Below are positions 1-64,000 of a stretch of 64,000 bases of DNA, piece after piece. Source of the stretch: Neobacillus vireti (GTDB lineage: Bacteria > Bacillota > Bacilli > Bacillales > Cytobacillaceae); NCBI RefSeq assembly GCF_001026695.1, contig NZ_LDNB01000002.1, positions 805,149 to 869,148 on the forward strand, read 5' to 3'. The translations under genes were made by a program, and so were the position numbers. Numbering within the stretch: the stretch's first letter is position 1; every line of letters starts with the position of its first letter. The notes under the pieces are model-generated. The model did no database searches. It worked only from the letters and a program-made list of their open reading frames with translations, and was not told where the DNA came from.

Positions 1-639
1 TTCTTGTTTAGAGAGTCTTTTTAATTTATTGGCTATTGGGTGCCATAACACATAACCTGAAAAGATTCCCAGTAAGGTTGCGATAAATGCTGCGGAAATA
101 GAATGTCCCAACTTATCGACATTATTTAAATTTCCAAGTGAGGCAATAAGTCCAATTACAGCCCCGAGTACACCCAATGTTGGGGCATATGTTCCTGCCT
201 GTGAAAAAAGCAGTGCACCTGCTTTATGTCGCTTATCAATTGCTGCTACCTCGTCTAACAAGACCTCTTCAATGAACTCAATATCATGACCGTCAATCAC
301 CATTTCAAGTCCTTTTTTGAAAAAAGGATCTGTTACACTATTGGCTAGCTCTTCAAGTGCAAGAATTCCTTCTTTTTTTGCAATTTCTGCACATGTTACT
401 AAATCAGAAATTCGTTCCATTTTTGATGGCAGTTTTGGTTCTAATAGGGCTATTTTTAATACGAAAGGAAACTTCTTGAGTTCACTAAACGGGAAAGCGA
501 TAATGACTGCAGAAATTGTTCCTCCAAAAATAATTAGGAAGGCCGCGGGATTGATTAATGCAGAAAGTGAGGCTCCTTTTAAAAACATCCCGTATCCTAT
601 TACTAACAGCGCTAACACAATTCCAAAAATACTAGACAT
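1..639 (-). CDS. motA: MotA flagellar stator proton channel, 3' end beyond window
   Basis: MotA forms, with MotB, the proton-driven stator ring around the flagellar rotor. The reverse strand reads open from the ATG at 639 to base 1 (213 codons), beginning MSSIFGIVLALLVIGYG and reaching ANKLKRLSKQE. The protein shows an N-terminal membrane helix pair, the cytoplasmic loop with conserved charged residues, and the TM3/TM4 block with TYAPTLGVLGAVIGLIA and GYVLWHPIANKLKR, which match MotA rather than MotP. An AAAGGAG site precedes the ATG. About 50 C-terminal residues are missing, and motB would be expected further along on the same strand outside the window. It is transcribed divergently from cheR. 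Confidence 0.93.
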   Translation of the reverse strand, partial: MSSIFGIVLALLVIGYGMFLKGASLSALINPAAFLIIFGGTISAVIIAFPFSELKKFPFVLKIALLEPKLPSKMERISDLVTCAEIAKKEGILALEELANSVTDPFFKKGLEMVIDGHDIEFIEEVLLDEVAAIDKRHKAGALLFSQAGTYAPTLGVLGAVIGLIASLGNLNNVDKLGHSISAAFIATLLGIFSGYVLWHPIANKLKRLSKQE

Positions 640-680
640 TGAATTCTCCTTTATTGGTATCAAAATAATTTCTTAATGCC

Positions 681-709
681 ATTGTACGTCACTAGTCAAA
701 ATTCGACAA
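681..709 (-). promoter_or_regulatory. Likely sigma-A promoter of motA
   Basis: On the reverse strand TTGTCG (709-704) and TACAAT (686-681) are separated by exactly 17 bp and lie about 40 bp upstream of the motA start. No sigma-D motif was seen here. Assignment rests on motif match only. Confidence 0.5.
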
Positions 710-748
710 CAACGTTTTTATTTGACGCGGGACTATTTATCCAGTAAT

Positions 749-799
749 TTTGATACTATCAAAGTAAAATTTGAAACATTTAGGAGTCTTTACAATATT
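749..799 (+). promoter_or_regulatory. Palindrome TTTGATACTATCAAA plus cheR promoter
   Basis: Bases 749-763 are a perfect 7-bp-arm palindrome with a single central C, located between the divergent motA and cheR genes. It contains ACTATCAAAG (755-764), the same box that stands upstream of other che/receptor promoters in this window. A candidate promoter follows, with TTGAAA at 771-776 and AATATT at 794-799 (17-bp spacer). The palindrome is plausibly an operator; the binding protein is unknown. Confidence 0.5.
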
Positions 800-830
800 A
801 GCAGCACAGTGAAAGTTAAAGGTGATAAAC

Positions 831-1670
831 GTGCAAGATAATGGACTAGTTACATTAAGCCAAATCATATATGACTTTTGTGGACTTCGGTTTGCTGACC
901 GGCTTCCCACACTAAGAGAAAAAGTTTCAAAACGGCTAACGGAACTCGGCATCTCACACATGGAATATTGTCAATATTTGAAAAGGTCACCAAGGGAATG
1001 GGATGTTCTTATCGAGTTATTAACAATTAATGAAACATATTTCTATCGGGAAGAAAATCAATTAAACGAGTGTTGTTCCTATGTTTTATCCCTGGTAAAA
1101 AGAAAAACAAGAAACCGCCCGATACGAATTTGGAGTGCAGCCTGTTCGAGCGGTGAGGAACCCTATACTTTAGCCATGTTGATTCAGGAAACGGGAAAAT
1201 TCTTACCTGGTTCGGTTGAGATTGTTGCAACGGATATTAACAAAAAGGTCCTTCGAAAAGCTGAAACGGGATGGTATCATCATGGATCGTTTGCTTTTAG
1301 AAGAACCCCTGAAAACCTTTTGAAGAAGTATTTTACAGATATAGACGGTGGATACCAAATCAATGCTTCTATTCGAAAAATGATCAAATTTCAGTATTTA
1401 AATCTGCTTGAACATGATAAAGTTTCTCAACTAGCAGAGGTAGATATCATTTTTTGTCGAAATGTTTTGATCTATTTTGATCAAGAAACGACAAAACGGG
1501 TAATCCGCAGCCTACATCAAAATTTAGCTGTGGGAGGATACTTGTTTCTTGGCCACGCTGAATCCATTACGGATATGACCTTGGGGTTTAAAAAAGTGGA
1601 TTCAGATAAGACTTTTTATTATCGAAAGGAATCTGATCGGGATGAAACAGTACAGAGTATTAGTGGTTGA
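831..1670 (+). CDS. cheR: CheR chemoreceptor glutamate methyltransferase (copy 1)
   Basis: CheR transfers methyl groups from S-adenosylmethionine to glutamates of chemoreceptors during adaptation. The protein has the N-terminal helical CheR domain, a conserved block NETYFYREENQL, the SAM-binding motif IWSAACSSGEEPYT, and IIFCRNVLIYFD. The GTG at 831 is preferred because AAAGGTG ends about 6 bp upstream; a second in-frame GTG at 822 would put that ribosome site inside the gene. The stop overlaps the cheB start by 29 bp, so the two opposing adaptation enzymes are translationally coupled. A second cheR lies at 22890. Confidence 0.95.
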   Translation: MQDNGLVTLSQIIYDFCGLRFADRLPTLREKVSKRLTELGISHMEYCQYLKRSPREWDVLIELLTINETYFYREENQLNECCSYVLSLVKRKTRNRPIRIWSAACSSGEEPYTLAMLIQETGKFLPGSVEIVATDINKKVLRKAETGWYHHGSFAFRRTPENLLKKYFTDIDGGYQINASIRKMIKFQYLNLLEHDKVSQLAEVDIIFCRNVLIYFDQETTKRVIRSLHQNLAVGGYLFLGHAESITDMTLGFKKVDSDKTFYYRKESDRDETVQSISG

Positions 1671-2682
1671 TGACTCTGCATTTATGAGAAGAGCAATTAG
1701 CCATATACTGGAGGAGGACCCGCAATTTCATGTGATTGGCATTGCAAGGAACGGGGTTGAGGCTGTTGACAAGGTTCATCGGTTAAAGCCTGATCTAGTC
1801 ACCATGGATGTAGAAATGCCGAAAATGAATGGGTTGCAGGCATTGGAGCAGATAATGCAAATTTCCCCGGTTTCAGTGGTGATGTTAAGCTCCCGAACTA
1901 GAGAAGGAGCGAAGGAAACTTTACATGCACTAGAACTCGGGGCCGTTGATTTCTTTTTAAAAGAAAGCTTAATCAGAGATCAGGATGGCGAAGTTCATAG
2001 CCAAGAATTTTTACAACGATTAAAAGGGATTGTAGAAGCCCAAAAACCGCGTGTTGCCGCTACGGTTCAACCGCTGCCAAGAAAAGCAAGAAAAATGAAG
2101 CAGCAAAGAACTGGGCTAATTTTCATTGGTTGTTCAACTGGAGGTCCTTCTGCCTTACAAACCATTCTCCCTCATTTTCCTGCGGATTTCTCAATTCCCA
2201 TCGTTGTTGCTCAACATATGCCGCCTGGTTTTACAAAACCTTTGGCTGAGCGGTTTGATACCTTGTGTCAACTAGAAGTTAAGGAAGCAGATAATGGAGA
2301 AGTAGTGCAGGGGGGAACAATTTATATAGCACCCTCGGGTTATCAAACAAGATTTGAGAAAAAAACGGATGGAACAGTGATTTTTAAAGTGGATAACGAT
2401 GTAGGCGGTGATGCCCTATATAAGCCTGCTATTGATATAACACTTGAATCAGCTGCACCAATCTTCACTAATCAGTTATTAGCTGTAATTTTAACTGGAA
2501 TGGGAGTAGATGGGATGAAAGGGTGCGGCGTAGTGAAAAACTATCATGGACATGTATTTGTTGAGGCGAAGGATACCTGTATAGTTTATGGAATGCCAAA
2601 AGCCGTTTTGGAAGCAGGATTTGCGGATGGTCAATTTATCCGTTCTCAAATATATCAAGAAATAATATCTTTTATTAAGTGA
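1642..2682 (+). CDS. cheB: CheB chemoreceptor methylesterase/deamidase
   Basis: CheB removes methyl groups from receptors and is activated by CheA phosphorylation. Residues 1-120 form a receiver domain with VVDDS and the phospho-acceptor Asp56 in TMDVEMPKMNG. After a basic linker (about 140-155) comes the esterase domain with the serine motif GCSTGGPSAL, the histidine in AQHMPPGF, and the Asp in LTGMGVDGMKG. Length (346 aa) is normal. It starts inside the cheR 3' end and is followed by a terminator-like hairpin at 2886-2923. Confidence 0.96.
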   Translation: MKQYRVLVVDDSAFMRRAISHILEEDPQFHVIGIARNGVEAVDKVHRLKPDLVTMDVEMPKMNGLQALEQIMQISPVSVVMLSSRTREGAKETLHALELGAVDFFLKESLIRDQDGEVHSQEFLQRLKGIVEAQKPRVAATVQPLPRKARKMKQQRTGLIFIGCSTGGPSALQTILPHFPADFSIPIVVAQHMPPGFTKPLAERFDTLCQLEVKEADNGEVVQGGTIYIAPSGYQTRFEKKTDGTVIFKVDNDVGGDALYKPAIDITLESAAPIFTNQLLAVILTGMGVDGMKGCGVVKNYHGHVFVEAKDTCIVYGMPKAVLEAGFADGQFIRSQIYQEIISFIK

Positions 2683-3086
2683 GTGGGTATCCTCGGAAAT
2701 CCAGCCCTTTTAATTAAAATGAATTTTTTATCAAAGAAAGTAAATTAACGATTCCGTTGAATCTAGCAAGGAAAAAAGAATCAAAAACTATCAAACACGA
2801 AATAGTAGAAGATGAAACAACAATCACTGTGCTAAGCATGTGATTAGCTAATATTTGAAATAAAAAATCCCGAGACACTAAAGGTAAAACAGGTACGGAT
2901 TGCACCAACCTGCCTGTTTTTTTATTTTATTGATATAAGGGGCAATTATAATTAATCAAAAATCATTTGAAAAATGATTGAATAATAATTTGCTAGGAAC
3001 AAAAAAACCTCATGACGTATACAAGTCTATGAGTTATAATATAAAGTAATTGAAATTAAATATTCAATCGAAAGGATGGAAGATGT
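2683..3086 (+). other. Intergenic region between cheB and fliK
   Basis: About 400 bp without a convincing gene. One frame gives a short stop-to-stop peptide across 2707-2840 (ending VEDETTITVLSM) that has only a TTG start and no ribosome site, so I do not call it. It holds a TATCAAA half-site near 2788, a terminator-like hairpin at 2886-2923, and AT-rich sequence before fliK where a promoter may lie. Nothing else is recognisable. Confidence 0.5.
2886..2923 (+). terminator. Putative Rho-independent terminator after cheB
   Basis: AACAGG (2888-2893) pairs with CCTGTT (2913-2918) and is followed directly by a run of T. The stem is short and bulged, so the call is moderate. Confidence 0.5.
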
Positions 3087-4988
3087 TTGGAGGTTATGCA
3101 ATTTCCTATCAAAATAAATCAAACAAACCTATCGGAAGGTGGAAGGCAAAAGTTAACTTCACAAACTAATTCTTTGGGGAATTCCTTCGATCAGATATTA
3201 GCTGGGTTTAACTTTTCAGGTCAAACCCTAGCATCAGACCGACAATCAATGGATCCTACTATCCAAAATGAATCTGGTACGGAAGAGAGCAGAATGATAG
3301 AACAAGCCTTTCCAAGTGAGGAAGATTGGTTGGAATTAGACTTGATTTTGTCTTCCTGGATTGCCGAAATCCATCAAGTTCAATATTCGCAAGATTTACC
3401 TGATGCCTCTTCTGCTAACCTTTACTCAGGAAACAAAGCAATCATATCAGCTATGTCTCCAATAGCGGGTTCAATAAAAGAGGCTACTGCCGATGAAAGT
3501 AATGGACCGGTCCCATCGTTACAAAAGGTGGAAAGTACGAATCAAACAGCAACTTTGAATCTCGATCAGTTCATGCAGCGGTTAGAAAAGGTAATGGGGG
3601 AATTACAGTCCCAAGAGGAAGATGATTCAATTGAAATCCCTGTTGATATAAGGGGCAAAATCCAATTAATATTAGATGAATCAAATTCAGTGAAGAAACC
3701 TATTGTCACCACACCAGTGGTTCGACAAACAGATAAAAATCCGTTCTTTTTTGATCACGAAATACAAGAAGTTAGTGTTACTTCTATGGAGGACGGGAAG
3801 AGACCGGCATCCCACCTGCAAAATGTTTCAGAAACAAAAGGAAACCTCCAACCTGATCTGAGGCAACTCAGTACAGAAGAGCAGCGGGAAAATAATACGA
3901 CTAAAGTAACGGAAACGGAGCTAGGCCAACAACTACATACCAGACAACGAGATTTGCAAGAAAGTAGTTATTCTGGAAGCAACTTAAGGGAATTATCCGT
4001 GGCATTGGTAAATAATTATCAACAGGCAGCTTTAGACCACAGGATCGCATTGGGCCAATGGTTAGAAAAGGTCGAAGGTGTTTATCAAGGACTTACTTTT
4101 GACTCGAATAAATTGATACAGCACTCACCACTTGTTATTGGTGAATTACAGGTACTAGAGAACCAAAGTCCGATTAAGATTGACGGAAAAACCCAAATGA
4201 TTTTGGATGATGTGCTTACGTCACCCAGTTCTTTGATTTCTAAATTTATTCCTAAGGAAACGAGTCAGGACGAATTCTCCTTTTTGCAAGATGAGGCTAT
4301 TTCTTCTCAAGAGAAACAACCCTTAACTTCAGCTGAAGCAGTTAAGTTCCATGAGGAAGGTAAATTTGACCGAATATCTTTTCAACAGCAGTTGGAAGAA
4401 TCAACGAAATCTACCGCACAAACAGTTTTAATAAATCAGCAGCAAAAATCAGAAGATTGGAATGTGTCGAAGGCAGCTCCATCTTCGCCAATTCTCTCCG
4501 TTTCTGAATTTGTTCCAGAAGTGAGCGGATGGATTGGCGGATATTTGAGGAGCACCAACGGCCAGTTAGGCAACATTGAGGCAAGATTTTCTTTATATCC
4601 AGAGCATTTAGGACATATAGAGATCAAAATTACTTCTCAATTAGGACAAATAACGGCACAAATAGTGGCGGAGACAGGGATGGCGAAAGAAGCACTAGAA
4701 GGTCAGCTTCACCAATTAAGACAGGCATTGCAACAGCATGGCTTACAGGTCAAAAATCTAGAAATCGTACAGCAAACACCGGTATCCATGGATGCGCACC
4801 AAGCAAACTTAGCTTTTTCTCAAGGGGATTCAAGTTCACCCCGTCAGCAACGGACCTTTACTGTTGATCAAAATGGATCAAAAAAACAGAATGGGACTGA
4901 TGAAACTGAGATGGAGAAAGAGCAATTGTCTGTCCCCTACGGAGGAGCAGCTCCAAAGACTGCCTCACAAATAGATTTTACGGCATAG
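3087..4988 (+). CDS. fliK: FliK hook-length control protein
   Basis: FliK is the molecular ruler that stops hook growth and switches the flagellar export gate to late substrates. The 633-residue protein has a long, low-complexity, Gln/Ser-rich ruler region and a C-terminal Flg_hook domain (about residues 490-580), including ARFSLYPEHLGHIEIKI and LRQALQQHGL, the conserved part of FliK. The start is uncertain: TTG 3087 sits at a suitable distance from AAAGGA, while ATG 3096 is too close to its GGAGG. flgD and flgE follow in the same order as in the Bacillus fla/che operon. Confidence 0.92.
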   Translation: MEVMQFPIKINQTNLSEGGRQKLTSQTNSLGNSFDQILAGFNFSGQTLASDRQSMDPTIQNESGTEESRMIEQAFPSEEDWLELDLILSSWIAEIHQVQYSQDLPDASSANLYSGNKAIISAMSPIAGSIKEATADESNGPVPSLQKVESTNQTATLNLDQFMQRLEKVMGELQSQEEDDSIEIPVDIRGKIQLILDESNSVKKPIVTTPVVRQTDKNPFFFDHEIQEVSVTSMEDGKRPASHLQNVSETKGNLQPDLRQLSTEEQRENNTTKVTETELGQQLHTRQRDLQESSYSGSNLRELSVALVNNYQQAALDHRIALGQWLEKVEGVYQGLTFDSNKLIQHSPLVIGELQVLENQSPIKIDGKTQMILDDVLTSPSSLISKFIPKETSQDEFSFLQDEAISSQEKQPLTSAEAVKFHEEGKFDRISFQQQLEESTKSTAQTVLINQQQKSEDWNVSKAAPSSPILSVSEFVPEVSGWIGGYLRSTNGQLGNIEARFSLYPEHLGHIEIKITSQLGQITAQIVAETGMAKEALEGQLHQLRQALQQHGLQVKNLEIVQQTPVSMDAHQANLAFSQGDSSSPRQQRTFTVDQNGSKKQNGTDETEMEKEQLSVPYGGAAPKTASQIDFTA

Positions 4989-5005
4989 AAGGGAGCGATC
5001 GTAAA

Positions 5006-5443
5006 ATGAGCACATGGGTGGATGTCAACACTGTTTCCAAAAACAATTCTATATACAATAATACTAATTCTTTCGAACAAAAAAGCATTCTTGGTAAGGA
5101 CGACTTTCTTCGGATACTTGTTACACAGTTGTCAAACCAAGATCCTTCCAGTCCACTCCAGGATAAGGATTTTATTGCCCAATTGGCAACGTTTAGTTCC
5201 TTGGAACAAATGACCAATCTAAATAAATCATTCGAGAAGTTTGCCAGTAGCCAAATGAATCAGTACACTGCAGCGATTGGAAAAGAGATTAGCTGGACAC
5301 CACCAGGGAACACATCCCCTGTATCTGGTGTAGTTACTGGGATATCTTCGCAAGACGGAAACTATTTTTATATAGTTGGGAATGAAAAAGTGCCTACAGA
5401 AATTGTTACCGAAATCAAGCAAGTGATAACTGAGTCAAAATAA
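5006..5443 (+). CDS. flgD: FlgD hook-capping protein
   Basis: FlgD caps the growing hook and is lost when the hook is complete. The N-terminal part has the family block LGKDDFLRILVTQLSNQDP followed by SSLEQMTNLNK. At 145 aa it is a short FlgD of the Bacillus type, lacking the long Ig/FnIII-like C-terminal region of enteric FlgD. It lies 17 bp after fliK and 37 bp before flgE. Confidence 0.95.
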   Translation: MSTWVDVNTVSKNNSIYNNTNSFEQKSILGKDDFLRILVTQLSNQDPSSPLQDKDFIAQLATFSSLEQMTNLNKSFEKFASSQMNQYTAAIGKEISWTPPGNTSPVSGVVTGISSQDGNYFYIVGNEKVPTEIVTEIKQVITESK

Positions 5444-5480
5444 TCTATCAAAAAGACTAGAAAATAAGGAGGAACACACT

Positions 5481-6425
5481 ATGTTAAATTCACTATACTC
5501 AGGAGTTTCCGGAATGAAGGGCTCTCAAACGAAACTCGATGTCATCGGCAATAATATTGCCAATGTCAATACGGTAGGATTCAAGAAGGGGCGAGTCGTT
5601 TTTCAAGATATTATTAATAGAAATATAGGTGGAGCGGTCGCACCTACCAATGTGAGTGGCGGGGTGAATCCAATGCAAGTTGGCCTTGGAACAAGGATAG
5701 CTTCCATTGATACGGTCCATACACCGGGGAGCCCAATGTCAACCTACGTGGGCACCGATTTAGCCATTGATGGAGAGGCGTTTTTTGTTGTTTCCCCTGA
5801 AAATGGTGGTCCGAACTACTTAACGAAGGCTGGTAATTTCACACGTGATGCAAATGGGTATATAGTCAATTCCAACGGATTTTTTGTCATGGGAGTAGTT
5901 CAGGATGAAGATGGAAATCCAGTAACAAAAGCCATCAAAATAGTAGAAGATGAAACGATTAATCAGGATGGCACTGGTGCTTCTGGCACAGATTCAGATG
6001 AAAAACATATGAAATTCACATCTTATTCTATCGATCCTAACGGATATATTATTGTTGTTCGTGAAGATGGAAAAAGTGGGAAATTAGCAATGAATGATGA
6101 AGGTAAATATTATATGAACGATTCAGACGATAAATTAAACGAGAACATTTCCATCGGTACAGCCGTTGTTGCCAATCCCGGGGGCCTTACTAAGGTTGGA
6201 AATACAATGTTTGCGGTAACTGGAAACTCTGGAGAAGCTGACCTAAATCGGATTGAAGATAACAAAGGTGGTACAGTTATCTCTGGTGTTCTAGAAATGT
6301 CCAACGTTGATTTAACCGAAGAATTTACCGAGATGATAATAGCACAGCGTGGGTTCCAAGCGAATGCTAGAACTATTACAACATCGGATTCAATTCTGGA
6401 AGAAATTGTTAATTTGAAACGATAA
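5481..6425 (+). CDS. flgE: FlgE flagellar hook protein
   Basis: This is the hook subunit of the FlgE/FlgF/FlgG axial family. The N-terminal rod/hook signature is SLYSGVSGMKGSQTKLDVIG followed by NNIANVNTVGFKKG; the C-terminal one is EFTEMIIAQRGFQANARTI with SDSILEEIVNLKR. It belongs with fliK and flgD directly upstream. An AAGGAGGAA site precedes the ATG. At 314 aa it is somewhat longer than the B. subtilis hook protein as I remember it, the extra length lying in the central, surface-exposed part. Confidence 0.93.
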   Translation: MLNSLYSGVSGMKGSQTKLDVIGNNIANVNTVGFKKGRVVFQDIINRNIGGAVAPTNVSGGVNPMQVGLGTRIASIDTVHTPGSPMSTYVGTDLAIDGEAFFVVSPENGGPNYLTKAGNFTRDANGYIVNSNGFFVMGVVQDEDGNPVTKAIKIVEDETINQDGTGASGTDSDEKHMKFTSYSIDPNGYIIVVREDGKSGKLAMNDEGKYYMNDSDDKLNENISIGTAVVANPGGLTKVGNTMFAVTGNSGEADLNRIEDNKGGTVISGVLEMSNVDLTEEFTEMIIAQRGFQANARTITTSDSILEEIVNLKR

Positions 6426-6561
6426 TATAATTTAATGAGGGACACTCTTCCTCTGTAAAAAAATAGAAAAACAAAGAAATAATCAAATGAAGCAAATAAA
6501 ATATTGTTCAAATTTACAAAAAATGATTTAATAACTCAGGGAAGAGTTAGGGGGATGCCCA

Positions 6562-7536
6562 TTGGCAGATATATTATCGCAATATGAAATCGATGCACTT
6601 TTATCAGCCTTAAATAATGGCGAATTGCAAGCATCCGATGTAACAGAACAGAAGGAAAAAGTAAAAGTATATGATTTCAAACGGGCGATGCGATATTCTA
6701 AGGAGCAATTACGCAGTATTACTAGAATACACGAGAATTTTACCCGATTGCTGACATCCTATCTTTCAGCACAACTAAGAACGTTTGTTCAAATTGAAAT
6801 AGACCTAGTAGATCAAGTGAACTATCAGGAATTTATCGCGTCCATCCCCTCGCGAACAATTTTGAACATTTTTGAGGTGAAACCGATGGATGAAAAAATG
6901 GTCATGGAAATAAATCCACAAGTGGCCTACTCCATCTTAGAACGGTTGCTGGGGGGACATGGGGATCCGTCTACTCGAAACGGAACATTAACAGAAATCG
7001 AGACGGTGCTCATGCAAAGGATTTTTAGCCGTGCGTTTGACATGTATCAAGAGGCATGGAAAAACATTGAAAATATTAAGGTGAAGTGGGAAGCGATAGA
7101 ATCTAATCCGCAGTTTATTCAGATCGCATCCCCAAATGATACAGTGATTATCATCGCACTCCGTACTACTATAGGGGAAATTACAGGGCGGATGACACTT
7201 TGTTTACCGCATTTCATCGTGGAACCAGTACTGCCAAAATTATCTACACATCAATGGCTTTCATCCATGGCGAAAACGGCCGTTCCACAGCATGATATTT
7301 TAAAGGATAATCTAGACACAGTAAATGTCCCGGTGGTTGCTGAAATCGGTAAGGCAACCTTACAAGTTTCCGATCTCTTCAATCTGCAAATTGGAGACGT
7401 GATTGGAATTGAAACAGGGAAGCTTCAAGTCAAAGTAGGTCATTTGACAAGGTTTCTGGGGAACCCTGGCCTTCAAAAAGGGCACTACGCAGTTCAGATT
7501 GAACAAATAATCCACTCAGAAGGAGATGATCAATAA
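6562..7536 (+). CDS. fliM: FliM flagellar switch protein
   Basis: FliM is the C-ring switch component that binds CheY-P. The N-terminal ILSQYEIDALLSAL is the CheY-binding motif. The CheC-like middle domain and the C-terminal SPOA domain (about residues 245-320, with LQVSDLFNLQIGDVIGIE) follow. The TTG start at 6562 is supported by a GTTAGGGGGA ribosome site. It overlaps or abuts fliY. No fliL or swrD gene lies between flgE and fliM, unlike the usual Bacillus order. Confidence 0.96.
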   Translation: MADILSQYEIDALLSALNNGELQASDVTEQKEKVKVYDFKRAMRYSKEQLRSITRIHENFTRLLTSYLSAQLRTFVQIEIDLVDQVNYQEFIASIPSRTILNIFEVKPMDEKMVMEINPQVAYSILERLLGGHGDPSTRNGTLTEIETVLMQRIFSRAFDMYQEAWKNIENIKVKWEAIESNPQFIQIASPNDTVIIIALRTTIGEITGRMTLCLPHFIVEPVLPKLSTHQWLSSMAKTAVPQHDILKDNLDTVNVPVVAEIGKATLQVSDLFNLQIGDVIGIETGKLQVKVGHLTRFLGNPGLQKGHYAVQIEQIIHSEGDDQ

Positions 7537-7537
7537 A

Positions 7538-8665
7538 ATGGGTGATGGTTTACTATCTCAAGAAGAGATCAATGCGCTGTTTAATCAAACAGATGCAAAA
7601 AGTTCTTTATCTATCGATGATTTTTTGAGCTCCATGGAGAAAGACGCATTAGGGGAGATTGGAAATATTTCGTTAGGAAGTTCTACCACGGCTCTATCCA
7701 CACTGTTGAACCAACGGGTAGAAATCACTACGCCTACACTCTCTGTTATTGAGCGGGATCGAATTGAAGAGGTCATACAGGAAAAGAATGTAGCCGTTCA
7801 CGTCGATTATACTGAAGGCATCCGTGGTAAAAATATGTTGATGATCAAAGAAAATGATGCAAAAATTATTGCCGATTTGATGATGGGCGGTGAGGGAACA
7901 GGTGGGGATTTTGAACTTTCGGAACTGCATCTAAGTGCTGTTCAGGAAGCTATGAATCAGATGATGGGGTCAGCGGCTACCTCCATGTCAACTTTGTTTC
8001 GACAAAAAGTGGATATTTCGCCACCTTCCATAGATGTACTCGGTTTACCGCCAAAAAAATTAGACCAATTTAAGGAAGATATTATCATCGAAGTTTCCTT
8101 CCATTTAAGTGTAGGAACCCTCATTGATTCTAATATGATACAGTTAATACCTTTGTCTTTCGCAAAAGAGATGATTCAACAAATCCTTTATCCTGAAGCT
8201 CCAGCCGTCCATAGTTCGGTAAGAGAAGAAGCGGCAGTTACACCTATTCAGGAAGTGGCAGCCCAAACCACTGCAACTTCACAGTCTGAGGGAATAGCAA
8301 ATTCACATATCCCGACAGAGCCTACAGCCAATTCTAACGTACAAAAAGTAGAATATGCTGCTTTCTCTGAGAAACCAGCAGGTAGCGGTGCAAGCAGTGG
8401 TACAGGTAATATCGATATGTTATTTGATATTCCGTTGGGGATTACCGTGGAGCTGGGACGAACGGAAATGCAGATCCGCAAAATCCTTGAATTGGGGCCG
8501 GGTGCCGTTATCCAACTAGATAAATTGGCAGGCGAGCCAGTGGATATTCTTGCAAACCATAAGCTAATAGCCAAAGGGGAAGTGGTCGTGATTGAAGAGA
8601 ACTTTGGTGTACGTATCACAGACATTATTAGCCCAGTTGATCGACTAACGAAGATGACTATGTAA
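7538..8665 (+). CDS. fliY: FliY switch protein with CheC-type CheY-P phosphatase
   Basis: FliY is the Bacillus-type FliN: it sits in the C-ring and dephosphorylates CheY-P. An N-terminal FliM-like segment (LLSQEEINALFNQT) is followed by a CheC domain with two E..N active-site motifs, GEIGNISLGSSTTAL and AVQEAMNQMMGSAATSM. A Pro/Ala/Thr linker (about 225-275) leads to a C-terminal FliN/SPOA domain (DIPLGITVELGRTEMQIRKI). The ATG at 7538 is chosen because AGGAG at 7521-7525 is correctly placed; the ATG at 7526 abuts that site. It overlaps the end of fliM. Confidence 0.95.
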   Translation: MGDGLLSQEEINALFNQTDAKSSLSIDDFLSSMEKDALGEIGNISLGSSTTALSTLLNQRVEITTPTLSVIERDRIEEVIQEKNVAVHVDYTEGIRGKNMLMIKENDAKIIADLMMGGEGTGGDFELSELHLSAVQEAMNQMMGSAATSMSTLFRQKVDISPPSIDVLGLPPKKLDQFKEDIIIEVSFHLSVGTLIDSNMIQLIPLSFAKEMIQQILYPEAPAVHSSVREEAAVTPIQEVAAQTTATSQSEGIANSHIPTEPTANSNVQKVEYAAFSEKPAGSGASSGTGNIDMLFDIPLGITVELGRTEMQIRKILELGPGAVIQLDKLAGEPVDILANHKLIAKGEVVVIEENFGVRITDIISPVDRLTKMTM

Positions 8666-8696
8666 ATATCATTACTGAATATTGGAGGAGCATAAT

Positions 8697-9059
8697 ATGG
8701 CAAGGGTTTTAATCGTAGATGATGCAGCTTTTATGCGCATGATGTTAAAAGATATTTTGATTAAGAATGGACTAGAAGTGGTTGGAGAAGCAGTGAATGG
8801 TGCAGATGCCATCGAAAAATACCGGGAACTGCAGCCTGATGTTGTGACGATGGACATTACAATGCCTGAAATGGATGGAATTACGTCTGTAAAGCAAATT
8901 CGAGCACTTTATCCACAAGCTAAGATTATCATGTGTTCGGCTATGGGCCAACAACCGATGGTATTAGAGGCGATTCAAGCGGGTGCGAAGGATTTCATTG
9001 TAAAGCCATTCCAAGCTGACCGGGTAATTGACTCGATTAATAAAGTGATAGCAAGCTAA
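8697..9059 (+). CDS. cheY: CheY chemotaxis response regulator
   Basis: A 120-residue single receiver domain with the acidic pair in LIVDDAAFMR, phospho-acceptor Asp53 in VTMDITMPEMDG, and the conserved Lys in DFIVKPFQ. CheA phosphorylates it, and CheY-P binds FliM/FliY to bias the motor. The ATG at 8697 is 6 bp after GGAGGAG. It closes the fliM-fliY-cheY group, the same order as in B. subtilis. Confidence 0.96.
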   Translation: MARVLIVDDAAFMRMMLKDILIKNGLEVVGEAVNGADAIEKYRELQPDVVTMDITMPEMDGITSVKQIRALYPQAKIIMCSAMGQQPMVLEAIQAGAKDFIVKPFQADRVIDSINKVIAS

Positions 9060-9119
9060 TTACTTTCGATTTCCTAGTTTTATCATTACAAGTTAAAGGA
9101 AAAATAAGGGGGGAGCCTT

Positions 9120-9554
9120 TTGGGTACACCGCAATTAACTAATTGTCCAAAGTGCGGGAAGCTCTTCCTGCGCATAAGAAATATTTGTGACGGATGTTAT
9201 CAAAAACAAGAAGAGGATTTTCTGAAGGCAGCCGGATATTTGCGGGAGCACTCTGGAATTACGATTCAAGAATTAAGCGACCAAACTGGAGTCTCGGTTA
9301 CTCAAATCCGTCAATTTATCTGGGCAGGTAGAATTTTGGTGGATCAATTTCCTAACCTATCTTATCCATGTGAAACGTGCGGAAATATGATACAAAAGGG
9401 AAGAAAATGCAAAGACTGCCTGGATACTATTAATAAGTTAGCCAGTCAAATTAGTAATAGAGAAGAAAAGGGAGAAGGGGACCGCAGTCATGAACGGAAA
9501 AGTTTGGCAGGTGGTTATATATCCCATTACTTAAAAGAAAAAAGCGAGACATGA
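9120..9554 (+). CDS. yvyF: YvyF-family flagellar zinc-finger protein
   Basis: A 144-residue protein with two zinc-binding clusters: CPKCGK with CDGC near residues 9-27, and CETC with CKDC near 83-100. A short helix-turn-helix-like segment (GITIQELSDQTGVSVTQIRQFI) lies between them. This is the architecture of YvyF, usually found next to flgM in Bacillus; here it follows cheY instead. The TTG start has a GGGGGGAG site. Its molecular role is not settled; it may be a regulator of late flagellar genes. Confidence 0.85.
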   Translation: MGTPQLTNCPKCGKLFLRIRNICDGCYQKQEEDFLKAAGYLREHSGITIQELSDQTGVSVTQIRQFIWAGRILVDQFPNLSYPCETCGNMIQKGRKCKDCLDTINKLASQISNREEKGEGDRSHERKSLAGGYISHYLKEKSET

Positions 9555-9581
9555 TCGGTTCCGATCACTCTCGCTTTTTTT
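9541..9581 (+). terminator. Rho-independent terminator after yvyF
   Basis: AAAGCGAG (9541-9548) pairs with CTCGCTTT (9570-9577), with an inner GATCGG/CCGATC stem, and is followed by a T run. It overlaps the last codons and stop of yvyF. Confidence 0.88.
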
Positions 9582-9676
9582 GAGTTGGATAAAGGGAGAA
9601 TTCGTATTTGATTGGCATGGGTTTTGACTCTTTTATCAAACAACCATTCATTTTCAAAAAAACAAAAGTCAAAAAG

Positions 9677-9720
9677 ACTTCAAAATAGTTTGGTTAAAAT
9701 GTAAAAAATTATGCTAATAT
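9677..9720 (+). promoter_or_regulatory. Promoter of receptor gene 1 with degenerate ACTTCAAAA box
   Basis: ACTTCAAAA at 9677-9685 is a degenerate copy of the ACTATCAAAA box. It is followed by a TTTGGT region near 9689-9694 and an extended -10 TATGC-TAATAT ending at 9720. The whole block aligns nearly without gaps with those before receptor 2, cheA and the second cheR. Confidence 0.6.
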
Positions 9721-9775
9721 GAGGTGGGTTATTAATCGGGGAATGTATTTGAGGGCAAAAAAGGAGAGGAAATTA

Positions 9776-11929
9776 ATGTGGAAAAAAGTTTCAATGAATG
9801 TGAAACAGTGGGGCAGTTATATCATCGTGATTTTATTTTTTATAGTGGTAACAGATGTTTCTTATAATAATGTAAACCATCTAAGAGATCAAACCCAATT
9901 TATCGGAAAAACGGACGTACCAAAGATTGTATTAGTAGGAAGCTTTAAAGAAGACTTTTCCCGTATTAGTTTATATTCAACAAAACAGGCATTTGAGCGT
10001 GATGAAGCAGATAAATTAAAAATGGAGAAGACAGTTAATGAAGATATCACAAAGGTAAGAAAGAATATGAAGGAACTGGATAAACTAGACCTTTCTATTC
10101 AAGATAAAAAGCTATTCACTGAATTCCGAGAAAGCTTTGAAGAATATGTTGAAAGTCTTCCATCATTCTTTGAGATATCTAAAAGCAACAATTATGACTT
10201 AATACATACACAAATAGGGTTATTGGCGTCTCGTGAAGAAAATATCTTCACTTCTCTTGATAACCTCAAAATAGTTGCCCAAAAAGGTGCCAATGATACC
10301 CTTAAGGCTTCTGCCCAAGATTCAAATAAGTTTAATTATGAAATTTTAATCCTGTCTGTTGTAGCCTCTCTTTTTAGCGTTTTTGTTGCATTCCTAATGA
10401 CTAGACTTATTCGTCAATCTGTTACAAGAGTAGTGAAAAATGTTGATATTACCACCAATTCTGTTAGTGAAATAAAAAAATCGATTAATCAAACCACCCT
10501 TAGTTCACAGCAGTTAGATGTTTCCATGAACAAAACAAATCATTCTATAAACGAACTTGTTGCATCTATTCAGCAGGTTGCGGGCTCCACCAATATTACA
10601 GCAACTGGAGTAGACGAAATATCTGCTGCGATTGAACAAATGAGTGCGACGATTAATTTAGTTGCAGAGAGTGCCGGACAATTAGATGCTTCAGCTGAAG
10701 CAACATCGACTGCTATCCAAGAAATGATGGTTTCTGTTGACAATGTGGCTGAAAATGCCGGTAATGCAGGTGTAAGTGTAGAACAAATCTCTTTAGCAAT
10801 TGAATTAATGAGCAAATCTATTAAGGCGGTTAGTGAAAACGCTGTAAGTTTGCACCAGACTGCTGAACAATCATCTGATACAGTTGAAGAAATGGTCGTT
10901 TCAATTAAGAAAATTGCCGACAGTGCGCAAACAGTCAACCAACTAAGTAATTCTGTTAAGAACGATGCCATTGAAGGCACAGTCTCGTTGAATGAAACAT
11001 TGAATGGGATGAAAGAGATTTTTCAGGTGATTAGTCAAGCGAGTGATGTGATGGAGAACTTGGGAAAAAGTTCGGAAGCAATCGGCAGCATTATCGAAGT
11101 TATTGATGAAATCGCGGAACAAACGAATCTATTAGCACTAAATGCTGCAATTGAGGCTGCACGTGCTGGAGAGCATGGCAAAGGTTTTGCAGTTGTTGCA
11201 GATGAAGTGCGTAAACTTGCTGAACGGTCTGCCAAAGCAACAAAAGAAATTTCAGGCCTGATCAAAGGGATTCAAACTGAAACAGCTGTTGCCATCGCTT
11301 CAATTAAAACAGGTGCAGATAAAGTAAGCATTGGAAATCAATTGGCAGAAAAAACGAATCAGGCTATTAAGAAAATAACTGAAGGTATTGCCCAAGTGAC
11401 TGAGGAAATGAACCAAATTGCTAAAGCCACGGAAGAACAAACGAGTAATAGCGAATTCATCACAAAAGTGGTTGAAAATTTTACGGACCAAGCGACAGAA
11501 ATGACGTATTCAACTAAAGAACAATCAATCACGGCTGAAGAAATAGTCACTGGGATAATAAATACAAAGAAACAAGTTCAGCAAATCAGTATCGAAACGG
11601 CTGAACAAGCGAAAGGTGGTAGTGCTATCGTAAACGCAATTGAAAATGTCACAACCCAAACTAGCTCAGTAACAAACGCTACTCGAGAACAGGCCCTAAC
11701 TGCCGAAGAAATTGTTCGAAACATCAGTAGTATTAAAGAAATGGTTCAACATATGACGATATCGGCGGATAATCAGGCAAGATATGGTCAAGAAATAGCC
11801 TTAGAGGTTGAAAATGTTCAGAAACAAACGGAAGAGTTAAATGCCAGCATTGAAACGCAAACGAAAGAAGCTGAAGAGGTAGTACATGCAATCGCAGATG
11901 TAAATACCCAAATAGAAAAACTAAAATAA
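9776..11929 (+). CDS. Methyl-accepting chemotaxis protein (paralog 1)
   Basis: A membrane chemoreceptor of 717 aa. TM1 is near residues 10-30, followed by a four-helix-bundle-type extracellular domain (about 35-190), TM2 near 195-220, and a very long cytoplasmic coiled coil. The conserved signalling tip is [20 protein letters not shown] then [20 protein letters not shown]. No HAMP signature (no Pro after TM2 and no DExG) is visible. ATG 9776 is chosen over upstream starts because AAGGAGAGG lies 6 bp before it. It is one of four close paralogs flanking cheA-cheW-cheW. The ligand is unknown. Confidence 0.93.
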
Positions 11930-11944
11930 TGGAGATATGAGCTT

Positions 11945-11980
11945 CAACACCATCGCAAAAAATTTGCACTGGCGTTTTAT
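11945..11980 (+). terminator. Weak terminator-like hairpin after receptor 1
   Basis: AACACC and GGCGTT frame a CGCAAA/TTTGC hairpin, followed by TTTTATT. It is homologous in position and sequence to the stronger terminators after receptors 3 and 4. Confidence 0.45.
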
Positions 11981-11989
11981 TAAAAATAA

Positions 11990-12169
11990 GGCTGTGTTAA
12001 AGTACATTGTTGATTTTGAGACAATGTTGATTGGAGTGGAAGGCGCGAGACTCCTGCGGGAGCAGCGGGACAGGTGAGACCCCGCAGGCGCCGCCGAGGA
12101 GGCTCATCGCCCGCCCCGCGGAAAGCGAAGCGCCTGGAACGGAAATCAACATTCACTTTTAACACAGCC
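11990..12169 (+). mobile_element. 180-bp GC-rich inverted-repeat element (MITE-like)
   Basis: The element begins with GGCTGTGTTAAA (11990-12001) and ends with its reverse complement TTTAACACAGCC (12158-12169). The same 8 bp, AAAAATAA, flank both sides (11982-11989 and 12170-12177), as expected of a target-site duplication. The interior is far richer in G+C than its neighbours and contains partially complementary segments (CTCCTGCGGGAGCAG and CCGCAGGCGCCG). It encodes nothing convincing. From memory, similar GC-rich intergenic repeats occur in many copies in Bacillaceae genomes. The transposase that would move it is not in this window. Confidence 0.8.
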
Positions 12170-12300
12170 AAAAATAAAAAAACTTGGTTGATGAAAAAGA
12201 CTATTTTCACCCCGATTAAACTAGAATACAGATCACATTGTATTAATCAAAAACCCGTATTTTTCTAAAGAGTTATTTGAAAAGAAAGCTAAAATTAAAA

Positions 12301-12345
12301 ACTATCAAAAAAATTGGGATAAAAGATCAAAATTTATGTTAATAT
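12301..12345 (+). promoter_or_regulatory. Promoter of receptor gene 2 with ACTATCAAAA box
   Basis: The box ACTATCAAAA lies at 12301-12310, a TTGGGA hexamer at 12314-12319, and the -10 TAATAT at 12340-12345 preceded by TATGT. The layout is shared with cheA and the second cheR. Confidence 0.6.
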
Positions 12346-12406
12346 GAGTTATATATTTAAAGAGTGTAAAAAGTCCTATTATTTTAGTCGGGGGAGAAGG
12401 TAAATA

Positions 12407-14629
12407 ATGTTGAAAAAACCGTCAATTAACGTATCAAGCAAGGCATTAAGAAAAGCCGTAAGAAATGTGTTTAATAAATTGTCTATGAATATGAAATTAT
12501 GGGGCAGTTTTATCATCGTCTTATTGTTTTTAGGTATTATTTCTTTTGTTTCCTACAATAATATTAACCGATTAAACTCTCAAATGGGTTATTTAGGAAA
12601 TACGCAAGTTCCCAAAATTGAATTAGTTGGAAACTTGAAAGAAGAGGTAACTAATATTCGTTTATATGCAACTAAACACGCTTATGAGGCAAACGCTCAG
12701 GATAAGGAAAATATCGAGAAATTTATCGCCGAAGATGTTAAAAAGGTAAGAAAAAATATAAAAGAAATCGAAAAATTAGACGATTCTTCTAATCAAAAAA
12801 ATAATAGTAAATTACTGGATAATTTCAACAAAGACTTTGAAAAATTTGTTGACCTTATACCATCATTCTTTGAAGAATCTAAAAGTAACGATTATGAGAC
12901 TGTCCATGGAAAAATGGGGTTGTTAGCAGCCTTGGGATCAAAAGCCAACCTCTCACTTGATGAATTAGCAAAAGGTGTTAAAAAAAGCAATGATGAAATG
13001 ATTAAAACATCCGAACATGATGCATCTGGTTCCATTAATCAAATTATTATCTCTTCTATTGCAGCCGTACTTTTTAGTGTTTTAATTGGTTTCTTAATGA
13101 CCAGACTCATTCGTAAATCTGTTACAACCGTTGTAAAAAATGTAGAAGTCACAACTAATTCCGCTGCTGAAATTAAAAAGTCCATTGATAAAACCGCTAA
13201 AAGTGCACAAGAATTAGATTCTTCTATGAATAAAGCAAACGATGCTGTAAGTGAACTCGTTGCCTCTATTCAACAGGTTGCAGGAAGCACCAACGTAACT
13301 GCAACTGGCGTCGATGAAATCTCTGCTGCGGTAGAACAAATGAGCGCTTCGATTAATTTAGTGGCAGAAAGTGCTGACCAGTTGGATTCATCTGCAGAAG
13401 AAACATCTTCAGCTATTCAAGAAATGATGGTCTCTATCGAACAAGTAGCGATTAATGTAGGAAACGCCGGTACTGGTGTAGAACAAATTACTAAAGCAAT
13501 TGAATTAATTAGTAAATCCATTAAAGAGGTTAGTGAAAATGCGGTAAATCTGACTGCAACCGCTGAACAATCTTCTGAAACAGTTGAGGAAATGGTTGTA
13601 TCAATTAAGCAAGTTGCAGATAGTGCACAAACAGTTAATCAACTTAGCAATTCTGTTAAGAATGATGCGCTTGAAGGAACAATCTCTCTTAATGAAACGT
13701 TGAATGGGATGGAAGAAATTTCTCAAGTGATTAATCAGGCAAGTGATGTGATTGAAAACTTAGGGAAAAGTTCTAATGAAATCGGAAGTATTATCGAAGT
13801 TATTGATGATATCGCAGATCAAACAAATTTATTAGCACTTAATGCTGCGATTGAAGCTGCCCGTGCGGGTGAACATGGAAGGGGCTTTGCGGTTGTTGCC
13901 GATGAAGTACGTAAATTAGCTGAAAGATCAGCAAAAGCAACAAAAGAAATTTCTGTTTTAATCAAAGATATTCAAAATGAGACTGCTGTAGCCGTCACTT
14001 CTATCAAAGATGGTGAAGATAAAGTTAAGGCAGGAAATCAGTTGGCGGAAAAAACAAATCAAGCAATTAAGAAAATATCTGAAGGAATAGCCCTAGTAAC
14101 AGAGGAAATGAATCAAATTGCCAAAGCCACTGAGGAACAAACAAAGAATAGCGAATTCATTACAAAAGTGGTAGAGAATGTAGCAAAACAAGCAGCAGAA
14201 ATGACGCAATCAACAAAAGAACAATCGCTTACTGCTGAAGAAATCGTCAAAGGCATTATTGATACAAAAGAACAGGTTCAACAGATAAGTATGGCAACAG
14301 GCGAGCAAGCGCAAGGAACGGTAGCAATTGTAGCTGCAATTGAAAATGTTACAATTCAATCTAGTTCTGTGACCAGCGCTACAAAAGAACAGGCCCTTAC
14401 TGCCGAAGAAATTGTACATAATATCAGCAATATTAAAGAAATGGTAAGTCAAATGTTGATTGCTACAAATGACCAAGCAAAGTACGGTCAAGAAATTGCC
14501 TTGGAGGTTGGAAAAGTTAATAAACAAACAGAAGAATTAACTATAGCCATTGAAACGGAAACGAGAGAAGTGGAAGAAGTGCTTCACGCGATCAATGATG
14601 TAAATCAGCAAGTAAAAAAACTAAAATAA
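12407..14629 (+). CDS. Methyl-accepting chemotaxis protein (paralog 2)
   Basis: A 740-residue chemoreceptor with a basic N-terminal tail, TM1 near residues 35-55, a helical extracellular sensor domain, TM2 near 215-240, and a long coiled-coil cytoplasmic region. Its signalling tip is [20 protein letters not shown] then [20 protein letters not shown]. The ATG follows GGGGGAGAAGG. It is very similar to paralogs 1, 3 and 4, with most divergence in the sensor domain, suggesting duplication followed by ligand specialisation. No HAMP domain is recognisable. Confidence 0.93.
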
Positions 14630-14646
14630 TGGATGTAGAGCTGAGA

Positions 14647-14675
14647 CACTTTCGCAGAATAGGCGGAGGTGTTTT
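14647..14675 (+). terminator. Terminator-like hairpin after receptor 2
   Basis: CACTTTCGC (14647-14655) pairs with GCGGAGGTG (14663-14671) using G-U pairs and is followed by TTTTATC. A second inverted repeat, TTTTTGATA...TATCAAAAA, lies at about 14698-14727. Confidence 0.55.
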
Positions 14676-14779
14676 ATCAATGGTTCCATTTACCCGATTT
14701 TTGATAGTTGGAGAGTTTTATCAAAAAAACACCTTGATCTAAAGTGATTTTCCAAGATAAATATTGCGAAATCTAAAAA

Positions 14780-14824
14780 ACTATCAAAATAATTTGAGTT
14801 AAAAGTCAAAAAGTATGGTAAAAT
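14780..14824 (+). promoter_or_regulatory. Promoter of cheA with ACTATCAAAA box
   Basis: The box is at 14780-14789, TTGAGT at 14794-14799, and the -10 TAAAAT at 14819-14824, preceded by the extended element TATGG. The transcript would cover cheA-cheW-cheW and probably receptor 3. Confidence 0.6.
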
Positions 14825-14889
14825 GGGACAAATATACTACTTTTACATAAAAAATTACTGCTATTTGCGATGTGCGGAAGGAGTCTGAA

Positions 14890-16887
14890 ATGGATTTAAG
14901 TAATTATTTAGAAATGTTTATCGAAGAATCAAAAGATCATTTGCAAGCAATAAACGATGAATTGTTAAAGCTGGAAACAGATCCTAATAATACAGCTATT
15001 ATCAACGAAATCTTTCGGTCAGCCCACACACTTAAAGGGATGGCTGGATCGATGGGGTTTGATGACCTGGCGTCATTGACTCATCAAATGGAAAACGTCT
15101 TAGATCTTCTCCGAAATTCCAAATTGGTTATCACAACAGAAATTATGGATGTCATTTTTAAATGTGTAGATTTCATCGAAAAAATGGTAGATAGTGTCGA
15201 GCAGGGTGGCGATGGAAAAGAAAATGTAGTGGATATCGTACAACAGCTAGAACAAATTCAAAATCCATCCAGCGCGCATCATGCAGACGTTCTTGACGCC
15301 TCTCTTGAGGTGGCTGTTGCTGCGGAGCTAGTGATTGATGAGTATCAATATTCCGTAATCAATGAAGCAAGGAAGACTGGCAACCAAGTTTTTCAAATCA
15401 CGGTAACATTAGATGAACGATGTGTGATGAAGTCGATAAGGGCCTATATGGTATTTCAAATTGCTGAGGAACTTGGTGAAATCATTCAGACCCATCCAAC
15501 GGTAGAACAAATAGAAGAAGACAATTTTGGCGATTCATTTTCCCTTTTGTTGTTGTCACAGCGCGAGATAAAAGAAATTCAAACACAATTAGCCAATGTC
15601 TCTGAAGTAAAGGAAGTCATCGTTTCTGAACAAATACACCAAGAAATGGTATTAGGAAAAGAAGTTGATACACAAACTCAGATAACCCAAGCGCAAGATA
15701 AAGAAGACTCGGCTGATAGCAAGAAAAAACAACGGTCAAAATCGATTCGTGTAGATATTGATAAACTGGACCACTTAATGAACTTATTCAGTGAACTGAT
15801 TATTGATCGAGGAAGACTGGAACAAATAGCTCGTAAATCGGAGCTTTCCGAACTAACGGAGACAGTGGAGCATATGACCCGGATTTCAACAGACCTGCAA
15901 GATCTCGTTTTAAATATGCGCATGGTTCCTGTCGAGCAAGTGTTTAATAGATTTCCGCGATTGGTGAGAGATTTGGCGAAAGAACTGAATAAGAAAGTTC
16001 AATTGGTGATGGAAGGTGCTGAAACAGAATTAGATCGGACGGTCATTGATGAGATCGGAGACCCATTGGTCCATCTGCTCCGAAATGCTTTAGATCATGG
16101 ACTTGAGTCTGCGGAGGAAAGAAAAGCTAGTAATAAGAACGAAGAAGGTACTATTCTTTTGAAGGCCTACCACGGTGGTAACCATGTGTTTATTGAAGTG
16201 ATTGATGATGGGAAGGGCATTAATCGTGAAAAAGTGCTGAGCAAGGCAATTGAGCGCGGCGTCATATCGTCAGAAGAAGCAAAATCGCTTTCAGATCAAC
16301 AAATTTATGCGTTAATTTTTTCATCTGGATTTAGTACTGCAGATAAAATATCAGATATTTCAGGTCGTGGTGTGGGCCTGGATGTTGTTAAAACTAAAAT
16401 TGAATCTTTGGGTGGTGTAATCACTATTGATTCGACACCAGGACAAGGGTCTATATTCCACATCCAGCTGCCGCTAACTTTATCAATCATTAATTCAATG
16501 TTAGTAAGGGTGGAAGATGAAACCTACGCGATTCCATTTAGTTCGATTGTGGAAATTACAATGGTTTCACAAGATATTGTTTCAACCCTGCATGGACAAA
16601 GAGTTATTCAGTTCCGAGGACAAGTTGTTCCGTTAGTTTATTTAAATGAAGTTTTCCATGTACCTTCATCCGAAACAGAGTTCAACGAACAACAGCATTA
16701 TGTCATTATTGTTCGAAAGGGAACGAAGACAGTAGGATTAGTGGTTGACTCTGTTCTTGGACAGCAAGAGGTAGTTTTAAAATCTTTAGGAGGTTTCTTA
16801 GACAACCTGTATGCTATTTCAGGCGCAACAATCCTTGGAAACGGTGAAGTTGCGCTAATAATAGATTCTAATCAGTTTATCAAATAG
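14890..16887 (+). CDS. cheA: CheA chemotaxis histidine kinase
   Basis: CheA autophosphorylates and passes phosphate to CheY and CheB under receptor control. The order is an HPt domain with phospho-His46 in FRSAHTLKGMAG, a CheY/CheB-binding P2-like domain (about 155-245), the dimerisation domain (about 285-350), the ATPase domain with NALDHGLE, DDGKGI and GRGVGLDVV, and a C-terminal CheW-like P5. The ATG at 14890 is used because GGAAGGAG lies just upstream; an in-frame GTG at 14872 has no such site. It heads the cheA-cheW-cheW group. Confidence 0.96.
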   Translation: MDLSNYLEMFIEESKDHLQAINDELLKLETDPNNTAIINEIFRSAHTLKGMAGSMGFDDLASLTHQMENVLDLLRNSKLVITTEIMDVIFKCVDFIEKMVDSVEQGGDGKENVVDIVQQLEQIQNPSSAHHADVLDASLEVAVAAELVIDEYQYSVINEARKTGNQVFQITVTLDERCVMKSIRAYMVFQIAEELGEIIQTHPTVEQIEEDNFGDSFSLLLLSQREIKEIQTQLANVSEVKEVIVSEQIHQEMVLGKEVDTQTQITQAQDKEDSADSKKKQRSKSIRVDIDKLDHLMNLFSELIIDRGRLEQIARKSELSELTETVEHMTRISTDLQDLVLNMRMVPVEQVFNRFPRLVRDLAKELNKKVQLVMEGAETELDRTVIDEIGDPLVHLLRNALDHGLESAEERKASNKNEEGTILLKAYHGGNHVFIEVIDDGKGINREKVLSKAIERGVISSEEAKSLSDQQIYALIFSSGFSTADKISDISGRGVGLDVVKTKIESLGGVITIDSTPGQGSIFHIQLPLTLSIINSMLVRVEDETYAIPFSSIVEITMVSQDIVSTLHGQRVIQFRGQVVPLVYLNEVFHVPSSETEFNEQQHYVIIVRKGTKTVGLVVDSVLGQQEVVLKSLGGFLDNLYAISGATILGNGEVALIIDSNQFIK

Positions 16888-16905
16888 AAAGGAAGGTCGT
16901 TCTCA

Positions 16906-17331
16906 ATGGAAATGTTGAAAATAGTCGCCTTTAAATTGGGAGATGAAGAGTACGGTTTGGACATTGATCAAGTGCAGTCGATCGAACGAATCGAACATAT
17001 TACAAGAGTTCCCAATGCGCCATCGTATGTAAAAGGCGTGATCAATCTTCGGGGAAAGGTCAATCCAATTATTGACCTTCGAAGTAAATTAAACCTTGGA
17101 GTAGCACAATATACCGAAAATACACGAGTGATTATCGTAAAGTATGAGGATATTGAGTTGGGATTAATTGTTGATCAAACTAGTGATGTGATTGATATAG
17201 ATCCCAAGGCAATCGAAATAATTTCTTCTGACAATTTTAATGCCGACTATTTTAGAGGTATTGCCAAAGTCGATGGGCGTTTGGTTATTTTAATTAAGCT
17301 TGCAGAACTAATGCAAACTCCTACTAACTGA
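16906..17331 (+). CDS. cheW: CheW coupling protein (copy 1)
   Basis: CheW links receptors to CheA. This 141-residue single-domain protein has the typical FKLGDEEYGLDIDQVQSIE start and PSYVKGVINLRGKVNPIIDL core. It lies 18 bp downstream of cheA. Confidence 0.94.
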   Translation: MEMLKIVAFKLGDEEYGLDIDQVQSIERIEHITRVPNAPSYVKGVINLRGKVNPIIDLRSKLNLGVAQYTENTRVIIVKYEDIELGLIVDQTSDVIDIDPKAIEIISSDNFNADYFRGIAKVDGRLVILIKLAELMQTPTN

Positions 17332-17391
17332 AAATAGAAATTAATTGAATGAAGCAGGTCTATAATGTTAATGAAGAAAAGGGGGTTCATA

Positions 17392-17877
17392 ATGATGGAT
17401 CAAATCAATTTTCAGGATTTTAAGGCACTCATTTTTAAAGTAGGCCAAGAAGAGTATGGGGTACATATCAATCAAGTGGTTTCTATCGAGAGAATGCAGA
17501 CCATTACGCCTTATCCAAATCGGCAGCCACATGTATTGGGAGTTACTTCAATTCGAGAAGTAGTGACACCTATTGTTGATGTACGTACAGCACTAACAGG
17601 GGAGACAATTAAACCAACCGATGATATGCGTATCATTATCGTTCAGGTTGGTGAAAAAGAAATCGGCCTTGTAGTCGATTCGGCAACGGATGTGTTGGAT
17701 ATTGCTTCCGACACGATTCAGCAGCCCAATCTATTGGAGGAAAAAAATGTTTCTTATCTGAAAGGAATAGCTAAACAAGGCAATCGGTTATTAATCCTCT
17801 TAGATATTGAAAAGTTACTCCAAGACACAACAAATTTAGATGAATTGAAAGAAATAAAAGATGAGTTAAGTTCGTAA
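17392..17877 (+). CDS. CheW-like coupling protein (copy 2)
   Basis: A second CheW domain protein of about 161 aa with FKVGQEEYGVHINQVVSIE and PHVLGVTSIREVVTPIVDV. The usual RG of the NLRG motif is replaced by RE. A short C-terminal tail (LDELKEIKDELSS) is extra. AAAAGGGGG precedes the ATG pair at 17392/17395. No receiver domain is present, so it is not CheV. Two coupling proteins beside four receptors may allow two array types or adaptor specialisation. Confidence 0.88.
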   Translation: MMDQINFQDFKALIFKVGQEEYGVHINQVVSIERMQTITPYPNRQPHVLGVTSIREVVTPIVDVRTALTGETIKPTDDMRIIIVQVGEKEIGLVVDSATDVLDIASDTIQQPNLLEEKNVSYLKGIAKQGNRLLILLDIEKLLQDTTNLDELKEIKDELSS

Positions 17878-17908
17878 AAAATTATTAGATTCAGAAGGAG
17901 AAAGTTAA

Positions 17909-20122
17909 ATGTTTCGTAAAACATCAAGTAAGTCATCAAGTAAATCAATAAGTAAATCACCAAATAAGGTGAGAATGAAGATCCCAATGAGTGTACAACA
18001 GTGGGGGAGCTATATCGCCATTATCTTATTTTTAGCTTTTATATTTTTTGTTTCGTATAAAAATATTAATCTTTTGAGTGGATTAATAAATAAATTAGGG
18101 AATGAACAAATAACTAAAATAAAATTAACCGCCGATATAAAAGAAAAGCAAGCTCAAATTCGTTATGAGTTAGTCCAGCATGCGTACGTAACAGACGAAG
18201 CGGATAAAGCAAAAGCAGAGCGGGAAATAAAAGAAAACGCCAATCTAATTAGAAAAAATATAAAAGAACTGGATAGGTTTGTTGTTACAGCGGAAACGAA
18301 ACAGGATATTGCAAAGTACAGTGATTACTTTGATAAATGGATGGATATAACTCCAGCATTCTTCCAATATTCTAGAAGTTTTAACATTGACAGTATCCAA
18401 TCTCAATTACTTCTAGTGACAAGTTACGCTGATAAGGCCGACAAATCACTTGACATAATTGGAGCTGGGATCGACCAATTCAATGATATGATGGTCAAAG
18501 ATTCTAAACAAAGTTCTGTAAGTTCCATTAATCAAATAATTGTTGTTTCTCTGATTGCGATCCTTTTTAGCATCCTAATTTCATTCAATATCACTAGAAT
18601 TGTTCGTCGTTCTGTTTCTAGCGTGGTGAAAAATGCAGAGATTACGACTAATTCCGTTACCGAAATAAAAAATTCTATTGATAAAACGGCTATCAGTGCA
18701 CATGAATTAGATGAATCTATGAATAAAGCAAACGATTCTATTAGCGAACTGGTTGCGTCTATTCAACAGGTAGCTGGTAATACCAATGTAACAGCAACCG
18801 GCGTGGATGAAATATCCGCTGCAGTGGAACAAATGAGTGCTTCTATTAATTTGGTTGCTGGAAGTACAGATCATTTAGATGCTTCTGCTGAAGAAACTTC
18901 TTCTGCTATTCAAGAAATGATGGCTTCCATCGAACAAGTGGCAGTAAGCGTTGGGAATGCGGGTGTAAGTGTGGAACAAATCTCTTCATCTATTGAAGAA
19001 ATGAGCAAGTCCATTAAAGGGGTTAGCGAAAATGCTGTTAGTTTGACCGATACTGCTGAACAAACATCGGAAACCGTTGAGGAAATGGTTGTTTCCATTA
19101 AGCAAGTGGCCGATAGTGCGCAAACAGTTAACCAACTCAGCAACTCTGTTAAGAGCGATGCCCTCGAAGGAACGATTTCTCTAAATGAAACCTTGAATGG
19201 GATGAAAGAAATCTCTGAGGTGATTAACCAAACGAGTGATGTAATCGAGAACTTAGGGAAAAGTTCTGAAGAAATTGGCAGTATTATCGAAGTCATTGAT
19301 GATATCGCAGAACAAACCAATCTACTGGCACTCAACGCCGCGATTGAAGCTGCACGTGCTGGAGAACATGGAAAAGGATTTGCCGTTGTTGCTGAAGAGG
19401 TCCGTAAATTAGCAGAGCGGTCTGCAAAAGCAACAAAAGAAATAGCCGTCCTAATCAAAGGCATCCAAAATGAAACTACTGTTGCTGTTACTTCTATCAA
19501 AGATGGGGAGCAGAAAGTAAAAGTTGGGAATCAATTGGCTGAAAAAACGAATCAAGCAATCAAGAAAATTTCTGAAGGGATTGCCCAAGTTACAGAAGAA
19601 ATGAATCAAATTGCCAAAGCGACAGAAGAACAAACGCAAAATAGCGAATTTATTACAAAAGCGGTTGAGAATGTGACGAAACAAGCAACAGAAATGACGC
19701 ATTCTACAAAAGAACAATCCATCACAGCCGAAGAAATTGTCAGAGGGATTATTGACACAAAAGAACAGGTTCACCAAATTAGTATTGCTACGGCAGAACA
19801 GGCAAAAGGCAGTCAAGCAATTGTAACAGCAATTGAAAATGTCACCACTCAATCTAGTTCGGTGACCAATGCAACGAGGGAACAGGCACTAAGTGCAGAA
19901 GAAATCGTTCGAAATATTAGCAATATTAAAGAAATGGTCCAACAAATGACGATCGCTACAAATGATCAAGCTAGATATGGCCAAGAAATCGCGTTAGAGG
20001 CTGGAAATGTTCAGAAGCAAGCAGAAGAGTTAAATGCTACCATTGAATTACAAACGAAAGAAGTCGAGGAGGTCGTCCACGCAATCACCGATGTCAATAC
20101 AGAAATATTAAGACTAAAGTAA
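17909..20122 (+). CDS. Methyl-accepting chemotaxis protein (paralog 3)
   Basis: A 737-residue receptor with a Ser/Lys-rich N-terminal tail, TM1, a helical extracellular domain, TM2 near 205-230, and the same long HAMP-less coiled coil. Its signalling tip reads [20 protein letters not shown] then [20 protein letters not shown]. It starts 31 bp after the second cheW with an AAGGAG site, so it is probably co-transcribed with cheA; no ACTATCAAAA box precedes it. A strong terminator follows. Confidence 0.93.
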
Positions 20123-20140
20123 TTTACTTTTAATAGAAGA

Positions 20141-20172
20141 AACGCTTTCGCAGAAAATTGCGAAGGCGTTTA
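20141..20172 (+). terminator. Rho-independent terminator after receptor 3
   Basis: AACGCTTTCGC pairs with GCGAAGGCGTT around a short A/T loop, followed by T-rich sequence. Confidence 0.8.
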
Positions 20173-20303
20173 TCTGATTACCCTAAGCTGTTGGTAATAT
20201 GCCGCGTGGATAGATTATGCAAATGTATAAGATAAAAACCTTTAATTGAAATACGAAAAGATGTTAAAAATTTATTTTTATCTGAATAAGGGGATGTTAA
20301 TAT

Positions 20304-22553
20304 ATGCGGGGGAAATTATCAGGTAAACTACCAATTAATGAGTCAGGAATTAAGGCGAATAAATGGCATCGTAAAGTATTACATAAAGTTTTTCGTAAAC
20401 CATCATTTAAAATGACCATGAATGTTAAACAATGGGGCAGTTATATCATTATCATATTTTTCCTAGCAGCAATCACTTTTGTATCTTATAAAAATATAAA
20501 CGATTTGAGTGATCAAACGCATAATTTAGGAAATACTCAAATTAAAAAGATTAAATTAATCGGAAATTTAAAAGAGGAGTACACCCGTATTCGACTGTAT
20601 TCCACCCAACATGCGTTTGAACAAAATCTCAATGATAAGGATAAAATGGAGAAGTTTGTTAATGAGGATTTAGAGAAGGTAAGAAAAAATATAGAAGAAA
20701 TGAAAAAACTAAACAATTCTAGTAAAGATGCAAAATTATTACAAGAGTTCAAGAAAAACTTTGAAAGTTATGCTGCTATTATTCCATTTTTCTTTAAAGA
20801 TTCTAAAAGCAACAATTATGAATTTGCCCATTTGCAGTTGGAGGTATTGGCTCCGCTGGGAGAGAAAACGGTTATTTCTCTTGATAAGCTTGCTAAAGAT
20901 ATAGAAAACGATGCTGATGCAGTCATCACGACTACTGAGCAAACTGCATCACAATCTACCAAACAAATTATTTTCGTTTCTCTTATTGCTGTTCTTTTTA
21001 GCATCTTAATTTCATTTTTCATGACGAAACTCATTGGTCGCTCCGTTAAAGGGGTAGTAAAAAATGTTGATACTACAACGAATTCAATCAATGAAATAAA
21101 AAATTCAATTGCTAAAACGGCTGTCAGTGCACATGAATTAGATGCTTCGATGTTCAAAGCAAACGAATCGGTAAAAGAACTTGTTGATTCTATTCAACGG
21201 GTTGCAGGGAACACAAATGAAACGGCAACTGGCGTCGATGAAATCTCCGCTGCAATCGAACAAATGAGTGCTACCATTAATTTAGTTGCAGAAAGTGCCG
21301 GTAATTTGGATACTTCGGCTGAAGAAACATCTGCTGCAATCCAGGAAATGATGGTTTCTATCGAACAAGTAGCTGGAAACGCTGGCAATGTAGGTGTAAC
21401 TGTGGAACAAATCTCTTGTGCGATTGAATTAATGAGCAAATCCATTAATGGGGTTAGCAAAAATGCAGTTAGCTTGCATCAGACTGCTGAACAATCATCT
21501 GAAACGGTTAAGGATATGGTGGTTTCCATCAAACAAGTGGCTGACAGTGCGCAAAAAGTGAACCAACTTAGCAACGATGTTAAAAATGATGCCCTTGAAG
21601 GAACTGTATCATTGAATGAAACCTTGAATGGAATGAAAGAAATTTCTCAAGTGATTAACCAAGCAAGTAATGTGATGGAAAACTTAGGAAAAAGTTCTGA
21701 AGAAATCGGCAGTATTATCGAGGTGATTGATGAAATCGCCGATCAAACCAATCTACTAGCGCTCAATGCTGCGATTGAGGCTGCACGTGCTGGAGAACAA
21801 GGGAAAGGATTTGCGGTTGTAGCCGACGAAGTACGTAAATTGGCAGAACGATCAGCAAAAGCTACAAAGGATATTGCTATAAGAATCAAACGGATCCAAA
21901 ATGAAACCGCTTTTGCTGTTACCTCTATCCAAGACGGAGCACATAAGGTGAAAGTTGGAAATCAATTGGCTGAAAAAACGAAACAGGCAATTACAAAGAT
22001 TTCTGTTGGTATTGGCCAAGTGACAGAGGAAATGAACCAAATTGCCCGTGCTACAGAAGAGCAAAAGAAGAATAGCGAATCTATTATTAAAGCAGTTGAG
22101 AATTTTACCGAGCAAGCAACAGAAATGACCTATACTACAAAAGAACAATCAACGACGGCAGAAGAAATTGTCATCGGAATTACAAATACAAAAACACAGG
22201 TTCAACAAATCAGCATGGCAACGGCTGAACAAGCGAAAGGTGGTCGGGCCATCGTTGATGCAGTTGGAAATGTTACGACCCAATCTAGTTCAGTGACAAA
22301 TGCGACCAAGGAACAGGCTCTCACTGCCGAGGAAATCGTCCGCAATATCAGCAGTATTAAAGAAATGGTCGAACAAATGACGATATCGACGAGTGACCAA
22401 GTAAGATATGGTCAGGAAATCGCGTTAGAGGTTGGAAATGTCCAGAAACAATCAGAGGGATTAAATGCTAGTATTGAAACGGAAACAAAAGAAGTGGACG
22501 AGGTAGTACTGGCTATCACTGAGGTAAATACACAAATTGCAAAACTAAAGTAA
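20304..22553 (+). CDS. Methyl-accepting chemotaxis protein (paralog 4)
   Basis: A 749-residue chemoreceptor with the same domain order as the other three. Its extracellular domain is closest in pattern to paralogs 1 and 2. The signalling tip has small changes compared with the others: [20 protein letters not shown] (Gln for His) and [11 protein letters not shown] instead of KEI..LIK.IQ. The ATG has a weaker ribosome site (AAGGGGATG-like). It lies between two terminators, so it is its own transcription unit. Confidence 0.92.
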
Positions 22554-22570
22554 TCGGTTTCGCAGGATAT

Positions 22571-22600
22571 AATGCCTTCGCGTATTGCGAAGGCGTTTTA
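22571..22600 (+). terminator. Rho-independent terminator after receptor 4
   Basis: GCCTTCGC pairs with GCGAAGGC around a TATT loop and is followed by GTTTTAG. It is homologous to the receptor 3 terminator. Confidence 0.8.
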
Positions 22601-22709
22601 GTATAACTCCTAAATTATCTTGAAGGGACAGGGCTGCCATCTACGTGTTTGATTGATAATTTTAAATAAAATCACCTGATATAAATAAAGTTTTATATAA
22701 ATCACAAAA

Positions 22710-22753
22710 ACTATCAAAAAGTTTGAATTTAACCTGAAAAATTATGGTAATAT
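22710..22753 (+). promoter_or_regulatory. Promoter with ACTATCAAAA box upstream of second cheR
   Basis: ACTATCAAAA at 22710-22719, TTGAAT at 22723-22728, and -10 TAATAT at 22748-22753 preceded by TATGG. It probably belonged originally to a receptor gene whose 3' tail remains just downstream, and it now serves cheR. Confidence 0.6.
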
Positions 22754-22776
22754 GATAAATATATATTTGTCTTTTT

Positions 22777-22814
22777 GAGGTAAATTCACAAATAGAGAAA
22801 TCTAAAGTAATTGG
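22777..22814 (+). pseudogene. Residual 3' tail of a deleted chemoreceptor gene
   Basis: Bases 22777-22814 match the last codons of receptors 1 and 4 (the GAGGTAAAT..ACAAAT...AAA..CTAAA region coding for EVNTQI.KLK), including the position of the stop. There is no upstream receptor sequence, and the reading frame has already drifted. It lies about 25 bp after a receptor-type promoter. The simplest reading is that an entire receptor gene was deleted between its promoter and its 3' end. Confidence 0.6.
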
Positions 22815-22889
22815 CTTATGGAATGGAACGCTTCCACGTCGTTTGAGGAGGGAGGGTATCAGATTCCCGCTTAAAAAGGAAGAGATCAA

Positions 22890-23696
22890 GTGTTAAATAA
22901 ACTTATGGAATTAGCTTTATCAATTAAGGAATTTTGCGGAATTGATTTCACTTCAAATCTCGCAAATTTGGAATTGAAAGTATCTAGAAGGCTAAATGAA
23001 TTAGAGTTAACAATGGACGAATACCTTGTCTATTTAGAGAAAGACCCGAACGAATGGGAGAAACTCGTGGAACAGATCACGATTAATGAAACCTATTTTT
23101 TCAGAGAATTCAGCCAACTAGAAGAATTTCAGAATCTCCTTAAGAAACAGACAGGTAAACAAATCAATGTGTGGTGCATCCCTTGTTCAACGGGTGATGA
23201 AGCCTATTCGCTTGCGATCTTAGCGCATGAGTTAGAATATTCGACAGGCAATCGTGTCAGAATCTTGGCTTCTGATATAAATAAAAAGGTATTGGATCAC
23301 GCAAAAAAAGGATTTTATCCAAAGAATTCCTTGGCATTCAGGAGACTTCCGGAAAATAAGGAATATCTTAAAAAGTATTTTATCGAAACAGAGGCAGGCT
23401 ATGAAGTGAAAAATGAAATCAAACAAATGGTTTCATTTGAACCGTTTAACTTGACCGATTACCCTACATATGCAAAATTCAAACAAATGGATTTTATATT
23501 CTGTAGAAATGTTTTGTTCTATTTTAACGAAGAGATTATTAAAAAAGTAATCGAGAGTTTTCATTCAGTCTTAAAAAATGATGGTTATTTATTTTTGGGT
23601 CATGCGGAGTCAATCTCAAGTTTCGAGAATAACTTTGTCTCAGTACATACGCAAGATACTTATTATTACAAGAAAAAAATCTTCAGTACTATTTAA
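22890..23696 (+). CDS. CheR chemoreceptor methyltransferase (copy 2)
   Basis: A second CheR family protein of 268 aa with TINETYFFREFSQL, the SAM-site IPCSTGDEAYSLAI and IFCRNVLFYFNEEII. Compared with copy 1 it has VWCIPCSTG in place of IWSAACSSG. GTG start with an AAAAGGAAGAG site. It lacks a partner cheB. Being next to the receptor cluster, it may be dedicated to these receptors. Confidence 0.92.
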   Translation: MLNKLMELALSIKEFCGIDFTSNLANLELKVSRRLNELELTMDEYLVYLEKDPNEWEKLVEQITINETYFFREFSQLEEFQNLLKKQTGKQINVWCIPCSTGDEAYSLAILAHELEYSTGNRVRILASDINKKVLDHAKKGFYPKNSLAFRRLPENKEYLKKYFIETEAGYEVKNEIKQMVSFEPFNLTDYPTYAKFKQMDFIFCRNVLFYFNEEIIKKVIESFHSVLKNDGYLFLGHAESISSFENNFVSVHTQDTYYYKKKIFSTI

Positions 23697-23798
23697 TGAA
23701 ATTTGAAGTTAGTTACGAAATAATCACTTCATTATTTTGATTTATTTTGATAGGATAGATAAAGAAATATTTATTCGGAAAGCTGAGGTTGAATCCAT

Positions 23799-24242
23799 TT
23801 GAAAATACAAGAACCGGTTAGGGCTAACATGGCTGACCCAAGACTCTCAACAACCGAGCGCTCTTCCAGCAACTCAGCATCATTTCAAAGAATCATGAGC
23901 TCCTATTCCAAAGAACTCACCCAGGAACACCTCCATCAACTGCTGCAAGATATTGACCAGCAAGGGGTAGTCCTAAGCGAAAAGCCAACGTTTCATGAAC
24001 TGAGTAAATACAAGACCCTTGTCAAACAATTTATCGGTGAAGTCACAAAAAACGGGGTGGGTTTGTACCAAACAGAAAGCTGGGATCCGTATGGTGGAAA
24101 TCAAACATTGAAAACGGTTCAAGTGCTCGACCGCAAATTGATGGAACTAACGGACCATGTATTAAATCAACAAAATGGCGGTCTTTCTATTTTGGAGAGA
24201 ATTGGAGAAATTAAAGGCTTATTGATCAACCTTTATACGTGA
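23799..24242 (+). CDS. yaaR: YaaR-family (DUF327) protein
   Basis: A 147-residue protein of the YaaR/DUF327 family, recognised from FQRIMSSYSKELTQEHLHQL, LSKYKTLVKQFIGEV and the C-terminal LSILERIGEIKGLLINLYT. The TTG start follows GAGGTTG. Its function is not established; its place before flagellar rod genes suggests a link with motility. A TTTTGATA box lies about 50 bp upstream. Confidence 0.82.
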   Translation: MKIQEPVRANMADPRLSTTERSSSNSASFQRIMSSYSKELTQEHLHQLLQDIDQQGVVLSEKPTFHELSKYKTLVKQFIGEVTKNGVGLYQTESWDPYGGNQTLKTVQVLDRKLMELTDHVLNQQNGGLSILERIGEIKGLLINLYT

Positions 24243-24321
24243 GTATTTCCCTACTTAAAAGGCAAAAATGTCAAGATTCTTACTAAAGCTGCATAAGAAA
24301 AAATAGAAAGGGAGCGAATAA

Positions 24322-24744
24322 GTGCAAAAATATGTAATTGAAATCCTTTTAGGCCTCAATTTGATTGGCGTGATTTATTTGGCTATTCGGGTCTCCTTCA
24401 ACAATAAATTTGATCCCCAGCAGAAATTACATCAAAAAATAAACGATAATCAAAAACAAATAACTCGTGAAATTACTGAGTTAAAAATAGCGCTAAACCA
24501 CTTACATAAAACCTTTCAACAGGAGTCCGAGCAGTGGCGGAGCGAAAGGCAAGCATTGGAAGCATCAATAAAGGCTGCTAGGAAATCAAACATTGGCCAG
24601 AATTTATTACTAAATGATCGTTATAAAGAGATATTTGATTTACAGGCTCAAGGGTTTTCCGTGGATCAAATTGCTAAGAAGCTTGAGAAAGGCTCTGGTG
24701 AAGTAGCCTTCATTTTACAGCTGGCTGCTCAAGCTCGTACCTAA
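24322..24744 (+). CDS. SwrB-like membrane-anchored coiled-coil protein (DUF6115 type)
   Basis: A 140-residue protein with one N-terminal membrane helix (YVIEILLGLNLIGVIYLAI), a coiled coil (about 35-95) and a C-terminal helix-turn-helix-like segment (YKEIFDLQAQGFSVDQIAKK followed by EVAFILQLA). This matches the layout of SwrB, which promotes flagellar export-apparatus assembly in B. subtilis. The match is by architecture, so the assignment is tentative. GTG start. Confidence 0.6.
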   Translation: MQKYVIEILLGLNLIGVIYLAIRVSFNNKFDPQQKLHQKINDNQKQITREITELKIALNHLHKTFQQESEQWRSERQALEASIKAARKSNIGQNLLLNDRYKEIFDLQAQGFSVDQIAKKLEKGSGEVAFILQLAAQART

Positions 24745-24760
24745 GGAGAGGGGTTTAATC

Positions 24761-25651
24761 ATGATAAGAGGTTTGTACTCTGCAGCATCGGGAATGTTTG
24801 CATTAGAACGGAAGCAAGAAACATTAGCCGATAATCTAGCCAATGCGCAAACACCTGGATATAAAAAGGATGACGCGGTCCAACGAGCGTTTCCAAAATT
24901 ATTTATGCAACGAATTCAGGACTTTAGTGAAAACGGAAACGTCCAAGCTGCTGGCGCCTTCCAACTCCCTGGACAGGCGGTTCGGATTGGAGAACTATAT
25001 AACGGAGTGTATACACAGGAACGGATACCTAGTTTCAATCAAGGGTCACTCGTTCAAACGTCAAATCCGTTGGACCTTGCGATTGAAGATCAGGGGATTC
25101 CCGCACAAATGATTAATGGCCGCCAAGTGAAGCCGGCTGCCTTCTTTGCCGTACAGATGCCTGATGGAACCGTTGGCTACACACGGAATGGAAAGTTAGA
25201 TTTAGACGCAAATGGTCATCTGGTTACATCGGAAGGGTATCTTGTGTTAGGGGCGGATCATACACCGGTCACAATCACAGAAAGTATTTCCAAAGAGGAT
25301 TTGTCCATTAATGCGGATGGCCAGTTGATTGCTTATCCTAATAATCCTTCTAAAACTAGGGTGGCCGGTCAGATTGGCATCGCAGTCGTGCAAAATCCAC
25401 TCGAACTTCGCCGGGTAGGAGGAAATGTATTCCAGTCTGCGAACCAGGTGCCATTTATTCAAGACGCTGGAGGTACTAATCCGGGAATTTCTCTTCACCA
25501 AGGTTTCATCGAACAATCGAATGTCGATACTGGCCAAACGATGACGAATATGATGATGGCAATAAGAGGGTATGAGGCAAATCAAAAGGTAATTAGCGTA
25601 TATGATAATTCATTGCAGCAGCTATACTCGATTGGAAAGATGAACGGATAA
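24761..25651 (+). CDS. flhO: FlhO flagellar rod protein (FlgF/FlgG family)
   Basis: A 296-residue axial protein with the N-terminal signature MIRGLYSAASGMFALERKQE then LADNLANAQTPGYKK, and the C-terminal SNVDTGQTMTNMMMAIRGYE and SVYDNSLQQLYSIGKM. Together with the next gene it corresponds to the Bacillus flhO-flhP pair that builds the rod. An AAGGAGAGG site precedes the ATG. Confidence 0.9.
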   Translation: MIRGLYSAASGMFALERKQETLADNLANAQTPGYKKDDAVQRAFPKLFMQRIQDFSENGNVQAAGAFQLPGQAVRIGELYNGVYTQERIPSFNQGSLVQTSNPLDLAIEDQGIPAQMINGRQVKPAAFFAVQMPDGTVGYTRNGKLDLDANGHLVTSEGYLVLGADHTPVTITESISKEDLSINADGQLIAYPNNPSKTRVAGQIGIAVVQNPLELRRVGGNVFQSANQVPFIQDAGGTNPGISLHQGFIEQSNVDTGQTMTNMMMAIRGYEANQKVISVYDNSLQQLYSIGKMNG

Positions 25652-25717
25652 CGTAAAGTCTCTACTAGTTAGACCGTTACTATACGATTAATAACGTTAG
25701 AATAGGAGATAAGGAAA

Positions 25718-26575
25718 TTGAATACTTCATTATTTATCTCATCCGGTGCATTGCAAGCATACCAGCAAAAAATTGATACGACCGCAAATAATGTGGCCAA
25801 TGTAAACACGACCGGATTTAAACGCAAGGACCAAAGCTTTTCTGAGATTTTAGCTTCGCAAATAAATAATCAAGGCCGGACAAATCAGGAAATTGGACGG
25901 CTTACTCCAAATGGTTTGCGAGTCGGTTATGGCACGCGAACAGGGCTTACGCAACTGGACATGGAACAAGGACAAGCGATTCAAACAGGCAACCCATTTG
26001 ATCTGATGATCTCCGGAAATGGTTTTTTCCAAGTAGCCTATCCATCTGCGACTGCCGGTGGCGCTAACGAAGTTCGGTATACTCGTGATGGGAATTTCCA
26101 TGTAAGTCCTGCTGCAAATAAACCGGGGAGCTATCATTTGGTCAATGCAAATGGCGGTCTTTTACTAGATCAGAATGGTCGGCCGATTGAGCTGGATGGT
26201 CAATATGAAGTGAACATGGATTCTACAGGTCAAATCCAGCTGAAAGATAAAAATGGCCAAGGTGGAGCATTTCTATCAGCGCAGCAGGTGGGCATAGTTG
26301 ATATTCAAAATCCGCATGTCTTACAGAATGATGGAAATAATGAATTCTCGATAGCCGCTAGTGCATTAACAAATGGAGCAACCGCAGCTAACTATGTGAG
26401 AATGATGACCATTGGTGAGGCGCAAATCTCAACTGGTTATTTAGAAGGCTCGAATGTGGATTTGTCAAAAGAGATGACAGATTTAATGACAGCGCAGCGG
26501 GGCTATCAATTGAACGCTAGAGCGGTTTCTTATGGTGATCAGATGATGGGGATTGCGAATAGTATATTGAAGTGA
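25718..26575 (+). CDS. flhP: FlhP flagellar rod protein (FlgG family)
   Basis: A 285-residue axial protein: N-terminal GALQAYQQKIDTTANNVANV then NTTGFKRKDQSF, and C-terminal LEGSNVDLSKEMTDLMTAQR then GYQLNARAVS. TTG start with AGGAGATAAGG upstream. The final flhO-flhP unit ends in a strong terminator. Confidence 0.9.
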   Translation: MNTSLFISSGALQAYQQKIDTTANNVANVNTTGFKRKDQSFSEILASQINNQGRTNQEIGRLTPNGLRVGYGTRTGLTQLDMEQGQAIQTGNPFDLMISGNGFFQVAYPSATAGGANEVRYTRDGNFHVSPAANKPGSYHLVNANGGLLLDQNGRPIELDGQYEVNMDSTGQIQLKDKNGQGGAFLSAQQVGIVDIQNPHVLQNDGNNEFSIAASALTNGATAANYVRMMTIGEAQISTGYLEGSNVDLSKEMTDLMTAQRGYQLNARAVSYGDQMMGIANSILK

Positions 26576-26588
26576 TTTTTTAGTAACG

Positions 26589-26632
26589 GCCGCAACCTGG
26601 TGAATGACTGCTAGGTGATTGCGGCTTTTTTT
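26589..26632 (+). terminator. Rho-independent terminator after flhP
   Basis: GCCGCAA (26589-26595) pairs with TTGCGGC (26619-26625), with extra inner pairing, followed by a T run. Confidence 0.88.
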
Positions 26633-26676
26633 ACATATTAACTATGATGAAAAAAACCTAAAAGAAATTTATCTTT

Positions 26677-26703
26677 TAAACTTTTTTAAGATTCATCCGA
26701 TAG
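26677..26703 (+). promoter_or_regulatory. Sigma-D promoter of fliD
   Basis: TAAA at 26677-26680, a 15-bp spacer, and TCCGATAG at 26696-26703, matching the sigma-D consensus TAAA-N15-GCCGATAT. It lies about 120 bp upstream of fliD, a classical late gene. Confidence 0.72.
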
Positions 26704-26822
26704 ATTATTATAAATGGGCATTTATTTATGAAACGACCATAAAAAGATAGACTCTGGACAAAATCGAATAAATTATCCCAAATTTAATTAAAAAATAAAT
26801 TGTTTTAAAGGAGGAACACACA

Positions 26823-28370
26823 ATGGTTAACTTAACAACACATATTTCTGGACTTGCCTCTGGATTAGATACGGAGAAATTGGTAAGTGACATGATGAAG
26901 GTCAACAAAATACCTCTAGATAAACTGCAACAAGCGAAAATACTAAACAGCTGGAAAACCGATGCTTACCGGGAAATCAATACGAAAATAGCAAGCTTTA
27001 GAGATGCAATGCAGGATTTAAGATTGGAAGGAACGTTTAATGCGCAAAAAGCAACATCAAGTAGTGCAAGTATCGATGTTTCAATGGCAGGAGTGTCAAC
27101 ACAACTGAATTTTACGATTTCTGAAGCAGTATTGGCAAAACCTGCTACAAGTAGTTCTGTAAGTTTTGATACAAAAATAGGAAAAGGTACGGACAGGATA
27201 GACCCTGATGGGAAAGAGGGTGAAATGTTAGAGTTTGAAATAAATGGTAAAAAAATCACAATACCAAAAACAAGTACATTTGATGAAGCGATTGCCGCAA
27301 TTAATTCTAAAAGCGCAGATACAAACGTCAAAGCTGCAAATGTGGGTGGGTCACTTGTTTTTACTTCAACGAAAGTCGGAGAAAACAATCCCATTACGAT
27401 TTCTAGTTTTAACGCTGAGGGGTCGCTATTAAAGATTGCTAACGGTTCTACTAGCGATAGCACTAGTTTTCCTAAAGGAACTTTTTTCTCCAAGGGTTCC
27501 GGTTTAGAACCAGGGTATGTTGTCATTAACGGAACACAAATCAATGTATCAGAAAACACCTTTACATATGATGGCGTCCAAATCACGTTAAAAGATGGAA
27601 TTTCAGCAGGCAGCAATGTGGGTATAAGCGTTAGTGCGGATACGGATAAGATTTTTGACAAACTGAAAACGTTTGTTGATAAGTACAATGAGCTTATAAA
27701 AGATTTAAATGACAAACTTGGTGAGAGTAAAAATCGCAACTACCCACCGCTTACTGAAGCTCAAAAGAAGGATATGAAAGAAGCAGATATTAAGCTTTGG
27801 GAGGATAAAGCGAAGAGTGGCCTGTTAGCTAATGATCCAACGATACGTCAATTTCTTACCCAGTTACGGACAAGCATGAGTGAAACGATCCAATCGGCAG
27901 GGATTAATCCAGATTTTAACTCTCTGCAAAAAATTGGTATTACGACAAGTACTGATTACAGAGAGAATGGTAAATTAACTTTAGATGAGTCTAAGCTAAA
28001 ATCGCTGTTAACGAGTAATTTGACTGATATCCAAAAAATGTTTTCCAACAAGATTGATACTGTCAATCCAAATGATACAACTGTAACAAGTGCTGTCAAA
28101 CACCAAAACAGTGGATTTGGGGTCAGAGTTTATGACCGAATTGCCGATGCGTTATCGCAATTAAAAGTAAAAGCTGGAGCGCCGGGTACGATTGCTATTA
28201 ACAGTGATTTGGGTAAAGAGGCTAAGTCGCTTGATGATCGAATCTCCAAACTTCAAGTCCGTGTGAATGCACAAGAGCAAGCATTATGGGTCAAATTCAA
28301 TGCGATGGAAAAAGCCCTGCAAAAATTGAATACACAGAGTTCTTTCTGGGCTCAACAATTGGGTCAATAG
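26823..28370 (+). CDS. fliD: FliD filament cap protein
   Basis: FliD caps the filament and folds incoming flagellin. The N-terminal SGLASGLDTEKLVSDMM and KLQQAKILNSWKTDAYREIN are the FliD_N hallmarks. The FliD_C region (about residues 270-510) ends in SKLQVRVNAQEQALWVKFNA and ALQKLNTQSSFWAQQLGQ. The start has AAGGAGG. fliS and fliT are about 24 kb away, not adjacent as in B. subtilis. Confidence 0.95.
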   Translation: MVNLTTHISGLASGLDTEKLVSDMMKVNKIPLDKLQQAKILNSWKTDAYREINTKIASFRDAMQDLRLEGTFNAQKATSSSASIDVSMAGVSTQLNFTISEAVLAKPATSSSVSFDTKIGKGTDRIDPDGKEGEMLEFEINGKKITIPKTSTFDEAIAAINSKSADTNVKAANVGGSLVFTSTKVGENNPITISSFNAEGSLLKIANGSTSDSTSFPKGTFFSKGSGLEPGYVVINGTQINVSENTFTYDGVQITLKDGISAGSNVGISVSADTDKIFDKLKTFVDKYNELIKDLNDKLGESKNRNYPPLTEAQKKDMKEADIKLWEDKAKSGLLANDPTIRQFLTQLRTSMSETIQSAGINPDFNSLQKIGITTSTDYRENGKLTLDESKLKSLLTSNLTDIQKMFSNKIDTVNPNDTTVTSAVKHQNSGFGVRVYDRIADALSQLKVKAGAPGTIAINSDLGKEAKSLDDRISKLQVRVNAQEQALWVKFNAMEKALQKLNTQSSFWAQQLGQ

Positions 28371-28386
28371 TATTTTTATACAAGAA

Positions 28387-28428
28387 CAAAAAAACGTAGT
28401 CAGAATTTCATTTTGACTGCGTTTTTTA
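28387..28428 (+). terminator. Rho-independent terminator after fliD
   Basis: AAACG.AGTCA pairs with TGACT.CGTTT around a loop of about 12 nt, flanked by A and T runs so it may act in both directions. Confidence 0.82.
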
Positions 28429-28454
28429 TTGGATGAACAAATTATTAATATAGC

Positions 28455-28655
28455 TAAACATTTCACACAAGACGCCGATAATTATCAATACCAAGGTGTT
28501 GTTTGCGAAAAAAATCGGTAAAAAAACTAGTTAAAAAGAACTAAACTAAATATTTGATTTACCGATAATAAATAATACCAAGGGATTCTTTGAGGGAAAA
28601 TGCAAAAAAACAAATTGTTAAAAATAACTAAACAAACAGTTTGATTGACCGATAA
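28455..28655 (+). promoter_or_regulatory. Three tandem sigma-D promoters at exact 87-bp intervals
   Basis: Three full sigma-D promoters: TAAA 28455-28458 with GCCGATAA 28474-28481; TAAA 28542-28545 with ACCGATAA 28561-28568; TAAA 28629-28632 with ACCGATAA 28648-28655. Every spacer is 15 bp and the -10 elements are exactly 87 bp apart. Each -10 is followed, 6 bp later, by ATACCAAGG, where transcripts should begin. They drive the CsrA-like gene and, since no other promoter was found before it, probably flagellin. Confidence 0.85.
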
Positions 28656-28769
28656 GAATATATACCAAGGTAATCCTTCGGTACATAAACGAAAGTGATT
28701 TTGATAATGAAGTTCTAAAGATACTTAAAAAGATGATTATTACGTTCATGACTTTTGGAGGATGCTAGC

Positions 28770-29117
28770 ATGCTTATTGTAGGCAGAGAAATCGGACAAT
28801 CCGTGATCATAGCTGACGTCATTAAAGTGACTGTACTACAAATTGGTTCCAAACTGCGGTTAGCCATTGATGCACCACAGCATATGCGCATTTCTCAAGT
28901 CAAACAAACTGGAAGTAGTAAGGACAAGTTGAAAAGGGGTGCTAGAATCATCGGTGCCACTACGCTTATTGGAGATTTGATAAAAGTAACGATTCTCCAT
29001 ACTGAATCAGGATTACTCCGCTTTGCGATCGATGCACCAAAAGAAATTAGCATCTTTCGAGAGGAATTGTATAAAGAAAACTTCTTATCAATTAATCAAA
29101 ATGTACTCAGTCTTTAG
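28770..29117 (+). CDS. Tandem-fused CsrA-like RNA-binding protein (two CsrA units)
   Basis: CsrA is a dimeric translational repressor, best known in Bacillus for blocking flagellin mRNA. Normal CsrA is about 60-75 aa; this one is 115 aa and contains two units, MLIVGREIGQSVIIADVIKV...IDAPQHMRI (1-47) and RIIGATTLIGDLIKVTI...IDAPKEISIFREELY (about 58-105). Unit 1 keeps the beta-1 Arg (GRE) but has lost the RNA-contacting Arg after the DAP motif (ISQ). Unit 2 keeps that Arg (IFRE) but has lost the beta-1 one. The ATG at 28770 is 9 bp after GGAGG. No fliW is in the window. RNA binding is inferred. Confidence 0.85.
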   Translation: MLIVGREIGQSVIIADVIKVTVLQIGSKLRLAIDAPQHMRISQVKQTGSSKDKLKRGARIIGATTLIGDLIKVTILHTESGLLRFAIDAPKEISIFREELYKENFLSINQNVLSL

Positions 29118-29118
29118 A

Positions 29119-29257
29119 TTTTGATATTTTTATCAAAAATCATTTCTAGTTAACTACTTTTGATAATAGACCCATTGGGTTTTATTATAAATAATCTTCA
29201 AAAGGGAAATATCCCAATCGAAATCAAATTTTATTATTATAGGGAGGAAAAGTAATT
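29119..29257 (+). promoter_or_regulatory. Structured flagellin leader
   Basis: The 140 bp before flagellin hold an inverted repeat TTTTGATA/TATCAAAA (29119-29138), another TTTTGATA (29158-29165), and an ATTGGG (29174-29179)/CCCAAT (29213-29218) pairing that encloses GGGAAATATCCC. The ribosome site is AGGGAGG (29241-29247). GGA triplets at 29205 and in the ribosome site are possible CsrA contacts. No sigma-D promoter is visible inside this leader. Confidence 0.45.
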
Positions 29258-30974
29258 ATGCAAATTAACCACAATCTTACAGCAATGAACACACTTCGTC
29301 AGTTGAATACTGCTTCTAACGCCCAGGGTAAATCGATGGAGAAATTATCTTCAGGTCTTCGTATTAACCGTGCTGGAGATGACGCAGCAGGCTTAGCGAT
29401 TTCTGAAAAAATGCGTGGACAAATTCGTGGGTTAGATATGGCTTCTAAGAATGCACAAGATGGTATTTCATTAATTTCAACTGCTGAAGGAGCTTTGAAT
29501 GAAACGCATGATATTCTTCAACGTATGCGAGAACTTTCTGTTCAATCTGCAAATGATACAAATACATTAGATGATAGAAAAGAAATTCAAAAAGAAGTTG
29601 AACAATTAAAGTCTGAAATCAACCGCATTTCTGAAACTACAGAGTTCAATACTCAAAAGTTATTAAATGGTAGCTTGGGAGTTTCAGGGACTTCTAGTGA
29701 TAAATCAAAAGTTGATATCACAACGGCTACTGGACTAGCACAAGGTAACTATACAGTTACTGTTGATACAGCAGCAACAAAAGCAAGTGCTGCTGCTGGT
29801 TCCGCAGACGTAAAGACTGCTCCAGTAGATGTTTCAGCAAAAGAATTGGTAATCAATGGAACAAAGATTGATTTTAGTGGTATGACTGCTGCAACTCAAA
29901 CCGATATTTTAAATAAAATTAATGAGTATTCAAATGTTACTGGAGTGAAAGCTACTGCTGGTGGTAATAATGTAAAATTAGACCAAACTGAGTTCGGTTC
30001 CGAAAAGAAAATTGTTCTTGGTGGTGCTGACGCTGCTGAATTTGGTGGAGTAATTACAGCTGGAAAAGATGCAGTAGTTACAATTGCTGGTCCAGATAGC
30101 GCTACACAACAGGTGGCTGGTTTAGGTCAAACTGTAGGGTTTAAAGGGGCTGAATTAGTTGCAAAAGGTGCAGCTACTGAATCGGCAACTATCACTGTAA
30201 CTGGTGGTGGAGCAACTCTTCACATTGGTGCTAATAAAGGTCAAAGTATGTCAGTTGATATTAATGAGATTAGTACAAATACGCTTGGTGATAAAGCAAA
30301 TAATGATTTAGTAAAAGATATTAACTTAACTACACAAAAGGGTTCAAATGATGCACAAAAAGTTTTAGACGAAGCTATTAAACAGGTATCAGGAGAACGT
30401 TCTAAACTTGGCTCTTTCCAAAATCGTTTAGAGCATACAATTAATAACTTAAGCACTTCTTCTGAAAACTTAACTGCTGCGGAATCACGTGTACGTGACG
30501 TAGATTATGCTTTAGCTGCTTAAGCGGTGACAAGCACAGTCGTCCTAGCTGGTAACGGCTAGTGATTATTATCGGGTGAATTGCTGGAAACCCCTTAGAG
30601 CTTTTCTTACCACAACGTTGTTGGAAACGGCAAGCGTGATGGTTTGAAAAAAGAAAAGATTGGGCAATCAGCAGCCGAGCTCCTGTCTCGAAAGAGTGGA
30701 GAAGGTTCAACGACTAGGATAGACCATCTAAGGCGAAAGCTATGATGATGAAATCCATAGGTGAAACAATGGTCATCAGCATTGTGAATCCGAAGTGCCC
30801 GACCCCTACTAATCATAGAGGGTGAAGATATAGTCTAGTCATTTATGAAAGTAAATGTTCGCACGATGGCGAAAGAAATGATGAACTAAGAACTCGATTC
30901 TTGCACAAGCAGCACAAGCAATGTTGGCTCAAGCAAATCAGCAGCCACAGGGCGTACTTCAACTTCTTCGTTAA
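29258..30974 (+). pseudogene. hag: Flagellin gene copy 1, intron-split, 3' exon frameshifted
   Basis: The 5' exon (29258-30505) encodes a normal flagellin N-terminus (MQINHNLTAMNTLRQLNTAS), D1 helices, a variable centre and the C-terminal D1 up to SRVRDVD. A group I intron follows (30506-30865). The 3' exon begins MAKEMMN at 30866 but then meets TAA at 30887-30889, because five bases present in copy 2 (CAAAC) are missing. The rest of the D0 helix (KNSILAQ...LQLLR) remains out of frame up to 30974. Even after splicing the product would lack about 30 C-terminal residues needed for polymerisation and FliS binding. A strong AGGGAGG site precedes the ATG. Confidence 0.85.
30506..30865 (+). ncRNA. 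Group I self-splicing intron in flagellin copy 1
   Basis: A 360-nt sequence with the conserved core elements P (GAATTGCTGGAAA, about 30578-30594), Q (GCAATCAGCAGCC, about 30664-30680), R (GGTTCAACGACTAGG, about 30703-30719) and S (AAGATATAGTC, about 30824-30836). Splicing after GAT (30505) and after G 30865 joins DVD to MAKEMMN, exactly the normal flagellin sequence. P1 can form between exon GAU and intron GUC in AGUCGUC, giving the needed U-G pair at the 5' site. Unspliced RNA stops five codons into the intron (YALAA). No endonuclease is encoded inside. Group I introns in flagellin genes have been reported for Geobacillus. Confidence 0.92.
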
Positions 30975-30990
30975 TTTTAAAATATTTGAA

Positions 30991-31020
30991 AGGGACTCTA
31001 GTATTACTAGGGTCTCTTTT
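30991..31020 (+). terminator. Terminator after flagellin copy 1
   Basis: GGGACTCTAGTA pairs with TACTAGGGTCT and is followed by CTTTT. It is homologous to the terminator after copy 2, and similarity between the two flagellin regions ends here. Confidence 0.82.
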
Positions 31021-31042
31021 CACACATAGGGGGGTGAATTAA

Positions 31043-31237
31043 GTGAATATAGTTGAAGAATATGAAAAAGAAATAGCAGGTAGACTTGTGAGTATAGTAG
31101 TTAGGCACGAACAAGATAAACCATTGCCTTATTATGCTGTAAGTTCACTTAATGTTGATGGTTCTGGAAAAACTTTAGAAGAAGCAAAGATGAAATGTGA
31201 AAATGCAACTAAGATGGAAATAAGCATGAACAGGTAG
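31043..31237 (+). CDS. Small protein of unknown function
   Basis: A 64-residue acidic/basic mixed protein (MNIVEEYEKEIAGRLVSIVV...) with a GTG start and a GGGGGGTG ribosome site. I do not recognise it. It has no membrane segment; YYAVSSLNVDGSGKTLEEAK suggests a compact alpha/beta fold. It is the first gene of the element, just past the flagellin terminator. Confidence 0.55.
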   Translation: MNIVEEYEKEIAGRLVSIVVRHEQDKPLPYYAVSSLNVDGSGKTLEEAKMKCENATKMEISMNR

Positions 31238-31477
31238 ATTCGATTGCCAGTCCACGGAAGCATATGGACGGTTAAAAGTAGGAATGGACAGCCAACAGCT
31301 ATCACCATTTACGCAGTGAAAGTATAAATTATGCATTTTGGCATTCTAGGAACTGCTGGAAGGCGAAACAACTAGAATATCAAGCATATATCATAATATT
31401 AACATGATGTTCATCAAAACGGGGCTTTTCTCTTCGGAGGGAAGTCCTTTTTCTATTTTGGAGGAGGAATCGTAATC
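31238..31477 (+). other. Noncoding leader before radC-like gene
   Basis: About 240 bp with no convincing gene. Near the end GGGCTT and AAGTCC form a hairpin with a T run (about 31421-31455), a possible terminator or attenuator just before the ribosome site of the next gene. Confidence 0.4.
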
Positions 31478-31930
31478 ATGAAAAATCAATCTGCAAAACG
31501 TGTAAACATTGTAAACCTAAAGTTAGTAAAGGAATCAAGCATGCTTTACAAAAATCGTTGTGTACGAAGCTCTGAAGATGGCTATCAATTGTTGAAGCAA
31601 TTCTTAGGAGACATGGATAGGGAGTATTTTGTTGTTATTTGTTTGGACACAAAAAATCAGCCAACAGCCATTAACATCTGTCACATTGGAAGCCTAAACG
31701 CAAGCATAGGACATCCAAGAGAATGCTTCAAGCCTGCCATTTTGAGTAACGCAGCATCAATCCTTGTTAGTCATAACCATCCTAGCGGGAAAAGTGGCGA
31801 AAGCAGGGAGGATGTGGAGGTCACTAAAAGATTAGTACAGGCAGGTAAAATCATAGGTATTGACGTGATTGACCATATAGTGCTGGGTGATGGGGAGTAT
31901 GTTTCTCTCAAGGAAAAAGGTTACATTTGA
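31478..31930 (+). CDS. RadC-like JAB/MPN metalloprotein of mobile elements
   Basis: A 150-residue protein consisting of the RadC/JAB domain. The zinc-binding JAMM-type motif is visible as SHNHPSGKSGESREDVEVT (about residues 98-116), followed by IDVIDHIVLGDGEYVSLKEKGYI, typical of RadC. The N-terminal HhH region of chromosomal RadC is absent, as in short RadC proteins on plasmids and integrative elements. The function of this family is not settled. AGGAGGA site. Confidence 0.9.
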   Translation: MKNQSAKRVNIVNLKLVKESSMLYKNRCVRSSEDGYQLLKQFLGDMDREYFVVICLDTKNQPTAINICHIGSLNASIGHPRECFKPAILSNAASILVSHNHPSGKSGESREDVEVTKRLVQAGKIIGIDVIDHIVLGDGEYVSLKEKGYI

Positions 31931-31943
31931 ATGGAGGAAATTG

Positions 31944-32246
31944 ATGATGAATCTAAAATGGTTTACTGGAAGAATGAAGAAGATTTTTAATGTTGATGTC
32001 AAAATGGACGAAGTAGGATATGAAGCTTTGGATTTCTGTCATGAAGAACTGGATGATTTGCTCATTCCAGCGGAACACTTAGAAAAGCTGCCTGACCCTT
32101 TGCTCCTTGACACGCTCTCGTATGTGGATGATAAGGGATATGAGTGGATAGCAGGCTTTGTCTTGGAAGATGAAACGAAAAGAAGGTTGTACGAAGTTTG
32201 GATAAGGAACGGGGAACAAATTGCCTATGAAATGTATTTTGACTAA
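31944..32246 (+). CDS. Hypothetical acidic protein
   Basis: About 100 residues, rich in Asp/Glu (DFCHEELDDLLIPAEHLEKL), with no membrane segment. ATG 31944 is preferred since GGAGG lies about 8 bp upstream; earlier in-frame starts lie inside the radC-like gene. Not recognised. It is probably co-expressed with the radC-like gene, whose stop is 13 bp upstream. Confidence 0.6.
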   Translation: MMNLKWFTGRMKKIFNVDVKMDEVGYEALDFCHEELDDLLIPAEHLEKLPDPLLLDTLSYVDDKGYEWIAGFVLEDETKRRLYEVWIRNGEQIAYEMYFD

Positions 32247-32437
32247 AATTCATTTGAACGTTTTTGCCAAGCAGATTTCGCGACATTTCTTTCTGTTTAC
32301 TCATGACAAAACTATTTGGACAATTATTCACAATTGCAGAATGTATGAGCGGCAAAGAATCGGTATCATTTCTGTATGAAAAAACTGTCGACATTATTAT
32401 ATAACTGTCGTGAGCTGGTTAAGAAAGGAACAGGAAA

Positions 32438-32500
32438 ATGAATACAAAGAAAACGTAAATAGCTATTGGTGTATGAATGCGTACATCAATAGCCTTTTTT
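32438..32500 (+). promoter_or_regulatory. Six-codon leader ORF plus terminator/attenuator hairpin
   Basis: A tiny ORF, MNTKKT (32438-32458), has an AGGAACAGG site. Four bases after its stop, GCTATTGGTGTA (32462-32473) pairs with TACATCAATAGC (32482-32493), a 12-bp stem with one G-T pair, followed by CTTTTTT. The tyrosine recombinase ribosome site comes directly after. The arrangement resembles translation-coupled attenuation but may simply terminate upstream transcription. Confidence 0.55.
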
Positions 32501-32522
32501 CATTTTTGGAGGTGAATCAATC

Positions 32523-33392
32523 TTGGAAATTGATGAATTTGAACAATGGCTCTTTACAGATGGGAAAGCAGCCAAAACAATCGAGTCCTATGTGAACGAT
32601 GTCAAAGGATTCCAATCATATTTACAAGAGAAGTTTAAGGGTGTTCCAGTCTTATCCCGCTTCTCATTTGTGAGGTACAAGGAACATTTGATGAAGGATG
32701 GCTATGCCATTTCTACCATCAACAAGAAGATTAATAGCCTAAAGGTCTACAACGATTTTCTAAGAACCGAAGGAGCCCTAAGTGAATCATTCATTCAGTT
32801 GAAGCGGGATAGAATCAAAATTGCCGCTGGAAGTGAGGTCAATGTAGATGCACTTTCAGAAGAACAGGTGGAGCAATTGCTTTTCTATGTTGAAAACAGA
32901 GGCAAAGTTAGCACTCGTAACAAGCTGGTTGTCTATTTGTTGCTCTATACGGGTGTAAGGGTCAGTGAATTAGTTTCAATCAAGATTACAGACATTGATT
33001 TCTTGACGAATCAATTGACGGTGATTGGCAAAGGCGAAAAGAGACGTGAAATCGGGCTTAGACAGGATGTACTTCAATTAGTAAGGGACTACATGAAGGA
33101 AGAGCGTTCGGGGTCTATTTTCAGCTATAGCGACTATTTGTTAGTAAGCCAGAGGGCAGAAAAAATGCACCGTGACGCAGTGAGGGATTGGTTAGCAAAA
33201 GTTTCAAAAGTACTAGGGTTCAAACTGCATCCACATTTGTTTCGGCATACGTTTTGTACAAGGTTGTTGAAAAAAGGTGTAGACCTTACGACTGTAAGCA
33301 AGCTGGCGGGGCATTCCACTGTGAATATGACAGCAAGGTTCTACATCCAAACAACCAAGCAAGAGAAGATGGATGCGGTGAATTTATTATAA
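32523..33392 (+). CDS. Tyrosine recombinase/integrase 1
   Basis: A 289-residue phage-integrase-family enzyme with an N-terminal SAM-like core-binding domain (1-95) and a catalytic domain. Visible catalytic residues: Arg in YTGVRVSELVSI, Lys in GKGEKR, His/Arg in HPHLFRHTFCTRLL, His in LAGHST, and the likely nucleophile Tyr in ARFYIQTT. TTG start 10 bp after GGAGG. XerC/D-like size. It follows a leader with a terminator hairpin. Confidence 0.94.
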   Translation: MEIDEFEQWLFTDGKAAKTIESYVNDVKGFQSYLQEKFKGVPVLSRFSFVRYKEHLMKDGYAISTINKKINSLKVYNDFLRTEGALSESFIQLKRDRIKIAAGSEVNVDALSEEQVEQLLFYVENRGKVSTRNKLVVYLLLYTGVRVSELVSIKITDIDFLTNQLTVIGKGEKRREIGLRQDVLQLVRDYMKEERSGSIFSYSDYLLVSQRAEKMHRDAVRDWLAKVSKVLGFKLHPHLFRHTFCTRLLKKGVDLTTVSKLAGHSTVNMTARFYIQTTKQEKMDAVNLL

Positions 33393-33406
33393 AGGCGGTG
33401 GCGGAA

Positions 33407-33712
33407 TTGTTTGAAAAGGACAAGCCAAGATACGTAACAAGACAAATCGCTTCAGATGTGAGTATGGAAATACAGACATTGCTTTGGAGGATGATTGGCA
33501 AGCGTAGGAGCAATCAAGAACTATTGGATTATTTACAAGTGTTTCATCTTCAAAGAAGCGGTGATATGCAAAGGATTACAAACAAGCAGGAACAGCCGCT
33601 AATGGAAATGGCTGTCCAATTGGAACTGAAAGAGAGTCAATCTTTTGATACAACCATTTGGATTGTGGATGATGGTTCCCATTGTACTATGATGTTTCCA
33701 AATGACTACTGA
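33407..33712 (+). CDS. DUF960-family protein
   Basis: A 101-residue protein with FEKDKPRYVTRQIASDVSME and LDYLQVFHL, which I recognise as the DUF960 family found on Firmicute mobile elements. Function unknown. The TTG at 33407 is preferred, with AAAGG 11 bp upstream; longer readings run back into the recombinase gene. It starts 15 bp after the recombinase stop. Confidence 0.7.
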   Translation: MFEKDKPRYVTRQIASDVSMEIQTLLWRMIGKRRSNQELLDYLQVFHLQRSGDMQRITNKQEQPLMEMAVQLELKESQSFDTTIWIVDDGSHCTMMFPNDY

Positions 33713-33726
33713 TTGGAGGGAAAAGA

Positions 33727-33819
33727 ATGGATACTAAGCAAATTCTAATCATCAAAAAAGTGGTATGTGCTATTTTGGTTATTGCTTTGGAAGAATTATC
33801 AAAGAAAAATAGAAGGTAA
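33727..33819 (+). CDS. Small hydrophobic peptide gene
   Basis: A 30-codon ORF (MDTKQILIIKKVVCAILVIA...) with GGAGG 7 bp before the ATG and a terminator directly after. The centre is hydrophobic and could span or associate with the membrane. Not recognised; position and ribosome site are the only support. Confidence 0.45.
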   Translation: MDTKQILIIKKVVCAILVIALEELSKKNRR

Positions 33820-33844
33820 AAGGAATCGCAATTTTTGCATGATG

Positions 33845-33878
33845 AACAGGAATCCATAATTGATTCTTGTTTTTTTTG
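33845..33878 (+). terminator. Rho-independent terminator
   Basis: AACAGGAATC (33845-33854) pairs with GATTCTTGTT (33862-33871), followed by eight T. It closes the radC-recombinase-DUF960 gene group. Confidence 0.85.
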
Positions 33879-33879
33879 A

Positions 33880-34373
33880 CATTCTTTTGACTGCCTAATG
33901 AAGGGTCAGAAGAGGCAATAGCAACAGTTTGATGCTACTGACGCTACTATAGGCAATGAGCAGTACGGTCACATCGGATAGAAATTTTTTTCAAGATATA
34001 AATGGAAAATAAGGGTGAATAATCTTTCAGCAGATTATCTTTTGAAAAAAGCTTCTAATTTGTGTCTAAATTGTGACGGTCAGCAAGACTTAGTCTACAA
34101 GTCCGAAAAAATCAGATTGAATATTAAAATGAGTTGGAATTATTTTATTTTAATCGCGAACAGATAGGAATTTTTTTCAATTATTTCAATCTGGAAGACT
34201 CGTAGACCTAGCATAAACGTCTGAAATAGTTTATTTGTGAATTTACCAAAACCGTTGATATATAAGGGTTTGTTGTTGAATTGCAATATGTTTTTAGGTG
34301 TAATATTATGTCTCTTGCAAGGAAGTTGCTAAAACTATTTCAAAAAAATGGAGCTTATCGGAGGGTCATAAAA
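33880..34373 (+). other. Long noncoding region of the element, candidate origin/control region
   Basis: About 490 bp without a gene. It holds one copy of GCTACTGACGCTAC (33934-33947), an AGACTTAGTCT palindrome near 34089, GTCTAC/GTAGAC in opposite orientation about 110 bp apart, and several A/T tracts. It precedes the OB-fold-like and primase-helicase genes, a usual place for a replication origin. This is inference only. Confidence 0.4.
33934..33947 (+). repeat. Element-specific repeat, copy a (GCTACTGACGCTAC)
   Basis: One of at least five copies, in both orientations, of a GCTACTGACGCTA motif found inside the element (others at 34904-34916, 37497-37509 and 37522-37534 as an inverted pair, and 39043-39054 inverted). 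Likely a protein-binding site for the initiator or a recombinase. Confidence 0.6.
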
Positions 34374-34850
34374 ATGCAAAAACTTCAATCGAAATTAGTT
34401 CGTCCTTCAAACAAGTATTTCTTTGATGATGGAGCCAAGAATGGAAAAATCTTTTCCGTGGATGTTAAAGAGTTTGATAGTTACTATCACGATTCAGGCA
34501 AGCGAGTTGCCCTTAACACCAAAGTAGAGTTTATAAAACCTAATGGTGAATTTTTCTACTTGTATTACGCTCCAACTATCACATGGTCTGAAAAAGGAAA
34601 GTTTTTGAAAATGCTTCACGACTTAGATGTTGTTCCAGCGGAAGGTGAAGAACTGGATATTAATGCACTAGTAGGTATGAATGTAACAGCTACGATTGAA
34701 AACGTGGAACGTGACAATGTTGTTTACAGCAATATTGTTAGAATCCAAAAAAGAGGTACTAGTACTCAAGCTAAAGCACAGAAAGAAGAAGATAGCGAAA
34801 TGATGAAGCAACTTTTTGATGTAGATGATATCGACTTCGGTGACATGTAA
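34374..34850 (+). CDS. Hypothetical protein, possible OB-fold ssDNA-binding type
   Basis: A 158-residue protein whose C-terminal half reads VGMNVTATIENVERDNVVYS, reminiscent of phage OB-fold/DUF669-like single-strand-binding proteins, then an acidic tail ending DVDDIDFGDM. Acidic C-terminal tips are typical of SSBs. The ATG at 34374 follows GGAGGG by 7 bp; earlier starts have none. It lies just before the primase-helicase, consistent with a replication role, but the assignment is tentative. Confidence 0.5.
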   Translation: MQKLQSKLVRPSNKYFFDDGAKNGKIFSVDVKEFDSYYHDSGKRVALNTKVEFIKPNGEFFYLYYAPTITWSEKGKFLKMLHDLDVVPAEGEELDINALVGMNVTATIENVERDNVVYSNIVRIQKRGTSTQAKAQKEEDSEMMKQLFDVDDIDFGDM

Positions 34851-34903
34851 TATCCCTAATAAAGCAACAGTACAGGCTATAGCGGCAATGGTTGGTATAG
34901 TCG

Positions 34904-34916
34904 GTACTGACGCTAC
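34904..34916 (+). repeat. Element-specific repeat, copy b (GTACTGACGCTAC)
   Basis: A near-identical copy of the GCTACTGACGCTAC motif just upstream of the primase-helicase ribosome site. The preceding GCAACAGT also matches the sequence preceding copy a. Confidence 0.55.
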
Positions 34917-34947
34917 ATGAGACAAAACAAAAAGGAGACGAACAAGA

Positions 34948-37473
34948 ATGACACATATAGAAGCAAGTACAACTGAGGAAATGATAATGGAATCCCTTTC
35001 CATGTTGAAACGAAACGAGGATGTAACAGAATTACGCATCTTGAAAACAACTAAAGGCACAGTTAGTGGATACTTCGACGATTACCAAAAGTTAGCGGAT
35101 GTCGTAGCGGAATATGACGGAAAAGTTCCAGCAATCTATTTTACTCTTAATCCCGCAAAACCTGATTTGCTTTCAAGGGCAGCAAACCGTGTTATACAAC
35201 GAGCAAAGAATACGACTGCAGATGCTGACATTGAATGCAGACGTTGGCTTCCGATTGATTTTGACCCTGTTCGTCCATCTGGTATTTCATCAACAGATGA
35301 AGAACACAAAGCCGCTCACACAATGGCAAAAGAAGTGAAACAATTTTTGACGGGCAGGGGTTGGAGTGAACCGATTGTAGCTGATAGCGGCAATGGTGTG
35401 CATCTTATCAAACAAGCGTTGGAAGCATTGGACTTCCAATTCAGTAGTGAATCAGTCAATGTTGATAGAAGCGTATATAATGCCGCTCGAATTTGGAAGC
35501 TTTATGGCACAATGGCTTGCAAAGGCGACCATACAGATGAACGCCCACATCGGTTATCACAAATTTTGACCTATCCAGAAGAACTGAAAGAGGTATCGAA
35601 GGAACAACTACAGGCATTAGCCTCTTTATGTCCAAAAGTTTCGAAGCCAACTTCCAAAAAGGGCAATATGGAAGAAGGGTTTGATTTGGATTCATTCATT
35701 GAACAACATCAACTGGATGTTTCCTTTATCGCTCCATGGCAAAAAGGGGCAACCAAGTATGTATTATCAACTTGTCCATGGAATGAAAGTCATACGAATG
35801 GAAGTGCCTTTATTATCCACTTTACTAATGGTGGAATTGCTGCAGGTTGCCATCATAATAGCTGTTCAGAAGAAAACTGGCAAACATTACGGAAGAAGTT
35901 TGAGCCGAATTGGAATCCAACTTCCCAAAATGAGGAATCCAAAAAGGAATCACAAGCGGACATTTTGATTGGGGTAGGCGAAGAGGCTGAGTTCTTCCAA
36001 AATGATTTGGGAGATGCCTTTGCTGCGGTAACCATTAATGGTCATAAAGAAGTATTAAAAGTGAAAAGTAAGAAATTTAAAATGTGGCTAACAAAGCAAT
36101 TCTATGACGCTACAAAAAAAGCACCAACTAGTGATGCAATGAATCAAGCACTAGGGGTCATGGAAATGAAAGCAGCCTTTGACGGGGATGAACATAGCTT
36201 GCAGTTGCGAGTGGCGGAAAAGGATGGCGCATTTTACTATGACTTAGCCAATGAGGATTGGAGTGTTGTAAAGGTTGAGCCGAATGCTTGCCATATATTG
36301 AATGAACCGCCAATCCTATTTACTCGCAATAAGAATACGAAAGCACAAGTATTGCCTGATTTTACAGGTGATTTAAAACGATTACTAAATCATGTGCGAA
36401 TTAAAAATGAAGATGACCAAATTCTTTATCTCACTTATGTTGTTACTTGCCTTATTTCGACTATTCCGCATGCTGTACTGGTATTCAGCGGAGAAAAAGG
36501 AGCATCTAAATCCACTTCCATGCGATTAACTAGACAAATCGTTGACCCCGCCGTACAAGATTTGCTTACAATGCCTAATAGTTTGCAAGACTTGGCACTA
36601 TCATTGGCAAACAACTACATGCCATCTTTTGATAATTTAGATGGTTTGTCAGCCGAAAAAAGCGACCTATTATGTATTGCTTCTACAGGTGGTGGGTTTA
36701 GCAAGCGCACATTGTTTACAGATGATGATGAAACATTACTTGAACTCCGACGATGTGTTGGATTGACAGGTATCAATGTAGTTGTCACAAGAGCGGATTT
36801 GATTGACCGTTCAATCATCATTGAATTAGACCGTATTCCAGAGGATGAACGAAAAGAAGAACGAGATGTATGGGAGTCATTTGAAAAGGATAGAGCATCC
36901 ATTGTGGGAGGAGCCTTGCAAGCTTTGGCAAACGCAATGGCTATCTATCCAAACGTGAAATTAGACAAACTCCCAAGGATGGCTGATTTTACCCGATGGG
37001 GCTATGCGATTGCAGAAGTTTTAGGGTATGATGGTGAGCGCTTTTTACAGGCTTATCGTAAGAATCTTAATCAATCCAACGAAGAAGCCATTTCTTCACA
37101 TCCAGTAGCCGCTACCGTTGTAGCTCTAATGAAAGACAAACAAAAATGGTCAGGCTCCGTTGCTAGTTTGCTAGGTGAACTAGAACGTGTAGCGGAACAA
37201 GAAAAGATTAATACCAAAGTCAAAACATTCCCGAAAGCGGCTCACATTTTGAGTAGAAGGCTAAAGGAAGTGAAGTCTAATTTGGAGGATGTTGGGATTA
37301 CATTTGACATTAGACATGCAGGAGATTCCAAAAAGGTATCCATTCAAAAGTCTGGTAACAAGGTTGTTCCCATTCGTCCACAAAAAGGAACATTGAAACG
37401 GACAGGAACCGATTCAAATGAAGTCACAGATATTGAGCTGTCAGAAGGTTACGATGAATTTGCGGGATGGTAA
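34948..37473 (+). CDS. AEP-type primase fused to helicase/ATPase
   Basis: An 841-residue replication protein. The N-terminal third carries archaeo-eukaryotic primase motifs: PIDFDP with the paired Asp at about 104/106, SGNGVHL with His at about 152, and RIWKLYGT downstream. A possible zinc-binding segment (CPWNESHTN...CHHNSC) lies near 275-310. The C-terminal part is a P-loop ATPase/helicase with Walker A GEKGASKST (about 515-523), SFDNLDGLS as Walker B-like, and arginine-finger-like VVTRADLIDRS. Proteins of this build replicate plasmids and integrative elements, so the element may replicate autonomously after excision. Confidence 0.88.
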   Translation: MTHIEASTTEEMIMESLSMLKRNEDVTELRILKTTKGTVSGYFDDYQKLADVVAEYDGKVPAIYFTLNPAKPDLLSRAANRVIQRAKNTTADADIECRRWLPIDFDPVRPSGISSTDEEHKAAHTMAKEVKQFLTGRGWSEPIVADSGNGVHLIKQALEALDFQFSSESVNVDRSVYNAARIWKLYGTMACKGDHTDERPHRLSQILTYPEELKEVSKEQLQALASLCPKVSKPTSKKGNMEEGFDLDSFIEQHQLDVSFIAPWQKGATKYVLSTCPWNESHTNGSAFIIHFTNGGIAAGCHHNSCSEENWQTLRKKFEPNWNPTSQNEESKKESQADILIGVGEEAEFFQNDLGDAFAAVTINGHKEVLKVKSKKFKMWLTKQFYDATKKAPTSDAMNQALGVMEMKAAFDGDEHSLQLRVAEKDGAFYYDLANEDWSVVKVEPNACHILNEPPILFTRNKNTKAQVLPDFTGDLKRLLNHVRIKNEDDQILYLTYVVTCLISTIPHAVLVFSGEKGASKSTSMRLTRQIVDPAVQDLLTMPNSLQDLALSLANNYMPSFDNLDGLSAEKSDLLCIASTGGGFSKRTLFTDDDETLLELRRCVGLTGINVVVTRADLIDRSIIIELDRIPEDERKEERDVWESFEKDRASIVGGALQALANAMAIYPNVKLDKLPRMADFTRWGYAIAEVLGYDGERFLQAYRKNLNQSNEEAISSHPVAATVVALMKDKQKWSGSVASLLGELERVAEQEKINTKVKTFPKAAHILSRRLKEVKSNLEDVGITFDIRHAGDSKKVSIQKSGNKVVPIRPQKGTLKRTGTDSNEVTDIELSEGYDEFAGW

Positions 37474-37496
37474 TCATCCTTTTTTTACACCAACAG

Positions 37497-37534
37497 TAGT
37501 GTCAGTAGCGAAAGAAGCGTTGCTACTGACGCTA
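37497..37534 (+). repeat. Inverted pair of element-specific repeats upstream of recombinase 2
   Basis: TAGTGTCAGTAGC (37497-37509) and GCTACTGACGCTA (37522-37534) are inverted copies, 12 of 13 positions complementary, separated by 12 bp. They lie about 80 bp upstream of recombinase 2. The arrangement, two inverted arms around a short spacer, is that of a tyrosine-recombinase or initiator binding site. Confidence 0.65.
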
Positions 37535-37616
37535 TTGGAGGCAGTTCCCACCCGAATCAAAACGAGAATCAAAAATTATATTATTACCTTGTATTTATTG
37601 GAAAGGGGATATTGAC

Positions 37617-38474
37617 ATGTTATTCATGGAATCAGTTGAACTCTTTGGAAGGTACCAAGCAAACATTGAACGAAGTCCAGTAACCATAAAAGCCTATAAT
37701 GAGGATTTGTCACTTTTGAGCCGTTATCTTGAAGAAAAATACAACAGTCCAGTTTACCTAGAGGACATTACACAAGAGGATGTGCAGGAGTATCTTTATT
37801 ATCTGAAGGAGGTTAAAGGGCAGCAGCCAATTAGCAGAAAACGTGTGTTAGGGAGCATGCGGTCATTCTTCGGCTATGCCTACAAAAGCGAATGGTGCGA
37901 CAAAAACGTAACTGCAAGACTAGAGCCAATCAAATGTCAGCAAAAGGAGCGGCAATATCTATCAGAAAAAGAAGTTAATCAGTTTGTGGATGCGATTCAA
38001 CACAAATTGGCTCGATTAGTGGCACAAACCCTTTATTTCACTGGAATGCGTATTTCCGAATGCCTAAACCTACAAGTGGATGATGTCGATTTAGAAGAAA
38101 ATCTCATTCACATTAGACATGGGAAGGGGAACAAAGACCGTTTTGTTCCAATCAATTCAAAATTGAAGGGGTTACTTGTGGATTACACGGAAAACTGGAG
38201 GGTGAATTCTGACTACTTCTTTGCCACAAGGAACACGGGTATGTTTTCAAAAACTAGAGTATCCAAGATATTTAGGGATACAAATCTAGCATTGGGATGG
38301 AAAAAGAACGTGACCGCACACATTTTGCGTCATTCCTTTGCTTCAAAACTTGTCCAAAACGATGTTCACTTGGTCAAGATTTCAAAATTGCTGGGGCATA
38401 GCAGCCTAAAAACAACGAGCATTTATGTCCACAGCAATATGGATGATTTGAAAGATGCTGTTAATACGTTGTAA
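37617..38474 (+). CDS. Tyrosine recombinase/integrase 2
   Basis: A 285-residue XerC/D-type recombinase with an N-terminal core-binding domain and catalytic residues Arg in YFTGMRISECLNL, Lys in GKGNKDRF, HxxR in AHILRHSFASKL, His in LLGHSS, and Tyr in TSIYVHSN. It is only moderately similar to recombinase 1. Two distinct tyrosine recombinases in one element recall Tn554-like or tandem-recombinase elements. Start at 37617 with GAAAGGGGA upstream; an ATG follows at codon 4. Confidence 0.93.
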   Translation: MLFMESVELFGRYQANIERSPVTIKAYNEDLSLLSRYLEEKYNSPVYLEDITQEDVQEYLYYLKEVKGQQPISRKRVLGSMRSFFGYAYKSEWCDKNVTARLEPIKCQQKERQYLSEKEVNQFVDAIQHKLARLVAQTLYFTGMRISECLNLQVDDVDLEENLIHIRHGKGNKDRFVPINSKLKGLLVDYTENWRVNSDYFFATRNTGMFSKTRVSKIFRDTNLALGWKKNVTAHILRHSFASKLVQNDVHLVKISKLLGHSSLKTTSIYVHSNMDDLKDAVNTL

Positions 38475-38488
38475 AGGAGAGAGAGCAA

Positions 38489-39262
38489 ATGGCTAAAGCG
38501 GAAGTATTGCAACCGATTTATGATGACAAGGTCAAAAAGATATTGAAATTATTGGGTGATGGTTTTTCAAGGGAAGAAGTCGCTGCCCAGTTTCAGTATT
38601 CAACTTATCGTTCGATGGATGGCTATATGGGTCGTAAGAACTTTGTTTGGGACAAGCGAAAAAATACTTATGTACCAGCGGATTCTATAAAAGCTTCACT
38701 TGAAACAATGGTGAATTTCCCATCAGACCGAGTCCGAAGAATCGAAATGGAATTGAACAAGGAAGGGGCGGATTTGAAGGAGGTTGCATCGAAGGTAGGA
38801 TTCGAAAATCATTTGGAAATGGCTTCTTATATGAAGTCAAAAGGCTTTGAATGGTCACAGGAAGCGGGGAATTATCTCTCTACTTCTCCGACCGTACCTA
38901 ATGATGAGGGAGGAGTTGCTACTTCCAGTATTGACGCTTCATTAGAGGGCTCGCTCTGTGTTGGGAACGGCGGTATGGAGCAATTCCTACCTTTACTCGA
39001 ATGGTTAGTTTCCAACAAGGAGGGCTTGCAAAGTCTTTTAGGAGCGTCAGTAGCGTCAGGACAAATTCCCCGCTTTACTCTTCCAGGTCAATTTATCACA
39101 AAATCAGTTCATATGACGAACACACTTGACCAAATGGTTCGAGACTTTAGTAAGGAAAAGAACATCAATCAGCGGGAAATTTTCGAGGTTGCATTGATTG
39201 AATTCTTTCAGAAGTACGGTTATGAGCGAGAAGTTGGGATATTACTGCAACAAAATGCCTAG
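38489..39262 (+). CDS. Unknown protein, possible DNA-binding recombination accessory
   Basis: A 257-residue protein starting 14 bp after recombinase 2 with an AAGGAGAGAG site, so the two are coupled. Two helix-turn-helix-like segments are visible: ILKLLGDGFSREEVAAQFQY and LNKEGADLKEVASKVGFEN. The C-terminus (TLDQMVRDFSKEKNINQREI, FEVALIEFFQKYGYE) resembles a ribbon-helix-helix or RHH-type partner region. I do not recognise the family. By position it could be a third component of the recombination system. Confidence 0.6.
   Translation: MAKAEVLQPIYDDKVKKILKLLGDGFSREEVAAQFQYSTYRSMDGYMGRKNFVWDKRKNTYVPADSIKASLETMVNFPSDRVRRIEMELNKEGADLKEVASKVGFENHLEMASYMKSKGFEWSQEAGNYLSTSPTVPNDEGGVATSSIDASLEGSLCVGNGGMEQFLPLLEWLVSNKEGLQSLLGASVASGQIPRFTLPGQFITKSVHMTNTLDQMVRDFSKEKNINQREIFEVALIEFFQKYGYEREVGILLQQNA
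39043..39054 (-). repeat. Element-specific repeat, copy inside gene
   Basis: AGCGTCAGTAGC, the inverse of GCTACTGACGCT, immediately followed by GTCAG, so that GCGTCAG occurs twice. It lies within the coding sequence of the accessory-type protein. Confidence 0.5.
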
Positions 39263-39275
39263 CAAATGGCTTTCA

Positions 39276-39346
39276 AATGGAAGAAATGATGAACAGTTTA
39301 TAATGGTTTCCTTTTGGACAACTGTTTTTCATTCTTCCATTTTTTC
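39276..39346 (+). terminator. Terminator at the right end of the element
   Basis: AATGGAAGAAT pairs with ATTCTTCCATT, with an inner AACAGT/ACTGTT stem, followed by TTTTT. It would stop element transcription before flagellin copy 2. Confidence 0.75.
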
Positions 39347-39480
39347 ATGATTTCCTAATGTTTTGGAACAGGTTCTTTCCATTATGTTTGGTTTTCCTAA
39401 TGATGCAACTTCACATTTTGCAAATTCCTTGGGTCACATGGGTTTCTGGATTGGGAAGAATTTTGATTTTGAGGTTGCTT

Positions 39481-41171
39481 TTCGTCAGTTGAATACTGCA
39501 TCAACTGCACAAACAAAATCAATGGAGAAATTATCTTCAGGTCTTCGTATCAACCGTGCGGGAGATGACGCAGCAGGTCTTGCAATCTCCGAAAAAATGC
39601 GTGGACAAATTCGTGGTTTAGACCAAGCTTCTGCAAATGCTCAAGATGGTATCTCATTGATTCAAACAGCTGAAGGTGCATTAAATGAAACTCATAGCAT
39701 TCTTCAACGTATGCGTGAATTTCTTTTCTATCGTCAAATGATACAAACACATTAGATGATAGAAAAGAAATTCAAAAAGAAATGGAACAGCTAAAATCTG
39801 AAGTTGACAGGATTTCAGGAACAACTGAGTTTAATACTCAAAAATTATTAAATGGAAGCCTTGGTGTTACAGGAACTTCCTCAGCTAAAGCTAAAGTCGA
39901 TGTTACATCTGCTACAGGATTAACAAAAGGTAATTATGATATCACGATTGATACTGCTGCAAAAAAAGCAACTGCGGTAGCTGGTACTACTGATCTTAGT
40001 GGTGCTGTAGATGTTTCTGGAAAAGAATTAGTGATTAATGGTACCAAAATTGATTTTTCAGGAATGAAAGCTGCAAAGGTACAAGATGTAGTAAATAAAA
40101 TCAATGAATACAAAGATGTTACTGGTGTACAAGCAACAATAGATGGTACTGGTAAACTTACTCAATTAGACCAAACATCATACGGCTCTAACGCAACAAT
40201 CACATTAGGTGGAGCAGATGCTTTAGAATTTGGTGGTGCTGTAACAGCAGGCGTAGATGCAGTCATTACAGTTAAGAATCCAAATGGTTCAACTGAGCAA
40301 GTAAAAGGATTAGGACAAGAAGTAGGATATCATGGTGCAGAATTTGTTGCAAAAGGTGCAGCAGCTGATACAGCAACTATTACTGTTACTGGTGGTGGTG
40401 CGTCATTACAAATTGGTGCTAATAAAGACCAAAATATGATTGTAGACATTAATGAAATCAGTACTAATACTCTTGGTGATAAAGCCAATGGTGATTATGT
40501 GAAGGATATTAATGTAACTACACAATCAGGAGCAAACGATGCAATAAAAGTTTTAGATGAGGCTATTAAACATACTTCAGCAGAACGTTCTAAACTAGGT
40601 GCATTCCAAAATCGCTTAGAACACACAATTAATAACCTAGGAACATCTTCTGAAAACCTAACTGCTGCGGAATCTCGTATCCGTGACGTAGATTATGCTT
40701 TAGCTGCCTAAGAGCAGTAACAAGCACAGTCGTCCTAGCTGGTAACGGCTAGTGAGTATTATCGGGTGAATTGCTGGAAAACCCTAAGAGCTTTTCTTAC
40801 CACAATGTAGTTGGAAACGACAAGCGTGATGGTGTGAAAAAAGAAAAGATTGGGCAATCAGCAGCCAAGCTCCTGTCTCGAAAGAGTGGAGAAGGTTCAA
40901 CGACTAGGATAAACCATCTAAGGCTTCGGCTATGATGATGAAATCCATAGGTGAAACAATGGTCATCAGCATTGTGAATCCGAAGTGCCCGGCCCCTACT
41001 AGAATGCTAGAGGGTGAAGATATAGTCTAGTCATTTATGAAAGTAAATGTTCGCACGATGGCGAAAGAAATGATGAACCAAACTAAGAACTCAATCCTTT
41101 CTCAAGCTGCTCAAGCTATGCTAGCTCAAGCAAACCAGCAGCCTCAGGGAGTTCTACAACTTCTTCGTTAA
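39481..41171 (+). pseudogene. Flagellin gene copy 2, 5'-truncated and frameshifted, intron-split
   Basis: Flagellin similarity starts abruptly with [20 protein letters not shown]; the first 12-13 codons and ribosome site are absent. After RMRE at about 39720 one base is missing relative to copy 1, so the frame is lost over SVQSAND and resumes in another frame (EMEQLKSEVDRISGTTEFNT). The rest, including the variable centre, is intact to RDVD (40691-40693), then a group I intron, then an intact 3' exon (41058-41171) coding MAKEMMNQTKNSILSQAAQA to LQLLR. The variable region differs clearly from copy 1, so this is a diverged homolog and not a fresh duplicate. Confidence 0.88.
40694..41057 (+). 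ncRNA. Group I self-splicing intron in flagellin copy 2
   Basis: A 364-nt intron at exactly the same codon boundary as in copy 1, roughly 94% identical by eye. P, Q, R and S core elements are all present. Differences keep pairing: a GAAA loop in copy 1 is TTCG here on the same stem, a G-U pair becomes A-U, and CTA..TAG lengthens to CTAG..CTAG near P9. Splicing joins RDVD to MAKEMMNQTKNSIL, the normal flagellin end. Confidence 0.92.
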
Positions 41172-41185
41172 TTTAAAAAATTTAT

Positions 41186-41217
41186 TAGAGACTCTGGTAT
41201 TGCCAGGGTCTCTTTTC
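41186..41217 (+). terminator. Terminator after flagellin copy 2
   Basis: GAGACTCTGG pairs with CCAGGGTCTC around TATTG, followed by TTTTC. It is homologous to the terminator after copy 1. Confidence 0.88.
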
Positions 41218-41346
41218 TTAATTATCAATTGAAATCCTATAATATGAAAAAATAATGATTTTTCCCAAGTTTTGAATAGCTTGGTCCGCGTGACATGTGG
41301 TTGAATTTATTGTGCGAATGGCCTACTTCATATTTATTTAATTTAT

Positions 41347-42279
41347 TCAATCATTTAATAAAAAACAAATAGCAACAATTTGACTAACTGTTAGCCCTGT
41401 TCGATTCCTAATCGAATGTAAAAGGGTATTATATTTTTCATCTATAATAATTTGATAGCCTCTAGTCTCTTTCATTATACATCTATGTGCAATTCTTTTT
41501 TTATAAAAGTCAATATAACTTGTTCTATCCATAATAATTTCATGTAAAGTGTGCAAGTTTTGGAGTTTCTTATTGATTTCAGCTGTGGGTTTCATCACTT
41601 GAATATTGTCAGGTAAGTATATGGTTGTTCTTTTTCTAGCTTTATGAGTCTGATTTGGTGAAATTAATTTCCTCACCATAGAAGTATGCATGTAGGGCTC
41701 GACTAAGCGGAGAAAGTAAAAGATTTGTAGCTGATCATATAGTATAATGCGATTTTGAGAATCTAGCATAAAATAAAGGCGAAACTTTTTTGCTAAGAAA
41801 TCTGTTAACTGTCGGTTTTCAATTGAGGTGAAGTTGTCTGTTGAAAGGATGACTTTTTTTGGAATGTTTTCCTTTTTGGATAAATGTCCGTCATCTTGGT
41901 ACCACCAAGCTAAAGCAAGTTCAGTTAAGTTCTGGTCCAAAAAGTCAAACGGAATCCTTTTGATGCGGTTACAATACCAAATAGTCTCCAGCCATGTTAT
42001 CAACGGATCGGTCCGAGATTGTACCTGGAAACATTTAGTAAAACCCTTTTGAATTCTGTTATCCTGAACTTTCTTATAATAAGGTGGCGCTAAAGGTAAG
42101 CCATTCAGTAATTCTTCATAACAATAAAAACACCACTCTTTATCGCTAGTTGTATGAGCAAATTGAAATCGTGGTTTTCTCCCTTTCTGCATTGTAATAC
42201 ACCCATCTCCTAACAATTTTCCTGTCATCATTTGAAATATTTTAGTTGAGGCTGTTAATGAGCAGGCCAAAAAGGACAC
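41347..42279 (-). CDS. LAGLIDADG homing endonuclease, free-standing
   Basis: A 310-residue protein with two LAGLIDADG motifs, TGKLLGDGCI (about residues 19-28) and LALAWWYQDDGHLS (about 121-134), the arrangement of a two-motif monomeric homing endonuclease. The C-terminus (RTGLTVSQIVAICFLL) looks like a helix-turn-helix. It is convergent with the intron-bearing flagellin copy 2 and not inside the intron. The GTG start at 42279 abuts its AGGGGG site, so a start a few codons later (TTG, or the double ATG) is possible. Its target is inferred, not shown. Confidence 0.88.
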   Translation of the reverse strand: MSFLACSLTASTKIFQMMTGKLLGDGCITMQKGRKPRFQFAHTTSDKEWCFYCYEELLNGLPLAPPYYKKVQDNRIQKGFTKCFQVQSRTDPLITWLETIWYCNRIKRIPFDFLDQNLTELALAWWYQDDGHLSKKENIPKKVILSTDNFTSIENRQLTDFLAKKFRLYFMLDSQNRIILYDQLQIFYFLRLVEPYMHTSMVRKLISPNQTHKARKRTTIYLPDNIQVMKPTAEINKKLQNLHTLHEIIMDRTSYIDFYKKRIAHRCIMKETRGYQIIIDEKYNTLLHSIRNRTGLTVSQIVAICFLLND

Positions 42280-42299
42280 CCCCCTAAAAAGAATTGAAA

Positions 42300-42815
42300 C
42301 ATTTGTTCTATTTTAACAGAAGGTCAGTCAAATGTCATTATTTAAGGCAACTTATCCACACTCATAAGGGTATTACAACTCTTTATACTTTTTTTTCATA
42401 AAAATGATTCTAGGATTTCTAAGGCCCTTTTATATGCAGAGCATTTTAACATGATATGTATTCATTATGGAAAAATTCAAATCCCTTTATCAAAACTTAA
42501 TCTGAGTTTTTTTCTTTCGATTCCCAAGATCCATCCGTTACTAAAATTAAGTGATAATAAAGGACTGTTTAGGTTAACTTTCACATAAAATTCGCAAATA
42601 ATTCTTGTTAAATAGACAAAATTCCTCATTTTTTGTAAGATGTGGTAGTGGGTATTAATAAACAACAGAATTGGATACCACGCAATCATTTTGTTTTCCT
42701 ATACAATTATTAATAGTTTTTTATTGTTTTTGAATTAATGATTTTATAAGAGTTGAATTTTCTCTTTTTTGATTTATTTTGAGTATGTCATTTTGACTAT
42801 AGGGAGGATACAGTA
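42300..42815 (+). other. Intergenic region upstream of the GGDEF-EAL-PilZ gene
   Basis: About 500 bp of AT-rich sequence separating divergent genes. I see no gene, no sigma-D promoter and no clear terminator. A lone TTATCCACA at 42352-42360 looks like a DnaA box but is single. The promoter of the downstream gene is presumably in the last 150 bp. Confidence 0.5.
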
Positions 42816-45362
42816 TTGAAAAGACTTTTCAATAGACTAGCAAAGGAAACTAACTCTATTCAATTAATCGATAGTGAAGAGGAATTTCCTTCTATAATAA
42901 ATGACTATCTTTTGCCTGTGATTCAATTGGATGTGTCTGGGAACGTCATTTCTTGCAATCGTTCTTTTACGAAACAATTTGGTTATACGGAACAAGATCT
43001 CAAAAAGCCATTTTTAAAAATCTATGTAAAAGAGTATAGAAATGAGTTAAAACAATATTTCAAAATTGCTCAATCCGGCCATGTACAAACGTTCAATACA
43101 ATTGGAATTGGCAAGAATGGAAAAACCTTCGATATCCGTGTTACATATATACCGACCGAATCAGAAAATGGCACGATTATTTATGTAATAATAAGTAATA
43201 TTACGGAATTAAAGGAGAAAGAAAGAGAGATTCTTTTGTTCGAAAATAGATTAAAATCAATTGAGGGAATAGGGGAAATAGGAAGTTTTCATTACGATAT
43301 ATTGAACGATTGTACCCATTGTTCTAAACAGGCGCAAGTCATTTTTGGGAAAAGCGTTGATGAAGATTTTTCCCCTACATATACACAACTTTTAGAGCTT
43401 ATTCATCCTAACGATTACCCTATCCTCTCAGCTGCCTTCAAGAAAACCTTAAAGGATAATTCGAATAAAACCGTGGAATGCAGAATTGTAATGCAGGATC
43501 AATCCATCCGGCATGTATTTGTGCAATTAGAAGCTTTTCTAGGGGAAAATAGACAACCTGTTCGTGTGATGGGATTTATTCAAGATATTACCGAGCAAAA
43601 GATGTTAATTGAACAAGTTCAGCACCTTTCTTTTCATGACTATTTAACGAATTTGCCAAATCGAAGGATGTTCGATGGAAAACTTCAGCAGCTTACAGAT
43701 GGCTATCGTGGCAATAACAAGAAATTTGCTGTGATGATCTTCGATATTGATCATTTTAAGTATATTAATGATACGCTAGGACATCCCATTGGTGATGACG
43801 TGTTAAATGGTCTTTCTGCTCGTCTCTTAGCTCTTTTATCACCTGACGATCTGCTAGCCCGAATTGGTGGAGATGAATTCGGTCTGTTAATCGCTAACAT
43901 GGCTTCGATTGATTCTTTGAAAGAATTGGCTGATAGAATTATTAATTGTTTAAAAGAGCCCTTTTATATAAAAGGGTATGAGTTGTTCCTCACCGCAAGT
44001 ATTGGAATTAGCATATATCCTGATGACGGCGTGACTAGCCACGAACTATTGCGAAATGCAGATATTGCCTTATTCAAAGCAGAAGAACTAGGGAGAAATA
44101 ATTATAAGATTATTTCTCCTTCAAGCAGTATCGAGTCATACAAGTTATTCAGCTTAGGGCGAGATTTACTAAAAGCATTGGAAAATAATGAGATGGTCTT
44201 GTATTTTCAACCTCGGGTGGACGCGAGCTCTGGTAAAATTATCAGTGCTGAAGCACTTATACGTTGGGAACATCCAGAGTGGGGACTTGTTTCACCAGCT
44301 GAATTTCTTATGCTTGCCGAAGAAAACGGATTAATTATCCAAATTGAAGATTGGGTTTTAAATGAAGTATGTCAACAATTGAAGACATGGAAGGAAGCAA
44401 TGCTATCGACAGTACCTATTTCCATCAATATTTCCGCCACCCATTTTATGAAACAAAATTGGCTTGAAACAGTTGAAGAAACGATTCGAAATGCAGGTAT
44501 TCGTCCCACTGATTTAGAGTTTGAGATTACTGAAAATTCTTTTTTAAACAATGAAGAAATTGTAAATAGGACGATAATTTCATTGAAGGAAATGGGAATT
44601 AAAATTTCATTAGATGATTTTGGTAAAGGATATTCATCCTTATCTTACTTAGCGCAATTTCCTTTTGACTTTATTAAAATTGATAAATTATTCATCCAAA
44701 ATATGATTGAAAGCCATCATGACCTATTCATCGTAAAATCGATTATTTATTTGGCGAAGGGATTGGATATAGACGTGGTCGCAGAAGGTGTCGAAACGAT
44801 TGAACAATTAAAACTACTTAAGAAAGAAAAATGTCAACAAATTCAAGGTTATTTATTTAGTCGCCCAGTCCCAGTGAAAGAAATTGAACCGCTTTTGCAG
44901 AAGAAAATATTGCAGCCAATCGATCCAAAGTTGAAAGAGAAACAAAGCAAACGGAAATATTATCGTGTCAATTTCCCTTATCCGCTTGCGGCTAAAATGA
45001 CGCTTTTGTCGATTGCCGGTAAACCGATGCGTTTGGGGAAATCAAGTGTTTTAATTGAGGATATCAGTATAGGAGGTTTGCGCTATCTTTCAACCCTTAA
45101 GTTGCCTGTAAGGGATGATGTTATTCTTCAGTTTGAATTTGAATTATTGAGTGAAGTCATTAAAGTAAAGGGTCATATTGTTTGGAAAGAAGATAATGAT
45201 GAACTAACTGAATATGGTATTGAGTTTATTATCAAAGATAAAGACCAATCTGATTTGGGTAAATTGCTAAATAGATTAAATCTGTTATTGAAAAATAATG
45301 TAAGTTTGCCTTCGTATGGGACGGTAGTGGAAGACAAGGATCAATACTTTCAAGGAACGTAG
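42816..45362 (+). CDS. PAS-PAS-GGDEF-EAL-PilZ cyclic-di-GMP enzyme/receptor
   Basis: An 848-residue cytoplasmic protein. Two PAS domains (about 25-125 and 135-265) precede a GGDEF domain with an intact GGDEF at 351-355 in ARIGGDEFGLL, an EAL domain with EAL at 479-481 and DDFGKGYSSL, and a C-terminal PilZ domain with RKYYR near 713 and DISIGG. Both catalytic motifs look intact, so it may make and degrade c-di-GMP and also sense it. Lying in a motility locus with a c-di-GMP riboswitch and a MotI-like brake, it likely tunes swimming. TTG start with AGGGAGG. Confidence 0.93.
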   Translation: MKRLFNRLAKETNSIQLIDSEEEFPSIINDYLLPVIQLDVSGNVISCNRSFTKQFGYTEQDLKKPFLKIYVKEYRNELKQYFKIAQSGHVQTFNTIGIGKNGKTFDIRVTYIPTESENGTIIYVIISNITELKEKEREILLFENRLKSIEGIGEIGSFHYDILNDCTHCSKQAQVIFGKSVDEDFSPTYTQLLELIHPNDYPILSAAFKKTLKDNSNKTVECRIVMQDQSIRHVFVQLEAFLGENRQPVRVMGFIQDITEQKMLIEQVQHLSFHDYLTNLPNRRMFDGKLQQLTDGYRGNNKKFAVMIFDIDHFKYINDTLGHPIGDDVLNGLSARLLALLSPDDLLARIGGDEFGLLIANMASIDSLKELADRIINCLKEPFYIKGYELFLTASIGISIYPDDGVTSHELLRNADIALFKAEELGRNNYKIISPSSSIESYKLFSLGRDLLKALENNEMVLYFQPRVDASSGKIISAEALIRWEHPEWGLVSPAEFLMLAEENGLIIQIEDWVLNEVCQQLKTWKEAMLSTVPISINISATHFMKQNWLETVEETIRNAGIRPTDLEFEITENSFLNNEEIVNRTIISLKEMGIKISLDDFGKGYSSLSYLAQFPFDFIKIDKLFIQNMIESHHDLFIVKSIIYLAKGLDIDVVAEGVETIEQLKLLKKEKCQQIQGYLFSRPVPVKEIEPLLQKKILQPIDPKLKEKQSKRKYYRVNFPYPLAAKMTLLSIAGKPMRLGKSSVLIEDISIGGLRYLSTLKLPVRDDVILQFEFELLSEVIKVKGHIVWKEDNDELTEYGIEFIIKDKDQSDLGKLLNRLNLLLKNNVSLPSYGTVVEDKDQYFQGT

Positions 45363-45398
45363 GGGTGGTGTCCCGTTTTCTATAAGTCTTACTCCCTC

Positions 45399-45425
45399 TA
45401 AACTTTTATTTCACTCTTCCGATAA
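45399..45425 (+). promoter_or_regulatory. Sigma-D promoter of flaG
   Basis: TAAA at 45399-45402, a 15-bp spacer and TCCGATAA at 45418-45425, about 40 bp before flaG. Confidence 0.8.
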
Positions 45426-45463
45426 CACAGATAAATATAATTTTTGTTATCGGGGGTCTTGAC

Positions 45464-45814
45464 ATGTTAGAGAAGTTGTCCAATTCTGGTAGTCAATCAA
45501 CGGATTATCAGGTAAAACAAATAGAAAGCATTCCGAAAATTAAAGAGACACCAGCGGAAAAGCAGGAGAAGCCTCAACAACAAGTACTGACAAAGGAAAA
45601 GACCGAAAAAGTCATCAATAGTATGAATGACTTTTTAAAGGCATCCAATTCCCACTTGAAATTCCAGTTCCATGAGGGTTTAAAAGAATACTATGTATCG
45701 ATTGTCGATGATACAACCGATGAAGTCATTAAGGAAATTCCCTCGAAGAAATTACTAGATATGTATGCCGAGATGACGGATTATCTTGGTTTATTAGTAG
45801 ATCGTAAAGTTTAA
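45464..45814 (+). CDS. flaG: FlaG-family flagellar protein
   Basis: A 116-residue protein with a polar N-terminus and the FlaG domain at the C-terminus: LKFQFHEGLKEYYVSIVDDT then VIKEIPSKKLLDMYA. FlaG affects filament length in several bacteria. A sigma-D promoter directly precedes it. In B. subtilis the yvyC (flaG) gene is next to fliD; here it precedes yviE. Confidence 0.9.
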   Translation: MLEKLSNSGSQSTDYQVKQIESIPKIKETPAEKQEKPQQQVLTKEKTEKVINSMNDFLKASNSHLKFQFHEGLKEYYVSIVDDTTDEVIKEIPSKKLLDMYAEMTDYLGLLVDRKV

Positions 45815-45854
45815 CACTACTAAAAAAAGAATGATCGCAGGTGGTGACACATTC

Positions 45855-46430
45855 ATGCAAATCCCGCAAATTCGTTTGCAGCAAACCTACGCCCAGATTG
45901 GCTTGCGTATAACCCAGCCAGTCCAAGAAATAGAGCAACCTACAGCTGAGCAATCGATTAAACAAATACCGGCCATGATGAAGATTGAACGCCAGCCATC
46001 AGAGCTTGAGATTGATCAAGAGCAGGCATGGAATGAACTAGGGTTGAAGAAGATAAGTGTGTTAACTGCTGAAATGGCGGAATTTTCTAAGCAGGAAGGG
46101 TTAGAGGCAATTGCGCGAATTGCACAAGAGGGTGATCAAATGGCCGCGATAGGGAACAAGTCAGATCCATTCGCATCCATCGCCTTGGCAAAAGCAAGCC
46201 CAGGACCGGCAGATTTCAATATAGCATTTATCCCGAGTTACGGTTCAGTCAAACTGCATTATACTCCCGCAGAACTGCACATCGATTGGAAACAAGGGGG
46301 AGCCGAAATTGAAGTCACTCCTCACAAGCCGATTCACAATTATACCCCTGGGAAGACGGAAGTATATCTCCGCCAAATGCAGCAGCTGCAAATTGATTTT
46401 GTTGGAATTAATGTGAATAGCAAAACGTAA
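45855..46430 (+). CDS. yviE: YviE-family (DUF6470) protein
   Basis: A 191-residue protein recognised by MQIPQIRLQQTYAQIGLRIT, DFNIAFIPSYGSVKLHYTPA and HNYTPGKTEVYLRQ. In B. subtilis yviE lies between flgL and fliW. Its function is unknown. The ATG at 45855 is preferred because CAGGTGGTG lies about 9 bp upstream; a start 24 bp earlier has no site. It ends at a terminator. Confidence 0.82.
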   Translation: MQIPQIRLQQTYAQIGLRITQPVQEIEQPTAEQSIKQIPAMMKIERQPSELEIDQEQAWNELGLKKISVLTAEMAEFSKQEGLEAIARIAQEGDQMAAIGNKSDPFASIALAKASPGPADFNIAFIPSYGSVKLHYTPAELHIDWKQGGAEIEVTPHKPIHNYTPGKTEVYLRQMQQLQIDFVGINVNSKT

Positions 46431-46459
46431 ATAGTGTTGAAATTCCATTTATTGTAAAC

Positions 46460-46505
46460 AGTGACGGAGAGCAACAGGGTGCAACCCTTTCCGTCGCTTT
46501 TTTTA
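46460..46505 (+). terminator. Rho-independent terminator after yviE
   Basis: GTGACGGA pairs with TCCGTCGC, with an inner GGGT/ACCC stem, followed by seven T. Confidence 0.85.
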
Positions 46506-46539
46506 CGTTCACTTATAAAAAAGGTTTAACGAATCAAAC

Positions 46540-46677
46540 ACTATCAAAACCATACAAAATACTTAATGTAAAACCCGCTTTGCTTTGATACAATTAGACA
46601 TATGATAAATGCAAACAGGTGAAAGATGCTGTAAATACATTTTTTTAAACTAAACTTTTTTCGGGAATGACCGATTA
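46540..46677 (+). promoter_or_regulatory. flgM promoter region: TATCAAAA box and sigma-D promoter
   Basis: A box ACTATCAAAA lies at 46540-46549. A sigma-D promoter follows, with TAAA 46651-46654, a 15-bp spacer and ACCGATTA 46670-46677, 33 bp before flgM. A sigma-A-like TACAAT occurs between them. Confidence 0.72.
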
Positions 46678-46710
46678 TAGATAATATAGGATAAGTGGGG
46701 AGGACTAGTA

Positions 46711-46983
46711 ATGAGAATCAATGATATGAAATCCGGTTTTTATACCTACCAAAATCAACTGAATCGTTCAAATATACAAGATACCCAAAAAAAGACCTCC
46801 GCTTCTACGGAAGTGAAAATCTCATCACGCGGCCGAGAAATTTCTCAAGCGATGATGTCAGAACAAGCACAGCGGCAAAATCGTCTGCAAGAATTGAAAC
46901 AGCAAATAACCGATGGGACTTACAAGGTTGACAGCAGCAAAGTTGCTGACAAGATGATTGATTTTTGGAAAAGTAATTCCTAA
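46711..46983 (+). CDS. flgM: FlgM anti-sigma-D factor
   Basis: FlgM holds sigma-D inactive until the hook is finished and FlgM is exported. The 90-residue protein has the FlgM pattern: a disordered N-terminus, then VKISSRGREISQAM and the C-terminal RLQELKQQITDGTYKVDSSK with VADKMIDFW. Its own sigma-D promoter forms the usual feedback loop. GGGGAGG site. Confidence 0.95.
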   Translation: MRINDMKSGFYTYQNQLNRSNIQDTQKKTSASTEVKISSRGREISQAMMSEQAQRQNRLQELKQQITDGTYKVDSSKVADKMIDFWKSNS

Positions 46984-46997
46984 TAGGAGACATGAAA

Positions 46998-47483
46998 ATG
47001 GAATCCCTGAATAAACTCATTCAAACATTGGAAGAAATGACGGACGCACATTCACGATTACTTGTTCTTGCTGAGGAGAAAAGAACAATCCTTGTTGAGG
47101 GAAATATCAAGGAACTTCAGAGTTTGATTAATCGTGAAAGTTCTTGTGTCGAAGAAATTGAAAGACTTGAACAGAAAAGAACGGAATTAGTTCAAGTATA
47201 TATAGCCCAAAAGGGTCTTACGGGGCAATCCTTCACGCTTGAGGAATTAATCAATAGTCAGAACGATGCCACTACTAAGACTACATTGGATTACATTACC
47301 AAACAACTTCGTGGATTGGTTCAAAAAATCACCCAATTAAATGAAAGCAATCAACAATTAATTCATGCATCCCTTTCATATGTTCAATACTCGATGGGGA
47401 TGCTCGTTCGCAAAGAACCGGCAATCGGATATGGACCATATGCCAAGAACCGCTATTCAAACATGTTAGATGCAAAAATATAG
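46998..47483 (+). CDS. flgN: FlgN export chaperone for FlgK/FlgL
   Basis: A 161-residue all-helical protein of the FlgN family (SLNKLIQTLEEMTDAHSRLL, EEKRTILVEGNIKELQSLIN). FlgN escorts the hook-filament junction proteins, encoded next. The ATG at 46998 is 7 bp after AGGAGA; the ATG at 46992 is too close. Confidence 0.92.
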   Translation: MESLNKLIQTLEEMTDAHSRLLVLAEEKRTILVEGNIKELQSLINRESSCVEEIERLEQKRTELVQVYIAQKGLTGQSFTLEELINSQNDATTKTTLDYITKQLRGLVQKITQLNESNQQLIHASLSYVQYSMGMLVRKEPAIGYGPYAKNRYSNMLDAKI

Positions 47484-47518
47484 CGGTTTTTATATTTAGA
47501 TAGAGAGTAGGAGATTAA

Positions 47519-48952
47519 ATGACTTCAACCTTTCATGGAATCGAGATTGGGAAAAGAGGACTTGCTGCTCAACAAACAGCACTCTCCACGACAGGACAAA
47601 ATATTTCCAATGCGAATACAATCGGGTATACACGCCAACGGGCTGAAATGCAAGCTACCCCTTCCATTTCCAGTAACGGATTGCAATTAGGAACAGGGGT
47701 AGATGTTAATAGCCTTGTCCGGCTAAGAGAAGAATATTTGGATGTCCAATTTCGGGGCGAAAATAAAAATTTGGGCTACTGGGAAGCCAAAAGTGACACC
47801 TTAGGCAGGATTGAAGAATTAATGAACGAACCGTCTGACGATGGATTAGCCTTTACCATGGATGAATTCTGGAAAAGTTGGCAGGAGTTAGCGAAAAATC
47901 CGGATAGCGAAGCCGCACGTGGTGTGGTCAGACAAAAAGCGGTAGCGGTGACGGAAACCTTTAAACATATCTCAGACTCCTTAGATCAAATGCAAGACGA
48001 TCTTAAAAATGTTATTAACGCTAAAACGACCGAGATCAATTCTTTGGCAGCACAAATCGGTAATCTCAATGATCAAATTTCTCGTCTGGTTGCGAACAAC
48101 TATCAACCAAATGATTTATACGACCAACGAGATGTGCTAATCGATCAACTATCAAAACTTGTCAATGTCAAGGTAACGCCTAATGCCAATGGTAATGGGA
48201 TGGTCGATATCTCCGCAGGGAGTGGAGTTTTAGTCACTGGTAAAACAGCAAATACACTTTCGATTGATTTTGATCAAACTACGGGATTAGTGAATCCAGA
48301 TGAAATTAAGATTAATGGAAGCAAAGTAACAGTAGAATCTGGCGAGTTGTTGGGACGGATTGAATCGTTTGGAATTCTGGGCGGCGGTTCGAAATCAACC
48401 ATTCCTAGCATGAAGGATCAAATCAACAAATTAGCTGAAACATTCGTACAAGCTGTAAATGATGTTCACCATAATGGTCTGTATTTAATTAATAACAATG
48501 GCCAATTAGACACGGCTTCTGCCAAGGATATTGACTTCTTTACGGGGACTACAGCTAAAGACTTGATGGTAAATCCGGACATTATGAACAATTTAAACTT
48601 GATTGCTGCTGCAAAAGAAGAAATTCCCGGGTCAGGGAAGTCATCACCGGGAAATGGTAAAAACGCTCAGGAGATGACCAATATCAAATCCATTGTGGGT
48701 GATATGTATCGCAGCATAATCGGTCAACTAGGTATTGATTCGCAGGAAGCTGGGCGTATGCTTGACAACTCCGAAGTGATTGTTAATCAAGTAGAAAACC
48801 GTCGTCAATCTGTCTCTGGTGTTTCGTTGGATGAAGAAATGGCCAATATGATTAAATTCCAACAGGCATATAATGCTGCCGCACGGATGGTGACTGCAAT
48901 GGATCAATGTTTGGATAAAGTGATTAACGGCATGGGCCGGGTAGGATTGTAG
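47519..48952 (+). CDS. flgK: FlgK hook-filament junction protein 1 (HAP1)
   Basis: A 477-residue junction protein with the N-terminal FHGIEIGKRGLAAQQTALST and NISNANTIGYTRQRA, and the C-terminal GVSLDEEMANMIKFQQAYNA and MDQCLDKVINGMG. It lies between flgN and flgL in the usual order. Confidence 0.96.
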   Translation: MTSTFHGIEIGKRGLAAQQTALSTTGQNISNANTIGYTRQRAEMQATPSISSNGLQLGTGVDVNSLVRLREEYLDVQFRGENKNLGYWEAKSDTLGRIEELMNEPSDDGLAFTMDEFWKSWQELAKNPDSEAARGVVRQKAVAVTETFKHISDSLDQMQDDLKNVINAKTTEINSLAAQIGNLNDQISRLVANNYQPNDLYDQRDVLIDQLSKLVNVKVTPNANGNGMVDISAGSGVLVTGKTANTLSIDFDQTTGLVNPDEIKINGSKVTVESGELLGRIESFGILGGGSKSTIPSMKDQINKLAETFVQAVNDVHHNGLYLINNNGQLDTASAKDIDFFTGTTAKDLMVNPDIMNNLNLIAAAKEEIPGSGKSSPGNGKNAQEMTNIKSIVGDMYRSIIGQLGIDSQEAGRMLDNSEVIVNQVENRRQSVSGVSLDEEMANMIKFQQAYNAAARMVTAMDQCLDKVINGMGRVGL

Positions 48953-48962
48953 GAGGGTTCGT

Positions 48963-49847
48963 ATGGGTATGCGTGTGACGCAAGGAATATTGAATCAAAA
49001 TATGCTGTTTAGTTTACAGCAAAACAACAAGGCGATGGAAAAATATCAGAATCAAATTACCACGGGTAAAAAGGTAAACAAACCATCGGACGATCCTGTT
49101 ACGGCGGTGCGCGGCATGGCCTATCGTTCTTCGCTAAATGATATTGAGCAATACAAAAGGAATGCCGATGATGGACTTTCATGGATGACCACCACGGATG
49201 ACGCACTTAATGAGGTAACCGCTGTAATGCAGCGGGTGCGGGAGCTTACGGTACAAGGTCTGAACGGAACGAATGACCCAGATGCACGGTATGCTGTTGC
49301 GCAAGAAATCGATCAGTTAAAAGAACATTTAGGCGAAATTGCAAATTCTCAGATAGCTGGAAAATATATCTTTGCCGGAACGAATGCAACAACACCACCA
49401 TATTCGGTTGCATCAAAAGAGTTTGAAAATACAAATCAAGAATCAATCGATTTACAGGTGGGCCAGACAAACATAGTACAAATAAATGTTAATGGAACCA
49501 ATGTGTTTACTCATGGTGATGGCATCTTCCAAGTGCTGTCAAATATTGTCTCTGGGTTTAATTCCCCGGATGCAGGTGCGAATGATTATTTAGACCAATT
49601 AGATAGTCAGATGAATAACCTCTTAAAGGAACGGTCGGAATTGGGTGCCCGCATGAATCGTATGGAGCTAAGCATCTCACGCCTAGATGGGCTAGAGGTA
49701 TCTACAACTAGTTTAGTATCAAAAGAAGAGGATGTGGATATTTCTCGAGCGATAATCGATTTGAAGTCTCAGGAGAACGTGCAGCGGGCTGCTTTATCGA
49801 TAGGAGCGCGAATCATTCAAACTTCTTTAGTGGATTTTTTACGTTAA
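48963..49847 (+). CDS. flgL: FlgL hook-filament junction protein 3 (HAP3)
   Basis: A 294-residue flagellin-like junction protein with MRVTQGILNQNMLFSLQQNN and the flagellin-type GKKVNKPSDDP; the C-terminus carries VDISRAIIDLKSQENVQRAA. It starts 10 bp after flgK with AGGAGGG. Confidence 0.96.
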   Translation: MGMRVTQGILNQNMLFSLQQNNKAMEKYQNQITTGKKVNKPSDDPVTAVRGMAYRSSLNDIEQYKRNADDGLSWMTTTDDALNEVTAVMQRVRELTVQGLNGTNDPDARYAVAQEIDQLKEHLGEIANSQIAGKYIFAGTNATTPPYSVASKEFENTNQESIDLQVGQTNIVQINVNGTNVFTHGDGIFQVLSNIVSGFNSPDAGANDYLDQLDSQMNNLLKERSELGARMNRMELSISRLDGLEVSTTSLVSKEEDVDISRAIIDLKSQENVQRAALSIGARIIQTSLVDFLR

Positions 49848-49865
49848 TTTTATTTAGGGCAGCAC

Positions 49866-49893
49866 AAGCATCAATTGTGATTGCTCTTTTTTT
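49866..49893 (+). terminator. Rho-independent terminator after flgL
   Basis: AGC.ATCA pairs with TGATTGCT around ATTG, followed by CTTTTTTT. The stem has one bulge. Confidence 0.75.
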
Positions 49894-50034
49894 ATCGAAA
49901 AAACGAATTTTTGCCCGCAAAAAACAAATGATACCAATTTGGGTAGTTTTACCCAAAAGTAGTTTCCCATTTTCAATTATTCTGATAAAATTAATTGGAG
50001 AAATTTATCAGAAAAATGATAGTAGGTGTAGTCG

Positions 50035-50658
50035 ATGTATCCCAAGGTCAATCAGAATATTATAATTGATATTAAAAACCATGAACAATCGTGTCGTTCA
50101 ATTATTGCGGAAGTTGAGGAGCATGAGATTCTAATTAGTTTTCCGATGGATAGAAATATAATTGGACTGTTTACGGAAGGAACACAATTAGATATCATCT
50201 TTATGGCGGATGATCATCAATATAAGTTCCAAACAGAAATTATCGGCAAGAAAAAAGACAGAATACCTTTATGCCGGATAACCAAACCACAAGAAAACGA
50301 GATTATCAGAATTCAACGCCGTGAGAATTTTCGAGTGAATTCTCATTTGCGTCTCATGATAAATGAAATCAAATTTAACACCATCAATATTAGCTCAGGT
50401 GGAATGTTATTTAGCTGTGGGGCGGATGTCAAACTACAGGAGGGAGAAGAGGTGTCGGGGACATTATTTGTTCCTAATGTCCAGAATAAGGAGGCCGCTC
50501 TAATTCCATTCCAAGGCCAAATCATACGAATACACTTACTAGAACAAGAAAGAAAAAATGTAGGGATGAAATTTACCAAGATGGATAAGAAGGATCAAAT
50601 GAAAATCGTTCAACATTGTTTTGAAAAACAAAGACAAATCCGTTTGAAAACACGATAA
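50035..50658 (+). CDS. MotI-like PilZ c-di-GMP receptor with YcgR-type N-terminal domain
   Basis: A 207-residue protein with an N-terminal YcgR_2-type beta domain (1-95) and a C-terminal PilZ domain, with RRENFRV (RxxxR motif, about residues 97-103) and NISSGGM (about 125). This is the build of MotI/YpfA (DgrA), which binds c-di-GMP and disengages the MotA stator. It gives the GGDEF-EAL-PilZ protein an effector nearby. The ribosome site AGGTGT is weak. Confidence 0.85.
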   Translation: MYPKVNQNIIIDIKNHEQSCRSIIAEVEEHEILISFPMDRNIIGLFTEGTQLDIIFMADDHQYKFQTEIIGKKKDRIPLCRITKPQENEIIRIQRRENFRVNSHLRLMINEIKFNTINISSGGMLFSCGADVKLQEGEEVSGTLFVPNVQNKEAALIPFQGQIIRIHLLEQERKNVGMKFTKMDKKDQMKIVQHCFEKQRQIRLKTR

Positions 50659-51061
50659 TCAAAAGGTTTCAAAGAAAGATAGAATACATATACTTGGCCC
50701 TCTTTAATATTGAGGGCTATAATTATAAACTGATAAAGCTAAATCCATCATGTTAGTATCCATTTTTTACAAAATTCAAACAAAACGTTTACAAATCCTT
50801 ACAAATTCAGTATAATAATATTATTCCTATTCACTAGTGGAATCGCTATCAAAAATAGTCCAATTTTTTCGAATAATAAAATTTTTTAATCTTTTTGATG
50901 TACACCCAAAAAAAATTCATAAGATCGAATCATATATTACAGCATCATTTATGGAGAGAGTTTGAAAAAGTCAAAATTAGTTTTACCTTTTTTGTTAAAA
51001 GGCAAAAAGGTTTGTAAAACCAAATCTGTTCAATTCTCGTATGCATTTAGGAGGTAATCTA
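50659..51061 (+). other. Long leader region before the RsfA-like gene
   Basis: About 400 bp without a gene. It carries a near-perfect sigma-A promoter: TTTACA at 50788-50793 and TATAAT at 50811-50816, spacer 17 bp. A TATCAAAA box at 50847-50854 lies about 30 bp downstream of that -10. The transcript would have a leader of roughly 240 nt, with no riboswitch that I recognise. Confidence 0.55.
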
Positions 51062-51964
51062 ATGGGTTTAAAATCTGCACTATTTGAGATGAAAGAAGCT
51101 TTATTGAATCAAAAAGTAGGCCGTTCGGAACAAGATTTCATCCGTGAATTGGAAGATAAAAACCAATTGAACGCTGGAACCTTAATTTTTTATTTTAATA
51201 ATCTGATGATGTTGAGTATGAATAGTTCAGAACTTGCAAACCAGTCCCTTGATGATTCAAAAAAAGTCAATCGCAAATGGACTAAAACTGAAGTTGAGTT
51301 CATGTTTCAATATATTAACGAACGTCAAGAGGAAGGTGCTTTAAATATAACAGAGATATTGGAGGAAGTAGCTCAACTATTAACTCGTGGCTACCAGTCT
51401 GTTAATTATAAATATTACTCACTTATGAAGGCGAAGAATAAAAAAGAAGTATCCAACCAAAATGCTTATCAATTCATTACCATTTCAGACAATGAGGTTC
51501 CGGTGGTATCCACTGAAGTCATCCGTGATTCCGCTTCAGAACAACAAGTTATTCAGGCGAAACCCTCTGAAGACAATGATTTGTTGGACATTTTATCTGG
51601 ATTAATCACCAACGTACAACAGCTGCCTGGAATTAATTTAAACGAACTTCTAAGAAGTTTATACCAACTAACAAACATGGCGCTTCAGAATCAGGACGCA
51701 GTTCAACAGGTAGCAAGTATGAAAACAGAAATCAACCTTGAAAAAGAAGCAATTCGAGAACAGTTAATGAAAAAGGAACAGCAGTTTATACAAGAGAAAA
51801 AGCGCAATGATGAATTACAATTAGAGGTTGCTAAATTGGCAAAGGAAATAACAGCATTTAACAAGCTGGGAGACGCAGCCAAAATCCAACAGCTGAAATC
51901 ATATAATCAAAGACTAAACTACATTATTGACAGTTTTGGAGTAGTTCTTCAAGTTAGCAGTTAA
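51062..51964 (+). CDS. RsfA/Myb-like DNA-binding protein with coiled-coil C-terminus
   Basis: A 300-residue protein. Residues about 70-120 (NRKWTKTEVEFMFQYINERQ, LTRGYQSVNYKYYSLMK) resemble the Myb/SANT-type domain of RsfA-family regulators of Bacillus. A long coiled coil follows (about 215-285). ATG 51062 follows AGGAGG by 7 bp. It lies between flgL/motI-like and fliS, an unexpected place for such a regulator. DNA binding is inferred from the domain; it is a candidate for the factor that reads the TATCAAAA boxes. Confidence 0.65.
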   Translation: MGLKSALFEMKEALLNQKVGRSEQDFIRELEDKNQLNAGTLIFYFNNLMMLSMNSSELANQSLDDSKKVNRKWTKTEVEFMFQYINERQEEGALNITEILEEVAQLLTRGYQSVNYKYYSLMKAKNKKEVSNQNAYQFITISDNEVPVVSTEVIRDSASEQQVIQAKPSEDNDLLDILSGLITNVQQLPGINLNELLRSLYQLTNMALQNQDAVQQVASMKTEINLEKEAIREQLMKKEQQFIQEKKRNDELQLEVAKLAKEITAFNKLGDAAKIQQLKSYNQRLNYIIDSFGVVLQVSS

Positions 51965-52020
51965 GTTTAATTCTAAATAGGATTAGCGAAAAAATATCAA
52001 AAGCTTGTTACCTTTTATCC

Positions 52021-52047
52021 TTAACTATTTTACCTTTTATCCGATAA
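52021..52047 (+). promoter_or_regulatory. Sigma-D-like promoter of fliS
   Basis: TCCGATAA at 52040-52047 is a good sigma-D -10. The -35 is TTAA (52021-52024, 15-bp spacer) or TAAC one base later, weaker than elsewhere. A TATCAAAA box lies at 51995-52002. Confidence 0.6.
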
Positions 52048-52090
52048 TCATTAACTAGAACGAAACGGAGATAGAGAGGGGTAATTATTC

Positions 52091-52471
52091 ATGGCTTTTA
52101 GAAATCCATATCAAACCTATCAAAAACAAGCAGTCACTACTTCAAAGCCTGAGGACTTAACATATATGTTATATCAAGGAATGGTCAAATTTATCCGGCT
52201 TGCCAAAGTGGCTCTTCAAAATAATAATCTAGAGGAAAGTAACGGTTACAATCTTAGAGCTCAGGATATCTTAAGCGAGTTAATGGTAACGTTAAAACCA
52301 GGGTACACCATCTCAGATCCATTACTCTCGTTATATGATTACATGAAATCTCGTTTAATTGAAGCAAATATTAGTAAAAAAATTGAGATTTTAGAAGAAG
52401 TGGAAGGGCATGCTATGGAATTAACGGAAACATGGTCTTCGGCCATGAAGCTAAATAATACTAAGAACTAA
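52091..52471 (+). CDS. fliS: FliS flagellin export chaperone
   Basis: A 126-residue FliS with FRNPYQTYQKQAVTTSKPED then LTYMLYQGMVKFIRLA and VEGHAMELTETWSSAMK. FliS binds the C-terminal D0 of flagellin, the segment lost from flagellin copy 1. Confidence 0.95.
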   Translation: MAFRNPYQTYQKQAVTTSKPEDLTYMLYQGMVKFIRLAKVALQNNNLEESNGYNLRAQDILSELMVTLKPGYTISDPLLSLYDYMKSRLIEANISKKIEILEEVEGHAMELTETWSSAMKLNNTKN

Positions 52472-52485
52472 GGTTTGGTAAAACA

Positions 52486-52833
52486 ATGGACGAATTGATT
52501 ACACGCATTTATGACATCACATTAGAGATGAATCGGGCGCTAGAAGATGATGATTATGAGAAATTTGATCAACTATTAAATACTCGAAACAGCATGATGA
52601 TCAAGGTTGATACGTTGAGAGCTGAACACCCAGGATATCAATATACAGCTAAAGAAAGACAATTGTTGGAGGATATTCGTTGTTTTGATCAGCGTTTGAC
52701 ATCACTTCTAAAAGAAAACATAAGTGAAACCCAACACTCTTTAAATCAAATGAAACAACAGAAACAAGTTACAAAGAAGTACCGCCCATTTATAAAACAA
52801 ACAAATGGAGTATTTTTAGACTCAAAAAAATAA
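52486..52833 (+). CDS. fliT: FliT-like export chaperone
   Basis: A 115-residue helical protein (LITRIYDITLEMNRALEDDD, RQLLEDIRCFDQRLTSLLKE) in the fliT position directly after fliS. FliT is the chaperone of FliD. Sequence support is weaker than for fliS; position is the main argument. Confidence 0.82.
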   Translation: MDELITRIYDITLEMNRALEDDDYEKFDQLLNTRNSMMIKVDTLRAEHPGYQYTAKERQLLEDIRCFDQRLTSLLKENISETQHSLNQMKQQKQVTKKYRPFIKQTNGVFLDSKK

Positions 52834-52837
52834 TTTT

Positions 52838-52882
52838 ATGCGTGATCGCTCATTTCCTATTGAGTGATCACGCATTTTTTTT
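52838..52882 (+). terminator. Rho-independent terminator after fliT
   Basis: GCGTGATCGCTCA (52840-52852) pairs with TGAGTGATCACGC (52861-52873) around a short loop, followed by a long T run. Confidence 0.93.
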
Positions 52883-53096
52883 TGGGTAATAAAGACTAAA
52901 AATGAGAGAGAAAAATTCATGAATTTATGGTAGCACATTGCTTATTTACTGTAAAAAGCATCTTTTTTGGGGGGTAAAAATAAAAATATATCTTTTGACC
53001 TAGTATTTTCGACATAAAATGATAAAATAGTAGTATATTCGCTAATGGTAAAACATTCTATTATTTAAGAGGAATATAAAAAAATCGAATCATGAT

Positions 53097-53177
53097 AAAG
53101 GCACACCTGATGAAAATCAGTGTCGCAAAGCTATAGGGACTAAGGTGCTATTGTACTATGTCAGCCAGTTACCAAAA
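53097..53177 (+). ncRNA. Cyclic-di-GMP-I riboswitch (GEMM-I)
   Basis: The aptamer pattern is clear: a CCTGATGAAAATCAG hairpin (P1b side), the conserved GTCGCAAAGCTATAGGG and CTAAGG, then CTATGTCAGCCAGTTACC, in the order and spacing of GEMM-I RNAs of Bacillaceae. A terminator hairpin at 53255-53292 follows and should form the expression platform. The controlled gene is the one at 53354. Confidence 0.92.
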
Positions 53178-53254
53178 GATTAAGGTATTATTCATAGGTA
53201 CTAAATGTCTATTTAGGGATGGATTTTTTATGTCTAAAAAGATATTTTTTGTCT

Positions 53255-53292
53255 ATTACCTCCCTTTTTGGTAAAGGCGAGGTTATTTTTTT
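53255..53292 (+). terminator. Riboswitch-controlled terminator
   Basis: ATTACCTC (53255-53262) and GAGGTTAT (53279-53286) form a hairpin followed by seven T, about 75 nt after the aptamer. ON or OFF control by c-di-GMP cannot be told by eye. Confidence 0.7.
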
Positions 53293-53353
53293 GCCACATT
53301 GTCGGAGCACTTATGTCCTTTTTAACAACCCGTTACCTGAGAGGAAGATATCC

Positions 53354-53665
53354 ATGCACCAGCAAAAAGTAATGGACAAACGAACGTATGGTCAGCTTTA
53401 TAATTTTATGGAATTTAAAAAGATGAGACCATTCTTCGTAAAACCTATTAAAATAACGATGGGATACCCAATAAATGAAACGTATTATCTGGTGAAAAAT
53501 GTAGTATACAATGGGAAGCAGATTCTTGCAATGAAGCAAAAAAAGGATTCAAAGACGATTATTTTGGTAGAAGCGAAAATAAAAGATGGAAAGCTAACAC
53601 ATATTTCTAAGATTTCAGAAGACGTTTTAGGGGATATTAGCGGGATGTTAGAAAGAACCATTTAA
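53354..53665 (+). CDS. Unknown protein under c-di-GMP riboswitch control
   Basis: A 103-residue soluble protein (MHQQKVMDKRTYGQLYNFME...), basic, with a predicted beta-rich centre (PIKITMGYPINETYYLVKNV). I do not recognise the family. ATG 53354 follows GAGAGGAAG by about 7 bp; longer readings start inside the riboswitch terminator and are not credible. Being controlled by c-di-GMP and next to the flagellar basal-body operon suggests a role in the motile-to-sessile switch. Confidence 0.75.
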   Translation: MHQQKVMDKRTYGQLYNFMEFKKMRPFFVKPIKITMGYPINETYYLVKNVVYNGKQILAMKQKKDSKTIILVEAKIKDGKLTHISKISEDVLGDISGMLERTI

Positions 53666-53705
53666 TCTTTATAAAAATATACGAGGGAAGAAAGGGTGCT
53701 ATCCA

Positions 53706-54374
53706 TTGATTAATGGTGATGATTGGTTTACGAAAACAATGTTAGTTAATACATTATCCAGGACTCAACAATTACGGAAACCTACGGAGGGAACCACTTC
53801 TAAAGGTGAGAATCTATTTACAATGGTCTTAAACCAACTTTTAATGCAACAGGAATTACAATCGACAATACAACCACAAGTCAATTCCTTTGTTCCCAAT
53901 ATTATTAATGAAATAAACAATAATATGAGTGATCAAAACTTGCCTTTAAACACGAATGAACCGTTACGATTTCAGTCATTAAACGCTGAAAAATTAAATC
54001 AAGTATTGGGCGGGAAATTAAAAGGAATGGGCGAGGTTTTCGTTCGCGCTGGAAAAAGGTTTAATATCAATCCGGCTTTGTTAACAGCTATTGCTCAGCA
54101 TGAAACAGGGAATGGGAAATCTCGTGCCGCCAATGAAAAAAATAATATTGCTGGAATGATGGGCATTAATGGCTTGAAATCGTACTCCTCCATTGAAGAT
54201 AGCATTATGGATATGGCTCGGAATCTAAGTAAGAATTATTTAGGAGAAGGTTTATCCAGTATTTCCAGGATTGGTGCGAAGTATGCTCCTATTGGTGCGG
54301 ATAATGATCCGTCCGGTCTAAACAACCAATGGGTATCTGGGGTGTCCAAGTTTTTTGAACGGCTTAGTGTGTAA
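53706..54374 (+). CDS. Glucosaminidase-domain protein, likely flagellar peptidoglycan hydrolase
   Basis: A 222-residue protein with a disordered N-terminal half and a C-terminal glucosaminidase-type domain (about 105-220): FNINPALLTAIAQHETGNGK with the candidate catalytic Glu, NIAGMMGINGLKSYSSIEDS, and KYAPIGADNDPSG. There is no signal peptide, so it may be exported by the flagellar system as FlgJ is. It lies directly upstream of the rod genes, fitting a role in opening the wall for the rod. TTG start. Confidence 0.8.
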   Translation: MINGDDWFTKTMLVNTLSRTQQLRKPTEGTTSKGENLFTMVLNQLLMQQELQSTIQPQVNSFVPNIINEINNNMSDQNLPLNTNEPLRFQSLNAEKLNQVLGGKLKGMGEVFVRAGKRFNINPALLTAIAQHETGNGKSRAANEKNNIAGMMGINGLKSYSSIEDSIMDMARNLSKNYLGEGLSSISRIGAKYAPIGADNDPSGLNNQWVSGVSKFFERLSV

Positions 54375-54460
54375 CAAGCTGTGAATGGAAATCAGCCATA
54401 AAAAAATGGTAGATTTGCAGGCCTTCTTTATAGTATATTGATTAAGTATGTTCGTCAATT

Positions 54461-54490
54461 TTGACATTTATCAAAAATAATCAAATAAAT
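54461..54490 (+). promoter_or_regulatory. Candidate promoter of the flgB operon with embedded TATCAAAA
   Basis: A consensus TTGACA at 54461-54466 and an A/T-rich -10 region near 54484-54489. TATCAAAA (54469-54476) lies inside the spacer, so a protein bound there would block the promoter. Confidence 0.45.
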
Positions 54491-54519
54491 ACACATTAGA
54501 TAAAAGGAGAGTTATCGGC

Positions 54520-54912
54520 TTGAATAATATTGGCATCCTTCAATCAGCATTAGATGCTTCCAGTTTACGACAACAGGTAATTTCTAATAATATAGCCAAT
54601 GCGGAAACTCCTGGCTATAAAACAAAAAAGGTAGTGTTTGAGGATATTTTAAAGCAGCAACTAAACAATCAATCCAATTTTGTAGGCAATCCTACTGACT
54701 CCCGCCATTTTGCGATTGGGAATACCACTAATATTCCATCTGCAAAAACGGTCGAGAATACGAATAGTATCATGCAAAGCAATGGGAACAACGTTGATAT
54801 CGATGAAGAAATGTCTCGGATGGGGAAAAATTCATTATGGTATTATACGTTAACACAGCAACTTACTAGTGAATTCCATCAATTATCAATAGCAATTAAA
54901 GGAAGGAGTTAA
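54520..54912 (+). CDS. flgB: FlgB proximal rod protein
   Basis: A 130-residue rod protein with LQSALDASSLRQQVISNNIA and NAETPGYKTKKVVFEDIL, and the C-terminal VDIDEEMSRMGKNSLWYYTL. TTG start with AAAGGAGAG. It is the first gene of the basal-body/export operon. Confidence 0.95.
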   Translation: MNNIGILQSALDASSLRQQVISNNIANAETPGYKTKKVVFEDILKQQLNNQSNFVGNPTDSRHFAIGNTTNIPSAKTVENTNSIMQSNGNNVDIDEEMSRMGKNSLWYYTLTQQLTSEFHQLSIAIKGRS

Positions 54913-54917
54913 CAGCG

Positions 54918-55373
54918 ATGTTTGATTCCTTAAATATAAGTGCATCTGCCTTATCTGCCCAAAAATTACGGATGGATGTAACCTCGTCTAATATTGCTAA
55001 CGCCTCAACTACCCGCGGAAAATTGGTGAATGGAAATTGGGAACCATATCGCCGAAAAATGGTCGTGATGGAACCTAGGGAGAGAGCCTTTAATCAGGTT
55101 TTACAGGGTGAAATAAAAAAACAAACCGGGTCCGACACCAACCTGCAAGGGGTAAGGGTAACGGGTATTGTGGACGATAAAACACCATTCAAGACAATCT
55201 ATGACCCTACTAACCCAGATGCAGATATTGAAGGATATGTAAAATTACCAAATGTTGACCTGTCAAAGGAAATGGTCGACTTACTTGCTGCATCAAGAGC
55301 CTATGAAGCGAATGTTACGGCGTTTAATACCGGAAAATCCATGATGTTAAAAGCTTTAGATCTGGGCCGTTAG
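54918..55373 (+). CDS. flgC: FlgC proximal rod protein
   Basis: A 151-residue rod protein with FDSLNISASALSAQKLRMDV and TSSNIANASTTRG, and C-terminal LPNVDLSKEMVDLLAASRAY. It begins 5 bp after flgB. Confidence 0.96.
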   Translation: MFDSLNISASALSAQKLRMDVTSSNIANASTTRGKLVNGNWEPYRRKMVVMEPRERAFNQVLQGEIKKQTGSDTNLQGVRVTGIVDDKTPFKTIYDPTNPDADIEGYVKLPNVDLSKEMVDLLAASRAYEANVTAFNTGKSMMLKALDLGR

Positions 55374-55386
55374 GAGGGGCATATAA

Positions 55387-55686
55387 ATGAATATTTCAAA
55401 TGTAGGCAGTGAATTAATCAAAATTAATCAAAATCCATTCCAAAACGTAGAAGTAGATAAAACTAAATCTTCATTTGCTGGTGTCCTCCAAGGATATTTG
55501 GAGAATGTGGATAACACGGTTAAGCAGGCCGCTGACATAAGTACTAAAGTGGCTACAGGAGAGATTGATAATATTCATGATGTAATGATTGCTTCACAGA
55601 AAGCGCAGATAGCTTTGGAACTGACAGTCACCGTCAGGGATAAAGCTCTCGAAGCATATCAAGAAATGATGCGCATGCAAATTTAA
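55387..55686 (+). CDS. fliE: FliE MS-ring/rod adapter protein
   Basis: A 99-residue protein with SSFAGVLQGYLENVDNTVKQ and HDVMIASQKAQIALELTVTV, ending YQEMMRMQI, all hallmarks of FliE. AGGAGGGG site. Confidence 0.95.
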   Translation: MNISNVGSELIKINQNPFQNVEVDKTKSSFAGVLQGYLENVDNTVKQAADISTKVATGEIDNIHDVMIASQKAQIALELTVTVRDKALEAYQEMMRMQI

Positions 55687-55716
55687 AGAATGATGGAAAG
55701 CTAGGCAGGGTGAGAA

Positions 55717-57306
55717 ATGAATCGATCATGGACAGATCAAATCAAACATACCGGAGAGCGCTTTAGTGAATACTGGAGAGCAAGAAGCCTGAAACAAAAA
55801 GGGCTCATCATAGGGACATTTTTATTTCTTATTGTTGCCTTATCAATGTTTATCTTTTTTGCGTCTCGTCCGCAATATGTCCCGCTTTATACGGGTCAAT
55901 TGACACAGCGGGAAGTAGGGGACATAAAAGCAGAATTGGATAAACAAGGGCATACAAACTATCAGATTTCTAATAATGGAACAATGCTGCTTGTTCCGAA
56001 AAAGGATGCTTCCGATTTAGTAGTTAGTCTTGCATCAAAGGGATACCCAAAGGATAACAAAATTAATTACGATATTTTTGGCCAAAATCTCTCATTCGGA
56101 GCAACAGACCGCCAATATAACATACTTGAACGTGAAGCGATGCAAAACCAAGTCGCTAATGTACTTACACATGTTGAGGGAATCAAAAACGCTGAAGTCA
56201 TTTTGACGTTACCTGAAGATTCTGTGTTCATCAGGCAAGGTCAAGATCAATCAGCTAGTGCTTCAGTAATGGTAGAAGTTGAGCCAGGGGTGCAATTAAA
56301 CTCCCAGCAAAATAAGGCTCTTTACACGTTAGTCTCGCGCAGTGTGCCGAAACTCCCGGTGGAAAATATTACCATCATGAATCAATACAGTGAGACATTA
56401 GCGCTACAAGATGCAAATAACAGTGATCAAACAGTTGATAAATATGATGAACAGCGAAAAATCCAACAAGATTTGGAAAGAGATATCCAACAAAATCTTC
56501 AAGGCTTATTAGGTACAATTCTTGGATCAAAAAAGGTCTATGTACATACTTTTTTAAAAATGAATTTCGATAAAGTGAAAACAGAAGAAAAGTTGGTTAA
56601 GCCGGTAGATCAAAATAATAATGGGATTGTGATAAGCTCGGATAAAAACTCGAAAACAGCTACAGGGACAGGAGCAAGTGCTGGCGGCGTGGTGGGAACC
56701 GGGGAAACCGATGTTCCTGGATATCCTGGTGACAGTTCAAATGGTGATAGTAGTTACGAAGAGTCAAATAGCAAGGTGAACTATGAGGTTAATCGAATTA
56801 ATAACGAGATTATTAAAAGTCCGTATCAAATAGAAGATATTACGATTAATGTTGGTGTTGAGGCAGATCCTGCCAATCCTGATAAGTTACCAAAGACGAC
56901 ACAAGATAATATTCAAAACATTGTTGCTAATACAGTTCGCACGGCTCTAGGACATCCCGATTTAACCCAACAAGAGATTGACCAACGGATTACCATTTTT
57001 CCGCATACATTCGCCACAAGCACGAGTACGGCGAATGGATCATCGTCAAATTGGCTATATATAGCAGGTGGCATAGCACTAGGTATGCTTTTGATTGGCG
57101 GTTTAATCTGGTGGCTAGTGAGTCGAAGAAAATCAAATCAATTTGAGTTAGAAGAAGAAATGGCCTATAAGGCTCCAGTCGAAGAACCGGACTATTTTGC
57201 AGAACAAGATATGGGTGTCGAAAGCCAATTGAAGAAATTGCTAGAGCAAAGACCGGAAGATTTCTCCAAAGTGATTAGAACATTGCTACATGAAGAGGAG
57301 GCGTAA
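55717..57306 (+). CDS. fliF: FliF MS-ring protein
   Basis: A 529-residue membrane ring subunit with TM1 near residues 27-47, the YscJ/FliF ring-building domains (LDKQGHTNYQISNNGTMLLV...ILEREAMQNQVANVL), a Ser/Gly-rich loop (about 305-350), TM2 near 445-465, and the C-terminal FliG-binding tail (EQRPEDFSKVIRTLL). Confidence 0.96.
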   Translation: MNRSWTDQIKHTGERFSEYWRARSLKQKGLIIGTFLFLIVALSMFIFFASRPQYVPLYTGQLTQREVGDIKAELDKQGHTNYQISNNGTMLLVPKKDASDLVVSLASKGYPKDNKINYDIFGQNLSFGATDRQYNILEREAMQNQVANVLTHVEGIKNAEVILTLPEDSVFIRQGQDQSASASVMVEVEPGVQLNSQQNKALYTLVSRSVPKLPVENITIMNQYSETLALQDANNSDQTVDKYDEQRKIQQDLERDIQQNLQGLLGTILGSKKVYVHTFLKMNFDKVKTEEKLVKPVDQNNNGIVISSDKNSKTATGTGASAGGVVGTGETDVPGYPGDSSNGDSSYEESNSKVNYEVNRINNEIIKSPYQIEDITINVGVEADPANPDKLPKTTQDNIQNIVANTVRTALGHPDLTQQEIDQRITIFPHTFATSTSTANGSSSNWLYIAGGIALGMLLIGGLIWWLVSRRKSNQFELEEEMAYKAPVEEPDYFAEQDMGVESQLKKLLEQRPEDFSKVIRTLLHEEEA

Positions 57307-57311
57307 TTTCC

Positions 57312-58322
57312 ATGGCGACAGGATTAAGGCTAACTGGAAAACAAAAAGCAGCGATTTTACTCATTTCGATGGGAAAGGATGCTTCCTCTAAAGTGTTCAA
57401 CCATTTGCCGGAGGAGGAAATTGATCAACTTACTCTCGCAATTGCCAATATTCATAAAGTGGATGCCAAAGAAAAAGAAGAAGTATTGAAGGAATTTCAT
57501 GAAATGTGCATTGCCCAAGATTATTTGGCAATGGGGGGAATCAGCTTTGCACAGGATGTGTTGGAGTCTGCCCTGGGTAAAGATAAAGCCAAGCAGATTA
57601 TTCATCGATTAACGTCGCAGCTCCAGGTTAAACCATTCGAGTTTGCCCGCCGTGTTGACGCGATGCAAATCTATCAATTCTTACAAAATGAGCATCCTCA
57701 AACTATTGCGCTCGTTTTAGCTCATTTAGAGACACAACAAGCATCAATGATACTTTCATCACTACCTAGCGAACTTCAATTCGATGTCGCTAGACGTATT
57801 GCATTGTTAGAGCAAACTTCACCGGAAGTAATTAAGGAAGTAGAAAATATTTTGGAGCAAAAGTTATCATCTACCATCCGTGAAGACTTTAGTGTGGTAG
57901 GGGGAATCGAATCGATTGTCAATATCCTAAACGGTGTGGACCGTGGTACAGAAAAAGGTATCTTAGAGCATCTTGAGCTGAAAGATGAGGAATTGGTGGA
58001 AGAAATCAAAAAACGTATGTTTCTATTTGAAGATATTATTAATCTCGATCGTCGTGCCATCCAGCGTGTTATTCAGGAAGTGGAGAATCATGATTTACTC
58101 CTTGCACTGAAAGCAGCCAGCCCGGAAGTCAAAAAGGTTATCTTCGAGAACATGTCAGCAAGGATGGTCGAAACGTTCGAAGAAGAAATGCAGTTTCTCG
58201 GACCAGTCAGAGTCAAAGATGTCGAGGAAGCGCAAGGAAGAATCGTTTTCGTTATTCGCCGCTTAGAGGATGCTGGTGAAATTGTCATTGCTCGAGGTGG
58301 AACAGATGGCATCCTATTCTAA
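57312..58322 (+). CDS. fliG: FliG rotor/switch protein
   Basis: A 336-residue FliG with the N-terminal LTGKQKAAILLISMGKDASS, the EHPQTIALVLAHL motif, and the C-terminal torque helix region MFLFEDIINLDRRAIQRVI with charged residues that contact MotA. It starts 5 bp after fliF. Confidence 0.97.
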   Translation: MATGLRLTGKQKAAILLISMGKDASSKVFNHLPEEEIDQLTLAIANIHKVDAKEKEEVLKEFHEMCIAQDYLAMGGISFAQDVLESALGKDKAKQIIHRLTSQLQVKPFEFARRVDAMQIYQFLQNEHPQTIALVLAHLETQQASMILSSLPSELQFDVARRIALLEQTSPEVIKEVENILEQKLSSTIREDFSVVGGIESIVNILNGVDRGTEKGILEHLELKDEELVEEIKKRMFLFEDIINLDRRAIQRVIQEVENHDLLLALKAASPEVKKVIFENMSARMVETFEEEMQFLGPVRVKDVEEAQGRIVFVIRRLEDAGEIVIARGGTDGILF

Positions 58323-59136
58323 AGTATTTAAGGCTACTAATCTCTCTTTGATAGAAGAAGTGAAGGTCATTTCCCAGCCACTTCTCGCCATTAATGCACA
58401 AGGGGAAATATCTGATACAGAGACCCAGCAAGCAGGCGATGAGGGTATAGGGACACAAAAAGCTAACCAATTGATCCAAGCAGCTAAAGCTGAAGCCCAA
58501 GCAATCATTGAAATGGCTGAGCAAAACGCCCGTTCAATAGAAGCGGCCACTACAGATAAAATCAACCAATGGTGGGAAGACAACCAGCAGAAGCTAGAGG
58601 GATTGTCACTTGAAGCAAAACAGCAAGGGTTTGAAGAAGGATTAGCAACGGGAAAACAGGAAGCGATTCAGAAGATTCAACAAGAATATCAAGAGAAATT
58701 AGAGCAAGTTCAGCATTTGTTGAATGCTGCTTATGAACAAAAGGCATCGATAATCTCCGAAGCGGAACCATTTTTACTCGAGTTGAGCACAGTTATTGCT
58801 TCCCAAATTGTTAAACGGGAATTAGAAACTAATCCCGATCATTTTGTGGAGTTAATTCAACAACATATTCTTCGCTTTAAGGAAAAAGAGTCGATTACAG
58901 TCTGTGTGCATCCTGATGATTTTGATTTTATTCAATCCCAGCGCGTACACCTCGTTGCTGTTGTTAATGGAGAAACAGAAATCAAAATCATCCCGGACCA
59001 TTCCGTTTCACTCAAAGGATGTATTATTCGTACTGCATACGGCAGCGTCGATGCCCGGATTGATACGCAAATTGAGGAAATTAAAAAGGTCATTCTAGAA
59101 GCAAGAAGGGAGCCGGAAAGTGGGACTATCAGCTGA
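58306..59136 (+). CDS. fliH: FliH export ATPase regulator
   Basis: A 276-residue coiled-coil protein: Ala/Gln-rich helices (KANQLIQAAKAEAQAIIEMA), EAKQQGFEEGLATGKQEAIQ, and a C-terminal FliH/V-ATPase E-like domain (LSTVIASQIVKRELETNPDH). It holds FliI at the export gate. ATG 58306 after GAGGTGG overlaps the fliG end by 17 bp. Confidence 0.92.
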   Translation: MASYSKVFKATNLSLIEEVKVISQPLLAINAQGEISDTETQQAGDEGIGTQKANQLIQAAKAEAQAIIEMAEQNARSIEAATTDKINQWWEDNQQKLEGLSLEAKQQGFEEGLATGKQEAIQKIQQEYQEKLEQVQHLLNAAYEQKASIISEAEPFLLELSTVIASQIVKRELETNPDHFVELIQQHILRFKEKESITVCVHPDDFDFIQSQRVHLVAVVNGETEIKIIPDHSVSLKGCIIRTAYGSVDARIDTQIEEIKKVILEARREPESGTIS

Positions 59137-60442
59137 AAATTATATTAATCTCATTCGCACGATAGACCCAGTCAGAGTCAACGGGAAAATCACCCAAATC
59201 ATCGGGCTAACCATTGAATCTCAGGGCCCTGACGTAAGAATTGGTGAATTGTGTTCGATCTATCCCTCTCAGTCACAAACCCCCATTCAAGCCGAGGTTG
59301 TAGGGATTAAGGAGAACAAAGTGTTGCTTATGCCACTTGGTGAGGTCCGCTCAATCGGTCCTGGCTGTGATGTGGTTGCAAGTGGCAAACCAATGAGTGT
59401 TAAAGCTGGCAGCCAATTGCTAGGACGGATTCTCGATGGTCTTGGTCAACCCATTGATGGGAAGCCATTGCCATTAGGCTTGGAAGATGTACCAACGCAT
59501 GCGATTCCGCCTAACCCACTCAGTCGACCAAGGATTCATTCTCCTTTAGGGGTTGGGGTACGTACGATTGATGGGTTATTAACTATGGGTAAAGGTCAAA
59601 GAATGGGTATCTTTGCCGGGAGTGGGGTCGGAAAAAGTACACTTCTTGGCATGATTTCGCGAAATACGACAGCTGAAGTGAACGTCATCGCACTTATTGG
59701 AGAGCGTGGACGTGAGGTACTAGATTTTATTGAACAAAACTTAGGGGAAGAAGGGTTGAAAAAATCTGTCGTTATTGTAGCGACATCTGATCAACCGGCC
59801 CTCATTCGGATAAAAGGTGCCATGACAGCTACGTCTATTGCTGAGTATTTCCGCGATCAAGGAAAGGACGTATTACTTGTCATGGATTCCGTAACCCGAT
59901 TCGCGATGGCGCAACGAGAAGTGGGCTTAGCAATTGGCGAACCACCGACGACTAAGGGGTATACTCCTTCTGTGTTTGCGATGCTTCCGCAACTATTGGA
60001 ACGTGCTGGAACTGGACCGAAGGGCTCTATTTCAGCAATTTATACGGTTCTGGTTGATGGTGATGACATGAACGAACCGATTGCCGATGCAGTCAGAGGA
60101 ATTTTAGATGGCCATATTGTCCTTAATCGTTCGATTGCAGGGAAAGGGATTTTTCCTTCAATCGATGTTTTAAACAGCGCAAGCCGGGTCATGACCGAAA
60201 TTACATCTGACGGACATTTAACCGCAGCACAGAACTTCAAGAAATTACTTGCCTCCTATAACGAGGCCGAAGACTTGATCAATATTGGTGCATATAAGAA
60301 GGGCTCGAATCGGGATATCGATTTAGCGATGCGGCTAAAGCCAACAATGGATAATTTTTTACGACAAGGAATTTATGAAGCTTCACAACTTGAGGAGGCA
60401 GAGTCCTTCCTACTTTCACAATTTGGAGCGATGATTCGATGA
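59120..60442 (+). CDS. fliI: FliI flagellar export ATPase
   Basis: A 440-residue F1-beta-like ATPase with Walker A GSGVGKST (about residues 170-177), Walker B VLLVMDSVTRFA, and the export ATPase signature PPTTKGYTPSVFAMLPQLLE. GTG start after AGGGAG, overlapping fliH by 17 bp. Confidence 0.97.
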   Translation: MGLSAENYINLIRTIDPVRVNGKITQIIGLTIESQGPDVRIGELCSIYPSQSQTPIQAEVVGIKENKVLLMPLGEVRSIGPGCDVVASGKPMSVKAGSQLLGRILDGLGQPIDGKPLPLGLEDVPTHAIPPNPLSRPRIHSPLGVGVRTIDGLLTMGKGQRMGIFAGSGVGKSTLLGMISRNTTAEVNVIALIGERGREVLDFIEQNLGEEGLKKSVVIVATSDQPALIRIKGAMTATSIAEYFRDQGKDVLLVMDSVTRFAMAQREVGLAIGEPPTTKGYTPSVFAMLPQLLERAGTGPKGSISAIYTVLVDGDDMNEPIADAVRGILDGHIVLNRSIAGKGIFPSIDVLNSASRVMTEITSDGHLTAAQNFKKLLASYNEAEDLINIGAYKKGSNRDIDLAMRLKPTMDNFLRQGIYEASQLEEAESFLLSQFGAMIR

Positions 60443-60873
60443 AATTTACCTTTTCTTTTCAAAAAGTACTGGACGTCAAAGAAAAAGAACAGGAAATTGC
60501 CAAGCAAGAGTATGGGATAACTAAACTCCGGCAATTGGAATTAGCAGAAGAGATGGAAGAGCTAGAAGTGGTCAAGGAGAATGTTTTCAACCAATACAAT
60601 GATGTAGATTGCAAAACAGTCAAAGAGATTTTAGAGTTTCAACAAGAAATTGACCATGTTAGTCTTCGAATGAAACGGTTGGAGGATCGATCACAGCAAA
60701 TTCATCAGGAAGTAGAACAAAAACACCAAGTACTCATCAATAAAAATCAGGAAACAAAAATGTGGAATCAATGGAAGGCGAAATCGATGGAAGCTTTCCA
60801 AAAGCAACTCGATCGAAGTGAGCAGGCAATGCTCGACGAAATGGCCGTCTTACGCTATAGCAGAAGGACATGA
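60439..60873 (+). CDS. fliJ: FliJ export chaperone-like coiled-coil protein
   Basis: A 144-residue, entirely helical protein (FTFSFQKVLDVKEKEQEIAK) overlapping the fliI stop by 4 bp (ATGA). This fits FliJ, the stalk that couples FliI to FlhA. Confidence 0.92.
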   Translation: MKFTFSFQKVLDVKEKEQEIAKQEYGITKLRQLELAEEMEELEVVKENVFNQYNDVDCKTVKEILEFQQEIDHVSLRMKRLEDRSQQIHQEVEQKHQVLINKNQETKMWNQWKAKSMEAFQKQLDRSEQAMLDEMAVLRYSRRT

Positions 60874-60885
60874 GGAGATTAACAA

Positions 60886-61734
60886 ATGGCAGAAAAACGA
60901 CGCGGAATTCTAGGAGGTTTTTTATTCTGGGGAATTTCGTTACTAATTACCGTCCTATTAATATTGTTCCTGTTAAATTTTGTTGGTTTTCCTGTTTGGA
61001 AGACATTTCAAGATTGGGGAAATAAAGTACCTGTTTTGAACCTAATCATTCCTAATTCTACAGAACCTGAAAAGACGGTTGATGTAAATGACTGGGAAGA
61101 GAAATATTTAACGACCGAATCTTTGTTGAATCAAAAAGAACAAGAACTGGACGAATTGAAAAAGCAGCTAAGTTCTAATCAAAATGACATAAAGGTTTTA
61201 AAGAAAAACAACGAAGATTTGCAAAAAGAGTTAGCAAATAAACAGACAAAAGAAGTTCAAGATCAAGTGAAACATGTAGCAGGAATTTATGCTAGTATAC
61301 CTGCATCAAAAGCCGCTGCAATGCTTGTATCCATGCCGCTAGAAGAAGCTTCGTTAACGATAGCTCAGCTAGATCAGGAATTGCAAGGCAGTATCCTTGG
61401 CAGCATGAAGGATGTTAAGAAAGCCGCTCAAATTACTATGATGTTAAAAGAGATTGCTGGGCTTGATGAAACCAATCAGTCTGTGCTTTCAGAACAGGTA
61501 CACGAACTCGCGCTAAAACATGAAAATCCAACGGAAACCTTAGCTGAAACCGTTGCAGGGATGCCTCCTGCTCAATCGGCTAGTATTATTCAAACAATGA
61601 TGGCGACGAACTCACAAGTAGCTATGAATCTCATGAAAAATATTAAGACAACGAGTCGTTCGCAAATTTTAACAGAAATAGCGAAATCTGATAACAAATT
61701 GGCAGCTACGATCGCGGCAAATTTAAACAACTAG
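60886..61734 (+). CDS. MotE-like (YlxF) protein with MgtE-N-type domain
   Basis: A 282-residue protein with one N-terminal membrane helix (FLFWGISLLITVLLILFLLN), a coiled coil (about 75-120) and a C-terminal MgtE intracellular-N-like domain (YASIPASKAAAMLVSMPLEE...AGMPPAQSASIIQTMM). This layout is that of YlxF/MotE, found between fliJ and fliK in Bacillus; here fliK is not downstream. Confidence 0.85.
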   Translation: MAEKRRGILGGFLFWGISLLITVLLILFLLNFVGFPVWKTFQDWGNKVPVLNLIIPNSTEPEKTVDVNDWEEKYLTTESLLNQKEQELDELKKQLSSNQNDIKVLKKNNEDLQKELANKQTKEVQDQVKHVAGIYASIPASKAAAMLVSMPLEEASLTIAQLDQELQGSILGSMKDVKKAAQITMMLKEIAGLDETNQSVLSEQVHELALKHENPTETLAETVAGMPPAQSASIIQTMMATNSQVAMNLMKNIKTTSRSQILTEIAKSDNKLAATIAANLNN

Positions 61735-61760
61735 AAATAACTCCAAGGAAGGAGAAAATC

Positions 61761-62324
61761 ATGAAACGCACCATGTTCTTATTTGTTTTGTTTTTTTATT
61801 TATTTTCTTTTCAACCCACCATTTTTGCCGCGGGTTCAACTACTAGTGGCGAGAAATCCGTCTTTGACTCTTTTCCAAAAAGTGAGGGGAAACCGTCAGC
61901 TCCAGCGACAAAAGTCGTGGAAAGTGAGTCACCTTCTGTTTTTCCCTTATTTATCAAATTTACTCTCTCCTTTATCTTGGTTATTGGTTTATTGATTGCA
62001 TTATTGCGCTTTCTTTCAAAACGAAGCAAACAAATACAAACAAGTGGTCTTGTTCTCCCATTAGGTGGTCACGTCCTTGGAACGAATAAATCGTTACAGG
62101 TTCTTCTTATTGGTCAGACGATTTATATCGTTGGTGTAGGAGAGAACATTACGATACTGCGCTCTATTACCCAAGGGGAAGAATATCAGAATCTACTTGA
62201 AAGCTATGAAAACCAGGGAGAAGGTATTAGTCCCAACTGGTTAACGAAGGATTCGATAAAAGGGTGGAACAGTGTTTTTCGAAAGCATATGCAAAATATG
62301 AGGAAAGAAAACGGGGAGGAATAG
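61761..62324 (+). CDS. fliO: FliO/FliZ-type export gate assembly protein
   Basis: A 187-residue protein with a signal peptide (residues 1-25, ending IFAAG), a periplasm-side linker, one membrane helix (FIKFTLSFILVIGLLIALLR) and a cytoplasmic FliO domain (LVLPLGGHVLGTNKSLQVLL). Called FliZ in B. subtilis. It assists FliP assembly; fliP follows immediately. Confidence 0.88.
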   Translation: MKRTMFLFVLFFYLFSFQPTIFAAGSTTSGEKSVFDSFPKSEGKPSAPATKVVESESPSVFPLFIKFTLSFILVIGLLIALLRFLSKRSKQIQTSGLVLPLGGHVLGTNKSLQVLLIGQTIYIVGVGENITILRSITQGEEYQNLLESYENQGEGISPNWLTKDSIKGWNSVFRKHMQNMRKENGEE

Positions 62325-62329
62325 GATCA

Positions 62330-63076
62330 ATGATACGAAAATTAGCCATTCTTGTTCCTCTGCTTTCACTCGGGATCTTTTCCACTGCCTATGCCGCTGA
62401 TCCCACCCAAACAATTCTTCCTGGAATTGACTTGGGCTCAAATGATCCGGATAAGGTCTCAAATACATTACGAATTATTCTATTAATTACGATACTTTCA
62501 ATTGCACCTGCCATCCTTATTTTAATGACAAGTTTTACGCGAATTATTGTTGTACTTGGGTTTGTTCGTAATGCCCTTGGTACTCAGCAAATGCCACCCA
62601 ATCAAGTATTGATTGGACTCTCGCTATTTATGACTTTTTTTATCATGGGCCCAACATTTTCGCAAATAAACAATGAGGCATTACAACCATTTATGGCTGG
62701 AAAGATGACGCAGCAAGAAGCATACGAAGCAGGAAGTACGCCATTGAAAGAGTTCATGGCAAAACATACACGTGAGAAAGACTTAGCACTGTTTATGAAT
62801 TATGCCGGGATGGATCAACCCAAGACAGTGAAGGACATTCCATTAACTGCTTTAGTTCCGGCCTATGCGATTAGTGAATTAAAAACAGCCTTTCAGATGG
62901 GATTTATTATTTTTATCCCTTTTCTGGTAATTGATATGATCGTTTCGAGTATCTTGATGTCGATGGGGATGATGATGCTGCCTCCGGTGATGATTTCATT
63001 GCCATTTAAGATTCTGTTATTCATTTTGGTTGATGGTTGGCATTTAATTTTCCAATCACTGCTCACGAGTTTTTAA
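62330..63076 (+). CDS. fliP: FliP export gate protein
   Basis: A 248-residue export gate subunit with a signal peptide (MIRKLAILVPLLSLGIFSTA), membrane segments, and the FliP signatures MTSFTRIIVVLGFVRNALGT, QMPPNQVLIGLSLFMTFFIM and FLVIDMIVSSILMSMGMMML. ATG 62330 follows GGGGAGGAATAGG; earlier starts lie in fliO. Confidence 0.97.
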   Translation: MIRKLAILVPLLSLGIFSTAYAADPTQTILPGIDLGSNDPDKVSNTLRIILLITILSIAPAILILMTSFTRIIVVLGFVRNALGTQQMPPNQVLIGLSLFMTFFIMGPTFSQINNEALQPFMAGKMTQQEAYEAGSTPLKEFMAKHTREKDLALFMNYAGMDQPKTVKDIPLTALVPAYAISELKTAFQMGFIIFIPFLVIDMIVSSILMSMGMMMLPPVMISLPFKILLFILVDGWHLIFQSLLTSF

Positions 63077-63092
63077 GAAGGAAGTGTAATCC

Positions 63093-63362
63093 ATGACGAC
63101 TGAAATGATCATCGGACTTGCCCAAGAGACTGTTTATACCATCCTGATTGTCATCGCTCCGGTTGTCGGTATCGCCTTATTAGTCGGGTTATTGGTAAGT
63201 ATTTTTCAGGCTACAACACAGATCCAAGAACAAACGTTATCGTTTGTCCCAAAGATCGTTGCGGTTTTCCTCGCTCTTCTTTTCTTTGGGGCATGGATGT
63301 TGCGGCATGTCCTTGATTTCACTCAAAATTTATTAGGAAATCTCTCCAATTTTGTGGGGTAA
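63093..63362 (+). CDS. fliQ: FliQ export gate protein
   Basis: An 89-residue protein with two membrane helices and the family pattern GLAQETVYTILIVIAPVVGI, SIFQATTQIQEQTLSFVPKI. AAGGAAGTG site, 16 bp after fliP. Confidence 0.97.
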   Translation: MTTEMIIGLAQETVYTILIVIAPVVGIALLVGLLVSIFQATTQIQEQTLSFVPKIVAVFLALLFFGAWMLRHVLDFTQNLLGNLSNFVG

Positions 63363-63365
63363 GTG

Positions 63366-64000
63366 ATGACTATTGACACTTCCAGCTTGTTGAATTTTTT
63401 ACTTGTATTCGTAAGAATCACATCATTTATGGTTACCGTCCCGGTATTTTCCGGACGTCAAATACCGAACACTTATAAGATTGGGTTTAGTGTGGTGCTT
63501 AGTATACTATGTGTCGGTATTATTAATGAACCCATCCACTCTTTTGCACTGGGGACAATGGTCCTATTAATTCTTAAAGAGTTTATTATTGGTATCGTGT
63601 TAGGAATGGTTGCTAATATCCTGTTTTATGCTGTCCAGTTGGCAGGGGCATTATTAGATCTTCAAATTGGCTTTTCGATGGCCAGTCTTTTTGATCCTAC
63701 TTTTGGGACGACTTCACAAATAACGGGACGTTTCAAAAATATCTTAGCCATCCTGGTGTTACTTGCAACAAATGGTCATCATCTCCTTATTCAAGGGATA
63801 TTAGCTAGTTTTGATTGGGTATCGCTGCAATCTTTCGTTCCTGCCATGATGGACGGGCGACTGTCCACCTTTCTGTTGGCATGTGTCCAGCAGATGTTTA
63901 TGATTGGCTTTTTGATGGCAGCCCCTTTGATAGGTACACTGTTTATTGTGGATGTGGCTTTAGGTATTGTCGCAAGGACCGTACCACAGATGAATGTGTT
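63366..64000 (+). CDS. fliR: FliR export gate protein, 3' end beyond window
   Basis: Open from ATG 63366 to the window edge (about 211 codons). It reads MTIDTSSLLNFLLVFVRITS, then FSGRQIPNTYKIGFSVVLSI and LLDLQIGFSMASLFDPTFG, all typical of FliR. About 45 residues are missing. flhB and flhA would be expected next. Confidence 0.95.
   Translation, partial: MTIDTSSLLNFLLVFVRITSFMVTVPVFSGRQIPNTYKIGFSVVLSILCVGIINEPIHSFALGTMVLLILKEFIIGIVLGMVANILFYAVQLAGALLDLQIGFSMASLFDPTFGTTSQITGRFKNILAILVLLATNGHHLLIQGILASFDWVSLQSFVPAMMDGRLSTFLLACVQQMFMIGFLMAAPLIGTLFIVDVALGIVARTVPQMNV

Follow-up and report, generated by a model that had tools for sequence, protein, structure and literature searches.

This locus raises the question of how two flagellin (hag) genes, both broken, came to flank a mobile element in the 64,000-nt stretch of Neobacillus vireti DNA analysed here (the window), and what the arrangement might do. 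The original prediction had described such a pair around an element, and both the layout and the lesions turn out to be real. As argued below, it is very probable that recombination of an integrative element at a short site in the 5' part of hag swaps the flagellin body behind the host promoter and the first 13 codons. The features of the junctions and of the two gene copies are as follows.

29160..29296, + strand: putative host promoter region, ribosome-binding site and hag codons 1-13, which stay left of the element
29297-39482: tyrosine-recombinase element of ~10.19 kb, inside hag at codon 14 (CGT CAG)
29297..29313, + strand: attL, CGTCAGTTGAATACTGC; the same stretch recurs at 39483-39499
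29297..30505, + strand: copy 1 flagellin body, 5' exon; promoterless and element-borne, with relatives in other genera
30506..30865, + strand: copy 1 group I intron (RF00028, 85.8 bits)
30866..30974, + strand: copy 1 3' exon; 5 nt missing, stop at 30887-30889, C-terminal D0 helix lost
39333..39482, + strand: conserved right end of the element, ending in T directly before CGTCAG (9 copies aligned)
39483..39499, + strand: attR, CGTCAGTTGAATACTGC
39483..40693, + strand: copy 2 flagellin body, 5' exon; no native start and presumably no promoter, frameshift at 39717-39735, frame closed by 39755
40694..41057, + strand: copy 2 group I intron (RF00028, 92.4 bits)
41058..41171, + strand: copy 2 3' exon, open up to its stop, as had been predicted
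41347..42279, - strand: LAGLIDADG endonuclease (PF03161, 1.6e-27), adjoining the last flagellin, outside the element

The left end of the element is the body of copy 1, joined to the host promoter and the first 13 codons, and the resulting reading frame starts at 29258 and is open until 30523. The att sites are direct repeats, one per end, and do not fit an invertible flagellar phase switch, in which inverted sites would flank the segment. Copy 2, predicted to lack its first 12-13 codons, lacks 13 (the ATG and the following 12), and its similarity begins with CGTCAG at 39483. In the alignment of nine flagellin-type copies, the conservation of the 150-nt right end halts at the same motif, and the CGTCAG junction lies beside 9 of 10 flagellin-type elements, this one included. 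On sequence grounds, therefore, the absent N-terminus of copy 2 is an integration scar and not one half of a complementary breakage. Loss of ~10.2 kb would indeed fuse the two copies, as had been proposed, but crossing over would naturally take place in the short att site at codon 14 and not in the homology from 39745 onwards. Two loci of the same genus (L059 and L060) are examples of the empty site, each with a single hag between the same neighbours, and matches to int2, radC and the primase-like gene are absent from the 16-kb stretch around hag in both. Neither an excised circle nor an element-free sibling of the strain itself came to light.

The element carries the following genes.

31478..31930, + strand: RadC-like JAB-domain protein of 150 aa (PF04002, 2.9e-39)
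32523..33392, + strand: int1, tyrosine recombinase (PF00589, 1.8e-38)
33188..33712, + strand: reading frame whose second half has a DUF960 domain (PF06124, 2.6e-21, residues 81-172); true start uncertain
34281..34850, + strand: weak relative of the phage replication-initiation family NGO0469 (NF046043, E 6e-5, under the cut-off)
34948..37473, + strand: large plasmid/phage-type replication protein, putatively helicase/primase-like
37617..38474, + strand: int2, tyrosine recombinase (PF00589, 1.4e-36), which tracks the flagellin target
38489..39262, + strand: p8, partner of int2; relatives aligned, family unassigned

Both recombinases are full-length (PF00589 over 3-171/172 and 2-170/172), and the R, K, HxxR, H and Y residues are present in the translations by eye. 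Neither the replication protein nor p8 has a Pfam or NCBIfam match. The best 20 of 32 tblastn matches of the former are plasmid ATP-binding or hypothetical proteins (26-33% identity over 51-60% of the query), and the C-terminus of p8 weakly matches PDB 2kel (E 0.023). No structural (phage) or transfer (conjugative) genes were recognised among the ten window proteins scanned, nor was a convincing PADLOC match to defence genes obtained among ten non-core proteins of flagellin-type elements, the best (E 4.8e-6) covering a 28-residue stretch seen by Pfam as a SEC-C motif. p8 is absent from the phage records searched and from IMG/VR, where the query reaches close relatives only; among 72,556 plasmid records it occurs in one, from Haliovirga abyssi, with three p8 units near RHS-type genes, the integrase of one unit being interrupted. 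A genome search found no further copy of the element in this genome.

The lesions themselves can be considered separately from this layout. Copy 1 has lost its C-terminal D0 as predicted, through deletion of 5 nt relative to copy 2, ~21 nt past the intron junction, the deleted stretch being flanked by two AAC repeats. In copy 2, the change described as a 1-nt deletion near 39720 does amount to net -1, but it is a cluster of changes and not a simple deletion: positions 39717-39735 are the reverse complement of 39755-39773 at 18/19 positions, compared with 9/19 for the corresponding stretch of copy 1. By eye, this inverted copy is absent from 12 other flagellin bodies compared. Quasi-palindromes can template frameshift mutations by template switching, and the lesion has the look of such an event. 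The draft state of the assembly (27 contigs) and the near-identical introns would allow one or both lesions to be assembly or sequencing errors; we regard this as unlikely, since a 5-nt loss between short repeats and an inverted templated copy are known mutation types, unlike usual read errors, and the element layout is in any case independent of the lesions.

Both lesions are confined to this genome and resemble later decay. When all 27 contigs of the genome (100% complete) are searched for Flagellin_N, four places emerge: copy 1, copy 2 (as two pieces) and a protein at 48963, which we read as FlgL by position and sequence; the additional hag gene that was to be sought is thus not found by this search. 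Because both bodies are broken, the cell should be without flagella, and the strain is predicted to be non-flagellate. The earlier suggestions of a motility OFF state, an antigenic switch or decay fare differently. For this clone, a simple OFF switch that the element could reverse by its own recombination does not hold because site-specific excision would express the frameshifted body of copy 2; decay fits the two private lesions, and an antigenic role is plausible for the element family. The sequence common to the two copies (exons 76% and 87%, introns 95%) could also serve homologous recombination between them as a programmed motility or antigen switch of the strain. This appears very unlikely, as the lesions are private and resemble slippage and template-switch errors, and the bodies are open in other hosts.

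To place the element among its relatives, we compiled loci carrying p8. Searches gave matches in 15/299, 19/398, 12/193 and 36/398 genomes, in overlapping sets. Fragments, duplicates and locus-less matches were dropped (L049, L052, L053, L115, L125, L127-L133, L137, L138, L163, L165, L189-L192), as were second matches of the 36/398-genome search, which were given no locus; L050, a weak p8 match, was retained. Every one of the 10 loci with p8 identity of at least 73%, that of the window among them, adjoins a flagellin body that lacks a native start, L051 being counted although its body sits just past 1.5 kb, whereas a same-strand flagellin lies within 1.5 kb in 0/52 loci with identity of at most 47%. 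The ten elements, this one included, come from eight genomes, one of them of another class. int2, found in eight further flagellin-type loci, is 82-94% identical there and at most 55.1% in other loci, and an S-layer-type element in G194 has retained int1 (82%), its int2 reaching just 37%.

The left-hand flagellin has its own start in 6/6 contiguous cases; in G029 the element and the gene to its left are on separate contigs with a common 31-nt end, and the G943 contig begins within the element. Displaced bodies are open in 8 of the 9 copies aligned, and the tenth, in G436, looks decayed; that genome has an int1 of only 48% identity and a second array member without the CGTCAG junction. G295 holds an array of two elements and three flagellin bodies.

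Across all 62 p8 loci, with flanks of up to 1.5 kb (shorter where contigs end), same-strand bodies on the right comprise 9 flagellin, 9 S-layer-motif and 1 pilin, the S-layer motif having been composed after viewing examples and being descriptive only. The left side has no same-strand body and a single S-layer motif in opposite orientation. Two further flagellins were left out of the count: that of L118, which lies ~1.6 kb past p8 and has its own start, and that of L044, which is on the opposite strand. As background, 1000 random 1.5-kb pieces of the fetched loci, which themselves hold such genes, gave 26 flagellin, 24 S-layer-motif and 2 pilin. The remaining 43/62 loci have none of these bodies on the same strand within the examined flank; several have an S-layer-like body farther out, behind cargo, and others (e.g. 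L048, L122) have no recognisable body farther out. Distant int2-p8 relatives adjoin truncated S-layer-like genes and one pilin. Pfam gives the right-hand bodies little support as S-layer proteins, with one of five passing the cut-off (L143, Big-like, among L100, L097, L101, L102 and L143); left genes have SLH or SbsC domains in 3/4 scanned, and long left-right gene-body repeats occur in 4/11 loci tested (L096, L099, L100, L101). The pilin target is a single case (L120/L142), with no pilin found on its left side, and is kept as a lead.

DNA upstream of the hag body differs between two hosts with the same element-borne body. G029 and G295, from different families, share 42% over the upstream 300 nt, 72% over the first 13 codons and 34% in FliD; after the site, identity is 91% over the first 33 nt, 99.9% over the next 1491 nt and ~100% until ~3.4 kb, and then ~85%. 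The exact crossover is blurred because G029 and G295 already disagree at 3 positions in the 33 nt that follow the site. The ~100% block stops ahead of int1, and the elements are therefore mosaic, ordinary recombination also shifting pieces. Element proteins of the window are 72-94% identical to those of G148 and G295, compared with 32-35% for FliD. Upstream regions sort uncleanly by host (49-65% within the genus, 32-53% to other hosts). The private breaking lesions of both copies would suit an element that landed by chance between or within two old tandem flagellin genes, which then decayed, the junction being meaningless. We consider this highly improbable: the junction is identical in nine copies with a conserved right end, displaced bodies are open in 8/9, and the single old vertical insertion that it needs is at odds with identities of 75-94% for int2 and p8 against 27-57% for FliD, FliF, FliG and FliI (window versus G148, G295 and G436).

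The introns are a separate matter. RF00028 (Rfam) matches at 30519-30857 and 40684-41049, each over the whole model (positions 1-253/253), and we set the putative junctions by matching the conserved flagellin C-terminus and exon homology. The introns are 94.7% identical, compared with 76% and 87% for the exons. Relatives of the LAGLIDADG endonuclease adjoin flagellin in other genomes, and it is possibly the homing enzyme of the flagellin introns. That such introns join the open 5' exon RNA of copy 1 to the open 3' exon RNA of copy 2, giving flagellin without DNA change, can practically be set aside, the copies being ~10 kb apart with no promoter known for copy 2.

The junctions, the recurrence in many hosts and the inter-family sharing of body and element with a sharp edge at the site are read directly from the compared DNA. 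They suggest that body exchange by the integrative element would proceed as follows. Recombination would occur at the short CGTCAG... site, which lies in the conserved 5' portion of hag, with int2 and p8 presumably catalysing integration and target choice appearing to follow the int2-p8 module and the right end. A putative circular form would bear a flagellin body devoid of promoter and start. Once integrated, this body would be fused to the promoter and codons 1-13 of the host, giving expression of the incoming flagellin, while the resident body would be displaced behind the element and fall silent, as copy 2 presumably is, given its missing start and promoter. Repeated integration would produce arrays such as that of G295, and excision might restore an archived body. 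What is selected would presumably be the exchange of the exposed protein of the filament, in its capacity as phage receptor or antigen. For the family, a role as antigenic switch or archive is plausible because most displaced bodies in other hosts are open; in this genome, both bodies would have broken afterwards.

The case is evenly balanced for a wider reading, in which widespread int2-p8 elements home into the 5' part of exposed-polymer genes (flagellin, S-layer protein, perhaps type IV pilin), swap the body behind the host promoter and stack old versions as a retrievable archive. If so, element spread and a change of surface identity, e.g. of a phage receptor, would be a single event. This would account for how unrelated bacteria can combine host-specific flagellin starts with very different bodies, and it offers a testable mechanism by which a mobile element exchanges a surface polymer site-specifically. 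If excision is real, the arrays would be stores of flagellin alleles, and the similar recombinase-partner module near S-layer-like genes suggests a general route of surface change. Gene annotation can miss such change because displaced bodies are without a native start codon.

Salmonella Hin and the surface-gene inversions of Campylobacter or Lactobacillus also combine an expression site with silent surface-protein copies, but they act by inversion within one genome, whereas here variants would come on a mobile element. In e14/icd and tRNA-type integrations, the incoming element supplies part of the target gene, which stays readable; there a near-identical short 3' end is replaced, whereas here almost the whole body is, by a divergent allele. 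Islands with integrases specific for the 5' end of dusA (PMC4482086) likewise place an integrase-bearing island within the 5' end of a protein-coding gene, but gene-body exchange, as seen here, is not among the features described in the accessible part of that source. Group I introns have been reported in bacterial flagellin genes, according to the excerpt of PMC3984707, and the RF00028 type found here is a separate feature riding in the same genes.

We found no report of an element integrating in flagellin genes in the open-licence PMC literature. The closest precedent comes second-hand, from the portion of PMC3573754 on Pollmann et al. 2005: in Bacillus (Lysinibacillus) sphaericus JG-A12 and NCTC 9602, transposase, integrase/recombinase and helix-turn-helix reading frames and an S-layer-like copy follow the chromosomal S-layer gene. 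The layout is alike by description, with a recombinase and a second reading frame between surface-gene copies, and p8 may be a DNA-binding protein, as the weak 2kel match suggests. The B. sphaericus elements target S-layer genes, and S-layer-like bodies adjoin only distant p8 relatives, whereas the window element and its nine closest p8 relatives adjoin flagellin.

The borders of the mobile element were compared among close relatives of p8, the 257-aa partner of its second tyrosine recombinase (int2), in other genomes (G numbers). The right end is conserved over 150 nt in nine aligned copies (G000, G029, G916, G943, G888, G148, G436 and, twice, G295) and terminates at T/CGTCAG, the slash marking the border, after which a flagellin body follows without a native start. 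On the left side, a self-starting flagellin reads through the same CGTCAG in all six contiguous cases, implying that the element begins on its left side with the first flagellin's body, the att site lying at codon 14. Read from these junctions, the element is 29297-39482 of the window, so that the body of the left flagellin (copy 1) belongs to it. The CGTCAG sites of copy 1 and of the right flagellin (copy 2) lie 10,186 bases apart. The element ORFs, spanning 31478 to 39262 and all open, encode in order a RadC-like protein, the first recombinase (int1), a DUF960 ORF, a replication-type pair, int2 and p8, and the genome holds one copy of the element. G295 carries a tandem array of two elements and three bodies, with a native start only on the first body. 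A tenth copy, the second of G436, appears decayed and adjoins a flagellin body in which the CGTCAG junction is missing.

A natural experiment is provided by G029, from the genus of the window, and G295, from another family, which have the same left flagellin body; the left gene of G029 sits on a different contig from its element, the two contigs overlapping by 31 nt. Upstream of the site the DNA identity is 42% over 300 nt, the first 13 codons are 72% identical and the FliD proteins 34%, whereas after CGTCAG the first 33 nt reach 91% and the next 1491 nt 99.9%. In a window scan, identity stays at 99-100% for about 3.4 kb, a stretch that takes in the intron, radC and one cargo gene, and then drops to 83-91%. 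Flagellin body and element DNA are thus common to both hosts as a single block that begins sharply at att, and the later fall in identity shows that the elements are mosaic.

When the window is compared with G148 or G295, identity is 83-94% for int1, int2, p8 and the primase-like protein and 72-76% for the smaller ORFs of the element, versus 32-35% for FliD and 49-50% for FliS of the hosts. radC is 94% identical in G295 and was not found in the G148 stretch. With G436, of the same phylum and another class, int2 is 82%, p8 75% and int1 just 48% identical, and the host proteins FliF, FliG and FliI 27%, 50% and 57%. Empty sites are present in the genus of the window (loci L059 and L060), and G028 retains a radC relic beyond its flagellin, with the other element proteins absent. 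Other genera also have flagellins close to copy 1, with 83% identity in Bacillus sp. FJAT-14578 (L107) and 79% in Paenibacillus sp. XY044 (L108), where the 21-kb stretches contain no element proteins.

Flagellin adjoins all ten p8 loci whose identity is 73% or higher, that of the window included; none of the 52 loci at 47% or less has a same-strand flagellin inside the examined flank of 1.5 kb or less. An S-layer-type element in G194 has an int1 82% identical, but int2 and p8 of only 37% and 31%; in G916 and G943, int1 is 55% and 67% identical as against 94% and 87% for int2. We infer that int2, p8 and the right end choose the target gene. The C-terminus of p8 weakly matches PDB 2kel (E 0.023), which we take to be a small DNA-binding protein.

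The state of the flagellin genes largely agrees with the original prediction. Copy 1, starting at 29258, is the sole flagellin with a start in the window, and the proposed 5-nt deletion is present: its 3' exon is short by 5 nt and stops right after MAKEMMN, losing the C-terminal D0 helix, which is needed for polymerisation. Copy 2 indeed lacks the native N-terminus, its startless body beginning at 39483. The 1-nt deletion placed near 39720 stands as a net change of -1 at 39717-39735, where the sequence copies the inverted stretch 39755-39773 (18 of 19 positions). Nor did the suggested search for another hag gene, with Flagellin_N across the genome (27 contigs, 100% complete), find one; the leftover match is a protein read as FlgL. 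The names FliD, CsrA, FlaG, FlgL, FliS, FliF, FliG and FliI were read from sequence and gene order. Because copy 1 lacks the C-terminal D0 and copy 2 is startless and frameshifted, we predict that this genome forms no flagellar filament; the surrounding flagellar ORFs, as read, are open. Neither lesion was found in the flagellin bodies of other hosts that were printed or translated, suggesting that both probably arose late and locally. With site-specific excision by itself, the copy exposed would be copy 2, which is still broken. CsrA (28755-29117), just 5' of the flagellin, looks by eye tandemly duplicated inside one ORF, and a c-di-GMP-I riboswitch lies within the flagellar cluster at 53090-53176 (77.2 bits).

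Each of the two copies is interrupted close to its 3' end by a group I intron. The introns are 94.7% identical and the exons 76.3% and 87.2%, as expected if introns homed between the copies. At least one group I intron occurs in nine of ten scanned array bodies (three in G295, two in G148, two in G029, three in G436); the same scan found none in the decayed third body of G436. In G295 (L054:482-2145) the intron match comes after a complete C-terminus and stop, so an unspliced message would still encode full flagellin and splicing might yield an alternative C-terminal end. In some flagellin genes there are two group I introns, inserted at two sites close to the 3' end (each of two flagellins in L056; L107:11251-12093). 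A LAGLIDADG gene lies directly past the last flagellin (41347-42279); such an endonuclease, on the opposite strand and outside the element, also adjoins the flagellin locus in L109, L110, L193 and L195.

Among distant relatives, startless bodies with the S-layer-like motif AIN.. lie 3' of p8 within 1.5 kb at nine of 62 loci, and further S-layer-like bodies were read behind cargo, which at some loci, between p8 and body, was read as Rpn-like nucleases. Left and right genes have common sequence from TGGCGATTAACGC on in G194 and from GTGCGATTAACGC on in G064, and long repeats of the gene body occur at four of 11 loci tested. SLH or SbsC domains are found in three of four left genes scanned; since just one of five right bodies passes the Pfam cut-off (Big-like), these bodies are called S-layer-like chiefly for the motif and for their likeness to the left genes. 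In a single case, G795 (L142:16441-16830), the element adjoins a type IV pilin without leader peptide (N_methyl 1.3e-6), for which a left partner was looked for and not found. One S-layer-type element seems to hold a flagellin ORF as cargo, with its own start and on the opposite strand (L099:14128-15270). On a Haliovirga abyssi plasmid (NZ_AP027060.1), three tandem p8-type units, in one of which an IS3 element interrupts the integrase, lie near large RHS-repeat genes, possibly a further target type.

Integration inside the 5' end of a gene is on record for dusA (PMC4482086). A search of the open-licence PMC literature found no flagellin counterpart of such elements as are known from S-layer genes. 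S-layer genes of Bacillus sphaericus are described as having, after them, an insertion element of three ORFs and an S-layer-like copy (PMC3573754); that element sits at S-layer genes, whereas the element of the window sits at flagellin.
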